Part shown: positions 1 to 44,290 of the stretch, in pieces
Numbering within the stretch: position 1 is the first letter of the stretch
Layout: each line of letters opens with the position of its first letter
NCBI RefSeq assembly: GCF_024462775.1
Contig: NZ_JANGCE010000030.1
Coordinates: forward strand, 1-44,290
Origin: Butyricicoccus faecihominis
GTDB lineage: Bacteria > Bacillota > Clostridia > Oscillospirales > Butyricicoccaceae
Reading direction: 5' to 3'
Length of the DNA: 44,290 nucleotides
The notes under the pieces: model-generated
The model's input: the letters and a program-made list of their open reading frames with translations, nothing else
What the model was told of the DNA's origin: nothing
Databases searched by the model: none
Made by a program: the position numbers and the translations under genes

Positions 1-54
1 CGGCAAAATTCGATTTTATGCGCGCTGCGGCGCGAGGGGTTCTTTGACACGCTG
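1..54. repeat. Partial copy (3' end) of the multi-hairpin intergenic repeat
   Basis: This is the right-hand quarter of a repeat whose full copies lie near 16112-16327 and 24629-24840; the rest is outside the window. It contains the terminal hairpin CGCGC-TGCG-GCGCG (21-34) and the TTCTTTGACA end (40-49), almost identical to the copy at 16281-16320. As in the full copies, it is followed at once by a terminator hairpin with unrelated sequence. No protein is encoded. Confidence 0.85.
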
Positions 55-95
55 AGAAGTACGCTTTCATACCAACGAAAGCGTACTTCTTTTTA
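55..95 (+). terminator. Rho-independent terminator, convergent gene end
   Basis: A perfect 14-bp stem (AGAAGTACGCTTTC at 55-68 with its complement at 77-90) is followed by a T run. The T run lies on the + side, so it should end a gene left of the window. The hairpin also abuts the stop codon of the minus-strand sirtuin gene, so it may serve both directions. Confidence 0.8.
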
Positions 96-968
96 TCTTG
101 CGGCGAGCGCGGACAGGGTATCCTTCATATCGCCCGCGAGGGAAACCCCGCGTGACTTTAGCTCGTCGGGCAGCCGCGCTTCCGACAGGTTGACGCGGAT
201 GAGCGAAAAATTCTCATAGGCGAGAGCAAGGCGCTCAAACGGGTAGCGGATAATGCCGGGGGTGTTGAAGCCCACGCCAAGCTCAAGCAGCACGGTGGGC
301 ACGTCGATACAGGCGCGCAGAAAATCCTCATATCGCGCGCACGCCTCATGCCACGTATCGTCCTCCACAAAAGATTGGTCTACCCGCAGGTGGACCGCCA
401 TCTTGCCGCCGCAGACCGGGCAGCGCGGCACCAGCGCGCCGGGTACAAGGCAATCCCTTGTCGCGGCCGACAGCGCCCGGACGACCGGCTCGGCTGGGTA
501 CAGGCCGCCGTGGCAGGCGCGGGCGCATTGCAGCTCCCCATAGTCACCCTGCACGGCGAATACGCGCGCCGGGGCAAACCCCGCCTTTTGAAACTGGTGA
601 TCCACATTGGTGGTAATCACGAAATGCTCGCGCGCGCCAACAAGGCCGTATAGCTGCCGGTACAGCGGCAGGGCGGGCGGCTCGATGCGGTTGACCAGAA
701 TGTGCTGCGCCCAATAGGCCCAGCGCGCCCGCTCGTTCGGAAAGGGATAGAAGCCGGCGGAATACATGTCGGTCAAGCCGTATTTGGCAATGAAGGGCGC
801 GAAACGCCCGGTAAAGCGCGGGCCGCTGTACAAAAGGCCCGCGGCGGCGGATAGTCCGGCCCCGCTGCCGATCACCACGCGGCGGGCGCTTTGGAAAAGC
901 GCGGCCGCGCGGCGTATTTCAGGCGAGCAGCAGCCGGTAGAGCGTTTCGTCCCGTTCTGTGAATACAT
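93..968 (-). CDS. Class M sirtuin (SirTM), protein ADP-ribosyltransferase
   Basis: A 291-residue Sir2-family protein. Visible signatures are the NAD-binding GAGLS at residues 36-40, TTNVD at 119-123, two zinc-binding cysteine pairs (148/152 and 183/186) and GVGFNTP near 231-237. The catalytic histidine of deacetylating sirtuins is replaced by glutamine (VQGD, Gln140), with Asn121 kept. This combination is known for SirTM enzymes, which ADP-ribosylate lipoylated GcvH-like proteins instead of deacetylating. The gene follows and overlaps the zinc-macrodomain gene by 50 bp, the arrangement known for this writer/eraser pair. The ATG has GGGTGA upstream, and no other start fits before GAGLS. The usual partners, lipoate ligase and GcvH-L, are not in the window, so the substrate is inferred only. 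Confidence 0.88.
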   Translation of the reverse strand: MYSQNGTKRSTGCCSPEIRRAAALFQSARRVVIGSGAGLSAAAGLLYSGPRFTGRFAPFIAKYGLTDMYSAGFYPFPNERARWAYWAQHILVNRIEPPALPLYRQLYGLVGAREHFVITTNVDHQFQKAGFAPARVFAVQGDYGELQCARACHGGLYPAEPVVRALSAATRDCLVPGALVPRCPVCGGKMAVHLRVDQSFVEDDTWHEACARYEDFLRACIDVPTVLLELGVGFNTPGIIRYPFERLALAYENFSLIRVNLSEARLPDELKSRGVSLAGDMKDTLSALAAR

Positions 969-1713
969 TGAAGATCACCCTTTTCAGCGTATGGTCTTTT
1001 TTTAGAAAATCGCGCACGGTTCGGACGGCGATCTCGGCGGCAGGCTCGTTTGGAAAATGAAACACGCCCGTGGAGATGCAGCAGAATGCAAGGGACGCGA
1101 GCCCGTGCTCCACGGCGCGGGTTAGGCAGGCGCGGTAGCACGCAGCAAGCGCCTCGCGGTCCTCCCGCGTCGGCTGCGGCCCTTGCACGATGGGGCCGAC
1201 CGTATGCACGACATAGCGGGCGGGCAGGTTAAAGCCCGGCGTGAGCTTGGCCGCGCCGGTGGGTTCGGGCGCGCCTTGCTGTTTCATCAAATCATGACAG
1301 GCGAGCCGAAGCTGTACGCCGCTGGCCGAGTGGATGGCGTTGTCGATACACGAATGGCAGGGGATAAAGCAGCCGAGCAGCGCGTCGTTTGCCGCGTTAA
1401 CGATCGCGTCCACGCGCAGCGTGGTGATATCGCCGCGCCAAAGGCCCAGCCGGTCCGGCGTAAGGGGCAGGGCGGCGGCGTCCGTCACGTCTTTGTGACA
1501 AAGCGCCGTTTGCAGGTATGCGTCCTGCACGGCCAAAAACTCCGGCCCGATCGGTGCGGGCGGGCGCACGTTCATCAGGCCGCGCAGCAGGCGGCGCTGT
1601 CCGTCCGCATCCGGCGGCACAGGCGCGTCCGCGAGCGGGCCGCCCTCTTCCTTTAAATAATGGATCAGCCACAGGCGGCGTTCCGCCTGCGTCATCACAC
1701 CGTTTATATGCAT
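919..1713 (-). CDS. Zinc-dependent macrodomain protein-ADP-ribose hydrolase
   Basis: 264 residues, close to the usual length of this family. The N-terminal about 85 residues form the family-specific helical part. The macrodomain follows with GDIT at 94-97, NAAND at 106-110, the cysteine/histidine zinc-site segment GCFIPCHSCID at 114-124 and the phosphate loop ISTGVFHFP at 213-221. Zn-macro enzymes remove ADP-ribose placed by SirTM, and the next gene is that sirtuin, so the pair probably forms a reversible modification switch. The start chosen is the ATG at 1713 behind AAAGGCGG; an in-frame ATG seven codons upstream is possible. It is transcribed divergently from an HxlR regulator. Confidence 0.88.
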   Translation of the reverse strand: MHINGVMTQAERRLWLIHYLKEEGGPLADAPVPPDADGQRRLLRGLMNVRPPAPIGPEFLAVQDAYLQTALCHKDVTDAAALPLTPDRLGLWRGDITTLRVDAIVNAANDALLGCFIPCHSCIDNAIHSASGVQLRLACHDLMKQQGAPEPTGAAKLTPGFNLPARYVVHTVGPIVQGPQPTREDREALAACYRACLTRAVEHGLASLAFCCISTGVFHFPNEPAAEIAVRTVRDFLKKDHTLKRVIFNVFTERDETLYRLLLA

Positions 1714-1741
1714 GCTTTGCCGCCTTTCGTCCATACTACTC

Positions 1742-1770
1742 TTGCGCCTTACGCTTCTTATCTGTATAAT
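1742..1770 (+). promoter_or_regulatory. Sigma-A promoter of the HxlR gene
   Basis: TTGCGC (1742-1747), 17-bp spacer, TATAAT (1765-1770), 75 bp before the HxlR start codon. Its -10 shares bases with the -10 of the divergent macrodomain promoter. Confidence 0.65.
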
Positions 1771-1793
1771 AGGCCTGCAAGCGAAAAAAGTAA
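1766..1793 (-). promoter_or_regulatory. Probable promoter of the macrodomain-sirtuin operon
   Basis: On the minus strand TTACTT (1793-1788), 16-bp spacer, TATTAT (1771-1766). It overlaps the HxlR promoter, so polymerase could hardly use both at once. Confidence 0.45.
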
Positions 1794-1845
1794 AGCAGGC
1801 ACTTTTATGTGCGGTAGGTACCCAAAGGATACCAAGGAGGAAGCG

Positions 1846-2184
1846 ATGGAGAGAAAGCTGCCGGCCTGTCCGGTTGAAACCACGCTGACGCTGATCAGCG
1901 ACCGATGGAAAATTTTGATTATCCGCGACCTGATGGCGGGCACCCGGCGGTTTGGCGAACTGAAAAAATCGCTCGGCGCGATTAGCCAGAAGGTGCTTAC
2001 CGCAAACCTTAGGAAAATGGAGGCGGACGGACTCGTCACGCGCACCGTTTACGCCGAGGTGCCGCCCCGTGTGGAATACGCGTTGACCGAGCTGGGACGC
2101 AGCCTTGGACCTGTGATCGACGCGATGAAGGAATGGGGAAAAGGATACCAAAAAATGATTGACAAAGAAAGCGCAAAGTGCTAA
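1846..2184 (+). CDS. HxlR-family winged-helix transcriptional regulator
   Basis: 112 residues, the usual HxlR length. Typical features are the early cysteine in LPACPVE (residue 7), the SDRWKILIIRDL helix, the FGELKKSLGAISQKVLT recognition helix and a wing ending in PPRVEYALTELG. Such proteins dimerise and often sense electrophiles or redox state through the N-terminal cysteine. It is divergent from the macrodomain-sirtuin operon and is the natural candidate to control it and itself. Start at the ATG 1846 with AAGGAGG eight bases upstream; longer in-frame extensions lack a ribosome binding site. Its 3' end contains the rpsB promoter. Confidence 0.85.
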   Translation: MERKLPACPVETTLTLISDRWKILIIRDLMAGTRRFGELKKSLGAISQKVLTANLRKMEADGLVTRTVYAEVPPRVEYALTELGRSLGPVIDAMKEWGKGYQKMIDKESAKC

Positions 2185-2187
2185 ACT
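2159..2187 (+). promoter_or_regulatory. rpsB promoter inside the hxlR 3' end
   Basis: TTGACA (2159-2164), 17-bp spacer, TAAACT (2182-2187). Transcription would begin near 2194, just before the structured leader of rpsB. Confidence 0.7.
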
Positions 2188-2204
2188 ATTAGAGCACGAA
2201 TTCA

Positions 2205-2275
2205 CACATCCCGTGATGAAAGCGGCTGGTGACCTGTAAAGCAGGTTGCCGCTGTCAGATGACCCGGGATGGAGG
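2205..2275 (+). promoter_or_regulatory. Structured 5' leader of rpsB (candidate S2 autoregulatory element)
   Basis: Three nested helices can be drawn: CATCCCG (2207-2213) with CGGGATG (2265-2271); AGCGGC (2221-2226) with GCCGCT (2248-2253); ACCTG (2232-2236) with CAGGT (2242-2246). The element ends 9 bp before the AGGAGG of rpsB. Ribosomal protein operons are commonly autoregulated through such leaders. I do not recognise a specific described family here, so the role is inferred. Confidence 0.5.
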
Positions 2276-2299
2276 AAACAACCGAGGAGGAAATTAAAA

Positions 2300-3043
2300 A
2301 TGGCAGTAATCTCTATGAAGCAGCTGCTGGAGGCTGGCGTGCACTTTGGCCACCAGACCCGCCGCTGGAACCCGAAGATGGCGACCTACATCTTCACCGA
2401 ACGCAATGGTATCTATATCATCGACCTGCAGAAGACGGTCAAGAAGCTTGAGGAAGCTTACTTCTTCGTTCGCGACATCGCCGCAGCCGGCGAGTCCATC
2501 CTGTTCGTCGGCACCAAGAAGCAGGCGCAGGACGCGATCAAGGAAGAGGCGGAGCGTTCCGGCCAGTTCTTTGTCAACGCCCGTTGGCTCGGCGGCATGC
2601 TGACCAACTTCAAGACCATGCGCACCCGTATCGCCCGTCTGAACCAGCTGCAGAAGATGCAGGCCGACGGCACCTTTGATCTGCTTCCCAAGAAGGAAGT
2701 TATCAAGCTCCAGCTCGAAATCGCCAAGCTCGAAAAGTACCTCGGCGGCGTTCGCGAGATGAAGAAGCTGCCCGGCGCGCTGTTCGTAGTCGATTCCCGC
2801 AAGGAAAAGAACGCGATCGCGGAAGCCCGCAAGCTGAATATCCCGATCGTTGCAATCGTTGATACCAACTGCGATCCGGACGAGGTCGATTATGTGATCC
2901 CCGGCAACGACGATGCGATCCGCGCAATCAAGCTGATCTCCCAGACCATGGCCAACGCCGTTCTGGAAGGCAAGCAGGGCGAGCAGCTCGAGGTTGAGGC
3001 CAAGGCCGAGACCGCCGAAGCTCCCGCAGCGCAGGCTGAATAA
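2300..3043 (+). CDS. rpsB: 30S ribosomal protein S2
   Basis: 247 residues. The S2 signatures are plain: [22 protein letters not shown] at the N-terminus, [17 protein letters not shown], the [12 protein letters not shown] segment and the C-terminal [20 protein letters not shown] motif, followed by an acidic alanine-rich tail. S2 sits on the 30S head-body junction and helps bind S1. Start at ATG 2300 with AGGAGG nine bases upstream; the in-frame upstream extension lies in the structured leader. tsf follows as usual, but here a 183-bp gap filled by a heptad-repeat hairpin separates them. Confidence 0.97.
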
Positions 3044-3052
3044 GATTCTTTT

Positions 3053-3177
3053 TAATTAGTAATTAGGAATTAGAAATTAGTAATTTGGTCGATGGCCTTT
3101 CAGCTCGCGCCTTGATGACCCCGCATGCTTGTGCGGCACAGTAATTACTAATTACTAACTACTAATTACTAATTTGT
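3053..3177. repeat. Heptad-repeat inverted element between rpsB and tsf
   Basis: Two arms of 7-bp periodic AT-rich sequence face each other: units of the form ATTAGTA/ATTAGGA/ATTAGAA at about 3056-3089, and the complementary ATTACTA/ACTACTA units at about 3142-3174. The arms match over roughly 32 bp with a few differences and enclose a 52-bp unique segment holding a small hairpin (CCGCA/TGCGG near 3121-3136). Similar arrays lie at 11880-12057 and 22734-22920. It separates two genes normally co-transcribed, so the RNA would form a long hairpin within the operon. Confidence 0.85.
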
Positions 3178-3226
3178 TTTACCCACCAAGCAAGGTGACT
3201 ATCGATATTTGAGGAGGAATTATAAA

Positions 3227-4159
3227 ATGGCTTTTACCGCTGCTGATGTAAAAAAGCTTCGTGAAATGACCAATGTAGGCATGATGGACTGCAAGAAGGC
3301 GCTGCAAGAGGCTGACGGCGACTTCGACAAGGCAGTCGAGCTGCTGCGTGAAAAGGGCCTTGCCAAGGCCGCTAAGAAGGCCGGCCGCATCGCGGCTGAG
3401 GGCGTTGTCTGCGCGACCGTGTGCGGCGATTGCGGCGTAGGCGCGATCATCGAAGTCAACTCCGAGACCGACTTCGTTGCCAAGAACGCTGATTTCCAGA
3501 AGTTCGTATCCGATCTGGCCGGTGTGGTCATGAAGGAGAACCCGGCTGACGTAGAGGCGCTCAAGACCTGCAAGCTGGGCGACGTGACCGTACAGGAAGC
3601 GTTGCAGGAAAAGGTGCTGACGATCGGCGAGAACATCCAGATCCGCCGCTTCGAGCGCTACGACGACTCCACCGTTAACGTAGCCTACACTCACATGGGC
3701 GGCGTTATCGGCGTGCTGGTCGGTCTGTCCGTTTCGGATAACCTGAAGGACAACGCCACCGTCAAGGAGCTGGGCAAGGATATCGGCATGCAGGCGGCCG
3801 CGATGCGTCCGTCCTTCATGGATAAGTCCGAGGTAGATGCCGCGACCCTCGACAAGGAGCGCGAAATCCTGATGGCGCAGGCGATCGAGGAGAACAAGAC
3901 CGCCGCCAAGCCCAAGCCGGAGCAGATCATCGCCAAGATGGTAGAGGGCCGCGTGGGCAAGTACTACGAGGAGAACTGCCTGCTGCAGCAGGCCTTCGTC
4001 AAGGAGAACAAGCTCTCCGTTGAGAAGCACATCGAAGAGGTCGCCAAGACGCTGGGCGGCGAGATCAAGCTCGTCAAGTACGCTCGCTTTGAAAAGGGCG
4101 AGGGCATTGAAAAGAAGCAGGACGATTTCGCGGCCGAAGTCGCTTCGATGGCCAAGTAA
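3227..4159 (+). CDS. tsf: Elongation factor Ts
   Basis: 310 residues. It has the N-terminal UBA-like domain (about 1-55) with VKKLREMTNVGMMDCKKAL and the conserved TDFVAKN segment (about residue 83) that contacts EF-Tu, followed by the core and coiled coil. EF-Ts catalyses GDP release from EF-Tu. Start at ATG 3227 behind GAGGAGG; an in-frame upstream extension of six codons is discounted because it overlaps that site. It forms the rpsB-tsf pair, ended by the terminator at 4173-4203. No separate promoter is obvious in the repeat-filled gap. Confidence 0.97.
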   Translation: MAFTAADVKKLREMTNVGMMDCKKALQEADGDFDKAVELLREKGLAKAAKKAGRIAAEGVVCATVCGDCGVGAIIEVNSETDFVAKNADFQKFVSDLAGVVMKENPADVEALKTCKLGDVTVQEALQEKVLTIGENIQIRRFERYDDSTVNVAYTHMGGVIGVLVGLSVSDNLKDNATVKELGKDIGMQAAAMRPSFMDKSEVDAATLDKEREILMAQAIEENKTAAKPKPEQIIAKMVEGRVGKYYEENCLLQQAFVKENKLSVEKHIEEVAKTLGGEIKLVKYARFEKGEGIEKKQDDFAAEVASMAK

Positions 4160-4172
4160 GCGAATTTTTTAC

Positions 4173-4203
4173 AAGAGCAGCCGTTTTCGGCTGCTCTTTT
4201 TTC
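4173..4203 (+). terminator. Terminator after tsf
   Basis: GAGCAGCC (4175-4182) pairs with GGCTGCTC (4189-4196), followed by six T. Confidence 0.93.
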
Positions 4204-4232
4204 TTGCTTTTGGGCGCGCCTTTCGCTACAAT
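4204..4232 (+). promoter_or_regulatory. Promoter of the YcxB-like gene
   Basis: TTGCTT (4204-4209), 17-bp spacer, TACAAT (4227-4232), directly after the tsf terminator. Confidence 0.6.
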
Positions 4233-4263
4233 AGGAACAGTACGTACAAAGGAGTTTTGACAA

Positions 4264-4800
4264 ATGGAGCTGCAATATGAAATCACAAAGGATGATTTTA
4301 TCGCCTTTAATCTGGATTACTGGAGCAAAAACGCGCTGGTGCAGCGCAGCATTCTGATGACGCGCATCGCGACCGCGGTGATCGTGCTGCTTGGCGGCAC
4401 GGCGCTGATGGTTTGGCTGAAATCGCTGAACGTCATATCGGTGGCGGTTTATGTGGCGCTCGCGGCGGTATGCTTTTTCGGCACGCCTTGGTATATGAAG
4501 CGCAAGGTCGTAAAAAACGTAGAACGCATTTTGAAAAATCCAAACAGCAAAAATGCCTGCGGCGAGAAGAAAATGGTGCTGGGCGACGATGAATTCCGCC
4601 TGACCGGAGAAAATGAGGATACGAGCTATCCCTATGACGCGGTGCAGCGTATCGCTACGGACGCGGGGCACTACTTCGTATTCGTCGATCAGTATTCGGC
4701 GCTGATCGTCCCGTTCCGCGCGTTCCGCGACGACGCGCAGAAAAAGGAGTTTTACGGCCGCATCACCGCCCATATCGAGGATGAAGCGCTTAAATGCTGA
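4264..4800 (+). CDS. YcxB-like membrane protein
   Basis: 178 residues. A short N-terminal part (MELQYEITKDDFIAFNLDYW) precedes two predicted membrane helices at about 35-54 and 57-75. A C-terminal cytoplasmic domain of about 100 residues contains DDEFRLTGENEDTSYPYDAVQRI and IVPFRAF, as in YcxB-like domain proteins. The molecular function of that family is not established. Start at ATG 4264 with AAAGGAG upstream. It has its own promoter between the tsf terminator and the thrS promoter, so it is probably a single-gene unit. Confidence 0.75.
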   Translation: MELQYEITKDDFIAFNLDYWSKNALVQRSILMTRIATAVIVLLGGTALMVWLKSLNVISVAVYVALAAVCFFGTPWYMKRKVVKNVERILKNPNSKNACGEKKMVLGDDEFRLTGENEDTSYPYDAVQRIATDAGHYFVFVDQYSALIVPFRAFRDDAQKKEFYGRITAHIEDEALKC

Positions 4801-4834
4801 AAACCGCCGATTGCCGCAAAAAAGCGAATGATGG

Positions 4835-4863
4835 TTGACAAAGCCGCGTTTGGGGTATAAAAT
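4835..4863 (+). promoter_or_regulatory. thrS promoter
   Basis: TTGACA (4835-4840), 17-bp spacer, TAAAAT (4858-4863). It starts just before the T-box leader. Confidence 0.75.
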
Positions 4864-4867
4864 AGTA

Positions 4868-5138
4868 CCATTCATAAGTAAAAAGCGATGAAGGAAATCC
4901 TGTGATTACCCTAAAGCGTTTGACAGAGAGCGGGCGACGCGGCTGAAAGCGTCCGCAGGCGCGGGGAAAGCAGCACCGATTCCAGAGCTTCGCGGCGGAA
5001 CCCCTAAGTATGTCGCGACGAGTCGTTCCCGTTAAGAACTCCGAGCGGCAGGCCTTGTCATGTATGGCCTGCAAGCAGGGTGGAACCGTGGGCCTATCTA
5101 TGCTCACCCCTGATTTTATGTCGGGGGTGGGCTTTTTT
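4868..5138 (+). promoter_or_regulatory. T-box riboswitch of thrS
   Basis: Stem I elements (GCGATGAAGG near 4886, ACAGAGAGC near 4923, GGCTGAAAG near 4941) lead to a stem III hairpin with GCAGGCC/GGCCTGC arms (about 5047-5073). The T-box sequence AGGGTGGAACCGTG follows at 5077-5090. The terminator pairs GCTCACCCC (5102-5110) with GGGGTGGGC (5124-5132) and ends in six T. Uncharged tRNA binding would favour the antiterminator and switch on thrS. An ACC triplet at 4975-4977 fits a threonine specifier, but I could not draw stem I fully, so the codon is tentative. Confidence 0.92.
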
Positions 5139-5171
5139 CGTTCTCCCCGCAATTTCAAAGGAGGAAAAATC

Positions 5172-6926
5172 ATGTCTGAAGAAAACAAGTTCACGTTTGA
5201 AAACGAGGAATACCGCGATACCTACCGCCATACGGTGTCCCATATCCTTGCGCAGGCCGTCAAGCGTCTGTATCCGGAGGTAAAGCTCGCGATCGGTCCG
5301 TCGATCGAAAACGGCTTTTACTACGATTTTGACGCGCCGTTCTCGCTGACCGAGGAGCACCTTGCGGCGCTGGAAGCGGAAATGCGCAAGATCTGCAAGG
5401 AAAAACTAAAGCTCGAACGTTTTGAGCTGCCCCGCGCAGAGGCGATCAAATTCATGCAGGAGCGGGACGAGCCCTACAAGGTCGAACTGATTAACGATCT
5501 GCCGGAGGACGCTACGATCTCTTTCTATAAGCAGGGTGATTTCACCGATCTGTGCGCGGGCCCGCATCTGGATTCGACCGGCCGCGTCAAGGGCAACGCG
5601 ATCAAGCTGCAAAACGTCACCGGCGCTTACTGGCGCGGCGATTCCAAGAACAAGATGCTCCAGCGCATCTACGGCACCGCTTTCCCGAAGAAGGAAGAGC
5701 TGGACGCTTATCTGGAGCGCTTGGAAGAAGCGAAAAAACGCGATCACCGCAAGATCGGCAAGGAGCTTGGCCTGTTTATGCTGACCGAGGAGGGCCCCGG
5801 CTTCCCGTTCTTCCTGCCAAACGGCATGACGCTCAAGAACACGCTGATCGATTACTGGCGCGAGGTGCACAAGCGGTACGGCTATGTCGAGGTTTCGACG
5901 CCGATGATCCTCAACCGTTCGCTCTGGGAACGTTCGGGGCACTGGGGCCATTACAAAAACAACATGTACACCACGGTCATCGACGAAGAGGATTATGCCA
6001 TTAAGCCGATGAACTGCCCGGGCGGCATGCTGGTCTACAAGAGCCAGATGCACTCCTACCGCGACCTGCCGCTGCGCGTGGGCGAGCTCGGCCTTGTCCA
6101 CCGCCACGAGCTGTCCGGCGCGCTGCACGGCCTGTTCCGCGTGCGCTGCTTCACGCAGGACGATGCGCATATCTTCATGACGCCCGACCAGATCAAGGAT
6201 GAGATCAAAAACGTCGTCAAGCTCTTTGACGAGGTTTACTCCACCTTCGGCCTGACCTACGAGATCGAGCTGTCCACCATGCCCGAGGACCACATGGGCG
6301 ATGAAAAGGTATGGGAATTCGCACAGGAGACGCTCAAGGACGCGATCACCGAAATGGATAAAAAGTATGTCGTCAACGAGGGCGACGGCGCGTTCTACGG
6401 CCCGAAGCTCGATTTTCATCTGGCCGATTCGCTGGGCCGCACCTGGCAGTGCGGCACCGTCCAGCTCGATTTCCAGATGCCCGAGCGGTTTGAACTGGAA
6501 TACACGGGCGCGGACGGCGAAAAGCACCGTCCGGTCATGATCCACCGCGTCGTGCTCGGCTCGATCGAGCGTTTCATCGGCGTCATCACCGAGCATTTTG
6601 CCGGTGCGTTCCCGACGTGGCTCGCGCCCGAACAGGTGCGCGTCATGCCGATGACCGACCGCAATGTCGGCTGCGCAAAAATGGTGCTTGACCAGCTTAA
6701 TCATGCGGGTTTCCGCGCCACGATGGATGAGCGCAACGAAAAGATCGGCTATAAGATCCGTGAAGCCCAGCTGCACAAGGTGCCTTATATGATCGTCATC
6801 GGCGACAAGGACGAGGAAGCGGGCCTGATCTCCGTGCGCGACCGCAAGACCGGCGAGACCACGCAGATGGAGCTGGCCGAATTTCAGGAAAAGCTTGCCT
6901 ATGAAGTAAAGGAAAAGCTGCGGTGA
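5172..6926 (+). CDS. thrS: Threonyl-tRNA synthetase (lacking the TGS domain)
   Basis: 584 residues against about 640 in the usual enzyme: the N-terminal TGS domain is absent. The protein begins directly at the editing domain, whose HTVSHILAQA and CAGPHL zinc-like motifs are intact. The class II catalytic core has the zinc ligand in MNCPGGM, motif 2 in LGLVHRHELSGALHGLFRVR and motif 3 near IHRVVLGSIERF, followed by the anticodon-binding domain. It charges tRNA-Thr and clears Ser-tRNA-Thr. The start is ATG 5172 with GGAGG upstream, just after the T-box terminator; upstream codons in frame belong to the riboswitch. The SLH gene follows after 23 bp. Confidence 0.96.
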   Translation: MSEENKFTFENEEYRDTYRHTVSHILAQAVKRLYPEVKLAIGPSIENGFYYDFDAPFSLTEEHLAALEAEMRKICKEKLKLERFELPRAEAIKFMQERDEPYKVELINDLPEDATISFYKQGDFTDLCAGPHLDSTGRVKGNAIKLQNVTGAYWRGDSKNKMLQRIYGTAFPKKEELDAYLERLEEAKKRDHRKIGKELGLFMLTEEGPGFPFFLPNGMTLKNTLIDYWREVHKRYGYVEVSTPMILNRSLWERSGHWGHYKNNMYTTVIDEEDYAIKPMNCPGGMLVYKSQMHSYRDLPLRVGELGLVHRHELSGALHGLFRVRCFTQDDAHIFMTPDQIKDEIKNVVKLFDEVYSTFGLTYEIELSTMPEDHMGDEKVWEFAQETLKDAITEMDKKYVVNEGDGAFYGPKLDFHLADSLGRTWQCGTVQLDFQMPERFELEYTGADGEKHRPVMIHRVVLGSIERFIGVITEHFAGAFPTWLAPEQVRVMPMTDRNVGCAKMVLDQLNHAGFRATMDERNEKIGYKIREAQLHKVPYMIVIGDKDEEAGLISVRDRKTGETTQMELAEFQEKLAYEVKEKLR

Positions 6927-6949
6927 TTCTCTGAAAGGGGAGGGGCGGC

Positions 6950-8749
6950 ATGAAAAAGCTGCTTTGCGCACTGGCATTCATGGCGTGTGCGACCCTGTCC
7001 GCCGCCGCGGCGGATGTGGGGACGATCCGGAACGATTACTCTGGCGACACCGAGGCGCAGGCGCAAATGCTGCATGAGCTGGGTCTGTTTAACGGTACGG
7101 AAAAAGGCTTTGAACTGGAAAAGCCGATGACCCGCGCCGAAGCCGCCGCCATGCTCACGCGCTTTTTGGGCGCGGAGCAAACGGCTCGCGTGGGCACATG
7201 GGAGCACCCCTTCACCGATGTACCCCAATGGGCCGCCCCATATGTCGGCTGGCTGTATGAGAACGGGCTGACCAAAGGCGTATCCGCGACGCGGTACGGC
7301 GCGGAGGAAAATACTTCTTGTGAGCAATTCGGCACTTTTTTAGCGCGCGCGTCTCGGAATGGTGAGGAGCCATTCTGGATCGTGGATTCGGAAGAAATTG
7401 CGGTATGCGATGCGGTGGGATTTGTGCGTGGAGATGCGGTCGCTTTAGCCGCACGAACGCTAACAACAACGGAGCGGGTTCAGGAATTATATCTAAATAG
7501 TGACGCTCATATAACTGTGGCACAACGGCTTATCGATGAGGGTATATTTACTGAGGAAATGCTGAAAACGGCTGCTTGGAGGGTATTGCCGCGTCTTTAT
7601 GATTGTGTACCCACACGTCAGGACGACAAATCAGAGGAACGCCTATCCTGCGTGATTGCAGGCGTTACGGTTATGAGAAACGAGCATTCGGATGTAAAGC
7701 CGCTAAATTACGATCAAGGTTTTGCTAATTCAATATATGGTCTTGCGCCTAACGCGCAAGGGAAAAACATGCTCCATACCATTGATACGGAAACACTTGC
7801 AACAAAAGAAATTGCGCGTCTTGACGGTATTGTGGATCTGTTTGTTCTTGGAAAATCGGGTCTAACGGATTATATTAAAGGATCCCATAATGGGAAACAA
7901 TACGTGCTTATCGTTACCGAGGATAAGCAAGTACGTGTGCTAGAAACGCCGCCTGCATTATTAGAAGACGGAGTATTTTCTTATTATCTGGATGAGAACG
8001 CTTTGGTATTTGAGGCTGCGGAGATGCTTTGCATTATACAGGGAAGTGAGATGCAAACGCTGGCTTTGTCCTCAAATGAAAAGTTGTTTGTCATAAATAA
8101 CAATTTGATCATCACACAGCGCGTAACGAATGAACAAACTACAGTGACCGCATGGACACTGAAAGGCAAGGTGATCAATCAGTATACGCTTCAAAACGAT
8201 GATCCGTTACAAGATGAACGCCAAAAGTTTGAGAATGTGGTTTGGTTTCACGCACCGCATCTGGAGAACCAAAGTGAAAATTTTCTTTGGGGCAGCGCGG
8301 GTCTGTATCAAATGGAAAATGACGAACTCAAACAGATTACAGGCAGGCCGGTATATGATTACGCCTTTGACCCAGCCGATGGCAGCTATGTGCTGATTAC
8401 GCACGACGCGGGTAAGCGGGTGGAATACACCGAATACGCCGTGCAGGCGCAGACCGGCGATACGCTTGTTCGTTTGAACGCGGACGGTACCGAAACCGCG
8501 CTACTGCCCGAACTGCCCGACGGCAGCCTGCTGCTGGGCGAGGTGCTAAGCACAATGAACGGTAGGGTAGAGTTTACGACTTTAAAGGCCGCGGAGCCGC
8601 ATTTCATGAGCCGGTTTACCTGCGTGCTGGAAAACGGCCGCATAAAGGTAACAGACGCGGACGCGGGCATCACAATGATCTACGGCGAAAACGCTGTGGA
8701 AGAGGAGCAGCGTCGCCTCGATGCCCTAGGCGCGGGCGTGGGTGCATGA
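6950..8749 (+). CDS. Secreted SLH-domain protein with C-terminal repeat domain
   Basis: 599 residues. A signal peptide (MKKLLCALAFMACATLSAAA) is followed by one and a half SLH motifs (about 30-130), including TRAEAAAMLTRFLG and FTDVPQWAAPYVGWLYENGLTKG. The rest (about 200-580) has regularly spaced hydrophobic strands and may be a beta-propeller; I do not recognise a family. SLH domains bind pyruvylated secondary wall polymers, so it is probably displayed on the cell wall. ATG 6950 follows GGGGAGG. Between about 7330 and 8390 the DNA is clearly AT-richer than both ends, suggesting a mosaic origin. Confidence 0.8.
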   Translation: MKKLLCALAFMACATLSAAAADVGTIRNDYSGDTEAQAQMLHELGLFNGTEKGFELEKPMTRAEAAAMLTRFLGAEQTARVGTWEHPFTDVPQWAAPYVGWLYENGLTKGVSATRYGAEENTSCEQFGTFLARASRNGEEPFWIVDSEEIAVCDAVGFVRGDAVALAARTLTTTERVQELYLNSDAHITVAQRLIDEGIFTEEMLKTAAWRVLPRLYDCVPTRQDDKSEERLSCVIAGVTVMRNEHSDVKPLNYDQGFANSIYGLAPNAQGKNMLHTIDTETLATKEIARLDGIVDLFVLGKSGLTDYIKGSHNGKQYVLIVTEDKQVRVLETPPALLEDGVFSYYLDENALVFEAAEMLCIIQGSEMQTLALSSNEKLFVINNNLIITQRVTNEQTTVTAWTLKGKVINQYTLQNDDPLQDERQKFENVVWFHAPHLENQSENFLWGSAGLYQMENDELKQITGRPVYDYAFDPADGSYVLITHDAGKRVEYTEYAVQAQTGDTLVRLNADGTETALLPELPDGSLLLGEVLSTMNGRVEFTTLKAAEPHFMSRFTCVLENGRIKVTDADAGITMIYGENAVEEEQRRLDALGAGVGA

Positions 8750-8762
8750 TGGAGGGGATATC

Positions 8763-9129
8763 ATGAAAAAGCTGTTATCTGCCTGTATCGCGGCCGCGCC
8801 GCCCATGAGCATCGCGGCCGCATACGAAGTGCCGAACGCGGGAACGTATTATCCGAATACAGTCTATCTATGCAGCGACCGGATCAACAACGACCCGGCA
8901 TTGCAGGCAGATTTTCTCCATTGATTATATCGATCTGACAGCGATCACAGTGACTGCGCCGGAGGGCATATATCTCATCCGCACGGACGATGCAACGCCT
9001 TTACTGCTCGATACTGACGACGATAGGGAAACCGTATCGCAGAGCGAGCCGGATACCGGCACGGCGGACGAAGACACGATGTGCGCCGCCGAGCAGGCAC
9101 GGCTGCAAGCGCTAGGAAACAGGACTTAA
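8763..9129 (+). pseudogene. Frameshifted small secreted protein, related to the upstream SLH gene
   Basis: An ATG at 8763 behind GGAGG opens a signal peptide (MKKLLSACIAAAPPMS...) but reading stops at TGA 8922-8924. A one-base shift near 8917-8920 (after ...LQADF) restores an open frame, IDYIDLTAITVTAPEGIYLI, through to TAA 9127-9129. Its end, AAEQARLQALG, resembles the end of the preceding protein (EEEQRRLDALG). It is therefore either a decayed relative or a sequencing error in an intact gene of about 121 codons. It lies 13 bp after the SLH gene, likely in the same transcript. No function is recognised. Confidence 0.55.
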
Positions 9130-9428
9130 GTATTTTGCTCGAGCGCGCGAATATTGTCCGAGCGCTTGAATACCTTGACATGGTAAAGCTTGCCGGGTTC
9201 GAGCGGACCGAAGGAGAAGCGGCCGAGTTCGTCTGTGTACAGCGCGCCGATGGGCGAGTCCGGCGCGTCCGCGCGGTAAAAGGTGACGAGCGCGGCCTCC
9301 ACCGGTTTGTCATCCCCCGAAACGACCGTGCCGATGAGCGCGGGCCGCTGATCGGCCGAAAGTGAGACCGTGGTTTGCACCACTTCGTGGCTGGCGGGCT
9401 TGACATAGAAGGATTGCGTATAATTCAT
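9126..9428 (-). CDS. Small carboxypeptidase-regulatory-like (Ig-fold) domain protein
   Basis: 100 residues with no signal peptide or membrane helix. The segment ALIGTVVSGDDKPVEAALVTFYR...LYTDELGRFSFGPLEPGKLYHVKVF has the pattern of carboxypeptidase regulatory-like/transthyretin-type beta sandwiches (G.V..D..G.PV..A.V ... T.. G.F.F..L..G.Y.V.V). The protein is a single such domain. Start at ATG 9428 with GAAAGGG upstream. Its stop codon overlaps the stop of the convergent broken gene in the same TTAA. Role unknown. Confidence 0.6.
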   Translation of the reverse strand: MNYTQSFYVKPASHEVVQTTVSLSADQRPALIGTVVSGDDKPVEAALVTFYRADAPDSPIGALYTDELGRFSFGPLEPGKLYHVKVFKRSDNIRALEQNT

Positions 9429-9459
9429 GGCAAAAACCCTTTCAGGAAATCAAAATTAG

Positions 9460-9501
9460 TTAAGGCAGCGCCGTGGGCGCAACGGTGCGGTGGTGCCTTA
9501 A
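9460..9501 (+). promoter_or_regulatory. Hairpin in the proS leader
   Basis: TTAAGGCA (9460-9467) and TGCCTTAA (9494-9501) form an 8-bp stem around a GC-rich interior. No T-box sequence is present, so if this controls proS it works differently from the thrS leader. Confidence 0.35.
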
Positions 9502-9543
9502 AATAATCTATGAAATACAAAAAGAAAAGGTGAGTGTTCACAA

Positions 9544-10983
9544 ATGGCAGACAAGAAGAAGCTGGTAAGCGAGATTACGTCCATGGACGTGGATTTTGCG
9601 CAGTGGTATACCGACATTGTAAAAAAGGCGGAAATGATCGATTATTCCTCGGTCAAGGGCTGCATCATCATGCGCCCGTACGCGCAGGCGCTGTGGGAGA
9701 ACATCCAGTCGGCGCTGGACGGCATGTTTAAGGAGACCGGACATGAAAACGTGGCCATGCCGCTGTTTATCCCGGAAAGCCTGCTTCAAAAGGAGAAGGA
9801 CCATGTGGAGGGCTTTGCGCCCGAGGTCGCGTGGGTAACGCACGGCGGCAGCGAAAAGCTGGAGGAGCGCCTTTGCGTGCGCCCCACCTCGGAAACGCTG
9901 TTCTGCGAGCATTACGCAAAGATCGTCCGTTCCTGGCGCGACCTGCCCAAGCTGTATAACCAGTGGTGCAGCGTGGTACGCTGGGAAAAGACGACCCGCC
10001 CGTTCCTCCGCTCGCGCGAGTTCTGGTGGCAGGAAGGCCACACCGTGCACGCGACTTCGGAAGAGGCCATGCAGGAGACCCTGCAAATGCTGAACATTTA
10101 CGCGCAGTTTGCCGAGGAGTGGCTTGCCATTCCGGTTATCAAGGGCGAAAAGACCGCTAAGGAGCGCTTTGCGGGCGCGGAAAAAACCTATACGATCGAA
10201 GCCATGATGCACGACGGCAAGGCGCTGCAATCCGGCACCAGCCATTACTTCGGCGATGGATTCGCCCGTGCGTTCGGCATGCAGTACACCGATAAGAATA
10301 ATACGCTGCAGTATATGTACCAAACCTCGTGGGGCATGTCCACCCGTATGATCGGCGCCATCATCATGACGCACGGCGATAACGAAGGTCTGGTGTTGCC
10401 GCCCCGCATCGCGCCCACGCAGCTGGTCGTTATTCCGGTCGCTTCGCACAAGCCGGGCGTGACAGAAAAGGCGGAGGAGCTGTTAGGGCTTGTTAAGAAC
10501 GCGGGCGTGCGCGCCAAGATTGATCTTTCCGAGAACAGCCCCGGCTGGAAGTTCGCGGAGTACGAGATGAAGGGCGTGCCGCTTCGTCTGGAAGTCGGCC
10601 CCCGCGATATCGAGCAGGGCCAGTGCGTGCTGGTGCGCCGCGACAGCCGCGAAAAGACCGTGGTCAAATTCGAGGAGCTGGCAGCAGTCGTTCCGCAGCT
10701 GCTGGAAGAGATTCAGCAAGCGCTTTACAACAAGGCGCTGAAAAACCGCGAGGAGCACACCTACACCGCAAAATCTCTGGATGAGATGCAGGAGATATTG
10801 AAGGAAAACATCGGCTTTGTCAAGTCCATGTGGTGCGGCGATCTGGCCTGCGAGGAGAAGATCAAGGAAGTCACGGGTATGCCGTCCCGCTGTATTCCGT
10901 TCGAGCAGGAGAACATCGGCGACGTATGCCCCGTTTGCGGCAAGCCCGCGCACCAGATGGTCGTTTGGGGCATCGCTTACTAA
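9544..10983 (+). CDS. proS: Prolyl-tRNA synthetase, archaeal/eukaryotic-like type
   Basis: 479 residues, the short form without the inserted editing domain of E. coli-type ProRS. It has the class II core with RPTSETLF, motif 2 in [16 protein letters not shown] and motif 3 in [12 protein letters not shown]. After the anticodon-binding domain there is a C-terminal zinc-binding-type domain (CGDLACEEK ... [10 protein letters not shown]) ending in the terminal tyrosine typical of this class. It charges tRNA-Pro. ATG 9544 follows a modest AAAAGGTGAG site. mscS starts 15 bp after its stop, so the two are probably co-transcribed. Confidence 0.96.
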
Positions 10984-10998
10984 GCAAAAGGAGCTTTT

Positions 10999-11877
10999 AT
11001 GGCGGATTTTTCTGAGCAGGTCAGAGCTTTTTTCTCGACAGACGCGGGCAGGCTGATCGGCACGGTGTGGCTGATCGTGGTGGTCGTGCTGCTTACACTA
11101 TGGGGCGCGCGGCTGGTGAGCCGCTTTATGCGGCGCATGATCGAGCTGCAAAAACAGAAAAACAGCGCGAATGCAACGGTTTTGGCCTTTTTCCGCTATG
11201 TGGCGATCGCCGCGGTCTATTTTGCAGGCTTCGCGGTGATCGTATCCAACATTCCGTTTTTAAGCGCGGGCCTGAACAAGGTGCTGGCCGCCGGCGGCGT
11301 GATCGCGGTGGTCGCGGGCTTTGCCGCGCAGGAAGCGCTGGGCAGCGTGGTCAGCGGTATGATGATCCTAGCGTTCAAGCCCTTTGTCATCGGCGACGTG
11401 GTGCGGTATCTGGATAACGATATTTCCGGCGTGATCGAAGAGATCACGCTGCACCATACCACCATCCGCACGTGGGAAAACAAGCGCGTCATCATCCCCA
11501 ACAGCAAAATGAACAGCGCCATTATAGAGAACGCCGACTATGCGGACAGCCGCGTGTGCGTGTTTCTGGAGATCGGTATCACGTATGAATCCGATGTGGA
11601 TCTGGCCAAAAAGCTGCTGGCGGAGGAGGTCGCGCGCAATCCGGAATTTCTGGATGTACGGACTCCGGCGCAGCGTGCGGCGGACGCGCCGGAGGTGCCG
11701 GTCGTCGTGCTGGAGTTGGCCGCGAGCGCGGTCAAACTGCGCGCCTCGCTATGGGCCAAGGACAATGGCAGCGCGTTTGCCCTAAAGTGCGCGGTGCAGG
11801 AAAACATCCTAAAGCAATACGCGCAAAACGGCGTGGATATTGCGTATCCGCACCTTGTTATAGTAGAAAAAAACTAA
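10999..11877 (+). CDS. MscS-family mechanosensitive channel
   Basis: 292 residues. Three membrane helices are visible at about 18-38, 63-84 and 92-122. The last is the pore helix with small residues (GVIAVVAGFAAQEALGSVVSGMMI), followed by the beta domain (KPFVIGDVVRYLDNDISGVIEEITLHHTTIRTWENKRVIIPNSKM) and a cytoplasmic alpha-beta vestibule. Such channels release solutes at high membrane tension after hypo-osmotic shock. ATG 10999 has AAAAGGAG upstream. It ends shortly before a heptad-repeat block, and no hairpin terminator with a T run is seen before that block. Confidence 0.9.
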   Translation: MADFSEQVRAFFSTDAGRLIGTVWLIVVVVLLTLWGARLVSRFMRRMIELQKQKNSANATVLAFFRYVAIAAVYFAGFAVIVSNIPFLSAGLNKVLAAGGVIAVVAGFAAQEALGSVVSGMMILAFKPFVIGDVVRYLDNDISGVIEEITLHHTTIRTWENKRVIIPNSKMNSAIIENADYADSRVCVFLEIGITYESDVDLAKKLLAEEVARNPEFLDVRTPAQRAADAPEVPVVVLELAASAVKLRASLWAKDNGSAFALKCAVQENILKQYAQNGVDIAYPHLVIVEKN

Positions 11878-11879
11878 AA

Positions 11880-12057
11880 AATTAGGAAGTAGTAAGTAGT
11901 AATTAGTAATTATAGAACCGCACAGGTGGGGGATCGGATGATCGGCCACCGTGCCGTGTCTCAACTACTAATCGCTAGATGCTACTTCCTAATTTTATTT
12001 TTGCTGCTTAACGTTTATTTCAAAATTACTAATTACTACTTCCTAATTGCTAATTAC
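11880..12057. repeat. Heptad-repeat element between mscS and the M13 gene
   Basis: A left array of 7-bp units (ATTAGGA, AGTAGTA, AGTAGTA, ATTAGTA; about 11881-11914) faces two right arrays in the complementary sense (about 11964-11998 and 12023-12057, units such as CTACTTC, CTAATTA). The central segment contains a GC-rich imperfect palindrome around GATCGGATGATC. The genes are convergent, so the hairpin may act as a shared transcript end. No coding potential is credible. Confidence 0.8.
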
Positions 12058-12064
12058 TCTGTCG

Positions 12065-14416
12065 TTACCAGATCCGAACACGGTTTTCGGGGGCGAGCCA
12101 CATGCCGTCGCCTTCCTTGATATCGAAGGTGGTATAGAAATCATCCATCGATTGCAGCACGCGGCTGCCGCGCAGCTTGGCGGGTGCGTGTACATCGATC
12201 GTCGCGGCGTACTGCTCGTATTCGCGCGTCGCGGTCGAAGCCCAAGTTTCGGCCATGGTGCGGAACAGCAGTGCGAGGTCGGGGGCCTTTTCGCGCTTCG
12301 CCGTCTCCAGAATGCACGCGGCCGCGCCAAGGTCGGCAATGTTCTCCGAAAGAGTCAGCGTGCCGTTGCAAACGATGCCGGGCGCGGATTCCACGCCGTC
12401 GTAGTAAGAGATAGCCTTTTCGCACAGCTTTTGGAACGCGGCGTAATCCGCGGACGTCCACCAGTCGGCGGCGTTGCCGTTTTGATCGAATTTGGCGCCG
12501 TTGTTATCAAAAGCGTGCGTGATCTCGTGAGCAATAACGTAGCCGATCGCACCCAGATTTTTTTCGCGCGGGGCCTTTACATCGTACATCGGCGCTTGCA
12601 GGATGCCGGCGGGGAAGACAATCTCGTTGTTCTGCGGCACATAGCAGGCGTTCACGGTGAACACGCTCATCGCCCACAGGCCCTTATTCACCGGCTTACT
12701 CTGCCAGCTTTGCAGAAGCTTTTTCTGCGCCTTTTGAATGGTCAGCATGTTGTCGAAATAGCTGCCGCCATCGGCCTTGGATTTGAGGGTCACATCCTTC
12801 AAAAGGTCGTTCCACTGGCCCTCGTCTGGGTAACCGACCTTGATGCCCATGGTATCCAGCTTGGCGATCGCCTTTTGCTTGGTTGTGTCGCTCATCCAGT
12901 CTATTTTTTTGATGCGCTCTTCATAGATGGAAATAAAATCGCGCACCATGTCGGTCACGTCGGCTTTGGCTTCCGCGGAAAAGTATTTTTCCACATACAG
13001 CCGGCCGAGCTCGTCGGAGAGCAGCGCCATCACGATGTTAGTCGCGCGCTCCTTGTCGGACAGCGTGCCGCTGATGCCGAGGAATGCCTGCTGGTATTCG
13101 TTGGCGGCGTCCTCAAAGGCGCGGCCCAGATAACTGCCGAAGCTCGAGATTACGGCGAGCTGCGTGTAGGCCTTGAGCATGGGAACGTGCGCGTCGTCGA
13201 AATAAGCGGCCTGCGCCTTTAAAAGCCCCGGGTCAATGACGATGATCTGGTCGCTTTTCGTCAGGCCGGACTGCGCGTATACCTTGTCCAGATCGACGTG
13301 CGGGAACAAGGCCTGAAGCTGATCCATCGTGTACGGGTTGTAGATCTTATCAACATTGCTGTAATCCTGCCGGTCCAGCATATGGGGGGCAAGCGCCTTC
13401 TCAAACTGCCAGACAAGCGACGCGTTTTCTTTAGCGGTGGCCTCGTCATAGCCGCCGAGGGTGAAAAGCTTTTGCACATAAGCGATATAAGCGTCCTTCT
13501 GGCTGCCGCTGTCCGCCGCGTAGATCTCCTTGGTCAACGAAACGCCGGGCCCTGAGAGGGCGACCGTGTAGCGGTTGGAATCCTTCATGTCCGTTGTGAG
13601 CGAGAAGGTGAGCAGAAGCGAGCCGCCTACCTCGTCGGAGAGCTTTTGCTGTACGTCCATCAAATCGGATAGCGTTTTTGCGTTATCGAGGGCGGTGAGA
13701 TACGGCTTGATCGGTTCGATGCCGAGCGCGTCGCGCGCGTCATAATCCAAAAAGTTATTGTAGAGCGCGGCAATGCGCCTCGCGTCCTCGTTCGTCGGAT
13801 TCTTGGCCGCTTGTTCGATCAGCTCGGTCAGCGGTTCGGTGTTGGTCATCATTTCATTCAGCGTGCCGTTCGACGTGTAGCCGGGCTTGATGGCCGAACT
13901 GTCCAGCCAAGATTTGTTGACCGTCGCGTAAAAATCATCTTTTTCATTTGTGCCGAATAGGGCATAGGTGCGGCGGATGAATTTATTCATCTGCTCCATG
14001 GTGACAAATTCCTCGGGCGAAAAGGTGGTGGCCGAGGTGCCCGCCACGATGCCCGCGTCGAATACATTTTGTAATTCATCCTTGGCCCAGTTCGGGATAT
14101 CGGTAAAATTCGCGGCCGGGTAAGCTTTGCGCGCATTATCGCCCACGGGCGCGGGCAGCGTGCCGAAGGCCCGCTGCAGCATCACCAGCGCCTCCGCGCG
14201 GGTGACGGGTGCCTGTTCGCGCAGGTCTCCGTTGGGGTCGCCGTGCATGATGTCGCTTTTGGTCACGGCCGGGTTGTAGTCATCCGCCGCCTGAATCAGT
14301 GCGGCGCATACCTCGCCGCGGGTAGCGGCGTTGGGCTCCGCGGCAAGCGCCGTGGGCAGCGTACCGGCCAGCATGGCGCTGCTAAGCAGCGCGGCCAACA
14401 ATCGTTTGGTTTTCAT
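12065..14416 (-). CDS. SLH-anchored M13 (neprilysin-like) metalloendopeptidase
   Basis: 783 residues. A signal peptide (MKTKRLLAALLSSAMLAGTLPTALA) precedes an SLH region to about residue 145 (VTRAEALVMLQRAFG, FTDIPNWAKDELQNVFDAGIVAG). A full M13 peptidase follows, starting DDFYATVNKSWLD. The zinc site is HEITH at 630-634 with the third ligand in ENIAD at about 691, and the chain ends in VRIW, close to the family's C-terminal xVW. M13 enzymes cleave short peptides outside the cell; here the SLH part should tether the enzyme to the wall. ATG 14416 has AGAAAGGA upstream. It has its own promoter at 14514-14542. Confidence 0.93.
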   Translation of the reverse strand: MKTKRLLAALLSSAMLAGTLPTALAAEPNAATRGEVCAALIQAADDYNPAVTKSDIMHGDPNGDLREQAPVTRAEALVMLQRAFGTLPAPVGDNARKAYPAANFTDIPNWAKDELQNVFDAGIVAGTSATTFSPEEFVTMEQMNKFIRRTYALFGTNEKDDFYATVNKSWLDSSAIKPGYTSNGTLNEMMTNTEPLTELIEQAAKNPTNEDARRIAALYNNFLDYDARDALGIEPIKPYLTALDNAKTLSDLMDVQQKLSDEVGGSLLLTFSLTTDMKDSNRYTVALSGPGVSLTKEIYAADSGSQKDAYIAYVQKLFTLGGYDEATAKENASLVWQFEKALAPHMLDRQDYSNVDKIYNPYTMDQLQALFPHVDLDKVYAQSGLTKSDQIIVIDPGLLKAQAAYFDDAHVPMLKAYTQLAVISSFGSYLGRAFEDAANEYQQAFLGISGTLSDKERATNIVMALLSDELGRLYVEKYFSAEAKADVTDMVRDFISIYEERIKKIDWMSDTTKQKAIAKLDTMGIKVGYPDEGQWNDLLKDVTLKSKADGGSYFDNMLTIQKAQKKLLQSWQSKPVNKGLWAMSVFTVNACYVPQNNEIVFPAGILQAPMYDVKAPREKNLGAIGYVIAHEITHAFDNNGAKFDQNGNAADWWTSADYAAFQKLCEKAISYYDGVESAPGIVCNGTLTLSENIADLGAAACILETAKREKAPDLALLFRTMAETWASTATREYEQYAATIDVHAPAKLRGSRVLQSMDDFYTTFDIKEGDGMWLAPENRVRIW

Positions 14417-14488
14417 AAGATTGTCCTTTCTCACTGTGTGTTGGTTGGAATCGTGCATGGACGACGAAATGGTGGAATGTCTCGTCTG

Positions 14489-14504
14489 CAATATGTGCAT
14501 ATTG
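14489..14504. promoter_or_regulatory. Palindrome just downstream of the M13 promoter
   Basis: CAATATG-TG-CATATTG, a perfect 7+7 palindrome about 10 bp inside the M13 transcription start. It looks like an operator; the regulator is unknown. Confidence 0.4.
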
Positions 14505-14513
14505 AATATATAC

Positions 14514-14542
14514 AACATAGCGCGAACCACCGCGATTGTCAA
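14514..14542 (-). promoter_or_regulatory. Promoter of the SLH-M13 peptidase gene
   Basis: Minus strand TTGACA (14542-14537), 17-bp spacer, TATGTT (14519-14514), leaving a leader of about 90 bases. Confidence 0.7.
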
Positions 14543-14600
14543 TAGGCAGACCGCGCTTTCTTAAAATATTTTAAAGATCGCGACGGCAGGCAATTTGTCG

Positions 14601-14629
14601 TTTACTTCCGATGGATTCGGTGCTACAAT
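14601..14629 (+). promoter_or_regulatory. Promoter of the SLH gene at 14692
   Basis: TTTACT (14601-14606), 17-bp spacer, TACAAT (14624-14629). Confidence 0.6.
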
Positions 14630-14691
14630 AAGGGACATATAGTGGGGTGATTGTATTTTATCAAACACCTTATAAAAATGGAGGAGTCATT

Positions 14692-16065
14692 ATGAAAAGA
14701 TTGCTGAAAACCCTTTCCGCATCACTGCTGATCGTCGTATCGCTGGCTGTTTCGGCTGCTGCGGCGAGTTTTGACCATTGTGCGGATACGCTCAAGGATC
14801 TGGGCTTGTTTCAGGGCACGGCGCAGGGCTACGAGCTGGACCGCGCGCCGACACGCGGCGAAGCGGCCGCCATGCTGGTGCGGCTGCTCGGCAAGGAAGC
14901 GGAGGCAAAAACGCTTACCTATTCCGCGCCCTTTACCGATCTGGACGGCTGGCAGAAGCCCTATGTGCAATACCTGTATGATAACAAGCTGACGAGCGGC
15001 GCGAGCGCGACCACCTTTGAGCCGGAAGAAGCCTGCACGGCGAACATGTACGCCGCGTTCCTGCTGCGCGCGCTCGGCTACAGCGAGACTGAGGACGGCT
15101 ACACCTACAAGCAAGCGGTGGAAAAGGCGTATTCGATCGGCCTTGCCGACTTTGCCAACTGTGATATCAACGCCCCCTTCCTGCGCGACAACGTCGCCGC
15201 GATGAGCTACACCGCGCTGGCCTGCCCGCCCAAGGGCGAGACCGAGACGGTGCTACTCGAAAAGCTGGTAGAGGACGGCTCTGTGGACAGCGCCAAGGCA
15301 GCGCCGGTACTCAAAACATTTGAGACCGTTGCCGAATATGCAGCCGACGCATACCTGACCAGCCAACAGACCAAGGTCGATATGGACGCTGATATTTCCA
15401 TGAACCTTTCCATGAACGATCAGAAGCTGATGAGCCTTTCCATGCCCATGAACATGAAGATGGATATGAATCTGGCGAACATGGATCAGTCTAAAATGTC
15501 CATGAAGGGCACGATGAAGGCCGTGCTTGATCCCTCACTGGTAGAGGAAGGCGCAAGCAACACGCAGGAAGCCGCGATCGAGTATTACTACGCGGACGGC
15601 GTGTATTACATGAACGGCATGGGCGAGAAAATCAAGATGGATATGTCCTTTGAAGATTCGCTGGGCGGCATGACGGAAATGACCCAGATGCAGAACAACC
15701 CGATCAGCATGATCAAGAGCATTGAAAAATCTGGCGATACCTACACCGTGACCTATGCGAGCGGCGCGCTTGGCTCCATGGTCAATTCGATCTTGGGCGC
15801 GACCGGCATGGGCGACGCAGTGGCCGATCTCTCGTTCAATATCGACGAGATGACCGCGAAGGAAACGGTAAAGAACGGCCAGCTTTCCGCAATGGATATG
15901 ACCATGCGCCTGTCCGTTACCGTGTCGGACGTTAAGGCGTCGATGGATATGACCATGAAATGCAAGGTGAATGCGACGGGCGATAGCGTCAAGGTTACGC
16001 TGCCGACCGATCTGAGCACTTATCAGGAGATGACCGGTACCCTTCCGACAACCCCGGCAGCCTAA
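14692..16065 (+). CDS. Secreted SLH protein with methionine-rich domain
   Basis: 457 residues. Signal peptide MKRLLKTLSASLLIVVSLAVSA, then SLH motifs to about residue 140 (TRGEAAAMLVRLLGKEAEAKTL, FTDLDGWQKPYVQYLYDNKLTSG, TANMYAAFLLRALGY). The C-terminal part (about 225-450) is unusually rich in methionine (runs like MSLSMPMNMKMDMN) and has a lipoprotein-like layout of alternating strands (YYYADGVYYMNGMGEKIKMDM). It resembles DUF6612-type extracellular domains only weakly. ATG 14692 has GGAGG upstream; a longer in-frame start lacks one. It is a paralogue of 17495-18790 over the SLH half. Confidence 0.8.
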   Translation: MKRLLKTLSASLLIVVSLAVSAAAASFDHCADTLKDLGLFQGTAQGYELDRAPTRGEAAAMLVRLLGKEAEAKTLTYSAPFTDLDGWQKPYVQYLYDNKLTSGASATTFEPEEACTANMYAAFLLRALGYSETEDGYTYKQAVEKAYSIGLADFANCDINAPFLRDNVAAMSYTALACPPKGETETVLLEKLVEDGSVDSAKAAPVLKTFETVAEYAADAYLTSQQTKVDMDADISMNLSMNDQKLMSLSMPMNMKMDMNLANMDQSKMSMKGTMKAVLDPSLVEEGASNTQEAAIEYYYADGVYYMNGMGEKIKMDMSFEDSLGGMTEMTQMQNNPISMIKSIEKSGDTYTVTYASGALGSMVNSILGATGMGDAVADLSFNIDEMTAKETVKNGQLSAMDMTMRLSVTVSDVKASMDMTMKCKVNATGDSVKVTLPTDLSTYQEMTGTLPTTPAA

Positions 16066-16076
16066 AACATAGCTTG

Positions 16077-16111
16077 AAAAGGAACCGAAACTGTTTTGTT
16101 TCGGTTCCTTT
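16077..16111 (+). terminator. Terminator of the SLH gene (first copy)
   Basis: GGAACCGAAA (16081-16090) pairs with TTTCGGTTCC (16099-16108), with A before and three T after; the T run then breaks into the repeat element. The same hairpin recurs at 16326-16361. Confidence 0.8.
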
Positions 16112-16327
16112 AGACTGTCAAAAAACTATTTTTGACAGTCTGTCGATCGAAACAAAGCCCCATTTCGATCGAGAATTCCGACTTCTGCGCGCGCCTTACA
16201 GGCACACTTGAAGCCGGTTTGTATAAAAAACCACGCACATGTCGCGGCTTTTTATGGATTTTGCCGCAAGCGGCAAAATCCTATTTTATGCGCGCTGCGG
16301 CGCGAAGGGGTTCTTTGACAAGCTTAA
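16112..16327. repeat. Multi-hairpin intergenic repeat, full copy
   Basis: About 215 bp, around 85% identical by eye to 24629-24840. Successive helices: 16113-16124/16129-16140; 16143-16152/16163-16172 (TCGATCGAAA arms); CCGACTTC.../GAAGCCGG around 16178-16218; 16224-16232/16246-16254; 16256-16267/16270-16281 (12 bp, AA loop); 16291-16295/16300-16304. The ends are imperfect inverted repeats (CTGTCAAA at left, TTTGACAAG at right). Stems differ from the other copies by paired changes. No open frame spans it. It lies between the convergent SLH and ldh genes. Confidence 0.9.
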
Positions 16328-16361
16328 GGAACCGAAACTGTTTTGTTTCGGTTCCTTTTTT
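16326..16361 (+). terminator. Second copy of the same terminator, before ldh end
   Basis: The hairpin GGAACCGAAA/TTTCGGTTCC (16328-16337/16346-16355) and its 8-base loop are identical to those at 16081-16108, with a full six-T tail. It is only 11 bp from the ldh stop, so it may also stop minus-strand transcripts. Confidence 0.85.
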
Positions 16362-16371
16362 CGGTCTCTTG

Positions 16372-17322
16372 TCAGCCTATGGTCTCCAATTCGCCGATCA
16401 GTTCGCCGAGCTTGTCCGCCGAGGTTTGCAGCTGCCGCAGCTCGTCGTAGGAGAGCGGGATGTCCAGCACCGATTCCACGCCGCCCCGGCCCACGACCGA
16501 GGGCAGGCCCAAACAAAGACCGTTTACGCCGTAATGGCCGCTAATCAGGGAAGAGACCGGCAGTACCGAGTGCTCGTCCCGCACGATGGCCTCCGCGATG
16601 CGGCGCACCGCCATGCCGATGCCGTAATACGTCGCGCCCTTGCCGTCTATGATCGAGTACGCCGCGTCGCGTACATTTTCATAGATGCGCTGCATTGCGC
16701 CAAAGGAATAATCCTTGCCCGTGATGCGGCAGTAATCGGCAAGGTCGACGCCGGAGATGTTGGCCGAGGACCAAACGGCAAGCTCACTGTCGCCGTGCTC
16801 GCCAATGATAAAAGCGTGCACGTTGCGCATATCGACGCCAAGGTGCTGACCCAGCAGGTACTTTAGGCGCGAGGTGTCCAGCACCGTGCCCGAGCCGAGC
16901 ACGCGCCCCGCGGGCAGCCCGGAGATCTTGTGCGCCATATAGGTGAGCACGTCCACCGGGTTGGATACGATCAGCAGGATCGCGTCCTGATTGACATTCA
17001 TAATTTCGTTAATAATAGAGGACATGATCGCTTGGTTGCGGCCCAGCAGCTCGACGCGGGTCTCGCCCGGTTTTTGGTTTGCGCCCGCCGCTATGATGAT
17101 CAGCCCGCAATCCTTCAGTTCGGCGTAGCCGCCCGCGCGCACGTGGCAGGGCCGGGCAAAGGAAATGCCGTGGTTGATATCGGCCGCCTCGCCCTCGGCC
17201 TTTTTCTGGTTCATATCGACAAGGGTGATCTCGGAAAACAGGCCGCTTGTCGCAAGGGTAAAGGCCGAGGTCGCGCCGACGAAGCCCACGCCGATCACAC
17301 CGCATTTTTGAATACTGCTCAT
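16372..17322 (-). CDS. ldh: L-lactate dehydrogenase
   Basis: 316 residues. The Rossmann motif GVGFVGA (11-17) with Asp36 fits NAD use. The substrate loop ANQKPGETR carries Gln83 (pyruvate type rather than malate type) and Arg89. Catalytic His176 lies in IIGEHGDSE. It reduces pyruvate to lactate to regenerate NAD+ in fermentation, in the cytoplasm. Start at ATG 17322 with AGAGGTG upstream. It is a single gene, convergent with the SLH gene at 14692 and divergent from the SLH gene at 17495. Confidence 0.94.
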   Translation of the reverse strand: MSSIQKCGVIGVGFVGATSAFTLATSGLFSEITLVDMNQKKAEGEAADINHGISFARPCHVRAGGYAELKDCGLIIIAAGANQKPGETRVELLGRNQAIMSSIINEIMNVNQDAILLIVSNPVDVLTYMAHKISGLPAGRVLGSGTVLDTSRLKYLLGQHLGVDMRNVHAFIIGEHGDSELAVWSSANISGVDLADYCRITGKDYSFGAMQRIYENVRDAAYSIIDGKGATYYGIGMAVRRIAEAIVRDEHSVLPVSSLISGHYGVNGLCLGLPSVVGRGGVESVLDIPLSYDELRQLQTSADKLGELIGELETIG

Positions 17323-17386
17323 GGCAAAGACACCTCTTTTTTAATTCGTTTGGTTTAGTATGCCCGTAAATCACAAATCCTTTCGG

Positions 17387-17415
17387 TTGGCAAGGCACAG
17401 AGAATATGCTATAAT
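17387..17415 (+). promoter_or_regulatory. Promoter of the SLH gene at 17495
   Basis: TTGGCA (17387-17392), 17-bp spacer, TATAAT (17410-17415). Confidence 0.7.
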
Positions 17416-17494
17416 GATGGCACGGATTTGACTATTTTCTATAAAAAACGCGCGCCGGCGCGCGAGTCTTTGCGACAGATAAGGAGAAAAAACG

Positions 17495-18790
17495 ATGAAA
17501 AAAATGTTTCGTATCGCGTGCGCGGGCGCAGCGCTCTGCGCCGCGCTTTCCACAGCCGCTCTGGCGGCTGATTTTACCCAAAGCGCGGACCGTTTGCACG
17601 AACTGGGCCTGTTTCAGGGCACGGAAGACGGCTACGAGCTGGACCGCGCGCCCACACGGGCTGAAGCGGCCGCTATGCTGACCCGTCTGCTCGGTAAGGA
17701 GAGCGAGGCAAAGAGCCTGACCTATTCCGCGCCCTTTACCGATCTGCAAAACTGGGAAAAGCCTTATGTGCAGTACTTATATGAAAACGGCCTGACCACC
17801 GGCGCGACGGCTACTACCTATGAGCCCGAAGCGCCGCTGACCGCGAATATGTATGCTGCTTTTCTGCTGCGGGCGCTCGGCTATAGCGATACGGCGGGCG
17901 ATTTTACCTATCGCGGCGCTTCCGACTATGCGGAAGAACTCGGCGTGTACGATGAAACCATTGTGGATGCCGGCCATTTTTTGCGCGACCATGTGGCCGC
18001 GGCGAGCTATACCGCGCTGGCCGCGCAGCCCAAGGGCAGCGACAAAACGTTATTGCGCACACTGACCGAGCAGGGCGCGGTGGATAAAACGGCGGCCGAG
18101 CCTTATCTTGCGCAGTTCGCGGTCTATCAGGAATACCGCGAGGCGACCGCCGGAATGGACGATCTAAAAGCGCTGGAGGTGACGCACACCTTGACCGGCT
18201 CGATCAGCGCTTCGTGGGAGAACCGCGAAAAAGATAAGCTGTTCGACCTGACCAGCGCGGAGACCTTAAAGCTTGACCGCGTTTCGCCCGCCCTGCTTTC
18301 GGAGCGCACCGTTACCATGCGCGCGCCGGACGGAACGGAAAAGACCTTTATCGCCGAAAGCTATACGGCGGACGGCATGCGGTATGTTTCGCAGAACGGT
18401 GTGAAAGCCCGCACCGCGCAGACGGCCGAGCAGATGCATGCGCTCACCGGCTCCTACGCCCGCGTGCCGGCGGCTTTGGTGGAGAATATCGCGAAAAGCG
18501 GCAACGGCGGCTATGTCATTACCTATAATAAGGCTGGCCTGAACCGCCTCGACGGCGCGCTGGGCGCCGCCGCGGATGCGGTGGGCCGGCTGGGCGATAT
18601 GACGATCTACTCCGTTTTCGTCAAGCACAACGTGTCCGGCGGCCGCATCGTATCGCAGGGCACCACGGTGGAGTTCGACGGCGGCACGGTGGCCGGTACG
18701 CTGTTTAGCGAAATGGAGCTGGTCGCGGTGGACGACAAAGTCGTTTTGACGCCGCCGGAAAATTTATCTCAATATCCCCTCGCAAAATAG
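17495..18790 (+). CDS. Secreted SLH protein, paralogue of 14692-16065
   Basis: 431 residues. Signal peptide MKKMFRIACAGAALCAALSTAALA, then an SLH region to about residue 140 nearly identical in plan to the 14692 protein (GLFQGTEDGYELDRAPTRAEAAAMLTRLLGKE, FTDLQNWEKPYVQYLYENGLTTG). A C-terminal domain of about 220 residues (YTADGMRYVSQNGVKA, NGGYVITYNKAGLNRLDGALG) matches the paralogue in layout but lacks the methionine runs. The wall-bound location is inferred from SLH; the function of the distal domain is unknown. ATG 17495 has AAGGAG upstream. The next gene follows after 61 bp. Confidence 0.8.
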   Translation: MKKMFRIACAGAALCAALSTAALAADFTQSADRLHELGLFQGTEDGYELDRAPTRAEAAAMLTRLLGKESEAKSLTYSAPFTDLQNWEKPYVQYLYENGLTTGATATTYEPEAPLTANMYAAFLLRALGYSDTAGDFTYRGASDYAEELGVYDETIVDAGHFLRDHVAAASYTALAAQPKGSDKTLLRTLTEQGAVDKTAAEPYLAQFAVYQEYREATAGMDDLKALEVTHTLTGSISASWENREKDKLFDLTSAETLKLDRVSPALLSERTVTMRAPDGTEKTFIAESYTADGMRYVSQNGVKARTAQTAEQMHALTGSYARVPAALVENIAKSGNGGYVITYNKAGLNRLDGALGAAADAVGRLGDMTIYSVFVKHNVSGGRIVSQGTTVEFDGGTVAGTLFSEMELVAVDDKVVLTPPENLSQYPLAK

Positions 18791-18851
18791 GAACAAAAGG
18801 AGACCCCTGCCGTCTAAGATTGCAGAAGCCTATTAAAGGAGGATATTGATT

Positions 18852-19850
18852 ATGAAAAAGAGATTTTTAGCAGCAGTGCTTGGCGCTGCCATGCTGGGCG
18901 CTACCGCCTTTGCCGCCGACCCGGCGGCGCCTGAGGACACGACCCCGGCCGAACCCGGCAACTACCCCTATACGATCGGCGAGGAAGCCACCGTGCTTGA
19001 AATGCAGCAGGGCTCCGGCGAGTATGCGGATATGCTGGTTAAAACCGATACGCATGAGGAACTGGTACTGCATTTTTCCGAAAACACGCTGCTCATGGAT
19101 ACGCAGACCGGATTTTTGGCCAATGAAACCGACCTGAACAAGGGCGACAAGGTATACGTTTACTACGGCGCCGCGATGACCCGCAGCCTGCCGCCGCAGG
19201 TCACGGCCGAAGCCGTGCTGGTCAATCTGGACGATAAGCATTCGCCCGCGCACCTGCTGACCGCGGAAGAGGTCGTGCGCAATCAGGACGGCAGCGTTAC
19301 CATTCTGGCCGAATCCGGCAGCATGTTCGTGACCATTCCGGCTGAGACCGACATCCGCCCGCTGGCTACCAAGAATATTGTTTCCTTGGAAGATATCCAC
19401 ATGGGCACCCAGCTGTTCGCTTGGTATGATTTTATGGCGCTTTCCATGCCCGGTCAGGCCACTGCGACCAAGGTCGTGCTGCCGCCCCAGCAGGATCGCG
19501 CATTCACCATGATCCATGAAGGCGACATCGCGATCGGCGAGGGCAAGGTGGAAAACGGTATCGCGATGGTGCCGCTGCGCGCCGCCGCCGAAGCCAAGGG
19601 CTTTACCGTTACTTGGAACGGCAAGGATCAGAGCGTTCAGCTCTCGAACGGCGAGATCCAGACCACGGTAACGCTGGGCGAGGATCTGTACTACTATGCC
19701 TCTGCCAAGGCTGTCGGCATGTCCAAGCCGAGCCCGCTCGGCGCTGCCTCCTATGAGCAGGACGGCACGACTTGGGCTCCGGCTCAACTCATAACCCTGC
19801 TGTGCGGCGAAAATTCCGCCGTGCTGATGGGCAGCGTAATGTATCTGTAA
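18852..19850 (+). CDS. Secreted protein with copper-amine-oxidase-N-like stalk domain
   Basis: 332 residues. A signal peptide (MKKRFLAAVLGAAMLGATAFA) is followed by a beta-rich region (about 35-215, YPYTIGEEATVLEMQQG...). The C-terminal segment ENGIAMVPLRAAAEAKGFTVTWNGKDQSVQLSNGEIQTTVTLG (about 235-280) is the classic copper amine oxidase N-terminal domain pattern, common as a stand-alone surface module in Clostridia and unrelated to oxidase activity. ATG 18852 has AAAGGAGG eight bases upstream. Probably co-transcribed with the SLH gene before it, and ended by a strong terminator. Confidence 0.8.
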   Translation: MKKRFLAAVLGAAMLGATAFAADPAAPEDTTPAEPGNYPYTIGEEATVLEMQQGSGEYADMLVKTDTHEELVLHFSENTLLMDTQTGFLANETDLNKGDKVYVYYGAAMTRSLPPQVTAEAVLVNLDDKHSPAHLLTAEEVVRNQDGSVTILAESGSMFVTIPAETDIRPLATKNIVSLEDIHMGTQLFAWYDFMALSMPGQATATKVVLPPQQDRAFTMIHEGDIAIGEGKVENGIAMVPLRAAAEAKGFTVTWNGKDQSVQLSNGEIQTTVTLGEDLYYYASAKAVGMSKPSPLGAASYEQDGTTWAPAQLITLLCGENSAVLMGSVMYL

Positions 19851-19863
19851 AGATCAAAACATG

Positions 19864-19907
19864 AAAAAAGAGCTTTCCCCAAGTTTTTGGGGAAAGCTCT
19901 TTTTTTA
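19864..19907 (+). terminator. Strong terminator after the secreted protein gene
   Basis: AGAGCTTTCCCCAA pairs with TTGGGGAAAGCTCT (19869-19896 overall), with A before and seven T after. Confidence 0.93.
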
Positions 19908-19949
19908 TGCCCTTATAGGGCTTGTTCATGCCGCCCCGCTTTGGGGTGG

Positions 19950-20267
19950 TCATGACTTTCGTCCCGTAAGGGCGGCTCGTACAACACCCTTGGGGTCGCG
20001 GATCAGCAGAGAGACCACCCAAATGACCAGCCCCAGCGCGACAGCGGAAAGGCCAAGGTACAGATCGTTCAGCATGTCCGGCAGGGCGGGGGTGAAAAAG
20101 GCCGCGCCCTGTTCCGCGTATGAAAAGATCGCGTCCACCAGCCACATCAGGGAAGCGCCCCAATACATCCAGCACAGAATGCCGACGCGCAGATCGTTAT
20201 TCGGCGCGTTTTTATACCAAACAGCGGTGCTGATGACCGCGGCAAAAACGGTGATAAGTAAGGTCAT
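19950..20267 (-). CDS. Small three-helix membrane protein
   Basis: 105 residues with hydrophobic stretches at about 2-18, 28-48 and 70-90, and a positively charged end (RDPKGVVRAALTGRKS). The second stretch is tryptophan-rich (CWMYWGASLMWLVDAIF). I do not recognise the family. It starts 5 bp after the stop of the next upstream gene (20273-20689), so both are surely one operon and may form a complex. The Met codon at 20267 has AGAGGT upstream within the preceding gene's end. Confidence 0.65.
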   Translation of the reverse strand: MTLLITVFAAVISTAVWYKNAPNNDLRVGILCWMYWGASLMWLVDAIFSYAEQGAAFFTPALPDMLNDLYLGLSAVALGLVIWVVSLLIRDPKGVVRAALTGRKS

Positions 20268-20272
20268 CCGGT

Positions 20273-20689
20273 TTACCTCTGTTCGGAGGCAGGCTCCGGC
20301 AGCCGGGCCTTTTTCTCCATGGCGTTCGTAACCAGCACCATGGCGCCCCAGACCGCCGTGACGAGCAGCGCCATGCTAACGCCCACCGTGGCCATTTCAT
20401 GCATCATCACGGAAGCGTCCGCGGGGTTCGCGGCCGCGGTGAGGAAGGGAAACCACGGCACGATTTCACCGTGCCAAAGGTGCTCGAACGCAAGCAGGAC
20501 CGAACCGCCCCAGAGCAGGCTCGAAAGCCACTTCAGCTTGCGCGAGAAGGGAATTTTCGTCTGTGTTTCCGCGTGCGCGAGCTCCGCGCCGCCTATGCGC
20601 ACGGACGCTTCCTTTTCCTTCGATTTCATGATGCGCGCGGCGATCGTGGTAACGACGGCCTCGGCGACAGGAACGACAAAACATGCCAT
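20273..20689 (-). CDS. Small membrane protein, first gene of a two-gene operon
   Basis: 138 residues: a hydrophobic N-terminus (MACFVVPVAEAVVTTIAARI), a charged stretch (about 22-50), two helices around 52-66 and 100-122, and a hydrophilic tail. Proteins beginning FVVPVAEAVVTT occur in Firmicutes without known function. The start ATG 20689 is preceded by AAGGGGG. It lies downstream of tRNA-Ser on the same strand, separated by a hairpin. Role unknown; a two-subunit membrane assembly with the next gene is a guess. Confidence 0.65.
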   Translation of the reverse strand: MACFVVPVAEAVVTTIAARIMKSKEKEASVRIGGAELAHAETQTKIPFSRKLKWLSSLLWGGSVLLAFEHLWHGEIVPWFPFLTAAANPADASVMMHEMATVGVSMALLVTAVWGAMVLVTNAMEKKARLPEPASEQR

Positions 20690-20739
20690 GATAAATCCCC
20701 CTTATTTCAATGATCCTTAAAAAATAGTACAAACCTAGA

Positions 20740-20787
20740 TAATAAAGAAAAGTTGACAGATTTCCCAAAACGGCAACCTGTCAACTT
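20740..20787 (-). terminator. Hairpin between tRNA-Ser and the membrane gene pair
   Basis: On the minus strand AAGTTGACAG (20787-20778) pairs with CTGTCAACTT (20759-20750), followed by TTCTTTATT. It can end the tRNA-Ser transcript. The left arm contains TTGACA and could also act as a promoter or operator element. Confidence 0.55.
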
Positions 20788-20792
20788 CTTCT

Positions 20793-20883
20793 TGGCGGAG
20801 AAGGTGGGATTCGAACCCACGTGCCGTGTTACCGGCAACTCGATTTCGAGTCGAGCTCGTTATGACCACTTCGATACTTCTCC
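20793..20883 (-). tRNA. tRNA-Ser (CGA)
   Basis: A class II tRNA of 88 bases plus encoded CCA (20793-20795). Acceptor GGAGAAG pairs with CTTCTCC, discriminator G. The anticodon stem CTCGA/TCGAG encloses CTCGAAA, giving anticodon CGA for UCG codons. The long variable arm (TTGCCGGTAACACGGCA region) and the T arm GTGGG-TTCGAAT-CCCAC are clear. Confidence 0.95.
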
Positions 20884-20924
20884 GGATGCTGGGTGGTCAC
20901 ACCTGTTCTCACAAGTGCCTATAT

Positions 20925-20953
20925 AGTTTATCATAGATTTTAGCGGGATACAA
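20925..20953 (-). promoter_or_regulatory. tRNA-Ser promoter
   Basis: Minus strand TTGTAT (20953-20948), 17-bp spacer, TAAACT (20930-20925). Confidence 0.6.
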
Positions 20954-21004
20954 GAGGCTGGAACAAAAAAAATCGTCTAAATTTGTCGAATTATGTCGAC
21001 AACC

Positions 21005-21033
21005 TTGCAAGGGGCAGGTTTACGTGATAAAAT
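21005..21033 (+). promoter_or_regulatory. gltX promoter
   Basis: TTGCAA (21005-21010), 17-bp spacer, TAAAAT (21028-21033). Confidence 0.6.
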
Positions 21034-21084
21034 ATCAATATCGCGGAAAAATATGCCCGCAGACACGTTTTTGGAGTGAAAAGA

Positions 21085-22743
21085 ATGGATCATACTATAC
21101 TGGCGGAACGACTGTTTCCGCATATTACGGAAACGCCCGAACAGGTAGAAGCGCGCTATCCCCAAAGAGAGTTGCCCGAAGGCGCTAAGGTGACCCGCAT
21201 GGGCCCCAGCCCGACCGGCTTTATGCATTTGGGCAACCTATTTGGCGCGCTGGTGGACGAACGGCTGGCGCACCAATCCGGCGGCGTGTTCTACCTTCGC
21301 ATCGAAGATACCGATAAAAAGCGCGAGGTCGAAGGCGGCGTGCAGACCATTCTTTCCGCTTTTTCGTCCTTTGGCCTGCCGTTCGACGAAGGCGCGACCC
21401 TGACGGGAGACAATGGCGCTTACGGGCCCTACAGACAGAGCCAGCGCGCCGAGATCTACCAGACCTTTGTAAAAAGTTTGGTGCAGCGCGGCCTTGCATA
21501 TCCGTGCTTTTGCACCGAGGACGAGCTTGCCGCCGCGCACGCGCGACAGGAGCAGAATAAAGAAAACTTCGGCTATTACGGTTCCTACGCGGTCTGGCGC
21601 GACCGGCCGATGGAGGATATCGAGGCGGCGCTCGCGCAGGGCTTACCCTATGTGATCCGCTTCCGTTCAGAGGGCTCAATCGAAAACAAGGTGCGCCACG
21701 AGGATCTGGTCAAGGGCAAAATGGAACTGACCGAGAACGATCAAGATATCGTGATCCTGAAATCGGACGGCATACCGACCTACCATTTCGCCCATGTGGT
21801 GGACGACCACCTGATGGGCACGACCGTGGTCGTGCGCGGCGAAGAGTGGCTCGCCACGCTGCCCGTTCATTTACAGCTGTTTCGCGCCATGGGCTGGAAG
21901 GCGCCCAAGTACGCGCACACCGCGCAGTTGATGAAGATTGACCCGGAGACCGGCGGCAAGCGCAAGCTGTCCAAGCGCAAGGACCCGGAGCTAGCGCTCG
22001 ATTTCTATTACGCGGAGGGTTACCCGGTGCCCGCCGTGCTCGAATACCTAATGACGCTTCTCAATTCCAACTTTGAGGAATGGCGACGCGCCAACCCGGA
22101 TCTGCCGATGAACGATTTCCCGTTCACAACCAAGAAGATGAGCGGCTCCGGCGCGCTGTTCGATATCGAAAAGCTGCGCGACGTGTCGAAAAACGTCATC
22201 TCCCGCATGTCGGCTGAGACCGTGTACGACTATGTGGCCGATTGGAGCCGCGATCACGACGCCGCGTTCCACGCCCTTTTCACGCAGGAGCCGGAAAAGA
22301 GCAAGGCTTATCTCGCCATTGGACGCGGCGGCAAGAAGCCGCGCAAGGATCTGGCGCTTTGGTCGGACGTCAAACCCTATATGGACTTTTTGTTTGACGA
22401 GCTGTTCCAGCCCGATTACACCATGCCGGAGCGCGTTTCGGCAGAGGATGCGAAGGCCATTCTGGCAGCCTATGCCGCGGAATTTGATGGTAGCGACACG
22501 CCGGACGCCTTCTTTGAAAAAATGAAGAAGCTGGCCGACCGGTTTGGCTTTGCCAGCGATACCAAGGCCTACAAGGAAAACCCGGATCAGTTCAAGGGCC
22601 CGGTGGGCGACGTTTCAATGGTCATCCGTGTTGCGGTGGCGGGGCGGCAGAATGCGCCCGACCTGCAATCGGTCATGGGCATTATGGGGCGCGAAGCCGT
22701 ATTAAAGCGGCTGAAGAAATGCGAAAGAGCAATTAGTAATTAG
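21085..22743 (+). CDS. gltX: Glutamyl-tRNA synthetase
   Basis: 552 residues, longer than the common form of about 480. The class I signatures are PSPTGFMHLGN (about 41-51, the HIGH motif) and KLSKRKD (about 294-300, the KMSKS motif), with the acceptor-binding region IEDTDKKREVEGG between. It charges tRNA-Glu. Start at ATG 21085 with GGAG nine bases upstream; an in-frame GTG three codons earlier overlaps that site. The last residues (AISN) and the TAG stop come from the heptad repeat that follows, so the C-terminus has been set by the repeat. glnS follows on the same strand. Confidence 0.94.
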   Translation: MDHTILAERLFPHITETPEQVEARYPQRELPEGAKVTRMGPSPTGFMHLGNLFGALVDERLAHQSGGVFYLRIEDTDKKREVEGGVQTILSAFSSFGLPFDEGATLTGDNGAYGPYRQSQRAEIYQTFVKSLVQRGLAYPCFCTEDELAAAHARQEQNKENFGYYGSYAVWRDRPMEDIEAALAQGLPYVIRFRSEGSIENKVRHEDLVKGKMELTENDQDIVILKSDGIPTYHFAHVVDDHLMGTTVVVRGEEWLATLPVHLQLFRAMGWKAPKYAHTAQLMKIDPETGGKRKLSKRKDPELALDFYYAEGYPVPAVLEYLMTLLNSNFEEWRRANPDLPMNDFPFTTKKMSGSGALFDIEKLRDVSKNVISRMSAETVYDYVADWSRDHDAAFHALFTQEPEKSKAYLAIGRGGKKPRKDLALWSDVKPYMDFLFDELFQPDYTMPERVSAEDAKAILAAYAAEFDGSDTPDAFFEKMKKLADRFGFASDTKAYKENPDQFKGPVGDVSMVIRVAVAGRQNAPDLQSVMGIMGREAVLKRLKKCERAISN

Positions 22744-22920
22744 TAATTAGTAATTATGGAGTCCGGCGGAGCCGGACATCTTGAGAATTTTTAGGAGGTA
22801 GGAGTTAGGAAGTAGGAAGTAGGAGTTAGGAAAGCGGTATTTGCGCGCAGCGCATTAATTTCATGCCGGCTATGCCGGCGTTCCGCAATTTCTAATTTCT
22901 AATTTCTAAATCCTAATTTA
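22734..22920. repeat. Heptad-repeat element between gltX and glnS
   Basis: Three 7-bp periodic blocks: ATTAGTA units at about 22734-22756, running from the last codons of gltX; TAGGAGG/TAGGAGT/TAGGAAG units at about 22793-22829; and complementary ATTTCTA units at about 22890-22919, ending 10 bp before glnS. Unique stretches between them hold short palindromes (TCCGGCGGAGCCGGA and GCCGGCTATGCCGGC). The arms can fold into a long hairpin in the gltX-glnS RNA. Confidence 0.85.
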
Positions 22921-22929
22921 AAAGAGAAA

Positions 22930-24588
22930 ATGTTGGAAAACGTAAACAACTTTTTGACTGAGATCATCGACGAGGATCTCGCGGCGGGCCTTGCCGAAAG
23001 GATACACACCCGCTTCCCGCCGGAGCCGAACGGCTATCTGCACATCGGCTCGGCCAAGGCGATTTTTATCAACTGGTCGATCGCCAAGAAGTACGGCGGC
23101 CTGTTCAACCTGCGTTACGACGATACCAACCCGGTCAAAGAGGATACGGAGTACGTCGATTCGATCTGGGAGGATATCAAGTGGCTGACCGGCGAAGAGC
23201 CGAACGGCGGCGTTTACTACGGTTCGGACTATTTCGAGACTTGCTATGAATGCGCCGTGCAGCTCATCCGCGACGGGAAGGCCTTTGTGTGCGACCTGAC
23301 GCAGGAGGAAATGCGCGCCTACCGCGGCTCGCTTAAAGCGCCGGGGAAAGAAAGCCCCTACCGTGACCGTTCGGTCGAAGAAAACCTGCGCCTTTTTGAA
23401 GAGATGCGCGCGGGCAAGTATCCGGACGGTTCTAAAACGCTGCGCGCCAAGATCGACATGGCGAGCCGCAACATGAACCTGCGCGACCCCGCGATCTACC
23501 GTATCGTACGGGCGCATCACCACCGGCAGGGGGATGCGTGGTGCATTTATCCGCTGTACGATTTCGCGCACCCGATCCAAGACGCGATCGAGGGCATCAC
23601 GCATTCGATGTGTTCGATCGAGTTTGAAAACCACCGGCCGCTGTATGAGTGGGTCGTGGACAACTGTCCGTTGCCGCACCACCCCAAGCAGCGCGAATTT
23701 GCCCGCCTGAATGTGACCAATACGGTCATGAGCAAGCGCTACCTGCGCGAGCTGGTAGAGACCGGCCGCGTCGAGGGCTGGGACGATCCGCGCATGCCCA
23801 CTCTTTCCGCGCTGCGCCGCCGTGGCTATACGCCCTCCGCGATTTTGGACTTTGTGCAGCGCGCGGGCATCGCCAAGGCGAATAGTCTGGTCGATATCAA
23901 GCTGCTGGAACACTGTATCCGCGAGGAGCTGAACAAGACCGCGCTGCGCCGCATGGCCGTGCTGGAGCCGATCAAGCTGACAATTACCAACTATCCGGAG
24001 GACAAGCAGGAGTCGTTCGAGATCGCGAACAATCCACAGGATGAAGCCACCGGCACCCGCATGGTGCCGTTCACGCGCGAGCTTTATATTGAAAAAAGCG
24101 ACTTTGCCGAGGTGCCGCCTCCGAAGTTCCAGCGCCTCAAGCCGGACGGCGAGGTCCGCCTGATGGGCGCGTATATCGTGAAGTGCAACGAGATCGTTAA
24201 GGATGAGAACGGCGAGGTCGTTGAGCTGCGCTGCACGGCCGATCTGGAAACCGGCAACGGCATGCCGGCGGATGGCCGCAAGGTGCGCGGCACGATCCAT
24301 TGGGTATCCGCGCCGACCGCGATCGACGCGGAGGTCTATCTGTATGAAAACCTCTTCACGCTGGAAAACACGGCGGACGTACCGGAAGGCACCAATTACC
24401 TCGATTTCCTTAACCCGGATTCGCTGAAAAAGCTGTCCGGCTGCAAGCTGGAGCCGTCTGTTGCCGAAGTGGAAACGGGCGCGCACATGCAGTTTGTCCG
24501 TATGGGCTATTTCGTAAAAGATCGTGAACCCGGCCGCTTCAACCGTGTCGTCACGCTTAAGGATAGCTTTGCGAAAACATTAAAATAA
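22930..24588 (+). CDS. glnS: Glutaminyl-tRNA synthetase
   Basis: 552 residues, the standard GlnRS length. Signatures: RFPPEPNGYLHIG (28-40), NLRYDDTNPVKEDTEYVDSI, the HHHRQGDAWCIYPLYDFAHPIQDAIEGITHSMCSIEFE block and VMSKR (266-270). The two-barrel anticodon-binding half is complete. It charges tRNA-Gln directly, which many Firmicutes do by GatCAB transamidation instead. ATG 22930 has only a weak AAAAGAG site because the heptad repeat ends directly before it, so expression may depend on read-through from gltX. It is followed by a perfect terminator. Confidence 0.96.
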   Translation: MLENVNNFLTEIIDEDLAAGLAERIHTRFPPEPNGYLHIGSAKAIFINWSIAKKYGGLFNLRYDDTNPVKEDTEYVDSIWEDIKWLTGEEPNGGVYYGSDYFETCYECAVQLIRDGKAFVCDLTQEEMRAYRGSLKAPGKESPYRDRSVEENLRLFEEMRAGKYPDGSKTLRAKIDMASRNMNLRDPAIYRIVRAHHHRQGDAWCIYPLYDFAHPIQDAIEGITHSMCSIEFENHRPLYEWVVDNCPLPHHPKQREFARLNVTNTVMSKRYLRELVETGRVEGWDDPRMPTLSALRRRGYTPSAILDFVQRAGIAKANSLVDIKLLEHCIREELNKTALRRMAVLEPIKLTITNYPEDKQESFEIANNPQDEATGTRMVPFTRELYIEKSDFAEVPPPKFQRLKPDGEVRLMGAYIVKCNEIVKDENGEVVELRCTADLETGNGMPADGRKVRGTIHWVSAPTAIDAEVYLYENLFTLENTADVPEGTNYLDFLNPDSLKKLSGCKLEPSVAEVETGAHMQFVRMGYFVKDREPGRFNRVVTLKDSFAKTLK

Positions 24589-24594
24589 TGCATA

Positions 24595-24628
24595 AAAAGC
24601 GCCTTGCAGTTTTCTGCAAGGCGCTTTT
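24595..24628 (+). terminator. glnS terminator (first copy)
   Basis: AAAAGCGCCTTGCAG (24595-24609) pairs perfectly with its complement at 24614-24628 around a TTTT loop. The multi-hairpin repeat begins directly at its 3' edge. Confidence 0.93.
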
Positions 24629-24840
24629 AGGCTGTCAAAAACGGGTTTTTGACAGCCTTCGATCGAAACAAAGCCCCATTTCGATCGAGTATTCCGGCTT
24701 CTGCGCGCGCCTTACAGGCACACTGGAAGTCGGTTTGTATAAAAACTCACGCACATGTCGCGAGTTTTTATGGCTTTGCCGCAAGTGGCAAAAGCCTATT
24801 TTATGCACGCTGCGGCGTGAGGACTGTTTTAACAGGCTAA
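24629..24840. repeat. Multi-hairpin intergenic repeat, second full copy
   Basis: It matches 16112-16327 along its whole length. Helices: 24630-24641/24646-24657; the TCGATCGAAA/TTTCGATCGA arms near 24659-24688; CCGGCTTC/GAAGTCGG; 24740-24748/24762-24770; the GCCGC-AA-GTGGC hairpin near 24777-24790; 24806-24810/24815-24819. Against the other copy, stem 1 changes A-T to G-C, the AT-rich stem changes its closing pairs together, and the last stem changes G-C to A-T (CACGC/GCGTG). It lies between the convergent glnS and antiporter genes. Confidence 0.9.
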
Positions 24841-24875
24841 GGCGTCTCTTGCAGTATTCCGCAAGGCACTTTGGG
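24838..24875. terminator. Diverged second copy of the glnS terminator
   Basis: The sequence from about 24840 to 24872 repeats the glnS terminator with changes: CTTGCAGTATTCCGCAAGGC against CTTGCAGTTTTCTGCAAGGC. The stem is weaker and the T run is lost. It abuts the stop of the minus-strand antiporter gene, so it may serve that gene poorly. Confidence 0.6.
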
Positions 24876-24879
24876 TATT

Positions 24880-26142
24880 TTAGGGAGTTTCTTCGTCGTC
24901 TGTTTCGTCCGGCGAATGGGGGGGCGGGTTTTTCAGATGCTCCTTGGGGATCGCGCCGGAGAGGGTGAGCGCCAGCTTGGCGCAGGCCGGGCCGATCAGT
25001 TCGTATAGCACGGACGAGGCTAGAATGATCGTCAGCAGCATGTTGCCGACGGCGGGCGGCAGCAGCCGCTGGCCAAGGAACGCAAGGCCGATCGCAACAC
25101 CCGCCTGCGGGATCAGGGCAAGGCCGAGGTATTTGCGGATCTCCGGCGGGGCGTGCGTTGCTCGCGCGCCCAGATAAGCGCCGCCGTATTTGCCCAGAAT
25201 ACGGATGAAGAAATAGGAAACGCCGATGATGCCCACCGTGCCAAGCAGGCGAATGTCCAGATTCATACCGGACACGATGAAGAAAATACTCATCACGGGC
25301 GGCGTGAAGCCGTTTAGTTGGTGGAACAGCGCCTTGTCGCGCGTCAGGTTGATGTAGGATGCGCCAAACACCATGCAGGAGAGCAGGGGAGAGATATCGA
25401 CCAGCGCGCACAGGCCGGAAAGACCGAGCAGCATGGCCACCACCAAAATGAGCCGGTTGTCGCGCGAGCGGGTCGTCGGGCGAAGCAGCCGCGCGAGCAG
25501 CCAGCCGCAAACAAAACCGAGGCAGATGGCGAGCAGGTTGTAAACAATGGGTAAAACAATATCGAGTACCGCCGTTACGCCGGTATCGTGGCTGTTGACA
25601 AGCGCGGAAGCAACGCTAAAGGCCAGTAGGCAAACAACATCGTCCAGCGCGGCCACTTGCAGCAACGTATCGACAAATTCGCCCTTCGCGTGGTATTGGT
25701 TGATGGTCATCATCGTGCTGGCGGGCGCGGTGGCGGTCGCGATCGCGCCGAGCAGCAGGGAAAAAGCGCTGGGCAGGCCGAAAATGAAGTACATTGCCAA
25801 CGAAATGAGCACGCCTGCCAGCAACGATTCCATCACAGTAATGACGATAACGCCCCAGCCGGTCTTTTTCAGCGTTTTCTTACGGAAAAACTTGCCCACG
25901 CCAAATGCGATAAAGGCCAAAGCAATATCGCTGACAAAGCCCATACGGTCGACGATTTGATGGGGCACGAGGCCGAGCGCATGTGGGCCGATGATCATAC
26001 CGGCCAGAATAAAGCCGCTTACATTGGGCAGATGCAGCCGCTTGGTCAGGCGTGTGAGAAGAAAGCCTGAAAAAAGGATCAGGCTGAGTGCGATCAGGAC
26101 AGAAGTATTTTCTGTCAAAGGTTCATAAAGTGCAGATAACAT
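24880..26142 (-). CDS. CPA2-family (KefB-like) cation:proton antiporter
   Basis: 420 residues with about 12 membrane helices. Family signs are LPNVSGFILAGMIIGPHALGLVP near the N-terminus, a long conserved block around ALDDVVCLLAFSVASAL (discontinuous-helix aspartates DD) and CGWLLARLLRP. There is no C-terminal RCK/TrkA-N domain; the chain ends in a short hydrophilic tail (PPHSPDETDDEETP). It probably exchanges Na+ or K+ for H+ in the plasma membrane. Start at ATG 26142 with AGGAGG eight bases upstream; an in-frame GTG three codons earlier abuts that site. Confidence 0.88.
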   Translation of the reverse strand: MLSALYEPLTENTSVLIALSLILFSGFLLTRLTKRLHLPNVSGFILAGMIIGPHALGLVPHQIVDRMGFVSDIALAFIAFGVGKFFRKKTLKKTGWGVIVITVMESLLAGVLISLAMYFIFGLPSAFSLLLGAIATATAPASTMMTINQYHAKGEFVDTLLQVAALDDVVCLLAFSVASALVNSHDTGVTAVLDIVLPIVYNLLAICLGFVCGWLLARLLRPTTRSRDNRLILVVAMLLGLSGLCALVDISPLLSCMVFGASYINLTRDKALFHQLNGFTPPVMSIFFIVSGMNLDIRLLGTVGIIGVSYFFIRILGKYGGAYLGARATHAPPEIRKYLGLALIPQAGVAIGLAFLGQRLLPPAVGNMLLTIILASSVLYELIGPACAKLALTLSGAIPKEHLKNPPPHSPDETDDEETP

Positions 26143-26180
26143 GCCGCTCACCTCCTATTGAATATTAAAATATTACTATC

Positions 26181-26209
26181 ATGATATACTGTTCTGTGGT
26201 TAAAAGCAA
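26181..26209 (-). promoter_or_regulatory. Antiporter promoter
   Basis: Minus strand TTGCTT (26209-26204), 17-bp spacer, TATCAT (26186-26181). Confidence 0.5.
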
Positions 26210-26241
26210 ATAAATCGTGAAAAAAACAACAAACACGCAGG

Positions 26242-26280
26242 AAAAACCGGCCGATTATCCAAAAATAACGGCCGGTTTTT
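26242..26280 (-). terminator. rarA terminator
   Basis: AAAAACCGGCCG (26242-26253) pairs with CGGCCGGTTTTT (26269-26280). The T run exists on both strands; on the minus strand it lies 10 bp after the rarA stop. Confidence 0.9.
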
Positions 26281-26290
26281 GATAAATATG

Positions 26291-27613
26291 CTATTTATCG
26301 CGGTGCGCTTTTTTCCATGCTTTAATCTGTTCCAAACGCTGTTTGTACTTGGCTTCGGAGCCCTGATCGGTGGGGCGGTAGTAGGTGCGGCCCTCCAGCG
26401 AATCGGGCAGGCACTGCATGTTGGTCAGCTTTTCCTCGGTATCGTGCGCGTATTGGTAGCCCGCGCCGTAGTGCAGTTCCTTCATCAGCCTCGTGGGCGC
26501 GTTGCGGATGACAAGGGGGACCGGCTCGGCAAGCTGTTGCAGCGCATCTTTCTTCGCGCTTTCGTAAGCCATATAGAGGGCGTTCGACTTAGGCGCGAGC
26601 GATAAATACGTGACCGCGTGCGCTAAATGCACGGTGCATTCCGGCATGCCGATGAAGTGGCACGCCTGATAGGCGGCAACGGCGACTTCCAACCCGCGCG
26701 AATCGGCCATGCCGACATCCTCGCTTGCAAAGCGGACAACGCGGCGGGCGACGTACAGCGGGTCTTCTCCGGCTTCCAGCATGCGGGCAAGCCAGTAAAC
26801 GGCGGCGTCCGGATCGGAGTTGCGCATGGACTTATGCAGCGCGGAGATGATGTTATAGTGCTCCTCACCGTTTTTATCATATAAAAGCGATTTTTTGGAA
26901 ATGCACTGTTCCAGCGTTTCTGGGCGCACAGTGACCACGCCGCCCTCCGTATCGCCGTTTAAAACGACCATTTCAAGGGTGGAGAGCGCGGTGCGCGCGT
27001 CACCGTTCGCGAAGGCGGCGATCATACCGAGCATGTCGTCCTCCATGTGGATCTGCTGGCCGCCAAAGCCGCGCTTGCTCGTCAGCGCGCGACGAAGCAG
27101 ACCGGTCAGCTCGTCCGCGGAGAGCGATTGCAGCACAAACACCTTACAGCGGGATAATAGCGCGCCGTTTACCTCGAACGAAGGGTTTTCAGTCGTCGCG
27201 CCGATCAGGATGATGCTGCCCTTTTCCACAAAGGGGAGGAAGGCGTCCTGCTGGGCTTTATTGAAACGGTGTATCTCGTCGACAAATACAATGGTCCGCT
27301 CGCCAAAACGGCGGTTGTCCTCCGCGCTCTTCATGACCTCGCGTATCTCCTTGATGCCGCTGGTGACGGCGGAAAAATCGATAAAAGAGGACTTGGTGCG
27401 GTTTGCGATAATGCGGGCGAGCGTCGTTTTACCAACGCCGGGCGGGCCCCAGAAGATCATGGAGGATACCTGATCGTTTTCGATCAGCCGTCGCAGAACC
27501 TTGCCTTCGCCAAGCAAATGCGTTTGGCCAAAAAAATCGTCCAGCGTTTGCGGGCGCAGCCGGTCGGCCAAGGGCCTTGTCGCATCGCCGCCGAACAGGG
27601 TCTGCTGTTCCAT
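26291..27613 (-). CDS. rarA: Replication-associated recombination protein A (RarA/MgsA AAA+ ATPase)
   Basis: 440 residues. AAA+ motifs: Walker A GPPGVGKT (56-63), Walker B VFVDEIHR (109-116), sensor 1 GATTENPS (138-145). The C-terminal half is the RarA tetramerisation region (KSMRNSDPDAAVYWLARMLEAGEDPLYVARRV). RarA acts at stalled replication forks, unwinding ends and interacting with SSB. ATG 27613 has GGTGGTGAAAGG upstream. The promoter spacer carries a near-consensus LexA box, suggesting induction by DNA damage. Confidence 0.95.
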   Translation of the reverse strand: MEQQTLFGGDATRPLADRLRPQTLDDFFGQTHLLGEGKVLRRLIENDQVSSMIFWGPPGVGKTTLARIIANRTKSSFIDFSAVTSGIKEIREVMKSAEDNRRFGERTIVFVDEIHRFNKAQQDAFLPFVEKGSIILIGATTENPSFEVNGALLSRCKVFVLQSLSADELTGLLRRALTSKRGFGGQQIHMEDDMLGMIAAFANGDARTALSTLEMVVLNGDTEGGVVTVRPETLEQCISKKSLLYDKNGEEHYNIISALHKSMRNSDPDAAVYWLARMLEAGEDPLYVARRVVRFASEDVGMADSRGLEVAVAAYQACHFIGMPECTVHLAHAVTYLSLAPKSNALYMAYESAKKDALQQLAEPVPLVIRNAPTRLMKELHYGAGYQYAHDTEEKLTNMQCLPDSLEGRTYYRPTDQGSEAKYKQRLEQIKAWKKAHRDK

Positions 27614-27642
27614 CCTTTCACCACCATTTCTGTTTTATCTGT

Positions 27643-27671
27643 ATTATAACACCGAACAAATGTTCTGGCAA
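27643..27671 (-). promoter_or_regulatory. rarA promoter with an SOS (LexA) box in the spacer
   Basis: Minus strand TTGCCA (27671-27666), 17-bp spacer, TATAAT (27648-27643). The spacer is almost filled by CGAACAAATGTTCT (27653-27666), which fits the Firmicutes LexA consensus CGAACRNRYGTTYC at 13 of 14 positions. LexA bound there would block polymerase. Confidence 0.75.
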
Positions 27672-27682
27672 GATGGATAAAG

Positions 27683-27723
27683 AAAAATCCCCTTTCTCGT
27701 TGCCGTCAGGCTGAGAAAGGGGA
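27683..27723 (-). terminator. Terminator of the first anti-sigma gene
   Basis: Minus strand TCCCCTTTCTC (27723-27713) pairs with GAGAAAGGGGA (27698-27688), followed by TTTTTCTTT. Confidence 0.9.
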
Positions 27724-27730
27724 ACTGCTG

Positions 27731-29047
27731 CTATTGCAGCGGCACGGTCACGCCGTCAAAGTTCATGGATACGATTTCGGCTGGGTCGATCGGCTGATCG
27801 AAGGTCCATTGGTCGTAGGCCTTATCCTCGGTATGCAGACCACCGATGGAGTTGTTGCTCAGGATTAGCTTGGTGCCGTCTCGGAGCATAGCGTAGGTGG
27901 GACGACCGCCAAGCACCGTGGCCTTGCTCTCGGAAATAGCGCGAACAGACAACTGGGACACCTTGATTTCTTGAACAAGTGCGCCGCCTACCTGAACGGC
28001 TGTGGAATAGGAAATGGATTCAACCGGCTGAATGGTAATGTCGGCCGACCAGTCTCCCCTTACCGGATCGCAAAGGCTGTATTTTCCTTTTAGGCCGTCG
28101 AAGGTCGCGTAGGGAAGTTCATCGGGCGATATCTCAAACATATTGTCGCAATACCACGTACCGTTATAAAAGAAACAAATTGTTTGACTATTGGCTAACC
28201 GTTCCTCACGGAAGGGAGCCTGCATAAAGGAAGTCAGATGGCTGCCTTCATGGTTCGCATCACCGATAAAGGCCGTTTGAATATGCAATTTACCATCTGT
28301 ACCAAAACCGACCGAGGATAACCGCGCGTATTCGGTATCGAGCGCAAGCGGCGTTTGTTCAGGAACCAACACAAAATCGGGATCGATATCGAACAGACCC
28401 GAGATTTCAGGACGGCCGACCATCGTTTGCAGGCTGGTTTTTTGTAGCAGCTCGTGTGGAAAAGCTAGATCCGTTTGCTCAATATATTCGCGTGGATGAA
28501 AGCTGTGCAAGCGGATCGTTGCAGGGGTGTCCTCCGCCAATTCATTGCCTGTTTCGGACAGCTCAATTAATGCGGTATGAGTTTGCTCGTCATAAGAAAT
28601 TATTTGATTGCCGATAACTTTTGCGCCTACGTTTGGGAGATCCTCAATGCTGCCTCCTACGGTCATATCGCCGCTCAACCGGTCGCCGGTCTTATCCTGC
28701 ACTTCGCAGTAAACCTTGATCATGCCACTGTCCGACAGGGCGGAAACGGGGCGCACCTCGATACCGTCGTCCTCAACGGCAACGCCGCTGATCGGCTGGC
28801 TTTGCTCGGTGAAGCTGCCAAGCGCTTTGGCAAGCGCCTCTCTCAGTGCGGGGCTGACGGCGGCAAAGGCCGAAACCGTTAAAACGATCGTCAAAGCCGC
28901 GGCCAGTACGATCTTGCCAGCAGTCCAGCGCATGGACGGGCGGCGTCTCTTTACGCCCTGTCGCAGGATATCGGCGCGGCGCGCGGGTGAAAGCGTTAAG
29001 TTTTCGAGCGTCATGTCAAGCTCCTTCCTCATATTACGTTCATGCAT
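27731..29047 (-). CDS. Membrane anti-sigma factor (DUF4179-type), copy 1
   Basis: 438 residues. A short basic cytoplasmic part (1-42) contains ENLTLSPARRADILRQGVKRRRP; one membrane helix lies at about 44-64; the rest is extracellular (about 370 residues). The C-terminal module ends EIVSMNFDGVTVPLQ, the typical end of DUF4179/DUF5643-like proteins. These sit behind ECF sigma genes and are thought to hold the sigma factor at the membrane until an outside signal arrives. The start ATG 29047 overlaps the sigma stop by 8 bp, as in the second copy; a later ATG behind AAGGAG (MTLEN) is an alternative. It is paralogous to 29710-31017 with an almost identical last 25 residues. Confidence 0.8.
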   Translation of the reverse strand: MHERNMRKELDMTLENLTLSPARRADILRQGVKRRRPSMRWTAGKIVLAAALTIVLTVSAFAAVSPALREALAKALGSFTEQSQPISGVAVEDDGIEVRPVSALSDSGMIKVYCEVQDKTGDRLSGDMTVGGSIEDLPNVGAKVIGNQIISYDEQTHTALIELSETGNELAEDTPATIRLHSFHPREYIEQTDLAFPHELLQKTSLQTMVGRPEISGLFDIDPDFVLVPEQTPLALDTEYARLSSVGFGTDGKLHIQTAFIGDANHEGSHLTSFMQAPFREERLANSQTICFFYNGTWYCDNMFEISPDELPYATFDGLKGKYSLCDPVRGDWSADITIQPVESISYSTAVQVGGALVQEIKVSQLSVRAISESKATVLGGRPTYAMLRDGTKLILSNNSIGGLHTEDKAYDQWTFDQPIDPAEIVSMNFDGVTVPLQ

Positions 29048-29564
29048 CGTAATACCATCCTTTCAAGCTCTCGCGCAGCTTTGCACGCGCGCGGGACAGT
29101 CGGGCGGTGACGGTGGGCACGGATATGTTCAGCGCCTCGGCGATCTCGCGCACTTTCAGCTCCTGATAGTAATACAAGAGGATGACCTCACGGTAGGGCC
29201 GTGAAAGAGCCATAATGGCGCGGGGCAGCGTATCGTCTACCTGCGGACGGTCTGGCGGCGCGAGCAGCGCGTCGAGCTCCTCCGCCGGGGCGCGCCGGCG
29301 TTTCCAAGGCGAACGCAGATAGCTTTTGCACACGTTCACCGCAATCCGCGTGATCCATGTCGTTTCGCTGCTTTCGCCGCGAAAGCGTCCGGCGGCTTGC
29401 CACGCGCGCAGAAGGGTCTCCTGAACAGCGTCCTCCGCTAAGTGCGCGTCCCGCAGATACAGCGCGCATAAGCGCAGCAGGCGGTCGCCCCAATCATCCA
29501 TAAGGCGCACAAGGCCTGCTTCGTTTTCCAAATACGAAACGGGTACATGCTCGGTCTGCTCCAC
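29040..29564 (-). CDS. ECF-type RNA polymerase sigma factor, copy 1
   Basis: 174 residues. Sigma region 2 spans about 24-90 (DRLLRLCALYLRDAHLAEDAVQETLLRAW ... TWITRIAVN); after a linker (APAEELDALL) region 4 spans about 113-165 (LSRPYREVILLYYYQELKVREIAEALNISVPTVTARLSRARAKLRESL). It directs polymerase to ECF promoters. The start is a GTG at 29564 with AGAGGAAGTG upstream. It overlaps its anti-sigma gene by 8 bp. A promoter of ECF type lies at 29590-29618, so it probably drives its own operon. Confidence 0.9.
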   Translation of the reverse strand: MEQTEHVPVSYLENEAGLVRLMDDWGDRLLRLCALYLRDAHLAEDAVQETLLRAWQAAGRFRGESSETTWITRIAVNVCKSYLRSPWKRRRAPAEELDALLAPPDRPQVDDTLPRAIMALSRPYREVILLYYYQELKVREIAEALNISVPTVTARLSRARAKLRESLKGWYYDA

Positions 29565-29589
29565 GGCGAAATCACTTCCTCTCTATGGT

Positions 29590-29618
29590 TTGACGCAATG
29601 AAACGGCAAAATGCTGCA
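29590..29618 (-). promoter_or_regulatory. ECF-type autoregulatory promoter of sigma copy 1
   Basis: Minus strand TGCAGC (29618-29613), 17-bp spacer, CGTCAA (29595-29590), preceded by eight T. The same arrangement, TGCGGC-N17-CGTCAA, precedes sigma copy 2. CGTC is a common ECF -10 core. It leaves a leader of about 20 bases before the GTG start. Confidence 0.65.
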
Positions 29619-29651
29619 AAAAAAATTTGAGCCCGCAAAACAGGCTCAAAC
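29618..29651 (-). terminator. Terminator between anti-sigma copy 2 and sigma copy 1
   Basis: Minus strand GTTTGAGCC (29651-29643) pairs with GGGCTCAAA (29635-29627 region), followed by eight T that touch the ECF -35. Confidence 0.85.
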
Positions 29652-29667
29652 TTTTCTAATTTGGTTC

Positions 29668-29696
29668 ATTATAACACGGTATGGACGCTAAAACAA
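29668..29696 (-). promoter_or_regulatory. Possible sigma-A promoter upstream of the terminator
   Basis: Minus strand TTGTTT (29696-29691), 17-bp spacer, TATAAT (29673-29668). Transcripts would run straight into the terminator at 29618-29651 before sigma copy 1, so it would give a short RNA or an attenuated basal supply. It may be a chance match. Confidence 0.35.
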
Positions 29697-29709
29697 GCGG
29701 AATGGAAAA

Positions 29710-31017
29710 CTATTGCAACGGGACGGTCACGCCGTCAAAGTTCATGGATACGATATCGGCGGGGTCGATCGGCTGGTCGAAGGTCCATTGGTCGTAGGAT
29801 ACCGCCCCAGTCCCCATGGACTGCACACAATTATTGGTCAGGATCAACTTAGTACCATCGCGCAGGGTGGCATAGGTAGGACGATAGCCCAGTCTGGTGC
29901 GCTTGCTGTCCGAAATGACGAGCACGGAAATGGCAGATACCTTGACCTGCTTTACGCGCGCACCGCCCACCTGCGTGTTTGCCTGAAGTGTGATCGAGGG
30001 TGCGGGCTCGATTGTGATGTCAAGCGACCAATCCCCCTCAACCGGCGGTTTTACATACATACGTCCGTACAGGTCGTCGAACGCAAGGTCTTCAAGATCG
30101 TCCGGTGTGACGCTGTAGGAAGCGTCCGCGTACCAAATGCCATTTTGCTGGAACGTGGCGCCGGTAAGGTTTTGATTATAGATGATATCGTCTTTTCCGG
30201 AACGGCTGCGCGCGGTGGTGAGCACACGATTGTTTTCACGATTGGCACATCCCAAATAAGCGTATTGAATATGCAGGCGTCCATCGCTCCCAAAGCCGAA
30301 AGAAGATAGACGGATATACGCCGCGCCATCCAGCGCGCTAGGGGTTTGCTCCGGTACGAGAACGGTTTCGCCTTTTTCTGTTTGCATCGTTTCCAGTGTA
30401 GCTGTGGTCAGAATATCCGTAGGCACAGATACGGCGCCGTCCTTTATAGATTCCTCTGCCTGAAATTTTTGGAAGTGTATGGTCGCGGGCGTATCGCCCT
30501 CTAATACAGCGCCGGACTGTAGCAGTTCGACCAGCGCGGTACGTGTTTCCGCGTCATATGCGATCAACTGCGTCCCGCCGCTGGAAGAATCCTCGGCCCA
30601 AGGCAGGCCGTCGATCCATCCGCTAATCCTCATTTCAGAGCCGAGCCGGTCGCCGGTTTTGTCCTGCACCTCGCAGAAAATGCGAGTCATAGAGCTGTCT
30701 GACAGTGCGGAGACCACACGGATCTCAATCCCGTCCTGCTCAACGGCGACGCCGGTGATCGGCTGGCTTTGCGCGAGGAAGCTGCCAAGTGCATTGGCGA
30801 GCGCTTCTCGTATCATGGGGCTGACGGCGGCAAAGGCCGAGACCGTCAGCACGGCGGCCAGAACCGCCGCCAGCAGGATCTTACCGGCAGTCCAATGGAT
30901 GGGGCGTCGTTTGGCTTCCAGACCGCGTAAGATCGCATCGCGTTTGGCGGAGGTTAGCGTTATATTAGCCATGGTCATGTCAAGATCACTCCTCATGTTC
31001 CGGTGGTTATTCTTCAT
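29710..31017 (-). CDS. Membrane anti-sigma factor (DUF4179-type), copy 2
   Basis: 435 residues, the same plan as copy 1: cytoplasmic segment 1-43 (ANITLTSAKRDAILRGLEAKRRP), membrane helix about 45-65 (KILLAAVLAAVLTVSAFAAV) and a long extracellular part. The regions ALGSFLAQSQPITGVAVEQDGIEIRVVSALSDS and the last 25 residues are closely alike in both copies, while the middle (about 150-300) has diverged. That suggests a conserved core with a changed sensing surface. The start ATG 31017 overlaps the stop of the sigma gene by 11 bp, giving coupled translation. Its terminator is at 29618-29651. Confidence 0.8.
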   Translation of the reverse strand: MKNNHRNMRSDLDMTMANITLTSAKRDAILRGLEAKRRPIHWTAGKILLAAVLAAVLTVSAFAAVSPMIREALANALGSFLAQSQPITGVAVEQDGIEIRVVSALSDSSMTRIFCEVQDKTGDRLGSEMRISGWIDGLPWAEDSSSGGTQLIAYDAETRTALVELLQSGAVLEGDTPATIHFQKFQAEESIKDGAVSVPTDILTTATLETMQTEKGETVLVPEQTPSALDGAAYIRLSSFGFGSDGRLHIQYAYLGCANRENNRVLTTARSRSGKDDIIYNQNLTGATFQQNGIWYADASYSVTPDDLEDLAFDDLYGRMYVKPPVEGDWSLDITIEPAPSITLQANTQVGGARVKQVKVSAISVLVISDSKRTRLGYRPTYATLRDGTKLILTNNCVQSMGTGAVSYDQWTFDQPIDPADIVSMNFDGVTVPLQ

Positions 31018-31522
31018 CGTAGTACCACCCTTTCAGTGTGTGCCGCAGCTGCTCCCGCGCGCGGGAGAGACGCGCGGTAACAGTGGAAATGGGCAGGTGA
31101 AGCATATCGGCGATCTCCCTCGCCTTCAGCTCTTGATAGTAGTACAGGATGACGACTTCGCGGAGGGGACGGGAAAGACTCATGACGGCATGCGGCAGGG
31201 TATCGTCTACTTGTGGATCGTCCGCCGGGGCGAATAACGTATCCAGCTCCTCGGCCGGGGCGCGCCTGCGCTTCCAAGGCGAGCGCAGATAATCCCTGCA
31301 TACGTTGACCGCGATATGGGTGATCCAGGTCGCGGCGCCACTGTCGCCGCGGAAGGTATCGCGCGCGCGCCAAGCGCGCAGCATGGTATCCTGCAACGCG
31401 TCCTCCGCGAGATGGATATCCCGCAGATAGAGCGTGCACAGGCGCAGCAGCCGATCGCCGTACGTATCAAGCAGCTGGGGGATCATTTCGGGATCCGGCC
31501 GCTGCGATCGGTCCTCTGCCAT
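31007..31522 (-). CDS. ECF-type RNA polymerase sigma factor, copy 2
   Basis: 171 residues, close paralogue of copy 1: region 2 (DRLLRLCTLYLRDIHLAEDALQDTMLRAW), the identical linker SPWKRRRAPAEELD, and region 4 (REVVILYYYQELKAREIADMLHLPISTVTARLSRAREQL). The two recognition helices (VPTVTARLSRARAKL, ISTVTARLSRAREQL) are nearly the same, so both factors may read the same promoters. Start at ATG 31522: a longer reading would begin upstream of the ECF promoter at 31550-31578. It is co-transcribed with the anti-sigma gene that overlaps it. Confidence 0.88.
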   Translation of the reverse strand: MAEDRSQRPDPEMIPQLLDTYGDRLLRLCTLYLRDIHLAEDALQDTMLRAWRARDTFRGDSGAATWITHIAVNVCRDYLRSPWKRRRAPAEELDTLFAPADDPQVDDTLPHAVMSLSRPLREVVILYYYQELKAREIADMLHLPISTVTARLSRAREQLRHTLKGWYYDEE

Positions 31523-31549
31523 TAGTCCTTCACATCCCTTCCTAATGAA

Positions 31550-31578
31550 TTGACGGTGCAGCGCCCGTTTTTGCCGCA
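31550..31578 (-). promoter_or_regulatory. ECF-type autoregulatory promoter of sigma copy 2
   Basis: Minus strand TGCGGC (31578-31573), 17-bp spacer, CGTCAA (31555-31550). Spacing and both hexamers agree with the copy upstream of sigma copy 1 (one base differs). Confidence 0.65.
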
Positions 31579-31595
31579 TAAAAAAGAATTTTTTT

Positions 31596-31630
31596 CAAAA
31601 AAAACGCCCCCACGAATTTCGTGGGGGCGT
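31596..31630 (-). terminator. pfp terminator
   Basis: Minus strand ACGCCCCCACG (31630-31620) pairs with CGTGGGGGCGT (31614-31604), followed by eight T. Confidence 0.93.
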
Positions 31631-31651
31631 AAAGGGACTTGCTAGAAAACC

Positions 31652-32893
31652 TTACGGCTTGGCAATGATCTTCTTGAGCTGGGCGAAGCGCGGCAGGCCG
31701 TTTACCTTGGGGCCTACGTTTTCGCCGTTTACCAGCGGCAGTGCGTATTCGATAAACTTCTCGGTCACGCCGTTGCCTTCCTCGTTGATCCACTCGCGCG
31801 GAACCTTCTTTTCGGTGTTTGCAACCTCGGAGAGGGGCAGAAGCTCGATCTCGCACTTGTAGCCGTTCGCGTCACGGGTGCACTTGAAGCCGGGCATAAA
31901 GTCGGTCTTGCCTGCAACGGCGTTCTCGACAGCAGCCTTACCGGCCATATAGGACTCGTCCACGTCGGTCTTGGAAGCGCAGTGCGCGGCGCAGCGCTGC
32001 AGCAGAGAAAGCTCGATGCCGCGAACCTTGCAGCCGAGTTCGTTCTTAACAGTGTCAGCCAGCATGGCGGCCAGACCGCCCAGCTGCGCGTGGCCGAAGC
32101 CGTCGGTAGCGGAGGTTTTCGCTTCGGAAACGAAGGTGCCGTCGGCATAGTGAATGCCTTCGGAAACGGCGACAAGGCAGTTGCCCTTTTCGTCGTAAAT
32201 GCGCTTTACGTCCGCGAGGAACTTCTTCATGTCGAAGTCGGTCTCGGGGAGGTAGATCAGGTCGGGACCTGCGCCCTGCGCGGTCGCAAGACCGGCGGCG
32301 GCGGTCAGCCAGCCGGCGTGACGGCCCATGATCTCAACAACGCAAACCATGCCGATGTCGTATACGCGCGCGTCCTGATAGATCTCCATGCAGGAGGTAG
32401 CGATATACTTGGCGGCGGAGGAGAAGCCGGGGCAGTGGTCGGTGCCGAACAGGTCGTTGTCGATCGTCTTCGGGATACCCATGACGCGGCACTCGTAGCC
32501 GGACTTCATCATATACTTGGAAACCTTGTTGCAGGTATCCATCGAATCGTTGCCGCCGTTGTAGAAGAAATAGCGGATATCATACTTTTTGAAGATTTCG
32601 AGGATGCGCTTGTAATCGGTATCGTCGATATCGGGATCGGCCAGCTTATAGCGGCAGGAGCCGAGGGCCGAGGACGGGGTATAACGCAGCAGCGCGAGTT
32701 CGTCGCGATCTTCCTTGTCGATGTCGTACAGTTCGTCATTCAACAGGCCCTTGATGCCGTGGGCCATACCGAACACGCGGGTGATGGACGGATTGTCCAG
32801 CGCAGTCTCCAGTGCGCCGAGAACGGAAGAGTTGATCACCGAGGTCGGGCCGCCGGACTGGCCGATGACGCATGCGCCTTTCAGTTCACTCAT
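31652..32893 (-). CDS. pfp: Pyrophosphate-type 6-phosphofructokinase
   Basis: 413 residues. The phosphoryl-donor loop reads GGNDS (113-117) and the catalytic loop PKTIDND (141-147). The Asp in the first and the Lys in the second are the marks of PPi-dependent rather than ATP-dependent enzymes. EIMGRHAGW (about 188) binds fructose 6-phosphate. It interconverts fructose 6-phosphate and fructose 1,6-bisphosphate using PPi, saving ATP in anaerobic glycolysis. ATG 32893 has TTAGGAGG upstream. It is divergent from the aldolase gene, the next enzyme of the pathway. Confidence 0.92.
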   Translation of the reverse strand: MSELKGACVIGQSGGPTSVINSSVLGALETALDNPSITRVFGMAHGIKGLLNDELYDIDKEDRDELALLRYTPSSALGSCRYKLADPDIDDTDYKRILEIFKKYDIRYFFYNGGNDSMDTCNKVSKYMMKSGYECRVMGIPKTIDNDLFGTDHCPGFSSAAKYIATSCMEIYQDARVYDIGMVCVVEIMGRHAGWLTAAAGLATAQGAGPDLIYLPETDFDMKKFLADVKRIYDEKGNCLVAVSEGIHYADGTFVSEAKTSATDGFGHAQLGGLAAMLADTVKNELGCKVRGIELSLLQRCAAHCASKTDVDESYMAGKAAVENAVAGKTDFMPGFKCTRDANGYKCEIELLPLSEVANTEKKVPREWINEEGNGVTEKFIEYALPLVNGENVGPKVNGLPRFAQLKKIIAKP

Positions 32894-32966
32894 GATTTTG
32901 AAAACCTCCTAACAAATTAAAACACATTGGTTTGTTACCTTGCCACTGCATTTTCTTTCACTTTAA

Positions 32967-32995
32967 AGGTTACCATAAAAACGGAATAAAATCAA
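32967..32995 (-). promoter_or_regulatory. pfp promoter
   Basis: Minus strand TTGATT (32995-32990), 17-bp spacer, TAACCT (32972-32967). Confidence 0.5.
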
Positions 32996-33073
32996 TGGAA
33001 TTTTGGGTTTTTTGGGCAGGGGGCGGCGAATAGCCGAGAAAAGCAAAAAATGGGGGGCATTTGGATTATGGAC

Positions 33074-33102
33074 TTGATTTTAGGCCGACATACTGGTAGA
33101 AT
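33074..33102 (+). promoter_or_regulatory. fba promoter
   Basis: TTGATT (33074-33079), 17-bp spacer, TAGAAT (33097-33102). The rest of the 257-bp divergent gap holds only AT-rich sequence and the pfp promoter; I see no riboswitch. Confidence 0.65.
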
Positions 33103-33150
33103 AGTGGTGGAATTCTTTATTAATTTCATTTATAGAAAGGAAGTTTATCC

Positions 33151-34083
33151 ATGTCATTAGTTACTTCTGCAGAGATGTTCAAGAAAGCTTATCACGGCGG
33201 CTACGCTGTCGGCGCTTTCAATGTGAACAACATGGAGATCGTGCAGGGCATTACCGAAGCTTGTCAGGAGCAGAAGGCTCCCGTTATCCTTCAGGTATCC
33301 AAGGGCGCCCGTGCATATGCAAACCACACCTACCTCGTTAAGATGGTAGAGGCCGCTGTCAAGGAGTGCCCGGATATTCCGATCGCGCTGCATCTGGACC
33401 ACGGCTCTGATTTTGAAATTTGCAAGTCCTGCATCGACGGCGGCTTTACCTCCGTTATGTTCGACGGTTCCGCCATGCCGTACGATGAGAACGTTAAGGT
33501 TGCCAAGCAGGTTGTTGAATACGCGCACGCGCACGGCGTTGTCGTAGAGGCCGAGCTCGGCCAGCTCGCCGGCGTTGAGGACGACGTTGTCGCTGAGGAT
33601 CACCAGTACACTGATCCGGCGCAGGTTGAGGATTTCGTTACCAAGACCGGCGTTGACTCTCTGGCAATCGCGATCGGCACCTCGCACGGCGCTTACAAGT
33701 TTAAGCCCGGCCAGAACCCGCAGCTCCGCTTCGACATTCTGGCGGAAGTTTCCCGCCGTCTGCCGGAGTTCCCGATCGTGCTGCACGGTTCCTCCTCTGT
33801 TCCGCAGGACATGGTTGCTAAGGTCAACCAGTACGGCGGCGCTATGCCGGACGCTATCGGTATCCCGGAGGAAATGCTCCGCGAGGCTGCCAAGGGCGCG
33901 GTCTGCAAGATCAACATCGACTCCGACATCCGTCTGGCCATGACCGCCGCGATCCGCGAGCACATGGCGCTGCATCCGGCGGATTTCGATCCCCGCCAGT
34001 ACCTGAAGCCTGCCCGTCAGGCCGTCAAGGACATGGTTGCGCACAAGCTCGTCAACGTGCTTGGCTGCAACGGCAAGGCCTAA
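33151..34083 (+). CDS. fba: Class II fructose-bisphosphate aldolase
   Basis: 310 residues. Catalytic/zinc motif ALHLDHGSDFE (Asp83, zinc His84), glutamate loop EAELGQLAGVEDDV (about 133-146), zinc histidines in GTSHGAYK (His179) and LHGSSS (His212), and the phosphate-binding INIDSDIR. It splits fructose 1,6-bisphosphate into two triose phosphates. ATG 33151 has AGAAAGGAAG upstream. Divergent from PPi-PFK, so both glycolytic enzymes could share regulation from the common gap. A GC-rich terminator follows. Confidence 0.96.
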   Translation: MSLVTSAEMFKKAYHGGYAVGAFNVNNMEIVQGITEACQEQKAPVILQVSKGARAYANHTYLVKMVEAAVKECPDIPIALHLDHGSDFEICKSCIDGGFTSVMFDGSAMPYDENVKVAKQVVEYAHAHGVVVEAELGQLAGVEDDVVAEDHQYTDPAQVEDFVTKTGVDSLAIAIGTSHGAYKFKPGQNPQLRFDILAEVSRRLPEFPIVLHGSSSVPQDMVAKVNQYGGAMPDAIGIPEEMLREAAKGAVCKINIDSDIRLAMTAAIREHMALHPADFDPRQYLKPARQAVKDMVAHKLVNVLGCNGKA

Positions 34084-34098
34084 AAGTAGATATGAAAG

Positions 34099-34130
34099 AA
34101 AGCGCGCCGGATTTTCCGGCGCGCTTTTTG
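34099..34130 (+). terminator. fba terminator
   Basis: AAAGCGCGCCGG (34099-34110) pairs with CCGGCGCGCTTT (34116-34127), followed by T. Confidence 0.93.
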
Positions 34131-34149
34131 CATTCGCGTTTGAATGCGC

Positions 34150-34227
34150 GGCGGGGTGAGGTCACCCCGCCCTACGTATAAAGAAAACAGCCGACCTCCA
34201 TGTAGGGCGGCGTGACCGCACGCCGCC
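34150..34227. repeat. Pair of inverted GC-rich palindromes
   Basis: Two 26-bp segments (34150-34175 and 34202-34227) are inverted copies of each other at about 22 positions, and each is itself a hairpin (GGCGGGGTGA/TCACCCCGCC; GGCGGCGTG/CACGCCGCC). The differences occur on both sides of the stem, so pairing is kept. They resemble dispersed intergenic palindromes known from Clostridia. No gene lies in this gap (34131-34249). Confidence 0.8.
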
Positions 34228-34249
34228 GAACTCATTTCGTTCACAAAAT

Positions 34250-34285
34250 TGCCCGTTGCATACGAGAACTGCAACGGGCACTTTT
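34250..34285. terminator. Terminator hairpin after the first XRE gene
   Basis: TGCCCGTTGCA (34250-34260) pairs with TGCAACGGGCA (34270-34280). T-rich flanks exist on both sides, so it may serve both strands. Confidence 0.75.
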
Positions 34286-34291
34286 CTTATA

Positions 34292-34645
34292 TTATTCTTT
34301 CATGTGAGCTAAGGCATGAATGATCTTCGCTATAAATTCCCTATCTTCTGCTGATAGTTGAAGCAAATCGTTTAACAAGGATTCATAAGCCGCATCCATT
34401 GCGGCATCGTCTGTTTTGGAAACTACTTTGCTCCACGGCGTCTGAATGGCAGTCATTTCAAGCAGGTAATCGGTGCTAACGTTATAAAGCTGAGCAAAGA
34501 ATTTTATGCTGGCAATAGAGGGCTCGTTAATATTCGTTTCATAAGCTCCTATAGCAGCACTGGTTAAATTCATTTTATCGGCAACTTCTTTTTGTGTTAA
34601 CCCAATATCTTTTCTAAGCTCTTGCAATAATTCGCCTATAGCCAT
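34292..34645 (-). CDS. XRE-family transcriptional regulator
   Basis: 117 residues. A lambda-repressor-type helix-turn-helix occupies about 4-60 (LLQELRKDIGLTQKEVADKMNLTSAAIGAYETNINEPSIASIKFFAQLYNVSTDYLL). The C-terminal about 50 residues (LNDLLQLSAEDREFIAKIIHALAHM) look helical and may mediate dimerisation. The DNA is markedly AT-richer than its surroundings, a sign of recent acquisition. ATG 34645 has AGAGGTGA upstream. No obvious target operon or toxin lies beside it. Confidence 0.8.
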   Translation of the reverse strand: MAIGELLQELRKDIGLTQKEVADKMNLTSAAIGAYETNINEPSIASIKFFAQLYNVSTDYLLEMTAIQTPWSKVVSKTDDAAMDAAYESLLNDLLQLSAEDREFIAKIIHALAHMKE

Positions 34646-34756
34646 TTTATCACCTCTTGTTTACTTAAATATAGTGCAAACGAGCACGGAATCTTTGAAA
34701 TACAACAAAACATATGCGAAAGCAATGTTTAGTTGATTACGCTGGTGATTCGTTGC

Positions 34757-34785
34757 TTATTACACGCGGCGGTCGCCCGTGTCAA
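34757..34785 (-). promoter_or_regulatory. Promoter of the XRE gene at 34292-34645
   Basis: Minus strand TTGACA (34785-34780), 17-bp spacer, TAATAA (34762-34757). It leaves a leader of about 105 bases in which I see no fold of note. Confidence 0.6.
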
Positions 34786-34795
34786 GGAAAGTATA

Positions 34796-35176
34796 TCACA
34801 TAAACGCCAATGCGCCGCGGATCATGGCGGTAATCAATTCGATTTGATGAGGGGAAGCGGCCAGCCAAAGATCGGAGAGTATGGAGAAATCGCTTAGCTC
34901 ATGAACAGCCAGCGAATCTTGCAACACGTAAGTGGGAGATACCGAAAGTTCGTTACATAACGTGATAAAAACCGGTAGGCTGGGCATTTTGCGCCCGGCT
35001 TCGATCTGCCGCAGATAAGTCGCATTGATGTGGCATCGTTCAGCCAGCCGTTCGCCGGTCAATTCCTTATCTTTGCGCGCGGCTTTAAGGCGTTGTCCCA
35101 TATATCTATGAAAACATATTTGCGGAATCTGCGCGTTGGCACCTTCTGCCGCCGCCGGACTGTTATGAGCTTTCAT
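34796..35176 (-). CDS. Second XRE-family transcriptional regulator
   Basis: 126 residues. The helix-turn-helix is at about 26-82 (MGQRLKAARKDKELTGERLAERCHINATYLRQIEAGRKMPSLPVFITLCNELSVSPTYVL), after a 25-residue N-terminal extension with a cysteine and histidine. A short hydrophobic C-terminus follows (LIELITAMI-like). ATG 35176 has GGAGG upstream. It is not a close paralogue of the first XRE protein. Upstream on the minus strand a TATAAT near 35213-35218 may be its -10. Target unknown. Confidence 0.8.
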   Translation of the reverse strand: MKAHNSPAAAEGANAQIPQICFHRYMGQRLKAARKDKELTGERLAERCHINATYLRQIEAGRKMPSLPVFITLCNELSVSPTYVLQDSLAVHELSDFSILSDLWLAASPHQIELITAMIRGALAFM

Positions 35177-35354
35177 TTAAAAATACCTCCGTTACCCTTA
35201 GTGTTGATGCGAATATTATAATCACACCAAACTGGATGATGGTGAAGATGAGCAAAAACAACTCGCTTTATTAACAAATTGCAGAAAGCAGATTAGTGAA
35301 AATACTATATATGGATAGGGAAAAACCACCCTTGGGAGTTTGAACTTGTTACAC

Positions 35355-35383
35355 TTTACATTATGAAAGCGGTGTGATATAAT
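35355..35383 (+). promoter_or_regulatory. Promoter of the yerC-methyltransferase-hslO operon
   Basis: TTTACA (35355-35360), 17-bp spacer, TATAAT (35378-35383). Confidence 0.7.
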
Positions 35384-35424
35384 GTTTGTATCATAAGAAG
35401 AATTTTGAATAGGGAGGGAGTATC

Positions 35425-35718
35425 TTGAACAAAAAACTGAAGGATGAGGATATGGACATCCTCTTTCAGGGCATTTTGAAGCTGCAATCCGTGGAAGAGT
35501 GCTATGATTTTTTTGAGGACCTGTGTACGATCGCTGAGCTGCGCGCGATGGTACAGCGCTTTCAGGTGGCCCGCATGCTGGACGAAGGCCGTATTTATTC
35601 CGACATCGTGCAGGAGACCGGCGCTTCCACCGCGACGATCAGCCGCGTTAACAAGTGCCTTGTTTACGGCTCGGACGGCTACCGTACGCTGCTAGACCGG
35701 CTGAAGGAAGATGAATAG
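35425..35718 (+). CDS. YerC/YecD family TrpR-like protein
   Basis: 97 residues. The segment LCTIAELRAMVQRFQVARMLDEGRIYSDIVQETGASTATISRVNKCLVYGSDGY is the TrpR-type helix-turn-helix found throughout the YerC family of Firmicutes, whose ligand is not established. The start is a TTG at 35425 placed well behind AGGGAGGGAG; no ATG fits the family's N-terminus. It overlaps the methyltransferase gene by 8 bp, so the two are translationally coupled, with hslO 6 bp further on. Confidence 0.88.
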   Translation: MNKKLKDEDMDILFQGILKLQSVEECYDFFEDLCTIAELRAMVQRFQVARMLDEGRIYSDIVQETGASTATISRVNKCLVYGSDGYRTLLDRLKEDE

Positions 35719-36451
35719 CTATCAGGCGCTTTCCGCATACTACGACCGGTTTACGGAGGACGTGGGCTATGCGGAATGGGCGGACTTTTTTCAGGCGCTG
35801 TTCCGGCGCGAGGCGCTTTCGCCAAAGCTGATCCTTGATCTGGCGTGCGGCACCGGGCGGCTGACCAGATTGATGACCGAGCGCGGCTATGAAATGATCG
35901 GCGCGGACGCTTCTCCGGAAATGCTGATGCAAGCCATGGAAAGCACGATGGAGCTATCGCCACGGCCGTTGTTTTTGAACCAGCGCATGGAGGAGCTTGA
36001 CCTATACGGCACGGTTGACGCGTGTCTGTGCTGCTTGGATTCGGTCAATTATGTGACCGAGCCCGCGGCCTTGCGCGAAGCGTTTCGCCGCGTACACCTG
36101 TTTTTAGAACCAAAGACCGGGCTTTTCGTGTTCGATGTGAACACTCCGGAGAAATTCGCCCGGATCGATGGACAGAGCTATGTCCGCGAGGAAGCGGACG
36201 TGTTCTGCGTGTGGCAGGCTGCCGTGGAGGACGAGCTGTGCGCCTATCAGTTTGATATTTTCTCGCGCGAGAACGGCCTGTGGCGCCGCGCGCAGGAAAC
36301 GCACGAGGAACGCGTTTATCCGCTGGAAACGCTGCGGCAAATGCTGGCCGAAGCGGGCTTTGCCGATATCCATACATACGGCGATTTTGCCTTTTCGCCC
36401 GTTCGGGGCGGGGAGGACCGCGTATTTTTTACCGCAAGAAAGAGAGATTAA
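35711..36451 (+). CDS. Class I SAM-dependent methyltransferase
   Basis: 246 residues. Motif I is ILDLACGTGRLT (41-52), followed by GADASPEML and the post-motif CLCCLDSVNYV. The opening MNSYQALSAYYDRFTEDVGYAEW and the C-terminal FFTARKRD are typical of a Firmicutes group often found beside yerC or hslO. The substrate is unknown. The start ATG 35711 lies inside the yerC end (8-bp overlap); hslO begins 6 bp after the stop. Confidence 0.88.
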   Translation: MNSYQALSAYYDRFTEDVGYAEWADFFQALFRREALSPKLILDLACGTGRLTRLMTERGYEMIGADASPEMLMQAMESTMELSPRPLFLNQRMEELDLYGTVDACLCCLDSVNYVTEPAALREAFRRVHLFLEPKTGLFVFDVNTPEKFARIDGQSYVREEADVFCVWQAAVEDELCAYQFDIFSRENGLWRRAQETHEERVYPLETLRQMLAEAGFADIHTYGDFAFSPVRGGEDRVFFTARKRD

Positions 36452-36457
36452 CGAACT

Positions 36458-37339
36458 ATGAGCGATACTTTATTGCGCGCTTTGACCCGCAACGCGGGCA
36501 TTCAGATCGTTGCCGCCCGCACGACCGGGCTGGTGGAGCGCGCGCGCGAAATACATGGGACCCTGCCGCTGGGCTCTGCGGCGCTTGGCCGCACGCTGAC
36601 CGCTTCCGCTATGCTGGGCAGCCAGCTCAAGGTGGAGGACGGCTCGGTGACCGTGCAGATCAGAGGCAACGGCCCGCTGGGCGCGATCGTCTGCGTGGGC
36701 GATTCGGACGGGTTTGTGCGCGGCTATCTGCAAAATCCGGCCTGCGACCTACCCCTGCGGGAGGATGGCAAGCTGGACGTGGGCGGCGGCGTGGGCCGCG
36801 GCTATCTGATGGTCATTAAGGATATTGGGCTAAAGGACCCTGTGACCGGCACGGTCGCGCTGACAAACGGCGAGATCGCCGCCGACCTGACGCGCTACTT
36901 TGCGGAGAGCGAGCAGATCCCCTCCGCCTGCGCGCTGGGCGTTTTGGTGGATACCGATCAGTCGATCAAGGCGGCGGGCGGTTATTTGGTGCAGCTGATG
37001 CCCGGTGTGCGGAACGAGGACATCGACCGGCTGGAAAAAAACCTTGCGCAGATCCGCCCGGTCAGCTCGCTGCTTGCAGAAGGACAGACGCTCGAGCAGA
37101 TCATAGAGCAAGTGTTGGACGGCTTTGACGTGGAGTTTTTACAGACAAGTGAAATCGGCTATCGTTGTGGGTGCAGCAGGCATAAAGTAGAACGCGCGCT
37201 TATCAGCATGGGCCGTGACGAACTGAAAAAAATGGCGGACGAACAGGAAAAAAGTGAGGTTACCTGCCAATTTTGCGATAAAATCTATGCCTTTACGCGG
37301 GAAGAATTGCAAGATTTGCTGACGCAGGCAGAAAGCTGA
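36458..37339 (+). CDS. hslO: Redox-regulated chaperone Hsp33
   Basis: 293 residues. N-terminal Hsp33 domain (DTLLRALTRNAGIQIVAARTT, GSQLKVEDGSVTVQIRGNGPLG) and the C-terminal zinc site with Cys237, Cys239 (CGCS) and Cys270, Cys273 (CQFC). Oxidation of these cysteines releases zinc and activates the holdase that protects unfolded proteins during oxidative stress. The start ATG 36458 follows GAGAGATTAACGAACT, a weak site, so translation may be coupled to the preceding gene. Last gene of the yerC operon. Confidence 0.95.
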   Translation: MSDTLLRALTRNAGIQIVAARTTGLVERAREIHGTLPLGSAALGRTLTASAMLGSQLKVEDGSVTVQIRGNGPLGAIVCVGDSDGFVRGYLQNPACDLPLREDGKLDVGGGVGRGYLMVIKDIGLKDPVTGTVALTNGEIAADLTRYFAESEQIPSACALGVLVDTDQSIKAAGGYLVQLMPGVRNEDIDRLEKNLAQIRPVSSLLAEGQTLEQIIEQVLDGFDVEFLQTSEIGYRCGCSRHKVERALISMGRDELKKMADEQEKSEVTCQFCDKIYAFTREELQDLLTQAES

Positions 37340-37358
37340 AAAAAGAAGAAAAAAACTG

Positions 37359-37387
37359 TTGACAGAATGATGGTTTTTAGATATAAT
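37359..37387 (+). promoter_or_regulatory. Promoter of the tRNA cluster
   Basis: TTGACA (37359-37364), 17-bp spacer, TATAAT (37382-37387): a consensus promoter as expected for stable RNA. Confidence 0.85.
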
Positions 37388-37422
37388 AATTACTGCCGCT
37401 GGTAATAAAGCGGCAGCAAATT

Positions 37423-37499
37423 GGCCCGGTAGCTCAGTTGGTTAGAGCGCTAGCCTGTCACGCTAGAGGCCGTGGGTTCAAGTCCCATCCGGGTCGCCA
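37423..37499 (+). tRNA. tRNA-Asp (GTC)
   Basis: 77 bases including encoded CCA. Acceptor GGCCCGG pairs with CCGGGTC, discriminator G. The anticodon loop CTGTCAC gives GTC. First of four tRNA genes. An inverted copy of its 3' 22 bases lies 33 bp downstream. Confidence 0.97.
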
Positions 37500-37531
37500 C
37501 TTCCAGTTTCATCAGGTCGCTTACGAAAGTA

Positions 37532-37553
37532 GGCGACCCGGATGGGACTTGAA
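37532..37553. repeat. Inverted copy of the tRNA-Asp 3' end
   Basis: These 22 bases are the exact reverse complement of 37477-37498 (T-arm and acceptor of tRNA-Asp). A transcript would fold the tRNA 3' half into a long hairpin. The remaining gap to tRNA-Phe (to 37783) holds several short hairpins and a 21-bp direct repeat but no gene. Confidence 0.85.
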
Positions 37554-37704
37554 AGAGCGGCGGCGTAGCCGTAAAAAATATGCCGGTGGCATGTTTTTTA
37601 GCTCGTGGGTGTCAACGCAAAGGTGATAACCCCGCGGCTAGGCGCCACTAGCCCCTAAAATAGCAACCACAGGGTCGCCCAAAACGCACCCGCCCTTTCC
37701 AGCG

Positions 37705-37778
37705 TCCCGCCGTTAGGCGATTTATCGAAAAACCAGCGAAGCGAAGTTTTTCACGCATCCCGCCGTTAGGCGATTTAT
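37705..37778. repeat. 21-bp direct repeat between tRNA-Asp and tRNA-Phe
   Basis: The sequence from TCCCGCCG to GATTTAT occurs identically at 37705-37725 and 37758-37778. Between them is a hairpin with GAAAAAC/GTTTTTC arms. Confidence 0.75.
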
Positions 37779-37783
37779 GACAC

Positions 37784-37859
37784 GCCTCTGTAGCTCAGTC
37801 GGTAGAGCAGGGGACTGAAAATCCCCGTGTCGGTGGTTCGATTCCGCCCGGAGGCACCA
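37784..37859 (+). tRNA. tRNA-Phe (GAA)
   Basis: 76 bases including encoded CCA. Acceptor GCCTCTG pairs with CGGAGGC, discriminator A. The anticodon stem GGGGA/TCCCC holds CTGAAAA, anticodon GAA. Confidence 0.97.
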
Positions 37860-37940
37860 TTTTTCATATCGCACCCTATGGTGCGATATGAAAAATCCAT
37901 GCTTTTGCCCCAGCAAAAGCGATTTCGCCCGGAGGCACCG
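37860..37940. repeat. Hairpins and a direct copy of the tRNA-Phe 3' end
   Basis: Directly after tRNA-Phe come a 16-bp perfect hairpin (TTTTTCATATCGCACC with its complement, about 37860-37894) and an 8-bp hairpin (GCTTTTGC/GCAAAAGC, 37901-37920). Then 37920-37940 repeats the last 21 bases of the tRNA with two changes (CGATTTCGCCC...GGCACCG). This looks like an attachment-site-like duplication without any cargo gene, or tRNA debris. Confidence 0.75.
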
Positions 37941-37999
37941 GTTTTCCCGCGGAAAACGATCATACCCGACATGACAGCACAAACGGCAATAAAATATAT

Positions 38000-38075
38000 G
38001 CGGCTGTAGCTCATCTGGTAGAGCGCCACCTTGCCAAGGTGGAGGTAGCGAGTTCGAGCCTCGTCAGCCGCTCCA
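38000..38075 (+). tRNA. tRNA-Gly (GCC)
   Basis: 76 bases including encoded CCA. Acceptor GCGGCTG pairs with CAGCCGC, discriminator T. The anticodon stem CCACC/GGTGG encloses TTGCCAA, anticodon GCC. Confidence 0.97.
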
Positions 38076-38135
38076 ATTTTTTTCTTCACTTTTTAGGAAT
38101 GCCGTTTCATTTTCCGCATATCTTAAATATGGTAT

Positions 38136-38209
38136 GGTACCATAGCCAAGCGGTAAGGCGTGGGACTGCAACTCCCTGATCCCCAGTTCGATTCTGGGTG
38201 GTACCTCCA
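38136..38209 (+). tRNA. tRNA-Cys (GCA)
   Basis: 74 bases including encoded CCA. Acceptor GGTACCA pairs with TGGTACC, discriminator T as in most tRNA-Cys. The anticodon loop CTGCAAC gives GCA. Last tRNA of the cluster. Confidence 0.97.
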
Positions 38210-38210
38210 G

Positions 38211-38247
38211 AAAAAAAGACCATCGGCTTTTCGCCGATGGTCTTTTG
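38211..38247 (+). terminator. Terminator of the tRNA cluster
   Basis: AAAAGACCATCGGC (38214-38227) pairs with GCCGATGGTCTTTT (38233-38246). Confidence 0.93.
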
Positions 38248-38293
38248 CGTTTTTATCACATAATAAGCGTACAGGAATGAAGGAAGGAATCGG

Positions 38294-39187
38294 GTGATCA
38301 GAATGTTATCAAAGAAAAGCAAGGCTATTGGTTTTATCCTGCTGTCCGCTTTTGGGTTTGCCGCGATGAACGCGCTGGTCCGTCTGGCGGGCGACCTGCC
38401 GTTTACGCAAAAGGCGTTTTTCCGCAACTGCGTTGCGATGATATTCGCGGGCTTCGTGCTGAAACGCAACGGCGTGGGGTTCCGCTGGGAAAAAGGCAAT
38501 CTTCCGCTGCTGACCTTGCGCGCCGTGTGCGGTACGCTCGGCATTTTCTGCAATTTCTACGCGGTGGACCATCTGCTGTTGGCGGATGCCAATATTCTAA
38601 ATAAAATGTCGCCCTTTTTCGCCATCCTGTTTTCGCTGGCGCTGCTGCGGGAGCGCGCGAATTTGGTGCAGTACGGCGCGGTGCTCGCGGCTTTTGGGGG
38701 CGCGCTGCTGATCATTAAGCCCGGTTTTTCCTCGGCGGTATTCCCGGCGCTGGTCGGTCTGGCGGGCGGTATGGCGGCGGGCGCGGCCTATACGGCAGTA
38801 CGCGCGCTGTCGGGGCGGGGCGAAAAGAGCGCGCGGATCGTGTTTTTCTTTTCTGCCTTTTCTACGCTGGCAACGCTGCCGTTTTTGATATTCGACTATC
38901 ACCCGATGACGCTTTGGCAAACGGCCTGCCTGCTCGGCGCGGGCCTTGCCGCGACATTGGGACAGTTCGGCGTAACGCTGGCCTACGCGCACGCCCCGGC
39001 CAAGGAAATATCGGTGTTTGATTATACGCAGGTGCTGTTTGCGGCGCTGCTGGGCTTTATGCTGTTCGGGCAGATACCGGACCTGCTGAGCGCGATCGGC
39101 TATGTGGTGATCTGCGGCGTATCGGTCCTGATGTTTTTCTATAACCGCATGCTGGAAAGCCAGACAGAAGCGCGCGAAAAGGGATAA
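38294..39187 (+). CDS. EamA/DMT-family transporter
   Basis: 297 residues with about ten membrane helices in two EamA repeats (about 9-135 and 148-285). Typical are ADANILNKMSPFFAILFSLALLRE at the end of the first repeat and DYTQVLFAALLGFMLFGQIPD in the second. DMT proteins export or exchange metabolites; the substrate cannot be read from sequence. The GTG at 38294 lies behind AAGGAAGGAAT at proper spacing; the ATG three codons later is an alternative. Single gene with its own terminator. Confidence 0.88.
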   Translation: MIRMLSKKSKAIGFILLSAFGFAAMNALVRLAGDLPFTQKAFFRNCVAMIFAGFVLKRNGVGFRWEKGNLPLLTLRAVCGTLGIFCNFYAVDHLLLADANILNKMSPFFAILFSLALLRERANLVQYGAVLAAFGGALLIIKPGFSSAVFPALVGLAGGMAAGAAYTAVRALSGRGEKSARIVFFFSAFSTLATLPFLIFDYHPMTLWQTACLLGAGLAATLGQFGVTLAYAHAPAKEISVFDYTQVLFAALLGFMLFGQIPDLLSAIGYVVICGVSVLMFFYNRMLESQTEAREKG

Positions 39188-39190
39188 CAA

Positions 39191-39222
39191 CAAAAGACGC
39201 TTTGTGACAAGCGTCTTTTTTG
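39191..39222 (+). terminator. Terminator of the EamA transporter gene
   Basis: AAAGACGCTT (39193-39202) pairs with AAGCGTCTTT (39209-39218), followed by T. Confidence 0.9.
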
Positions 39223-39308
39223 CTGCCCGGCGCGGCGGTGTGACAGGCGGCGCGGGGTATGCTATAATCGAAACGGGCGCTTTGCCGCCTTGGTGCAATC
39301 TCAAGAAA

Positions 39309-39355
39309 TTCTTAATAAATTCGTGAATAAAACCAACAGAAACCTTTGTTATGAT
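39309..39355 (+). promoter_or_regulatory. Promoter and possible response-regulator box of the two-component operon
   Basis: A tandem repeat TTCTTAATAAA (39309-39319) then TTCGTGAATAAA (39320-39331) lies just upstream of a TATGAT -10 (39350-39355) with no good -35. OmpR-type regulators bind such direct repeats near -35, so autoactivation is plausible. Confidence 0.45.
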
Positions 39356-39378
39356 AGTACCTGTAAGGAGGGGGAAGC

Positions 39379-40074
39379 ATGGAGAAATTAAAGATCCTGA
39401 TCGTGGACGACGATCACGAGATCGTCGATAGCATTGCGATCTTTTTGCAGGCGGACGGCTACGAGATCGAAAAGGCATATAACGGGCTGGAAGCGCTGGA
39501 CATCATCATGACCAGACCGGTGCATTTGCTGCTGCTTGATATCATGATGCCGGAGCTGGACGGCATCAAAACGCTGCTCAAGGTGCGGGAAAGCAAAAAT
39601 ATTCCGATCATTCTGATCTCCGCAAAATCGGAGGACGCGGATAAGATCTTAGGGCTGACCGCCGGAGCGGACGATTACATCACAAAACCCTTTAATCCGT
39701 CCGAATTGGTCGCGCGGGTCAAGAGCCAGCTGCGCCGCTATACCCAGCTTGGCGCAATGCAGGTGACGGAAAAACAGATCGCCATTCGAGGCCTTGTGCT
39801 GGATACGGAAAGTAAAACGGCCTCGGTGGATGGGGAAGAGGTGCGGCTGACGCCGCTGGAATACAAAATTTTGGAGCTGCTCTGCCGCCACCCCGGGCGC
39901 GTGTTCTCAACCGAGGAGATTTACCGGCAGGTGTGGAACGAGGAAGCGGTTTCCGACAACGCGATCGCGGTGCACATCCGCCATATTCGTGAGAAGATCG
40001 AGATCAACCCCAAGGAGCCCCGCTACTTAAAGGTCGTCTGGGGCGTCGGCTACAAGATAGAGAGGAACGAGTGA
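39379..40074 (+). CDS. OmpR/VanR-like response regulator
   Basis: 231 residues. The receiver domain (1-118) has acidic residues Asp10-Asp12, phospho-acceptor Asp54, Ser81 and Lys103. The C-terminal winged-helix DNA-binding domain (about 135-229) contains VRLTPLEYKILELLCRHPGRVFSTEEIYRQVWNEE and HIRHIREKIEINP...WGVGYKI. Closest in style to VanR-type regulators. ATG 39379 follows AAGGAGGGGG. The kinase gene starts 1 bp after the stop, so the pair is co-translated. Confidence 0.94.
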   Translation: MEKLKILIVDDDHEIVDSIAIFLQADGYEIEKAYNGLEALDIIMTRPVHLLLLDIMMPELDGIKTLLKVRESKNIPIILISAKSEDADKILGLTAGADDYITKPFNPSELVARVKSQLRRYTQLGAMQVTEKQIAIRGLVLDTESKTASVDGEEVRLTPLEYKILELLCRHPGRVFSTEEIYRQVWNEEAVSDNAIAVHIRHIREKIEINPKEPRYLKVVWGVGYKIERNE

Positions 40075-40075
40075 G

Positions 40076-42178
40076 ATGAAAAAAGTAACAAGGTCGCCTA
40101 TCCTCAAGGCGGTCGCCTTTATTCTTTGTCTGGTGTGCGTCGGTTTAGCCACCATGACCGGAGGTAAAACGCTGGAATGGTTTCTGGATCAACAAAGAAA
40201 CGGACAGGACGGCGAAGTAGGCGTCTATACCTTTGAAGCGGACTTTAACGAATCCTATATCCTGAACAACCCTTTCAGCAGTGCGTCCGGCATTTTAGAC
40301 CGGATGCTACGCGGCGGAGGAGAGTCGGATCGGGATATGCGCCAGCTGAAAGATAACTTTGCGGGTGATTATTACGCGAAGCTGGGCGGGACTGTGATTA
40401 AAAATGCCGATCTGACGCAGGAAGAGGTGGAAAACTCCGCCTATTATGTGGTAATCCGCCCGGATGAAGTGTACACCAATGTGCGGCTTTGGTATAACGG
40501 CGTGCTGGAACGCTGGAACCCGGACTATAATTATGCCTTTGATAATGCGGCGCACAACCAGACCGTGGAGAACGCAAGGAATATTCTGCAACCGGGCGAC
40601 TGCATCATGCTCCGCATGACCGAGCAGCAAGTTTCCCCCTTGTACCAGCGCTGGCAGGAGGGCAAACAGACCTTTGAAGGCGCCTTGCGGCGCGTGCTGA
40701 TGCTGTTTGCGGTCGCGATAGTATCCTTCCTTTACCTGCTCTTTGTCACCGGCCGTAAGCCGGAGGACGAGGAGGTGCATTTGGTGCTGATCGACCGTCT
40801 GTTCGTTGAACTCAACCTTGCGCTGATCGCGGGTATCGTGGGGCTTAGCATTGCGCTGTCCTTTGTCGCGATCGAAGAACTGAGCTATGGTAACGGCTCG
40901 GGCGTCGCGGTCATTTTCCAACTGCTCACGCTGCTGCTCGTGTGTTCGTTTGCCATGGTGATGGAGCTGATCCTATCCCTTGTCCGCAATTTGAAAAACC
41001 GCAGCTTCGTTGCCCGTTCGTTCATCCTGCGCGCCTGTAAGTGGTGCTGGAAAGTCGTTAAAAAGCTGTGGTTCTGGTTTATCCGTATGTGCAAAAAGGC
41101 TTGGCACGCGCTGGGCTACGGCAAGGATACGCTGTGGAACGGTCTTTCCAAAAACTATAAAACGCGCAATGTGGCGCTGATCTTCTTCGGCTATACGGCC
41201 GTGCTTGCCATACTCGCCATGATCTTCGGCTTCTCGATGGACTATGGCGACGGCGCGCTGGCGTTTGTGCTCGGCGTGGTCTGGTTTGGCGTGGCGGCGG
41301 TATTCCTTGTGAACCGCGTCGCGGGGTTCGATAAAATCGTGGAGGGTCTCAAGCGCCTGCGTGCGGGCGAACTGTCCTATAAGGTGACCGACGCGCCGGC
41401 GGGTGTGTTTGCCGCCATGGCGGATGATATCAACTCCGTGGGCGACGGCTTGCAGGCCGCGCTGCAAAACGAGATTAAGGCCGAGCGCATGAAGTCCGAG
41501 CTGATCACCAATGTATCGCACGATTTGAAAACGCCGCTGACCAGTATCATCAACTATTCCGACTTGCTTTGCAAGGAGCATCTCAGCCCGGAGGAAGCGA
41601 ATGATTACGCGAAGATCATTTACCAGAAATCAAACCGGCTGAAAAATTTGACGAGCGATCTGTTTGATATCTCCAAGGTGCAGTCCGGCGCGGAAACCAT
41701 CGCCTCGGAAAAGCTCGATGTGTGCACGCTCGTGCGGCAGGCGCTGGCCGAGCAGGAGCACGCGATCGCGGACGGCGCGCTTGTCATGAAAGTGACCATG
41801 CCCGAGCGCGAGGTGCCGGTTCTGGCGGACGGCAAAAAGCTTTCCCGCGTGCTGGAAAACCTGCTGGGCAACTGCGTGAAATATGCGATGCACGGCACGC
41901 GCGTGTTCATCACCGTGGCGCAGCGCGAGCGCGACGCGCTGATCGAGATTAAAAACATTGCCAACTACGCCATGGAGTTTGACAGCGAGGAGATCACCGA
42001 GCGCTTCGTGCGCGGTGACGCGGCCCGCACGACCGAGGGCTCCGGTCTTGGTCTGGCGATCGCCAAAAGCTATGTGACTGCCTGCGGCGGTTCGCTCAAG
42101 GTGGATGTGGACGGCGACCTGTTCAAGGTCACCATCACGTTCCCGCTTTATGGAATCGAACCTGTCGGCAATACCTGA
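40076..42178 (+). CDS. Sensor histidine kinase, large membrane region
   Basis: 700 residues. The first membrane helix is at about 11-28, then an extracellular domain to about 205 (EADFNESYILNNPF ... YQRWQEG). Several helices follow between about 207 and 412, interrupted by a basic, aromatic-rich stretch (about 310-360, CKWCWKVVKKLWFWFIRM). A HAMP-like linker leads to the H-box NVSHDLKTPLTSI with His482, the N-box GNCVKYA (about 596) and the G-box GSGLGLAIA (about 653). It phosphorylates the adjacent regulator. The number of helices is above the usual two, suggesting sensing in or near the membrane. Signal unknown; envelope stress or cell-wall antibiotics would fit relatives. Confidence 0.92.
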   Translation: MKKVTRSPILKAVAFILCLVCVGLATMTGGKTLEWFLDQQRNGQDGEVGVYTFEADFNESYILNNPFSSASGILDRMLRGGGESDRDMRQLKDNFAGDYYAKLGGTVIKNADLTQEEVENSAYYVVIRPDEVYTNVRLWYNGVLERWNPDYNYAFDNAAHNQTVENARNILQPGDCIMLRMTEQQVSPLYQRWQEGKQTFEGALRRVLMLFAVAIVSFLYLLFVTGRKPEDEEVHLVLIDRLFVELNLALIAGIVGLSIALSFVAIEELSYGNGSGVAVIFQLLTLLLVCSFAMVMELILSLVRNLKNRSFVARSFILRACKWCWKVVKKLWFWFIRMCKKAWHALGYGKDTLWNGLSKNYKTRNVALIFFGYTAVLAILAMIFGFSMDYGDGALAFVLGVVWFGVAAVFLVNRVAGFDKIVEGLKRLRAGELSYKVTDAPAGVFAAMADDINSVGDGLQAALQNEIKAERMKSELITNVSHDLKTPLTSIINYSDLLCKEHLSPEEANDYAKIIYQKSNRLKNLTSDLFDISKVQSGAETIASEKLDVCTLVRQALAEQEHAIADGALVMKVTMPEREVPVLADGKKLSRVLENLLGNCVKYAMHGTRVFITVAQRERDALIEIKNIANYAMEFDSEEITERFVRGDAARTTEGSGLGLAIAKSYVTACGGSLKVDVDGDLFKVTITFPLYGIEPVGNT

Positions 42179-42187
42179 CGCGCCCTT

Positions 42188-42234
42188 GTGAAAAATCGCC
42201 CTCGCGGGAGCAATCCTGCTTGGGCGGTTTTTTT
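42188..42234 (+). terminator. Terminator of the two-component operon
   Basis: A stem of ATCGCCC with GGGCGGT around an inner GC-rich loop (42195-42229), followed by seven T. Confidence 0.75.
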
Positions 42235-42255
42235 ATGTTTTCTTTCTTGAGGCTA

Positions 42256-42293
42256 TTGACAGGGTGAATATATTGTGTATAATGAGTATATAC
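42256..42293 (+). promoter_or_regulatory. Promoter and GntR operator of the ABC operon
   Basis: TTGACA (42256-42261), 16-bp spacer, TATAAT (42278-42283). An imperfect palindrome GTGTATA-ATGAG-TATATAC (42275-42293) covers the -10, the usual place for a YtrA-type autorepressor site. Confidence 0.7.
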
Positions 42294-42313
42294 GATATGG
42301 AAGGGAGAACACC

Positions 42314-42691
42314 ATGGAGATCATCCTGTCGAATATGGACGGCGCACCGATCTATGAACAGATTTTCCGACAGATCAAGACCAAGATCGTATCGGGCGAA
42401 CTGCGTGCGGGAGAAGCGCTGCCTTCCATGCGCCTGCTGGCAAAGGAACTGCGTATCAGTGTGATCACGACCAAGCGGGCCTATGAGGAACTGGAGCGAA
42501 ACGGATTTATCGTAACGCAGACCGGGCGCGGCAGCTTTGTCGCCTCGTGCAGTACCGAACGGCTGCGCGAAGAACAGCTGCGCGTGGTGGAGGAACATTT
42601 GTCGAACGCGGTGCAGGCCGCACGGATTGGGCAGCTGCCTGAAAATGAATTTTTGGATATTGCCAAGACTCTGTTCGAGGAGGAAACATAA
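42314..42691 (+). CDS. GntR-family regulator, YtrA type
   Basis: 125 residues. The winged-helix domain (about 10-75) reads PIYEQIFRQIKTKIVSGELRAGEALPSMRLLAKELRISVITTKRAYEELERNGFIVTQTGRGSFVA. A short helical tail (LREEQLRVVEEHLSNAVQAARI) replaces the large effector domain of other GntR proteins, as in YtrA. It probably represses its own operon, with the ABC genes that follow. ATG 42314 has GGAAGGGAG upstream. The stop codon shares one base with the ATPase start (TAATG). Confidence 0.92.
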   Translation: MEIILSNMDGAPIYEQIFRQIKTKIVSGELRAGEALPSMRLLAKELRISVITTKRAYEELERNGFIVTQTGRGSFVASCSTERLREEQLRVVEEHLSNAVQAARIGQLPENEFLDIAKTLFEEET

Positions 42692-43539
42692 TGGAAAACG
42701 CATTGGAGATAACGGGCCTGTGCAAGCAGTACGCGGGGTTCGCGCTGCAAGACGTCGGCTTTACGCTGCCACGCGGCAGCGTGATGGGGTTCATCGGGGA
42801 AAACGGCGCGGGCAAGACCACCACGATCAAGGCGATCCTAAACCTGATTCGCCCGGACAGCGGCGATATCCGCGTGCTTGGGCTGGACAACCGAAAGGAC
42901 GAGCGGGCGTTTAAGGAACGCATCGGCGTTGTTTTGGAGGATGGCAGCTTCTTAAACACGCTCAACGCCTGCCATGTCGATACGCTGCTGGGCAAGGCTT
43001 ACCAAAACTGGCATTCGGATCAGTTCTTCGGCTTTATGAAGCGCTTTCATATCGATGAAAAGAAGCCGATCAAGGATTACTCCAAGGGAATGCGGATGAA
43101 GGTGGCGATCGCGTCCGCGCTGTCGCACGACGCTGAATTGCTGATCATGGACGAACCGACCAGCGGCCTTGATCCGATCGTGCGCGACGAGGTGCTCGAT
43201 GTGTTTTACGATTTTATGCAAGATGAACGGCACGCGATTCTGCTGTCCAGCCACATCACAAGCGATCTGGACAAAATAGCCGATTTCATCACCTTTATAC
43301 ACAATGGGCAGATCGCACTGTCTGAGCCGCGCGACGAACTGCTGGATACCTACGGCGTGCTGCGCTGCACCGCCGATCAAATGGCCGCGCTGTCGCCGGA
43401 GGCGGTGCGTGCAAAGCGCGCGGGCGCATTCGGCTGCGAGGCGCTGGTGCGGCGCGGTCAGGTGCCCGCGAACTGGCCGGTGGAAACGGTTAATATCGAA
43501 CAAATCATGCTGTTTTTAACAAGAGGGGAGACTTTCTGA
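42691..43539 (+). CDS. ABC transporter ATP-binding protein
   Basis: 282 residues. Walker A GENGAGKT (36-43), a signature motif written YSKGM (130-134) instead of LSGGQ, Walker B LLIMDEP (150-156), D-loop SGLD and switch histidine in LLSSHI. The YSKGM form is common in YtrB-like ATPases linked to GntR/YtrA regulators. The C-terminal about 65 residues are a family tail. It should power the membrane partner encoded next. Its start overlaps the GntR stop by 1 bp, and its stop overlaps the permease start by 1 bp. Confidence 0.93.
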   Translation: MENALEITGLCKQYAGFALQDVGFTLPRGSVMGFIGENGAGKTTTIKAILNLIRPDSGDIRVLGLDNRKDERAFKERIGVVLEDGSFLNTLNACHVDTLLGKAYQNWHSDQFFGFMKRFHIDEKKPIKDYSKGMRMKVAIASALSHDAELLIMDEPTSGLDPIVRDEVLDVFYDFMQDERHAILLSSHITSDLDKIADFITFIHNGQIALSEPRDELLDTYGVLRCTADQMAALSPEAVRAKRAGAFGCEALVRRGQVPANWPVETVNIEQIMLFLTRGETF

Positions 43540-44186
43540 TGAAAGCGATGCTGTATGCCGACTGGATGAGCTTTAAACAGTCGCTCAAGTCACTGCTGTT
43601 CGTCCTTGCGGTTTTTGCGCTGACCGGTTTGTTTATAAGCGGACCATCCTTTTTTTCCATGATCATCGTGATGCTCAGCATCATGACGCCGATCACGCTC
43701 TGCTCGGTCGATAAGGCCTACGGCTGGGATCGGCTGAGCCTGTCCATGCCGATCCTGCGGCGCGACGTGGTGGGCAGTAAATTCGTACTGAGTCTGTCCT
43801 CCAGTCTCGCTATGCTGGCAATCAGCACGGTGCTGGCGGCGGTGTATAACGTGTTGCATCCGGAAGAGGACTTGATCAGCAATCTTGCGGGCCTGATCCT
43901 CTGCGAGGCGATGTCGCTGATCCTGATGGGCGTTATTTTGGTGGCTACCGTCAAGTGGGGCATTGAAAAGGCGCGGTATGTGATGATCGCCTGCGTCTGG
44001 GTGCCCATCCTCTTTGTGTTTCTGGTAAAGAAGGTGGGCGTGCCCATGCCTGACTTGAGCTGGCTGGAATCGCTCAGCGGCGCCACGCTGTGCTCATACG
44101 CGGTCGCGCTGACGGCCGTTGGCCTGATCGTTTATCTGATCTGCTATGCGTTAGCAGTAAAGGTTTATCAAAAGACCGAGCTATAA
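43539..44186 (+). CDS. ABC-2 type transporter permease
   Basis: 215 residues with about six membrane helices (starting near 18-34, 39-55, 84-105, 118-140, 147-165 and 183-208). The N-terminus MKAMLYADWMSFKQSLK and the segment DKAYGWDRLSLSMPILRRDVVGSKF are typical of small ABC-2 permeases paired with YtrA-type regulators. The substrate is unknown; relatives respond to cell-wall-active peptides. ATG 43539 overlaps the ATPase stop (TGATG). No clear terminator is seen before the window ends. Confidence 0.88.
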   Translation: MKAMLYADWMSFKQSLKSLLFVLAVFALTGLFISGPSFFSMIIVMLSIMTPITLCSVDKAYGWDRLSLSMPILRRDVVGSKFVLSLSSSLAMLAISTVLAAVYNVLHPEEDLISNLAGLILCEAMSLILMGVILVATVKWGIEKARYVMIACVWVPILFVFLVKKVGVPMPDLSWLESLSGATLCSYAVALTAVGLIVYLICYALAVKVYQKTEL

Positions 44187-44239
44187 GAAAACAGAAAAAG
44201 GGCTGTAAAAAACTGTTGCAAAATAGAAGAGTACTCAAA

Positions 44240-44290
44240 TGTCATTCTGAACGAAGTGAAGAATCTCGCGCGAACGCGCGTTCCCAGCGT
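44240..44290. repeat. Dispersed repeat beginning TGTCATTCTGAACGAAGTGA
   Basis: The sequence starting TGTCATTCTGAACGAAGTGA and continuing AGAATCTCG is a motif seen between genes in many unrelated bacteria. It is followed here by the small hairpin CGCGCGAACGCGCG and cut by the window edge. No gene lies in 44187-44290. Confidence 0.65.

Follow-up and report, generated by a model that had tools for sequence, protein, structure and literature searches.

The window, the whole 44,290-bp stretch of Butyricicoccus faecihominis DNA analysed here, carries a 212-bp element with the ends CAG[AG]CTGTCAAA…TTTGACAMGCTG, as copies A and B and as the right end of a copy C (Table 1). The three places in the window that a covariance model scores highest (16112-16324, 24629-24838 and, for the right end, 1-53) agree with an initial annotation from sequence alone, which had taken 16112-16327 and 24629-24840 for copies of one repeat and 1-54 for the right end of a third. 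Its limits were nearly right, the element being bounded by CAG...CTG just outside them, and it had put the imperfect terminal inverted repeats in their correct place. Copy A is flanked by a 33-nt exact direct repeat (16079-16111 = 16326-16358). Its outer base is degenerate at both ends (TAG...CTT), and position 16111 may instead belong to the T-tract of the adjoining hairpin. Copy B is likewise degenerate in its outer bases (TAG...CTA). The paired terminator hairpins around copies A and B are absent from the initial annotation.

Table 1. Copies of the element and neighbouring hairpins in the window. Copies A and B are themselves among those used for building the covariance model whose scores are given.
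Feature	Position	Strand	Evidence
MITE copy C, right end, cut by contig start; GCTG ends at 54	1..54	+	covariance model 48.5 bits
Right-hand terminator hairpin of copy C	55..90		sequence comparison
Left copy of duplicated terminator hairpin (AAGGAACCGAAAC-TGTTTT-GTTTCGGTTCCTT)	16079..16110		direct repeat match
MITE copy A	16111..16325	+	covariance model 255.5 bits; BLAST
Left-end hairpin H1 of copy A, carrying terminal repeat AGACTGTCAAAAA/TTTTTGACAGTCT	16112..16141	+	sequence and structure alignment
Right copy of copy A's terminator hairpin, then native T-tract	16326..16357		repeat match
Left copy of second terminator hairpin (AAAGCGCCTTGCAG-TTTT-CTGCAAGGCGCTTT)	24596..24627		repeat match
MITE copy B (TAG...CTA)	24628..24839	+	covariance model 225.8 bits; BLAST
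Decayed right copy of second hairpin, edges approximate	24839..24872		repeat score 17.5

Further copies, the lack of which the initial annotation had named as grounds for giving up its reading, occur at no fewer than 40 distinct places of the same genome by BLAST, pieces at contig ends included; of 93 candidates 40 were scored, and some of the places are halves cut by contig ends. A pattern search added at least 11 places where the left end is followed by the adjacent helix, and covariance-model matches were found in 25 of 25 genomes of the genus examined.

Which transposase could move such an element? The genome has a single PF13751 match (C9:6-284), adjoining an end, CAGACTGTCAAAGAACC, that abuts a hairpin. 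Only 123 aa of this transposase are present, at the end of a contig; by NCBIfam the fragment matches the IS1182 family alone, scoring 91.2 bits against a cut-off of 270, as low as its being a fragment would lead one to expect. A complete 492-aa relative in genome G045 (L161) belongs to IS1182 by NCBIfam NF033551 (403.5 bits, cut-off 270), and two identical 30-bp hairpins flank the element that encodes it. All 17 bases of CAGACTGTCAAAGAACC are common to the right ends of the MITE copies L060 and L108, and the commonest MITE right ends, GACAAGCT (16/47) and GACACGCT (15/47), differ from the IS end at about two bases. The MITE thus shares its ends, nearly base for base, with the one IS1182-type transposase fragment of its genome. 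The initial annotation had called the repeat MITE-like, which these data support. Its ends do match a known transposon end, that of the IS1182 family, an outcome that the initial annotation had listed as a refutation. The same-species genome G004 gave no match to the fragment; with the genome's own transposase cut at a contig end, no active source is therefore in hand.

In its own genome the element has a terminator hairpin on each side in 31 of 46 copies, with a different hairpin at each locus (a second hairpin copy on the right with a score of at least 17.5, the left copy ending no more than 3 nt from the element). We compared filled and empty sites between this genome (G000) and G004. Queries were 23 of the 32 G004 insertions, the rest having flanks in common with G000, together with 20 from the G000 series L001-L029, of which L005, L015, L016 and L020 were left out by choice and others as shared. 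An ortholog was obtained for 36 of the 43, giving 36 compared pairs. Twenty-seven of these were measured, and in 22 of the 27 the empty site has one hairpin where the filled site has two: insertion makes a full target duplication. The junction was extrapolated by 1-4 nt in four of the 22 and in L094 (named pairs L116, L099, L013 and L094). The duplications are 25-44 bp long (median 32.5), and in 22 of 22 their centre lies within 1 nt of the hairpin dyad. With the element ends fixed at CAG/CTG, duplication length follows G+C-bounded hairpin length (r=0.72, p=1.4e-4, 22 pairs); an earlier, cruder MITE length test (r=0.31, p=0.15) was discarded, some of its overlaps having been lengthened by chance matches. 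Among the five measured pairs without a full duplication, L117 has one of 13 bp only, L007 and L018 have ends that the script did not place, and L112 and L105 contain element remnants. The nine pairs outside the measurement are occupied in both genomes (L010 and L002; L114 and L003, in opposite orientation), retain the right part only (L092 and L093) or have flanks that did not align on both sides (L120, L001 and L012).

As for the copies in the window, copy A (L005) is not among the tested pairs and copy B (L001) has no clean empty site in G004. At the G004 site orthologous to copy C there is one hairpin and no element, and a near copy of copy C's right-hand hairpin lies to the left of the element on contig C53. 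Among diverged copies of the MITE in the genus and the family, 24 of 53 loci have hairpin repeats. The script rule identified 14 of these, and the other 10, whose right end is 16-29 bp past the model end, were recognised by eye; two of 55 loci had been dropped (L306, a duplicate, and L300, with a short flank).

The same layout is seen at autonomous IS1182 elements. Of 42 loci with near-full transposase matches, picked from 80, 22 have hairpin repeats that match each other, are 22-36 bp long and lie at the ends or a few nt off. Repeat length goes with hairpin length at 21 of the 22 (r=0.91; L225, whose repeat overlapped the IS end, was omitted), and six copies of one IS group in O. valericigenes have repeats ranging from 23 to 30 bp. 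Stems resembling hairpins are fairly frequent in random segments of IS1182 loci, 14.7% of which reach the weakest observed stem score, though the observed median lies at their 99.5th percentile. Twenty of the 42 loci are without matching repeats; 13 of these were scored, 10 having a different hairpin at each end and three a left hairpin only. Direct repeats in the IS1182 family reportedly range from 0 to 60 bp in ISfinder, where long ones may thus already be recorded.

Could the hairpin pairs be older than the insertions, the element having landed between tandem terminators or the second hairpin having come from later gene conversion? The ten IS1182 loci with unlike hairpins, together with one MITE site (L034) of the same kind, are what such a history would leave. 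Against it stands the single hairpin at 22 of the 27 measured empty sites, and the unlike hairpins of L034 are accounted for by two sites, with one hairpin apiece in G004, having undergone exchange or been misassembled; this reading is already disfavoured, and we consider it very improbable. Slighter still is the chance of ordinary transposition with a fixed stagger and a mere preference for terminators. Preferred target sites are a common trait of IS families, but the duplications of this one element span 25-44 bp, and those of its autonomous relatives 22-36 bp, tracking the hairpin; a fixed stagger is refuted by this range of lengths, unless the alignments are wrong. Readings as group II introns, IS200/IS605-type elements or integron cassettes were dropped, the ends, the neighbouring transposase and the duplications fitting IS1182.

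A structured RNA (a riboregulator or leader), with selection on the transcript preserving the fold and with mobility secondary, is an improbable reading, though a more serious one than those two. The helices and the compensatory changes on both arms that the initial annotation described are borne out: both sides change at 13 of 62 predicted pairs among 47 own-species copies, and at 55 of the 62 (0/500 shuffles) when 54 distinct diverged copies are compared in an alignment fitted to the structure. Such strong covariation over the genus favours an RNA, as do core-only copies between genes of apparent operons; these copies, read by eye, nevertheless lie in both orientations relative to the next gene, and 22 of 58 classified own-species sites lie between convergent genes. 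Stem mismatches show no excess of G·U relative to A·C in the transcribed strand: they comprise 39 G·T and 46 A·C of 85 (p=0.52), and 13 versus 19 in the species itself with the consensus G·T pair at columns 73/106 set aside. There is therefore no sign of this strand being kept as RNA. Four tRNAs in a row in the window, a small control, gave 5 G·T and 0 A·C in 84 pairs. Helix H3 alone leans towards G·T (15 versus 8), and the remaining helices (18 versus 32, p=0.065) lean the way that G·U on the complementary strand would. An Rfam search of the window matched five tRNAs only, with no family at its gathering score on the element, and all 18 matches of a lax search of 24560-24900 fell under their gathering scores. 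Of the initial proposal that the fold is selected and may be a structured RNA, the covariation remains and the RNA does not gain from these counts. The covariation reflects the upkeep of palindromes in DNA more than selection on an RNA.

From what is directly observed, namely the shared ends, the one-hairpin empty sites, the length and symmetry of the duplications and the same layout at autonomous IS1182 elements, we infer that the repeat is very probably an IS1182-mobilised MITE that targets a terminator hairpin as a structure and duplicates the whole hairpin on insertion. An IS1182-family DDE transposase would recognise the CAG[AG]CTGTCAAA ends and presumably act in trans. Its target would be a shape rather than a sequence, the hairpin of a rho-independent and probably working terminator. 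Extrusion of this hairpin into a cruciform would make neighbours of two phosphates that the sequence separates by 25-44 nt, and both strands could be joined symmetrically at the hairpin base, most likely at the 5' feet of the cruciform. Gap repair would then copy the hairpin entire, and because of this the duplication would equal the hairpin in length and vary with it. Each of two convergent genes would retain a whole hairpin and, with it, a T-tract of its own, so that insertion may be nearly harmless and a high copy number allowed.

Hairpins as structural targets, terminators included, are known from IS1272/TnSha1 of staphylococci, of the same transposase family (PMC4923244, PMC5678879); for TnSha1, five of seven sequenced sites were confirmed as terminators (Furi et al. 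2016, PMC4923244). Some IS1182 members target palindromes (Siguier et al. 2015, as cited by PMC4923244 and PMC5678879), members with 4-bp direct repeats are on list (PMC3281130, PMC3196728), and IS1182 is among the families over-represented between converging genes (PMC9208149). IS1272/TnSha1 partly delete or replace the hairpin and make no duplication (PMC4923244, PMC5678879), whereas here the hairpin is retained and duplicated whole. A duplication pathway with joining at the 5' feet of an extruded cruciform was drawn by Wan et al. 2017 (PMC5678879), as hypothetical; beyond that drawing, the open-licence papers searched gave no account of an IS or MITE that duplicates an entire hairpin as its target, and none of this 212-bp element. 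The bacterial MITEs BOX, RUP and SPRITE are likewise short, non-coding, palindromic and intergenic, but as treated in PMC10969869, whose main text does not contain the term IS1182, they are not described as duplicating terminator hairpins as targets.

What would a hairpin-long duplication mean? The opposite outcome at IS1272, deletion, makes the strand polarity at the cruciform testable with the two elements as a pair. Target duplication length is usually treated as a constant of the transposase; the 22 natural insertions of one element suggest that it can be a read-out of target shape. Insertions of this sort could be located by their duplicated terminators, which may also be the reason why a parasite can reach high copy number without breaking genes.

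The five-hairpin core (H2-H6) also occurs by itself in related species, between genes of apparent operons (the spacer before recG is one example) and in either orientation, with neither IS1182 ends nor hairpin duplications; a pattern scan of named genomes for it found nothing. We tentatively raise the possibility, itself rather doubtful, of two novelties stacked here: a folded cruciform target that sets duplication length across a whole branch of IS1182, and a core that is mobile in its own right, may spread by some separate route and may have been captured in this species between IS1182 ends. Among the core-only copies there are some with internal deletions, and a single site has partial remnants.

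What flanks a repeat that recurs across a genome? Contig C24, on which the window lies, is part of a 3.69-Mb draft genome, and a BLAST search with one copy placed the element at 40 or more distinct sites (at least 40, with the best 40 of 93 candidates scored), some of which are halves of elements at contig ends. At least 11 other places have the left end together with the helix adjoining it. The three copies reported in the initial annotation are confirmed. Inspection of the flanks revealed two copies of one terminator-like hairpin around many elements, the hairpin differing from locus to locus. When the left flank of each copy (60 bases) was locally aligned with the sequence to its right, the second hairpin was present for 31 of 46 copies. 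Among the remaining 15 are copies that run off a contig end, copies that are truncated, the exchange case L034, and L032, which is interrupted by another IS and which, as L060, does show the hairpin repeat.

Copies of the element in the window and copies consisting of the core helices only
Feature	Position	Loci	Remarks
Element copy A	16112-16324	L005	covariance-model match in window
Element copy B	24629-24838	L001	covariance-model match in window
Element copy C	1-53		partial, cut by contig start
Core-only copies		L254, L256, L259, L291, L293, L294, L295, L301, L302, L311, L312	no IS1182 end, no hairpin duplication

We compared filled and empty sites using G004, a genome of the same species in a single contig. 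Orthologous places were sought for 43 insertions seemingly private to one genome of the pair; 36 were found and compared, and 27 of these pairs were measured, taking CAG and CTG as the termini of the element. One hairpin when empty and two when filled was the outcome in 22 of the 27 measured pairs (22 of the 36 compared). The duplicated piece spans 25 to 44 bp (median 32.5, 22 pairs), has its centre no more than 1 nt from the dyad of the hairpin in 22 of 22, and correlates in length with the G+C-bounded length of the hairpin (r=0.72, p=1.4e-4; an earlier, cruder length test gave r=0.31). Only 13 bp are duplicated at L117. The right ends of L018 and L007 were not placed by the script, so these loci fall outside the 22 full duplications; the flanks of L007 do show both hairpins. 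For L112 and L105, remnants of the element occupy the site in the other genome (L112/L142, L105/L132), and they resemble deletions running from a flanking hairpin to the GCGCGCTGCGGCGCG hairpin within the element. The nine unmeasured pairs comprise four occupied in the other genome too, two with the right part only and three whose flanks could not be aligned at both sides. At two of the four doubly occupied sites (L114 versus L139, L003 versus L148) the other genome's copy lies in the opposite orientation: either one hairpin received two separate insertions, or an inversion of the element took place.

How do the window copies fit this pattern? Copy A was not among the 43 insertions sought, and copy B has no clean empty site in the G004 comparison. 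For copy C, contig C53 carries the left flank of the site; in G004 the two flanks are joined, a single hairpin stands there and the element is absent. On C53, the hairpin to the right of the element comes from a different site. The other half of that site forms the end of contig C8, and the site is likewise empty, with a single hairpin, in G004. Because its hairpins belong to two sites, each single-hairpin in G004, the mismatch at L034 is either an exchange between two copies or a misassembly. The two flanking hairpins have their loops in opposite senses at L046 (compared with L123) and at L002; since both loops have the same sense at the L046 site in G004, the flip there may have come after insertion.

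The single PF13751 match in the genome, with which contig C9 starts, is a transposase end of 123 aa. Just past it, an end CAGACTGTCAAAGAACC adjoins a hairpin, and the same 17 bases form the right ends of MITE copies L060 and L108; the commonest MITE right ends differ from them at about two of the 17. The MITE-like element of the initial annotation is thereby borne out, with IS1182 as partner family, and a match to a known transposon end, which that annotation had held against its own proposal, was found. Transposase matches occur in five of 87 family genomes. The one full reading frame, in G045, encodes 492 aa (NCBIfam NF033551 IS1182, 403.5 bits, cut-off 270) within an element that ends in CAGTCTGTCGA...TCGACAGGCTG and has an identical 30-bp hairpin on both flanks. 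Four other copies from the genus or family, all partial or decayed (L089, L090, L091, L164), have, by eye, a hairpin right after the right end. A transposase search of named genomes kept 80 loci, and 42 with near-full matches were examined: matching hairpin repeats stand at the ends of 22, and repeat length correlates with hairpin length (0.91; 21 repeats in the regression). Thirteen of the 20 loci without matching repeats were scored; ten carry two different hairpins, one per end (L167, L169, L170, L172, L185, L187, L188, L201, L210, L215), and three a hairpin on the left only (L192, L193, L212). Different hairpins at the two ends suggest that copies exchanged parts, that the assembly is wrong there, or that insertion took some other route.

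How could one enzyme duplicate pieces of such variable length? A DDE transposase has a fixed geometry, and on linear B-DNA one would not expect it to bridge phosphates separated by 25-44 nt with a stagger varying by site; at the base of a cruciform, phosphates this far apart meet. The target hairpin may be extruded as a cruciform, with the transposase joining at what we presume to be its 5' feet; the hairpin would then be single-stranded on both sides and repair would duplicate it. If the 3' feet were joined instead, the hairpin would be lost. Wan et al. (2017, PMC5678879) drew both joining pathways and left duplication as a possible one; they assigned deletion to IS1272, itself of the IS1182 family, whereas the element here duplicates its hairpin. 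The observed duplications match the prediction of their duplication pathway. Each of two converging genes would keep an intact hairpin with its own T-tract. Genes could be called, crudely, on either side of 58 of 68 own-species copies: the neighbours converge at 22, are in tandem at 31 and diverge at 5; a published survey counts IS1182 among the families over-represented between converging genes (PMC9208149). An IS1182-family MITE with a variable-length target duplication of whole hairpins is the best explanation and is very probably correct; we put it no higher because the 22 clean duplications have to be weighed against all 36 pairs compared, not just the 27 measured. The IS1182 family and its taste for hairpins are already known; we found no report of whole-hairpin duplication as the rule, with empty sites, in the literature searched.

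Some diverged copies do not have the left-end hairpin and the terminator repeats, and consist only of the core helices H2-H6, between genes of related species and in both orientations. Judging by eye, we take the spacer at L254 and L259 to resemble that between lexA and recG, and other core-only sites to adjoin pheT, priA, infB, topA, rplB and pyrC. The lexA-recG-like spacer was traced through the start of the downstream protein in 24 of 25 genus genomes (L344-L368). It holds the whole core in some species (L344, L350, L357) and pieces or a rearranged form in others (L345, L346, L347, L348, L349, L351; inverted in L351), and no core was visible by eye in the remaining spacers of this set. This range, from the whole core through pieces to none depending on the species, suggests that the core may spread, or be passed on by inheritance, in the absence of IS1182 ends.

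Is the fold kept as RNA or as DNA? RNAalifold on 47 own-species copies gave 62 pairs, 13 with changes on both sides. A covariance model built from these copies (E 1e-4 or better, best 27 candidates scored per genome) matched in 25 of 25 genus genomes and 9 of 62 other family genomes. Across 54 distinct diverged copies 96.6% of cells pair, and both sides change in 55 of 62 pairs versus a shuffled mean of 30.5, in an alignment made to the model and thus leaning towards its structure. Were a helix maintained as RNA on one strand, it would be expected to tolerate G·U above A·C mismatches. Overall the stems hold 39 G·U versus 46 A·C (p=0.52), which suggests that the two arms are held alike as DNA palindromes; of the selected fold or structured RNA initially proposed, the covariation is confirmed, and these counts give no sign that this strand is conserved as RNA. 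H3 alone has 15 G·U versus 8 A·C; without H3 and its inner part the count is 18 versus 32 (p=0.065), a lean that, if real, would favour the other strand. Four window tRNAs, a small control, gave 5 G·U versus 0 A·C in 84 pairs. Palindrome correction in replication, or a role of the hairpins in transposition, would keep the arms equal.

Several copies depart from the common form. L049 (contig C34 near 33052) and L052 (contig C44 near 4942) are minimal elements of about 33 bp, only a palindrome of the two terminal repeats, each flanked by two different terminator hairpins. A long H4 variant with the extra insert GCCCGTAGGCC...AATGAGAG occurs in L030, L031 and L033-L036, and the insert is also present in another species (L350). 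Another palindromic repeat, with TGTCATTCTGAG or TGTCATCCTGAG, lies inside or beside some copies (L037, L039, L047).
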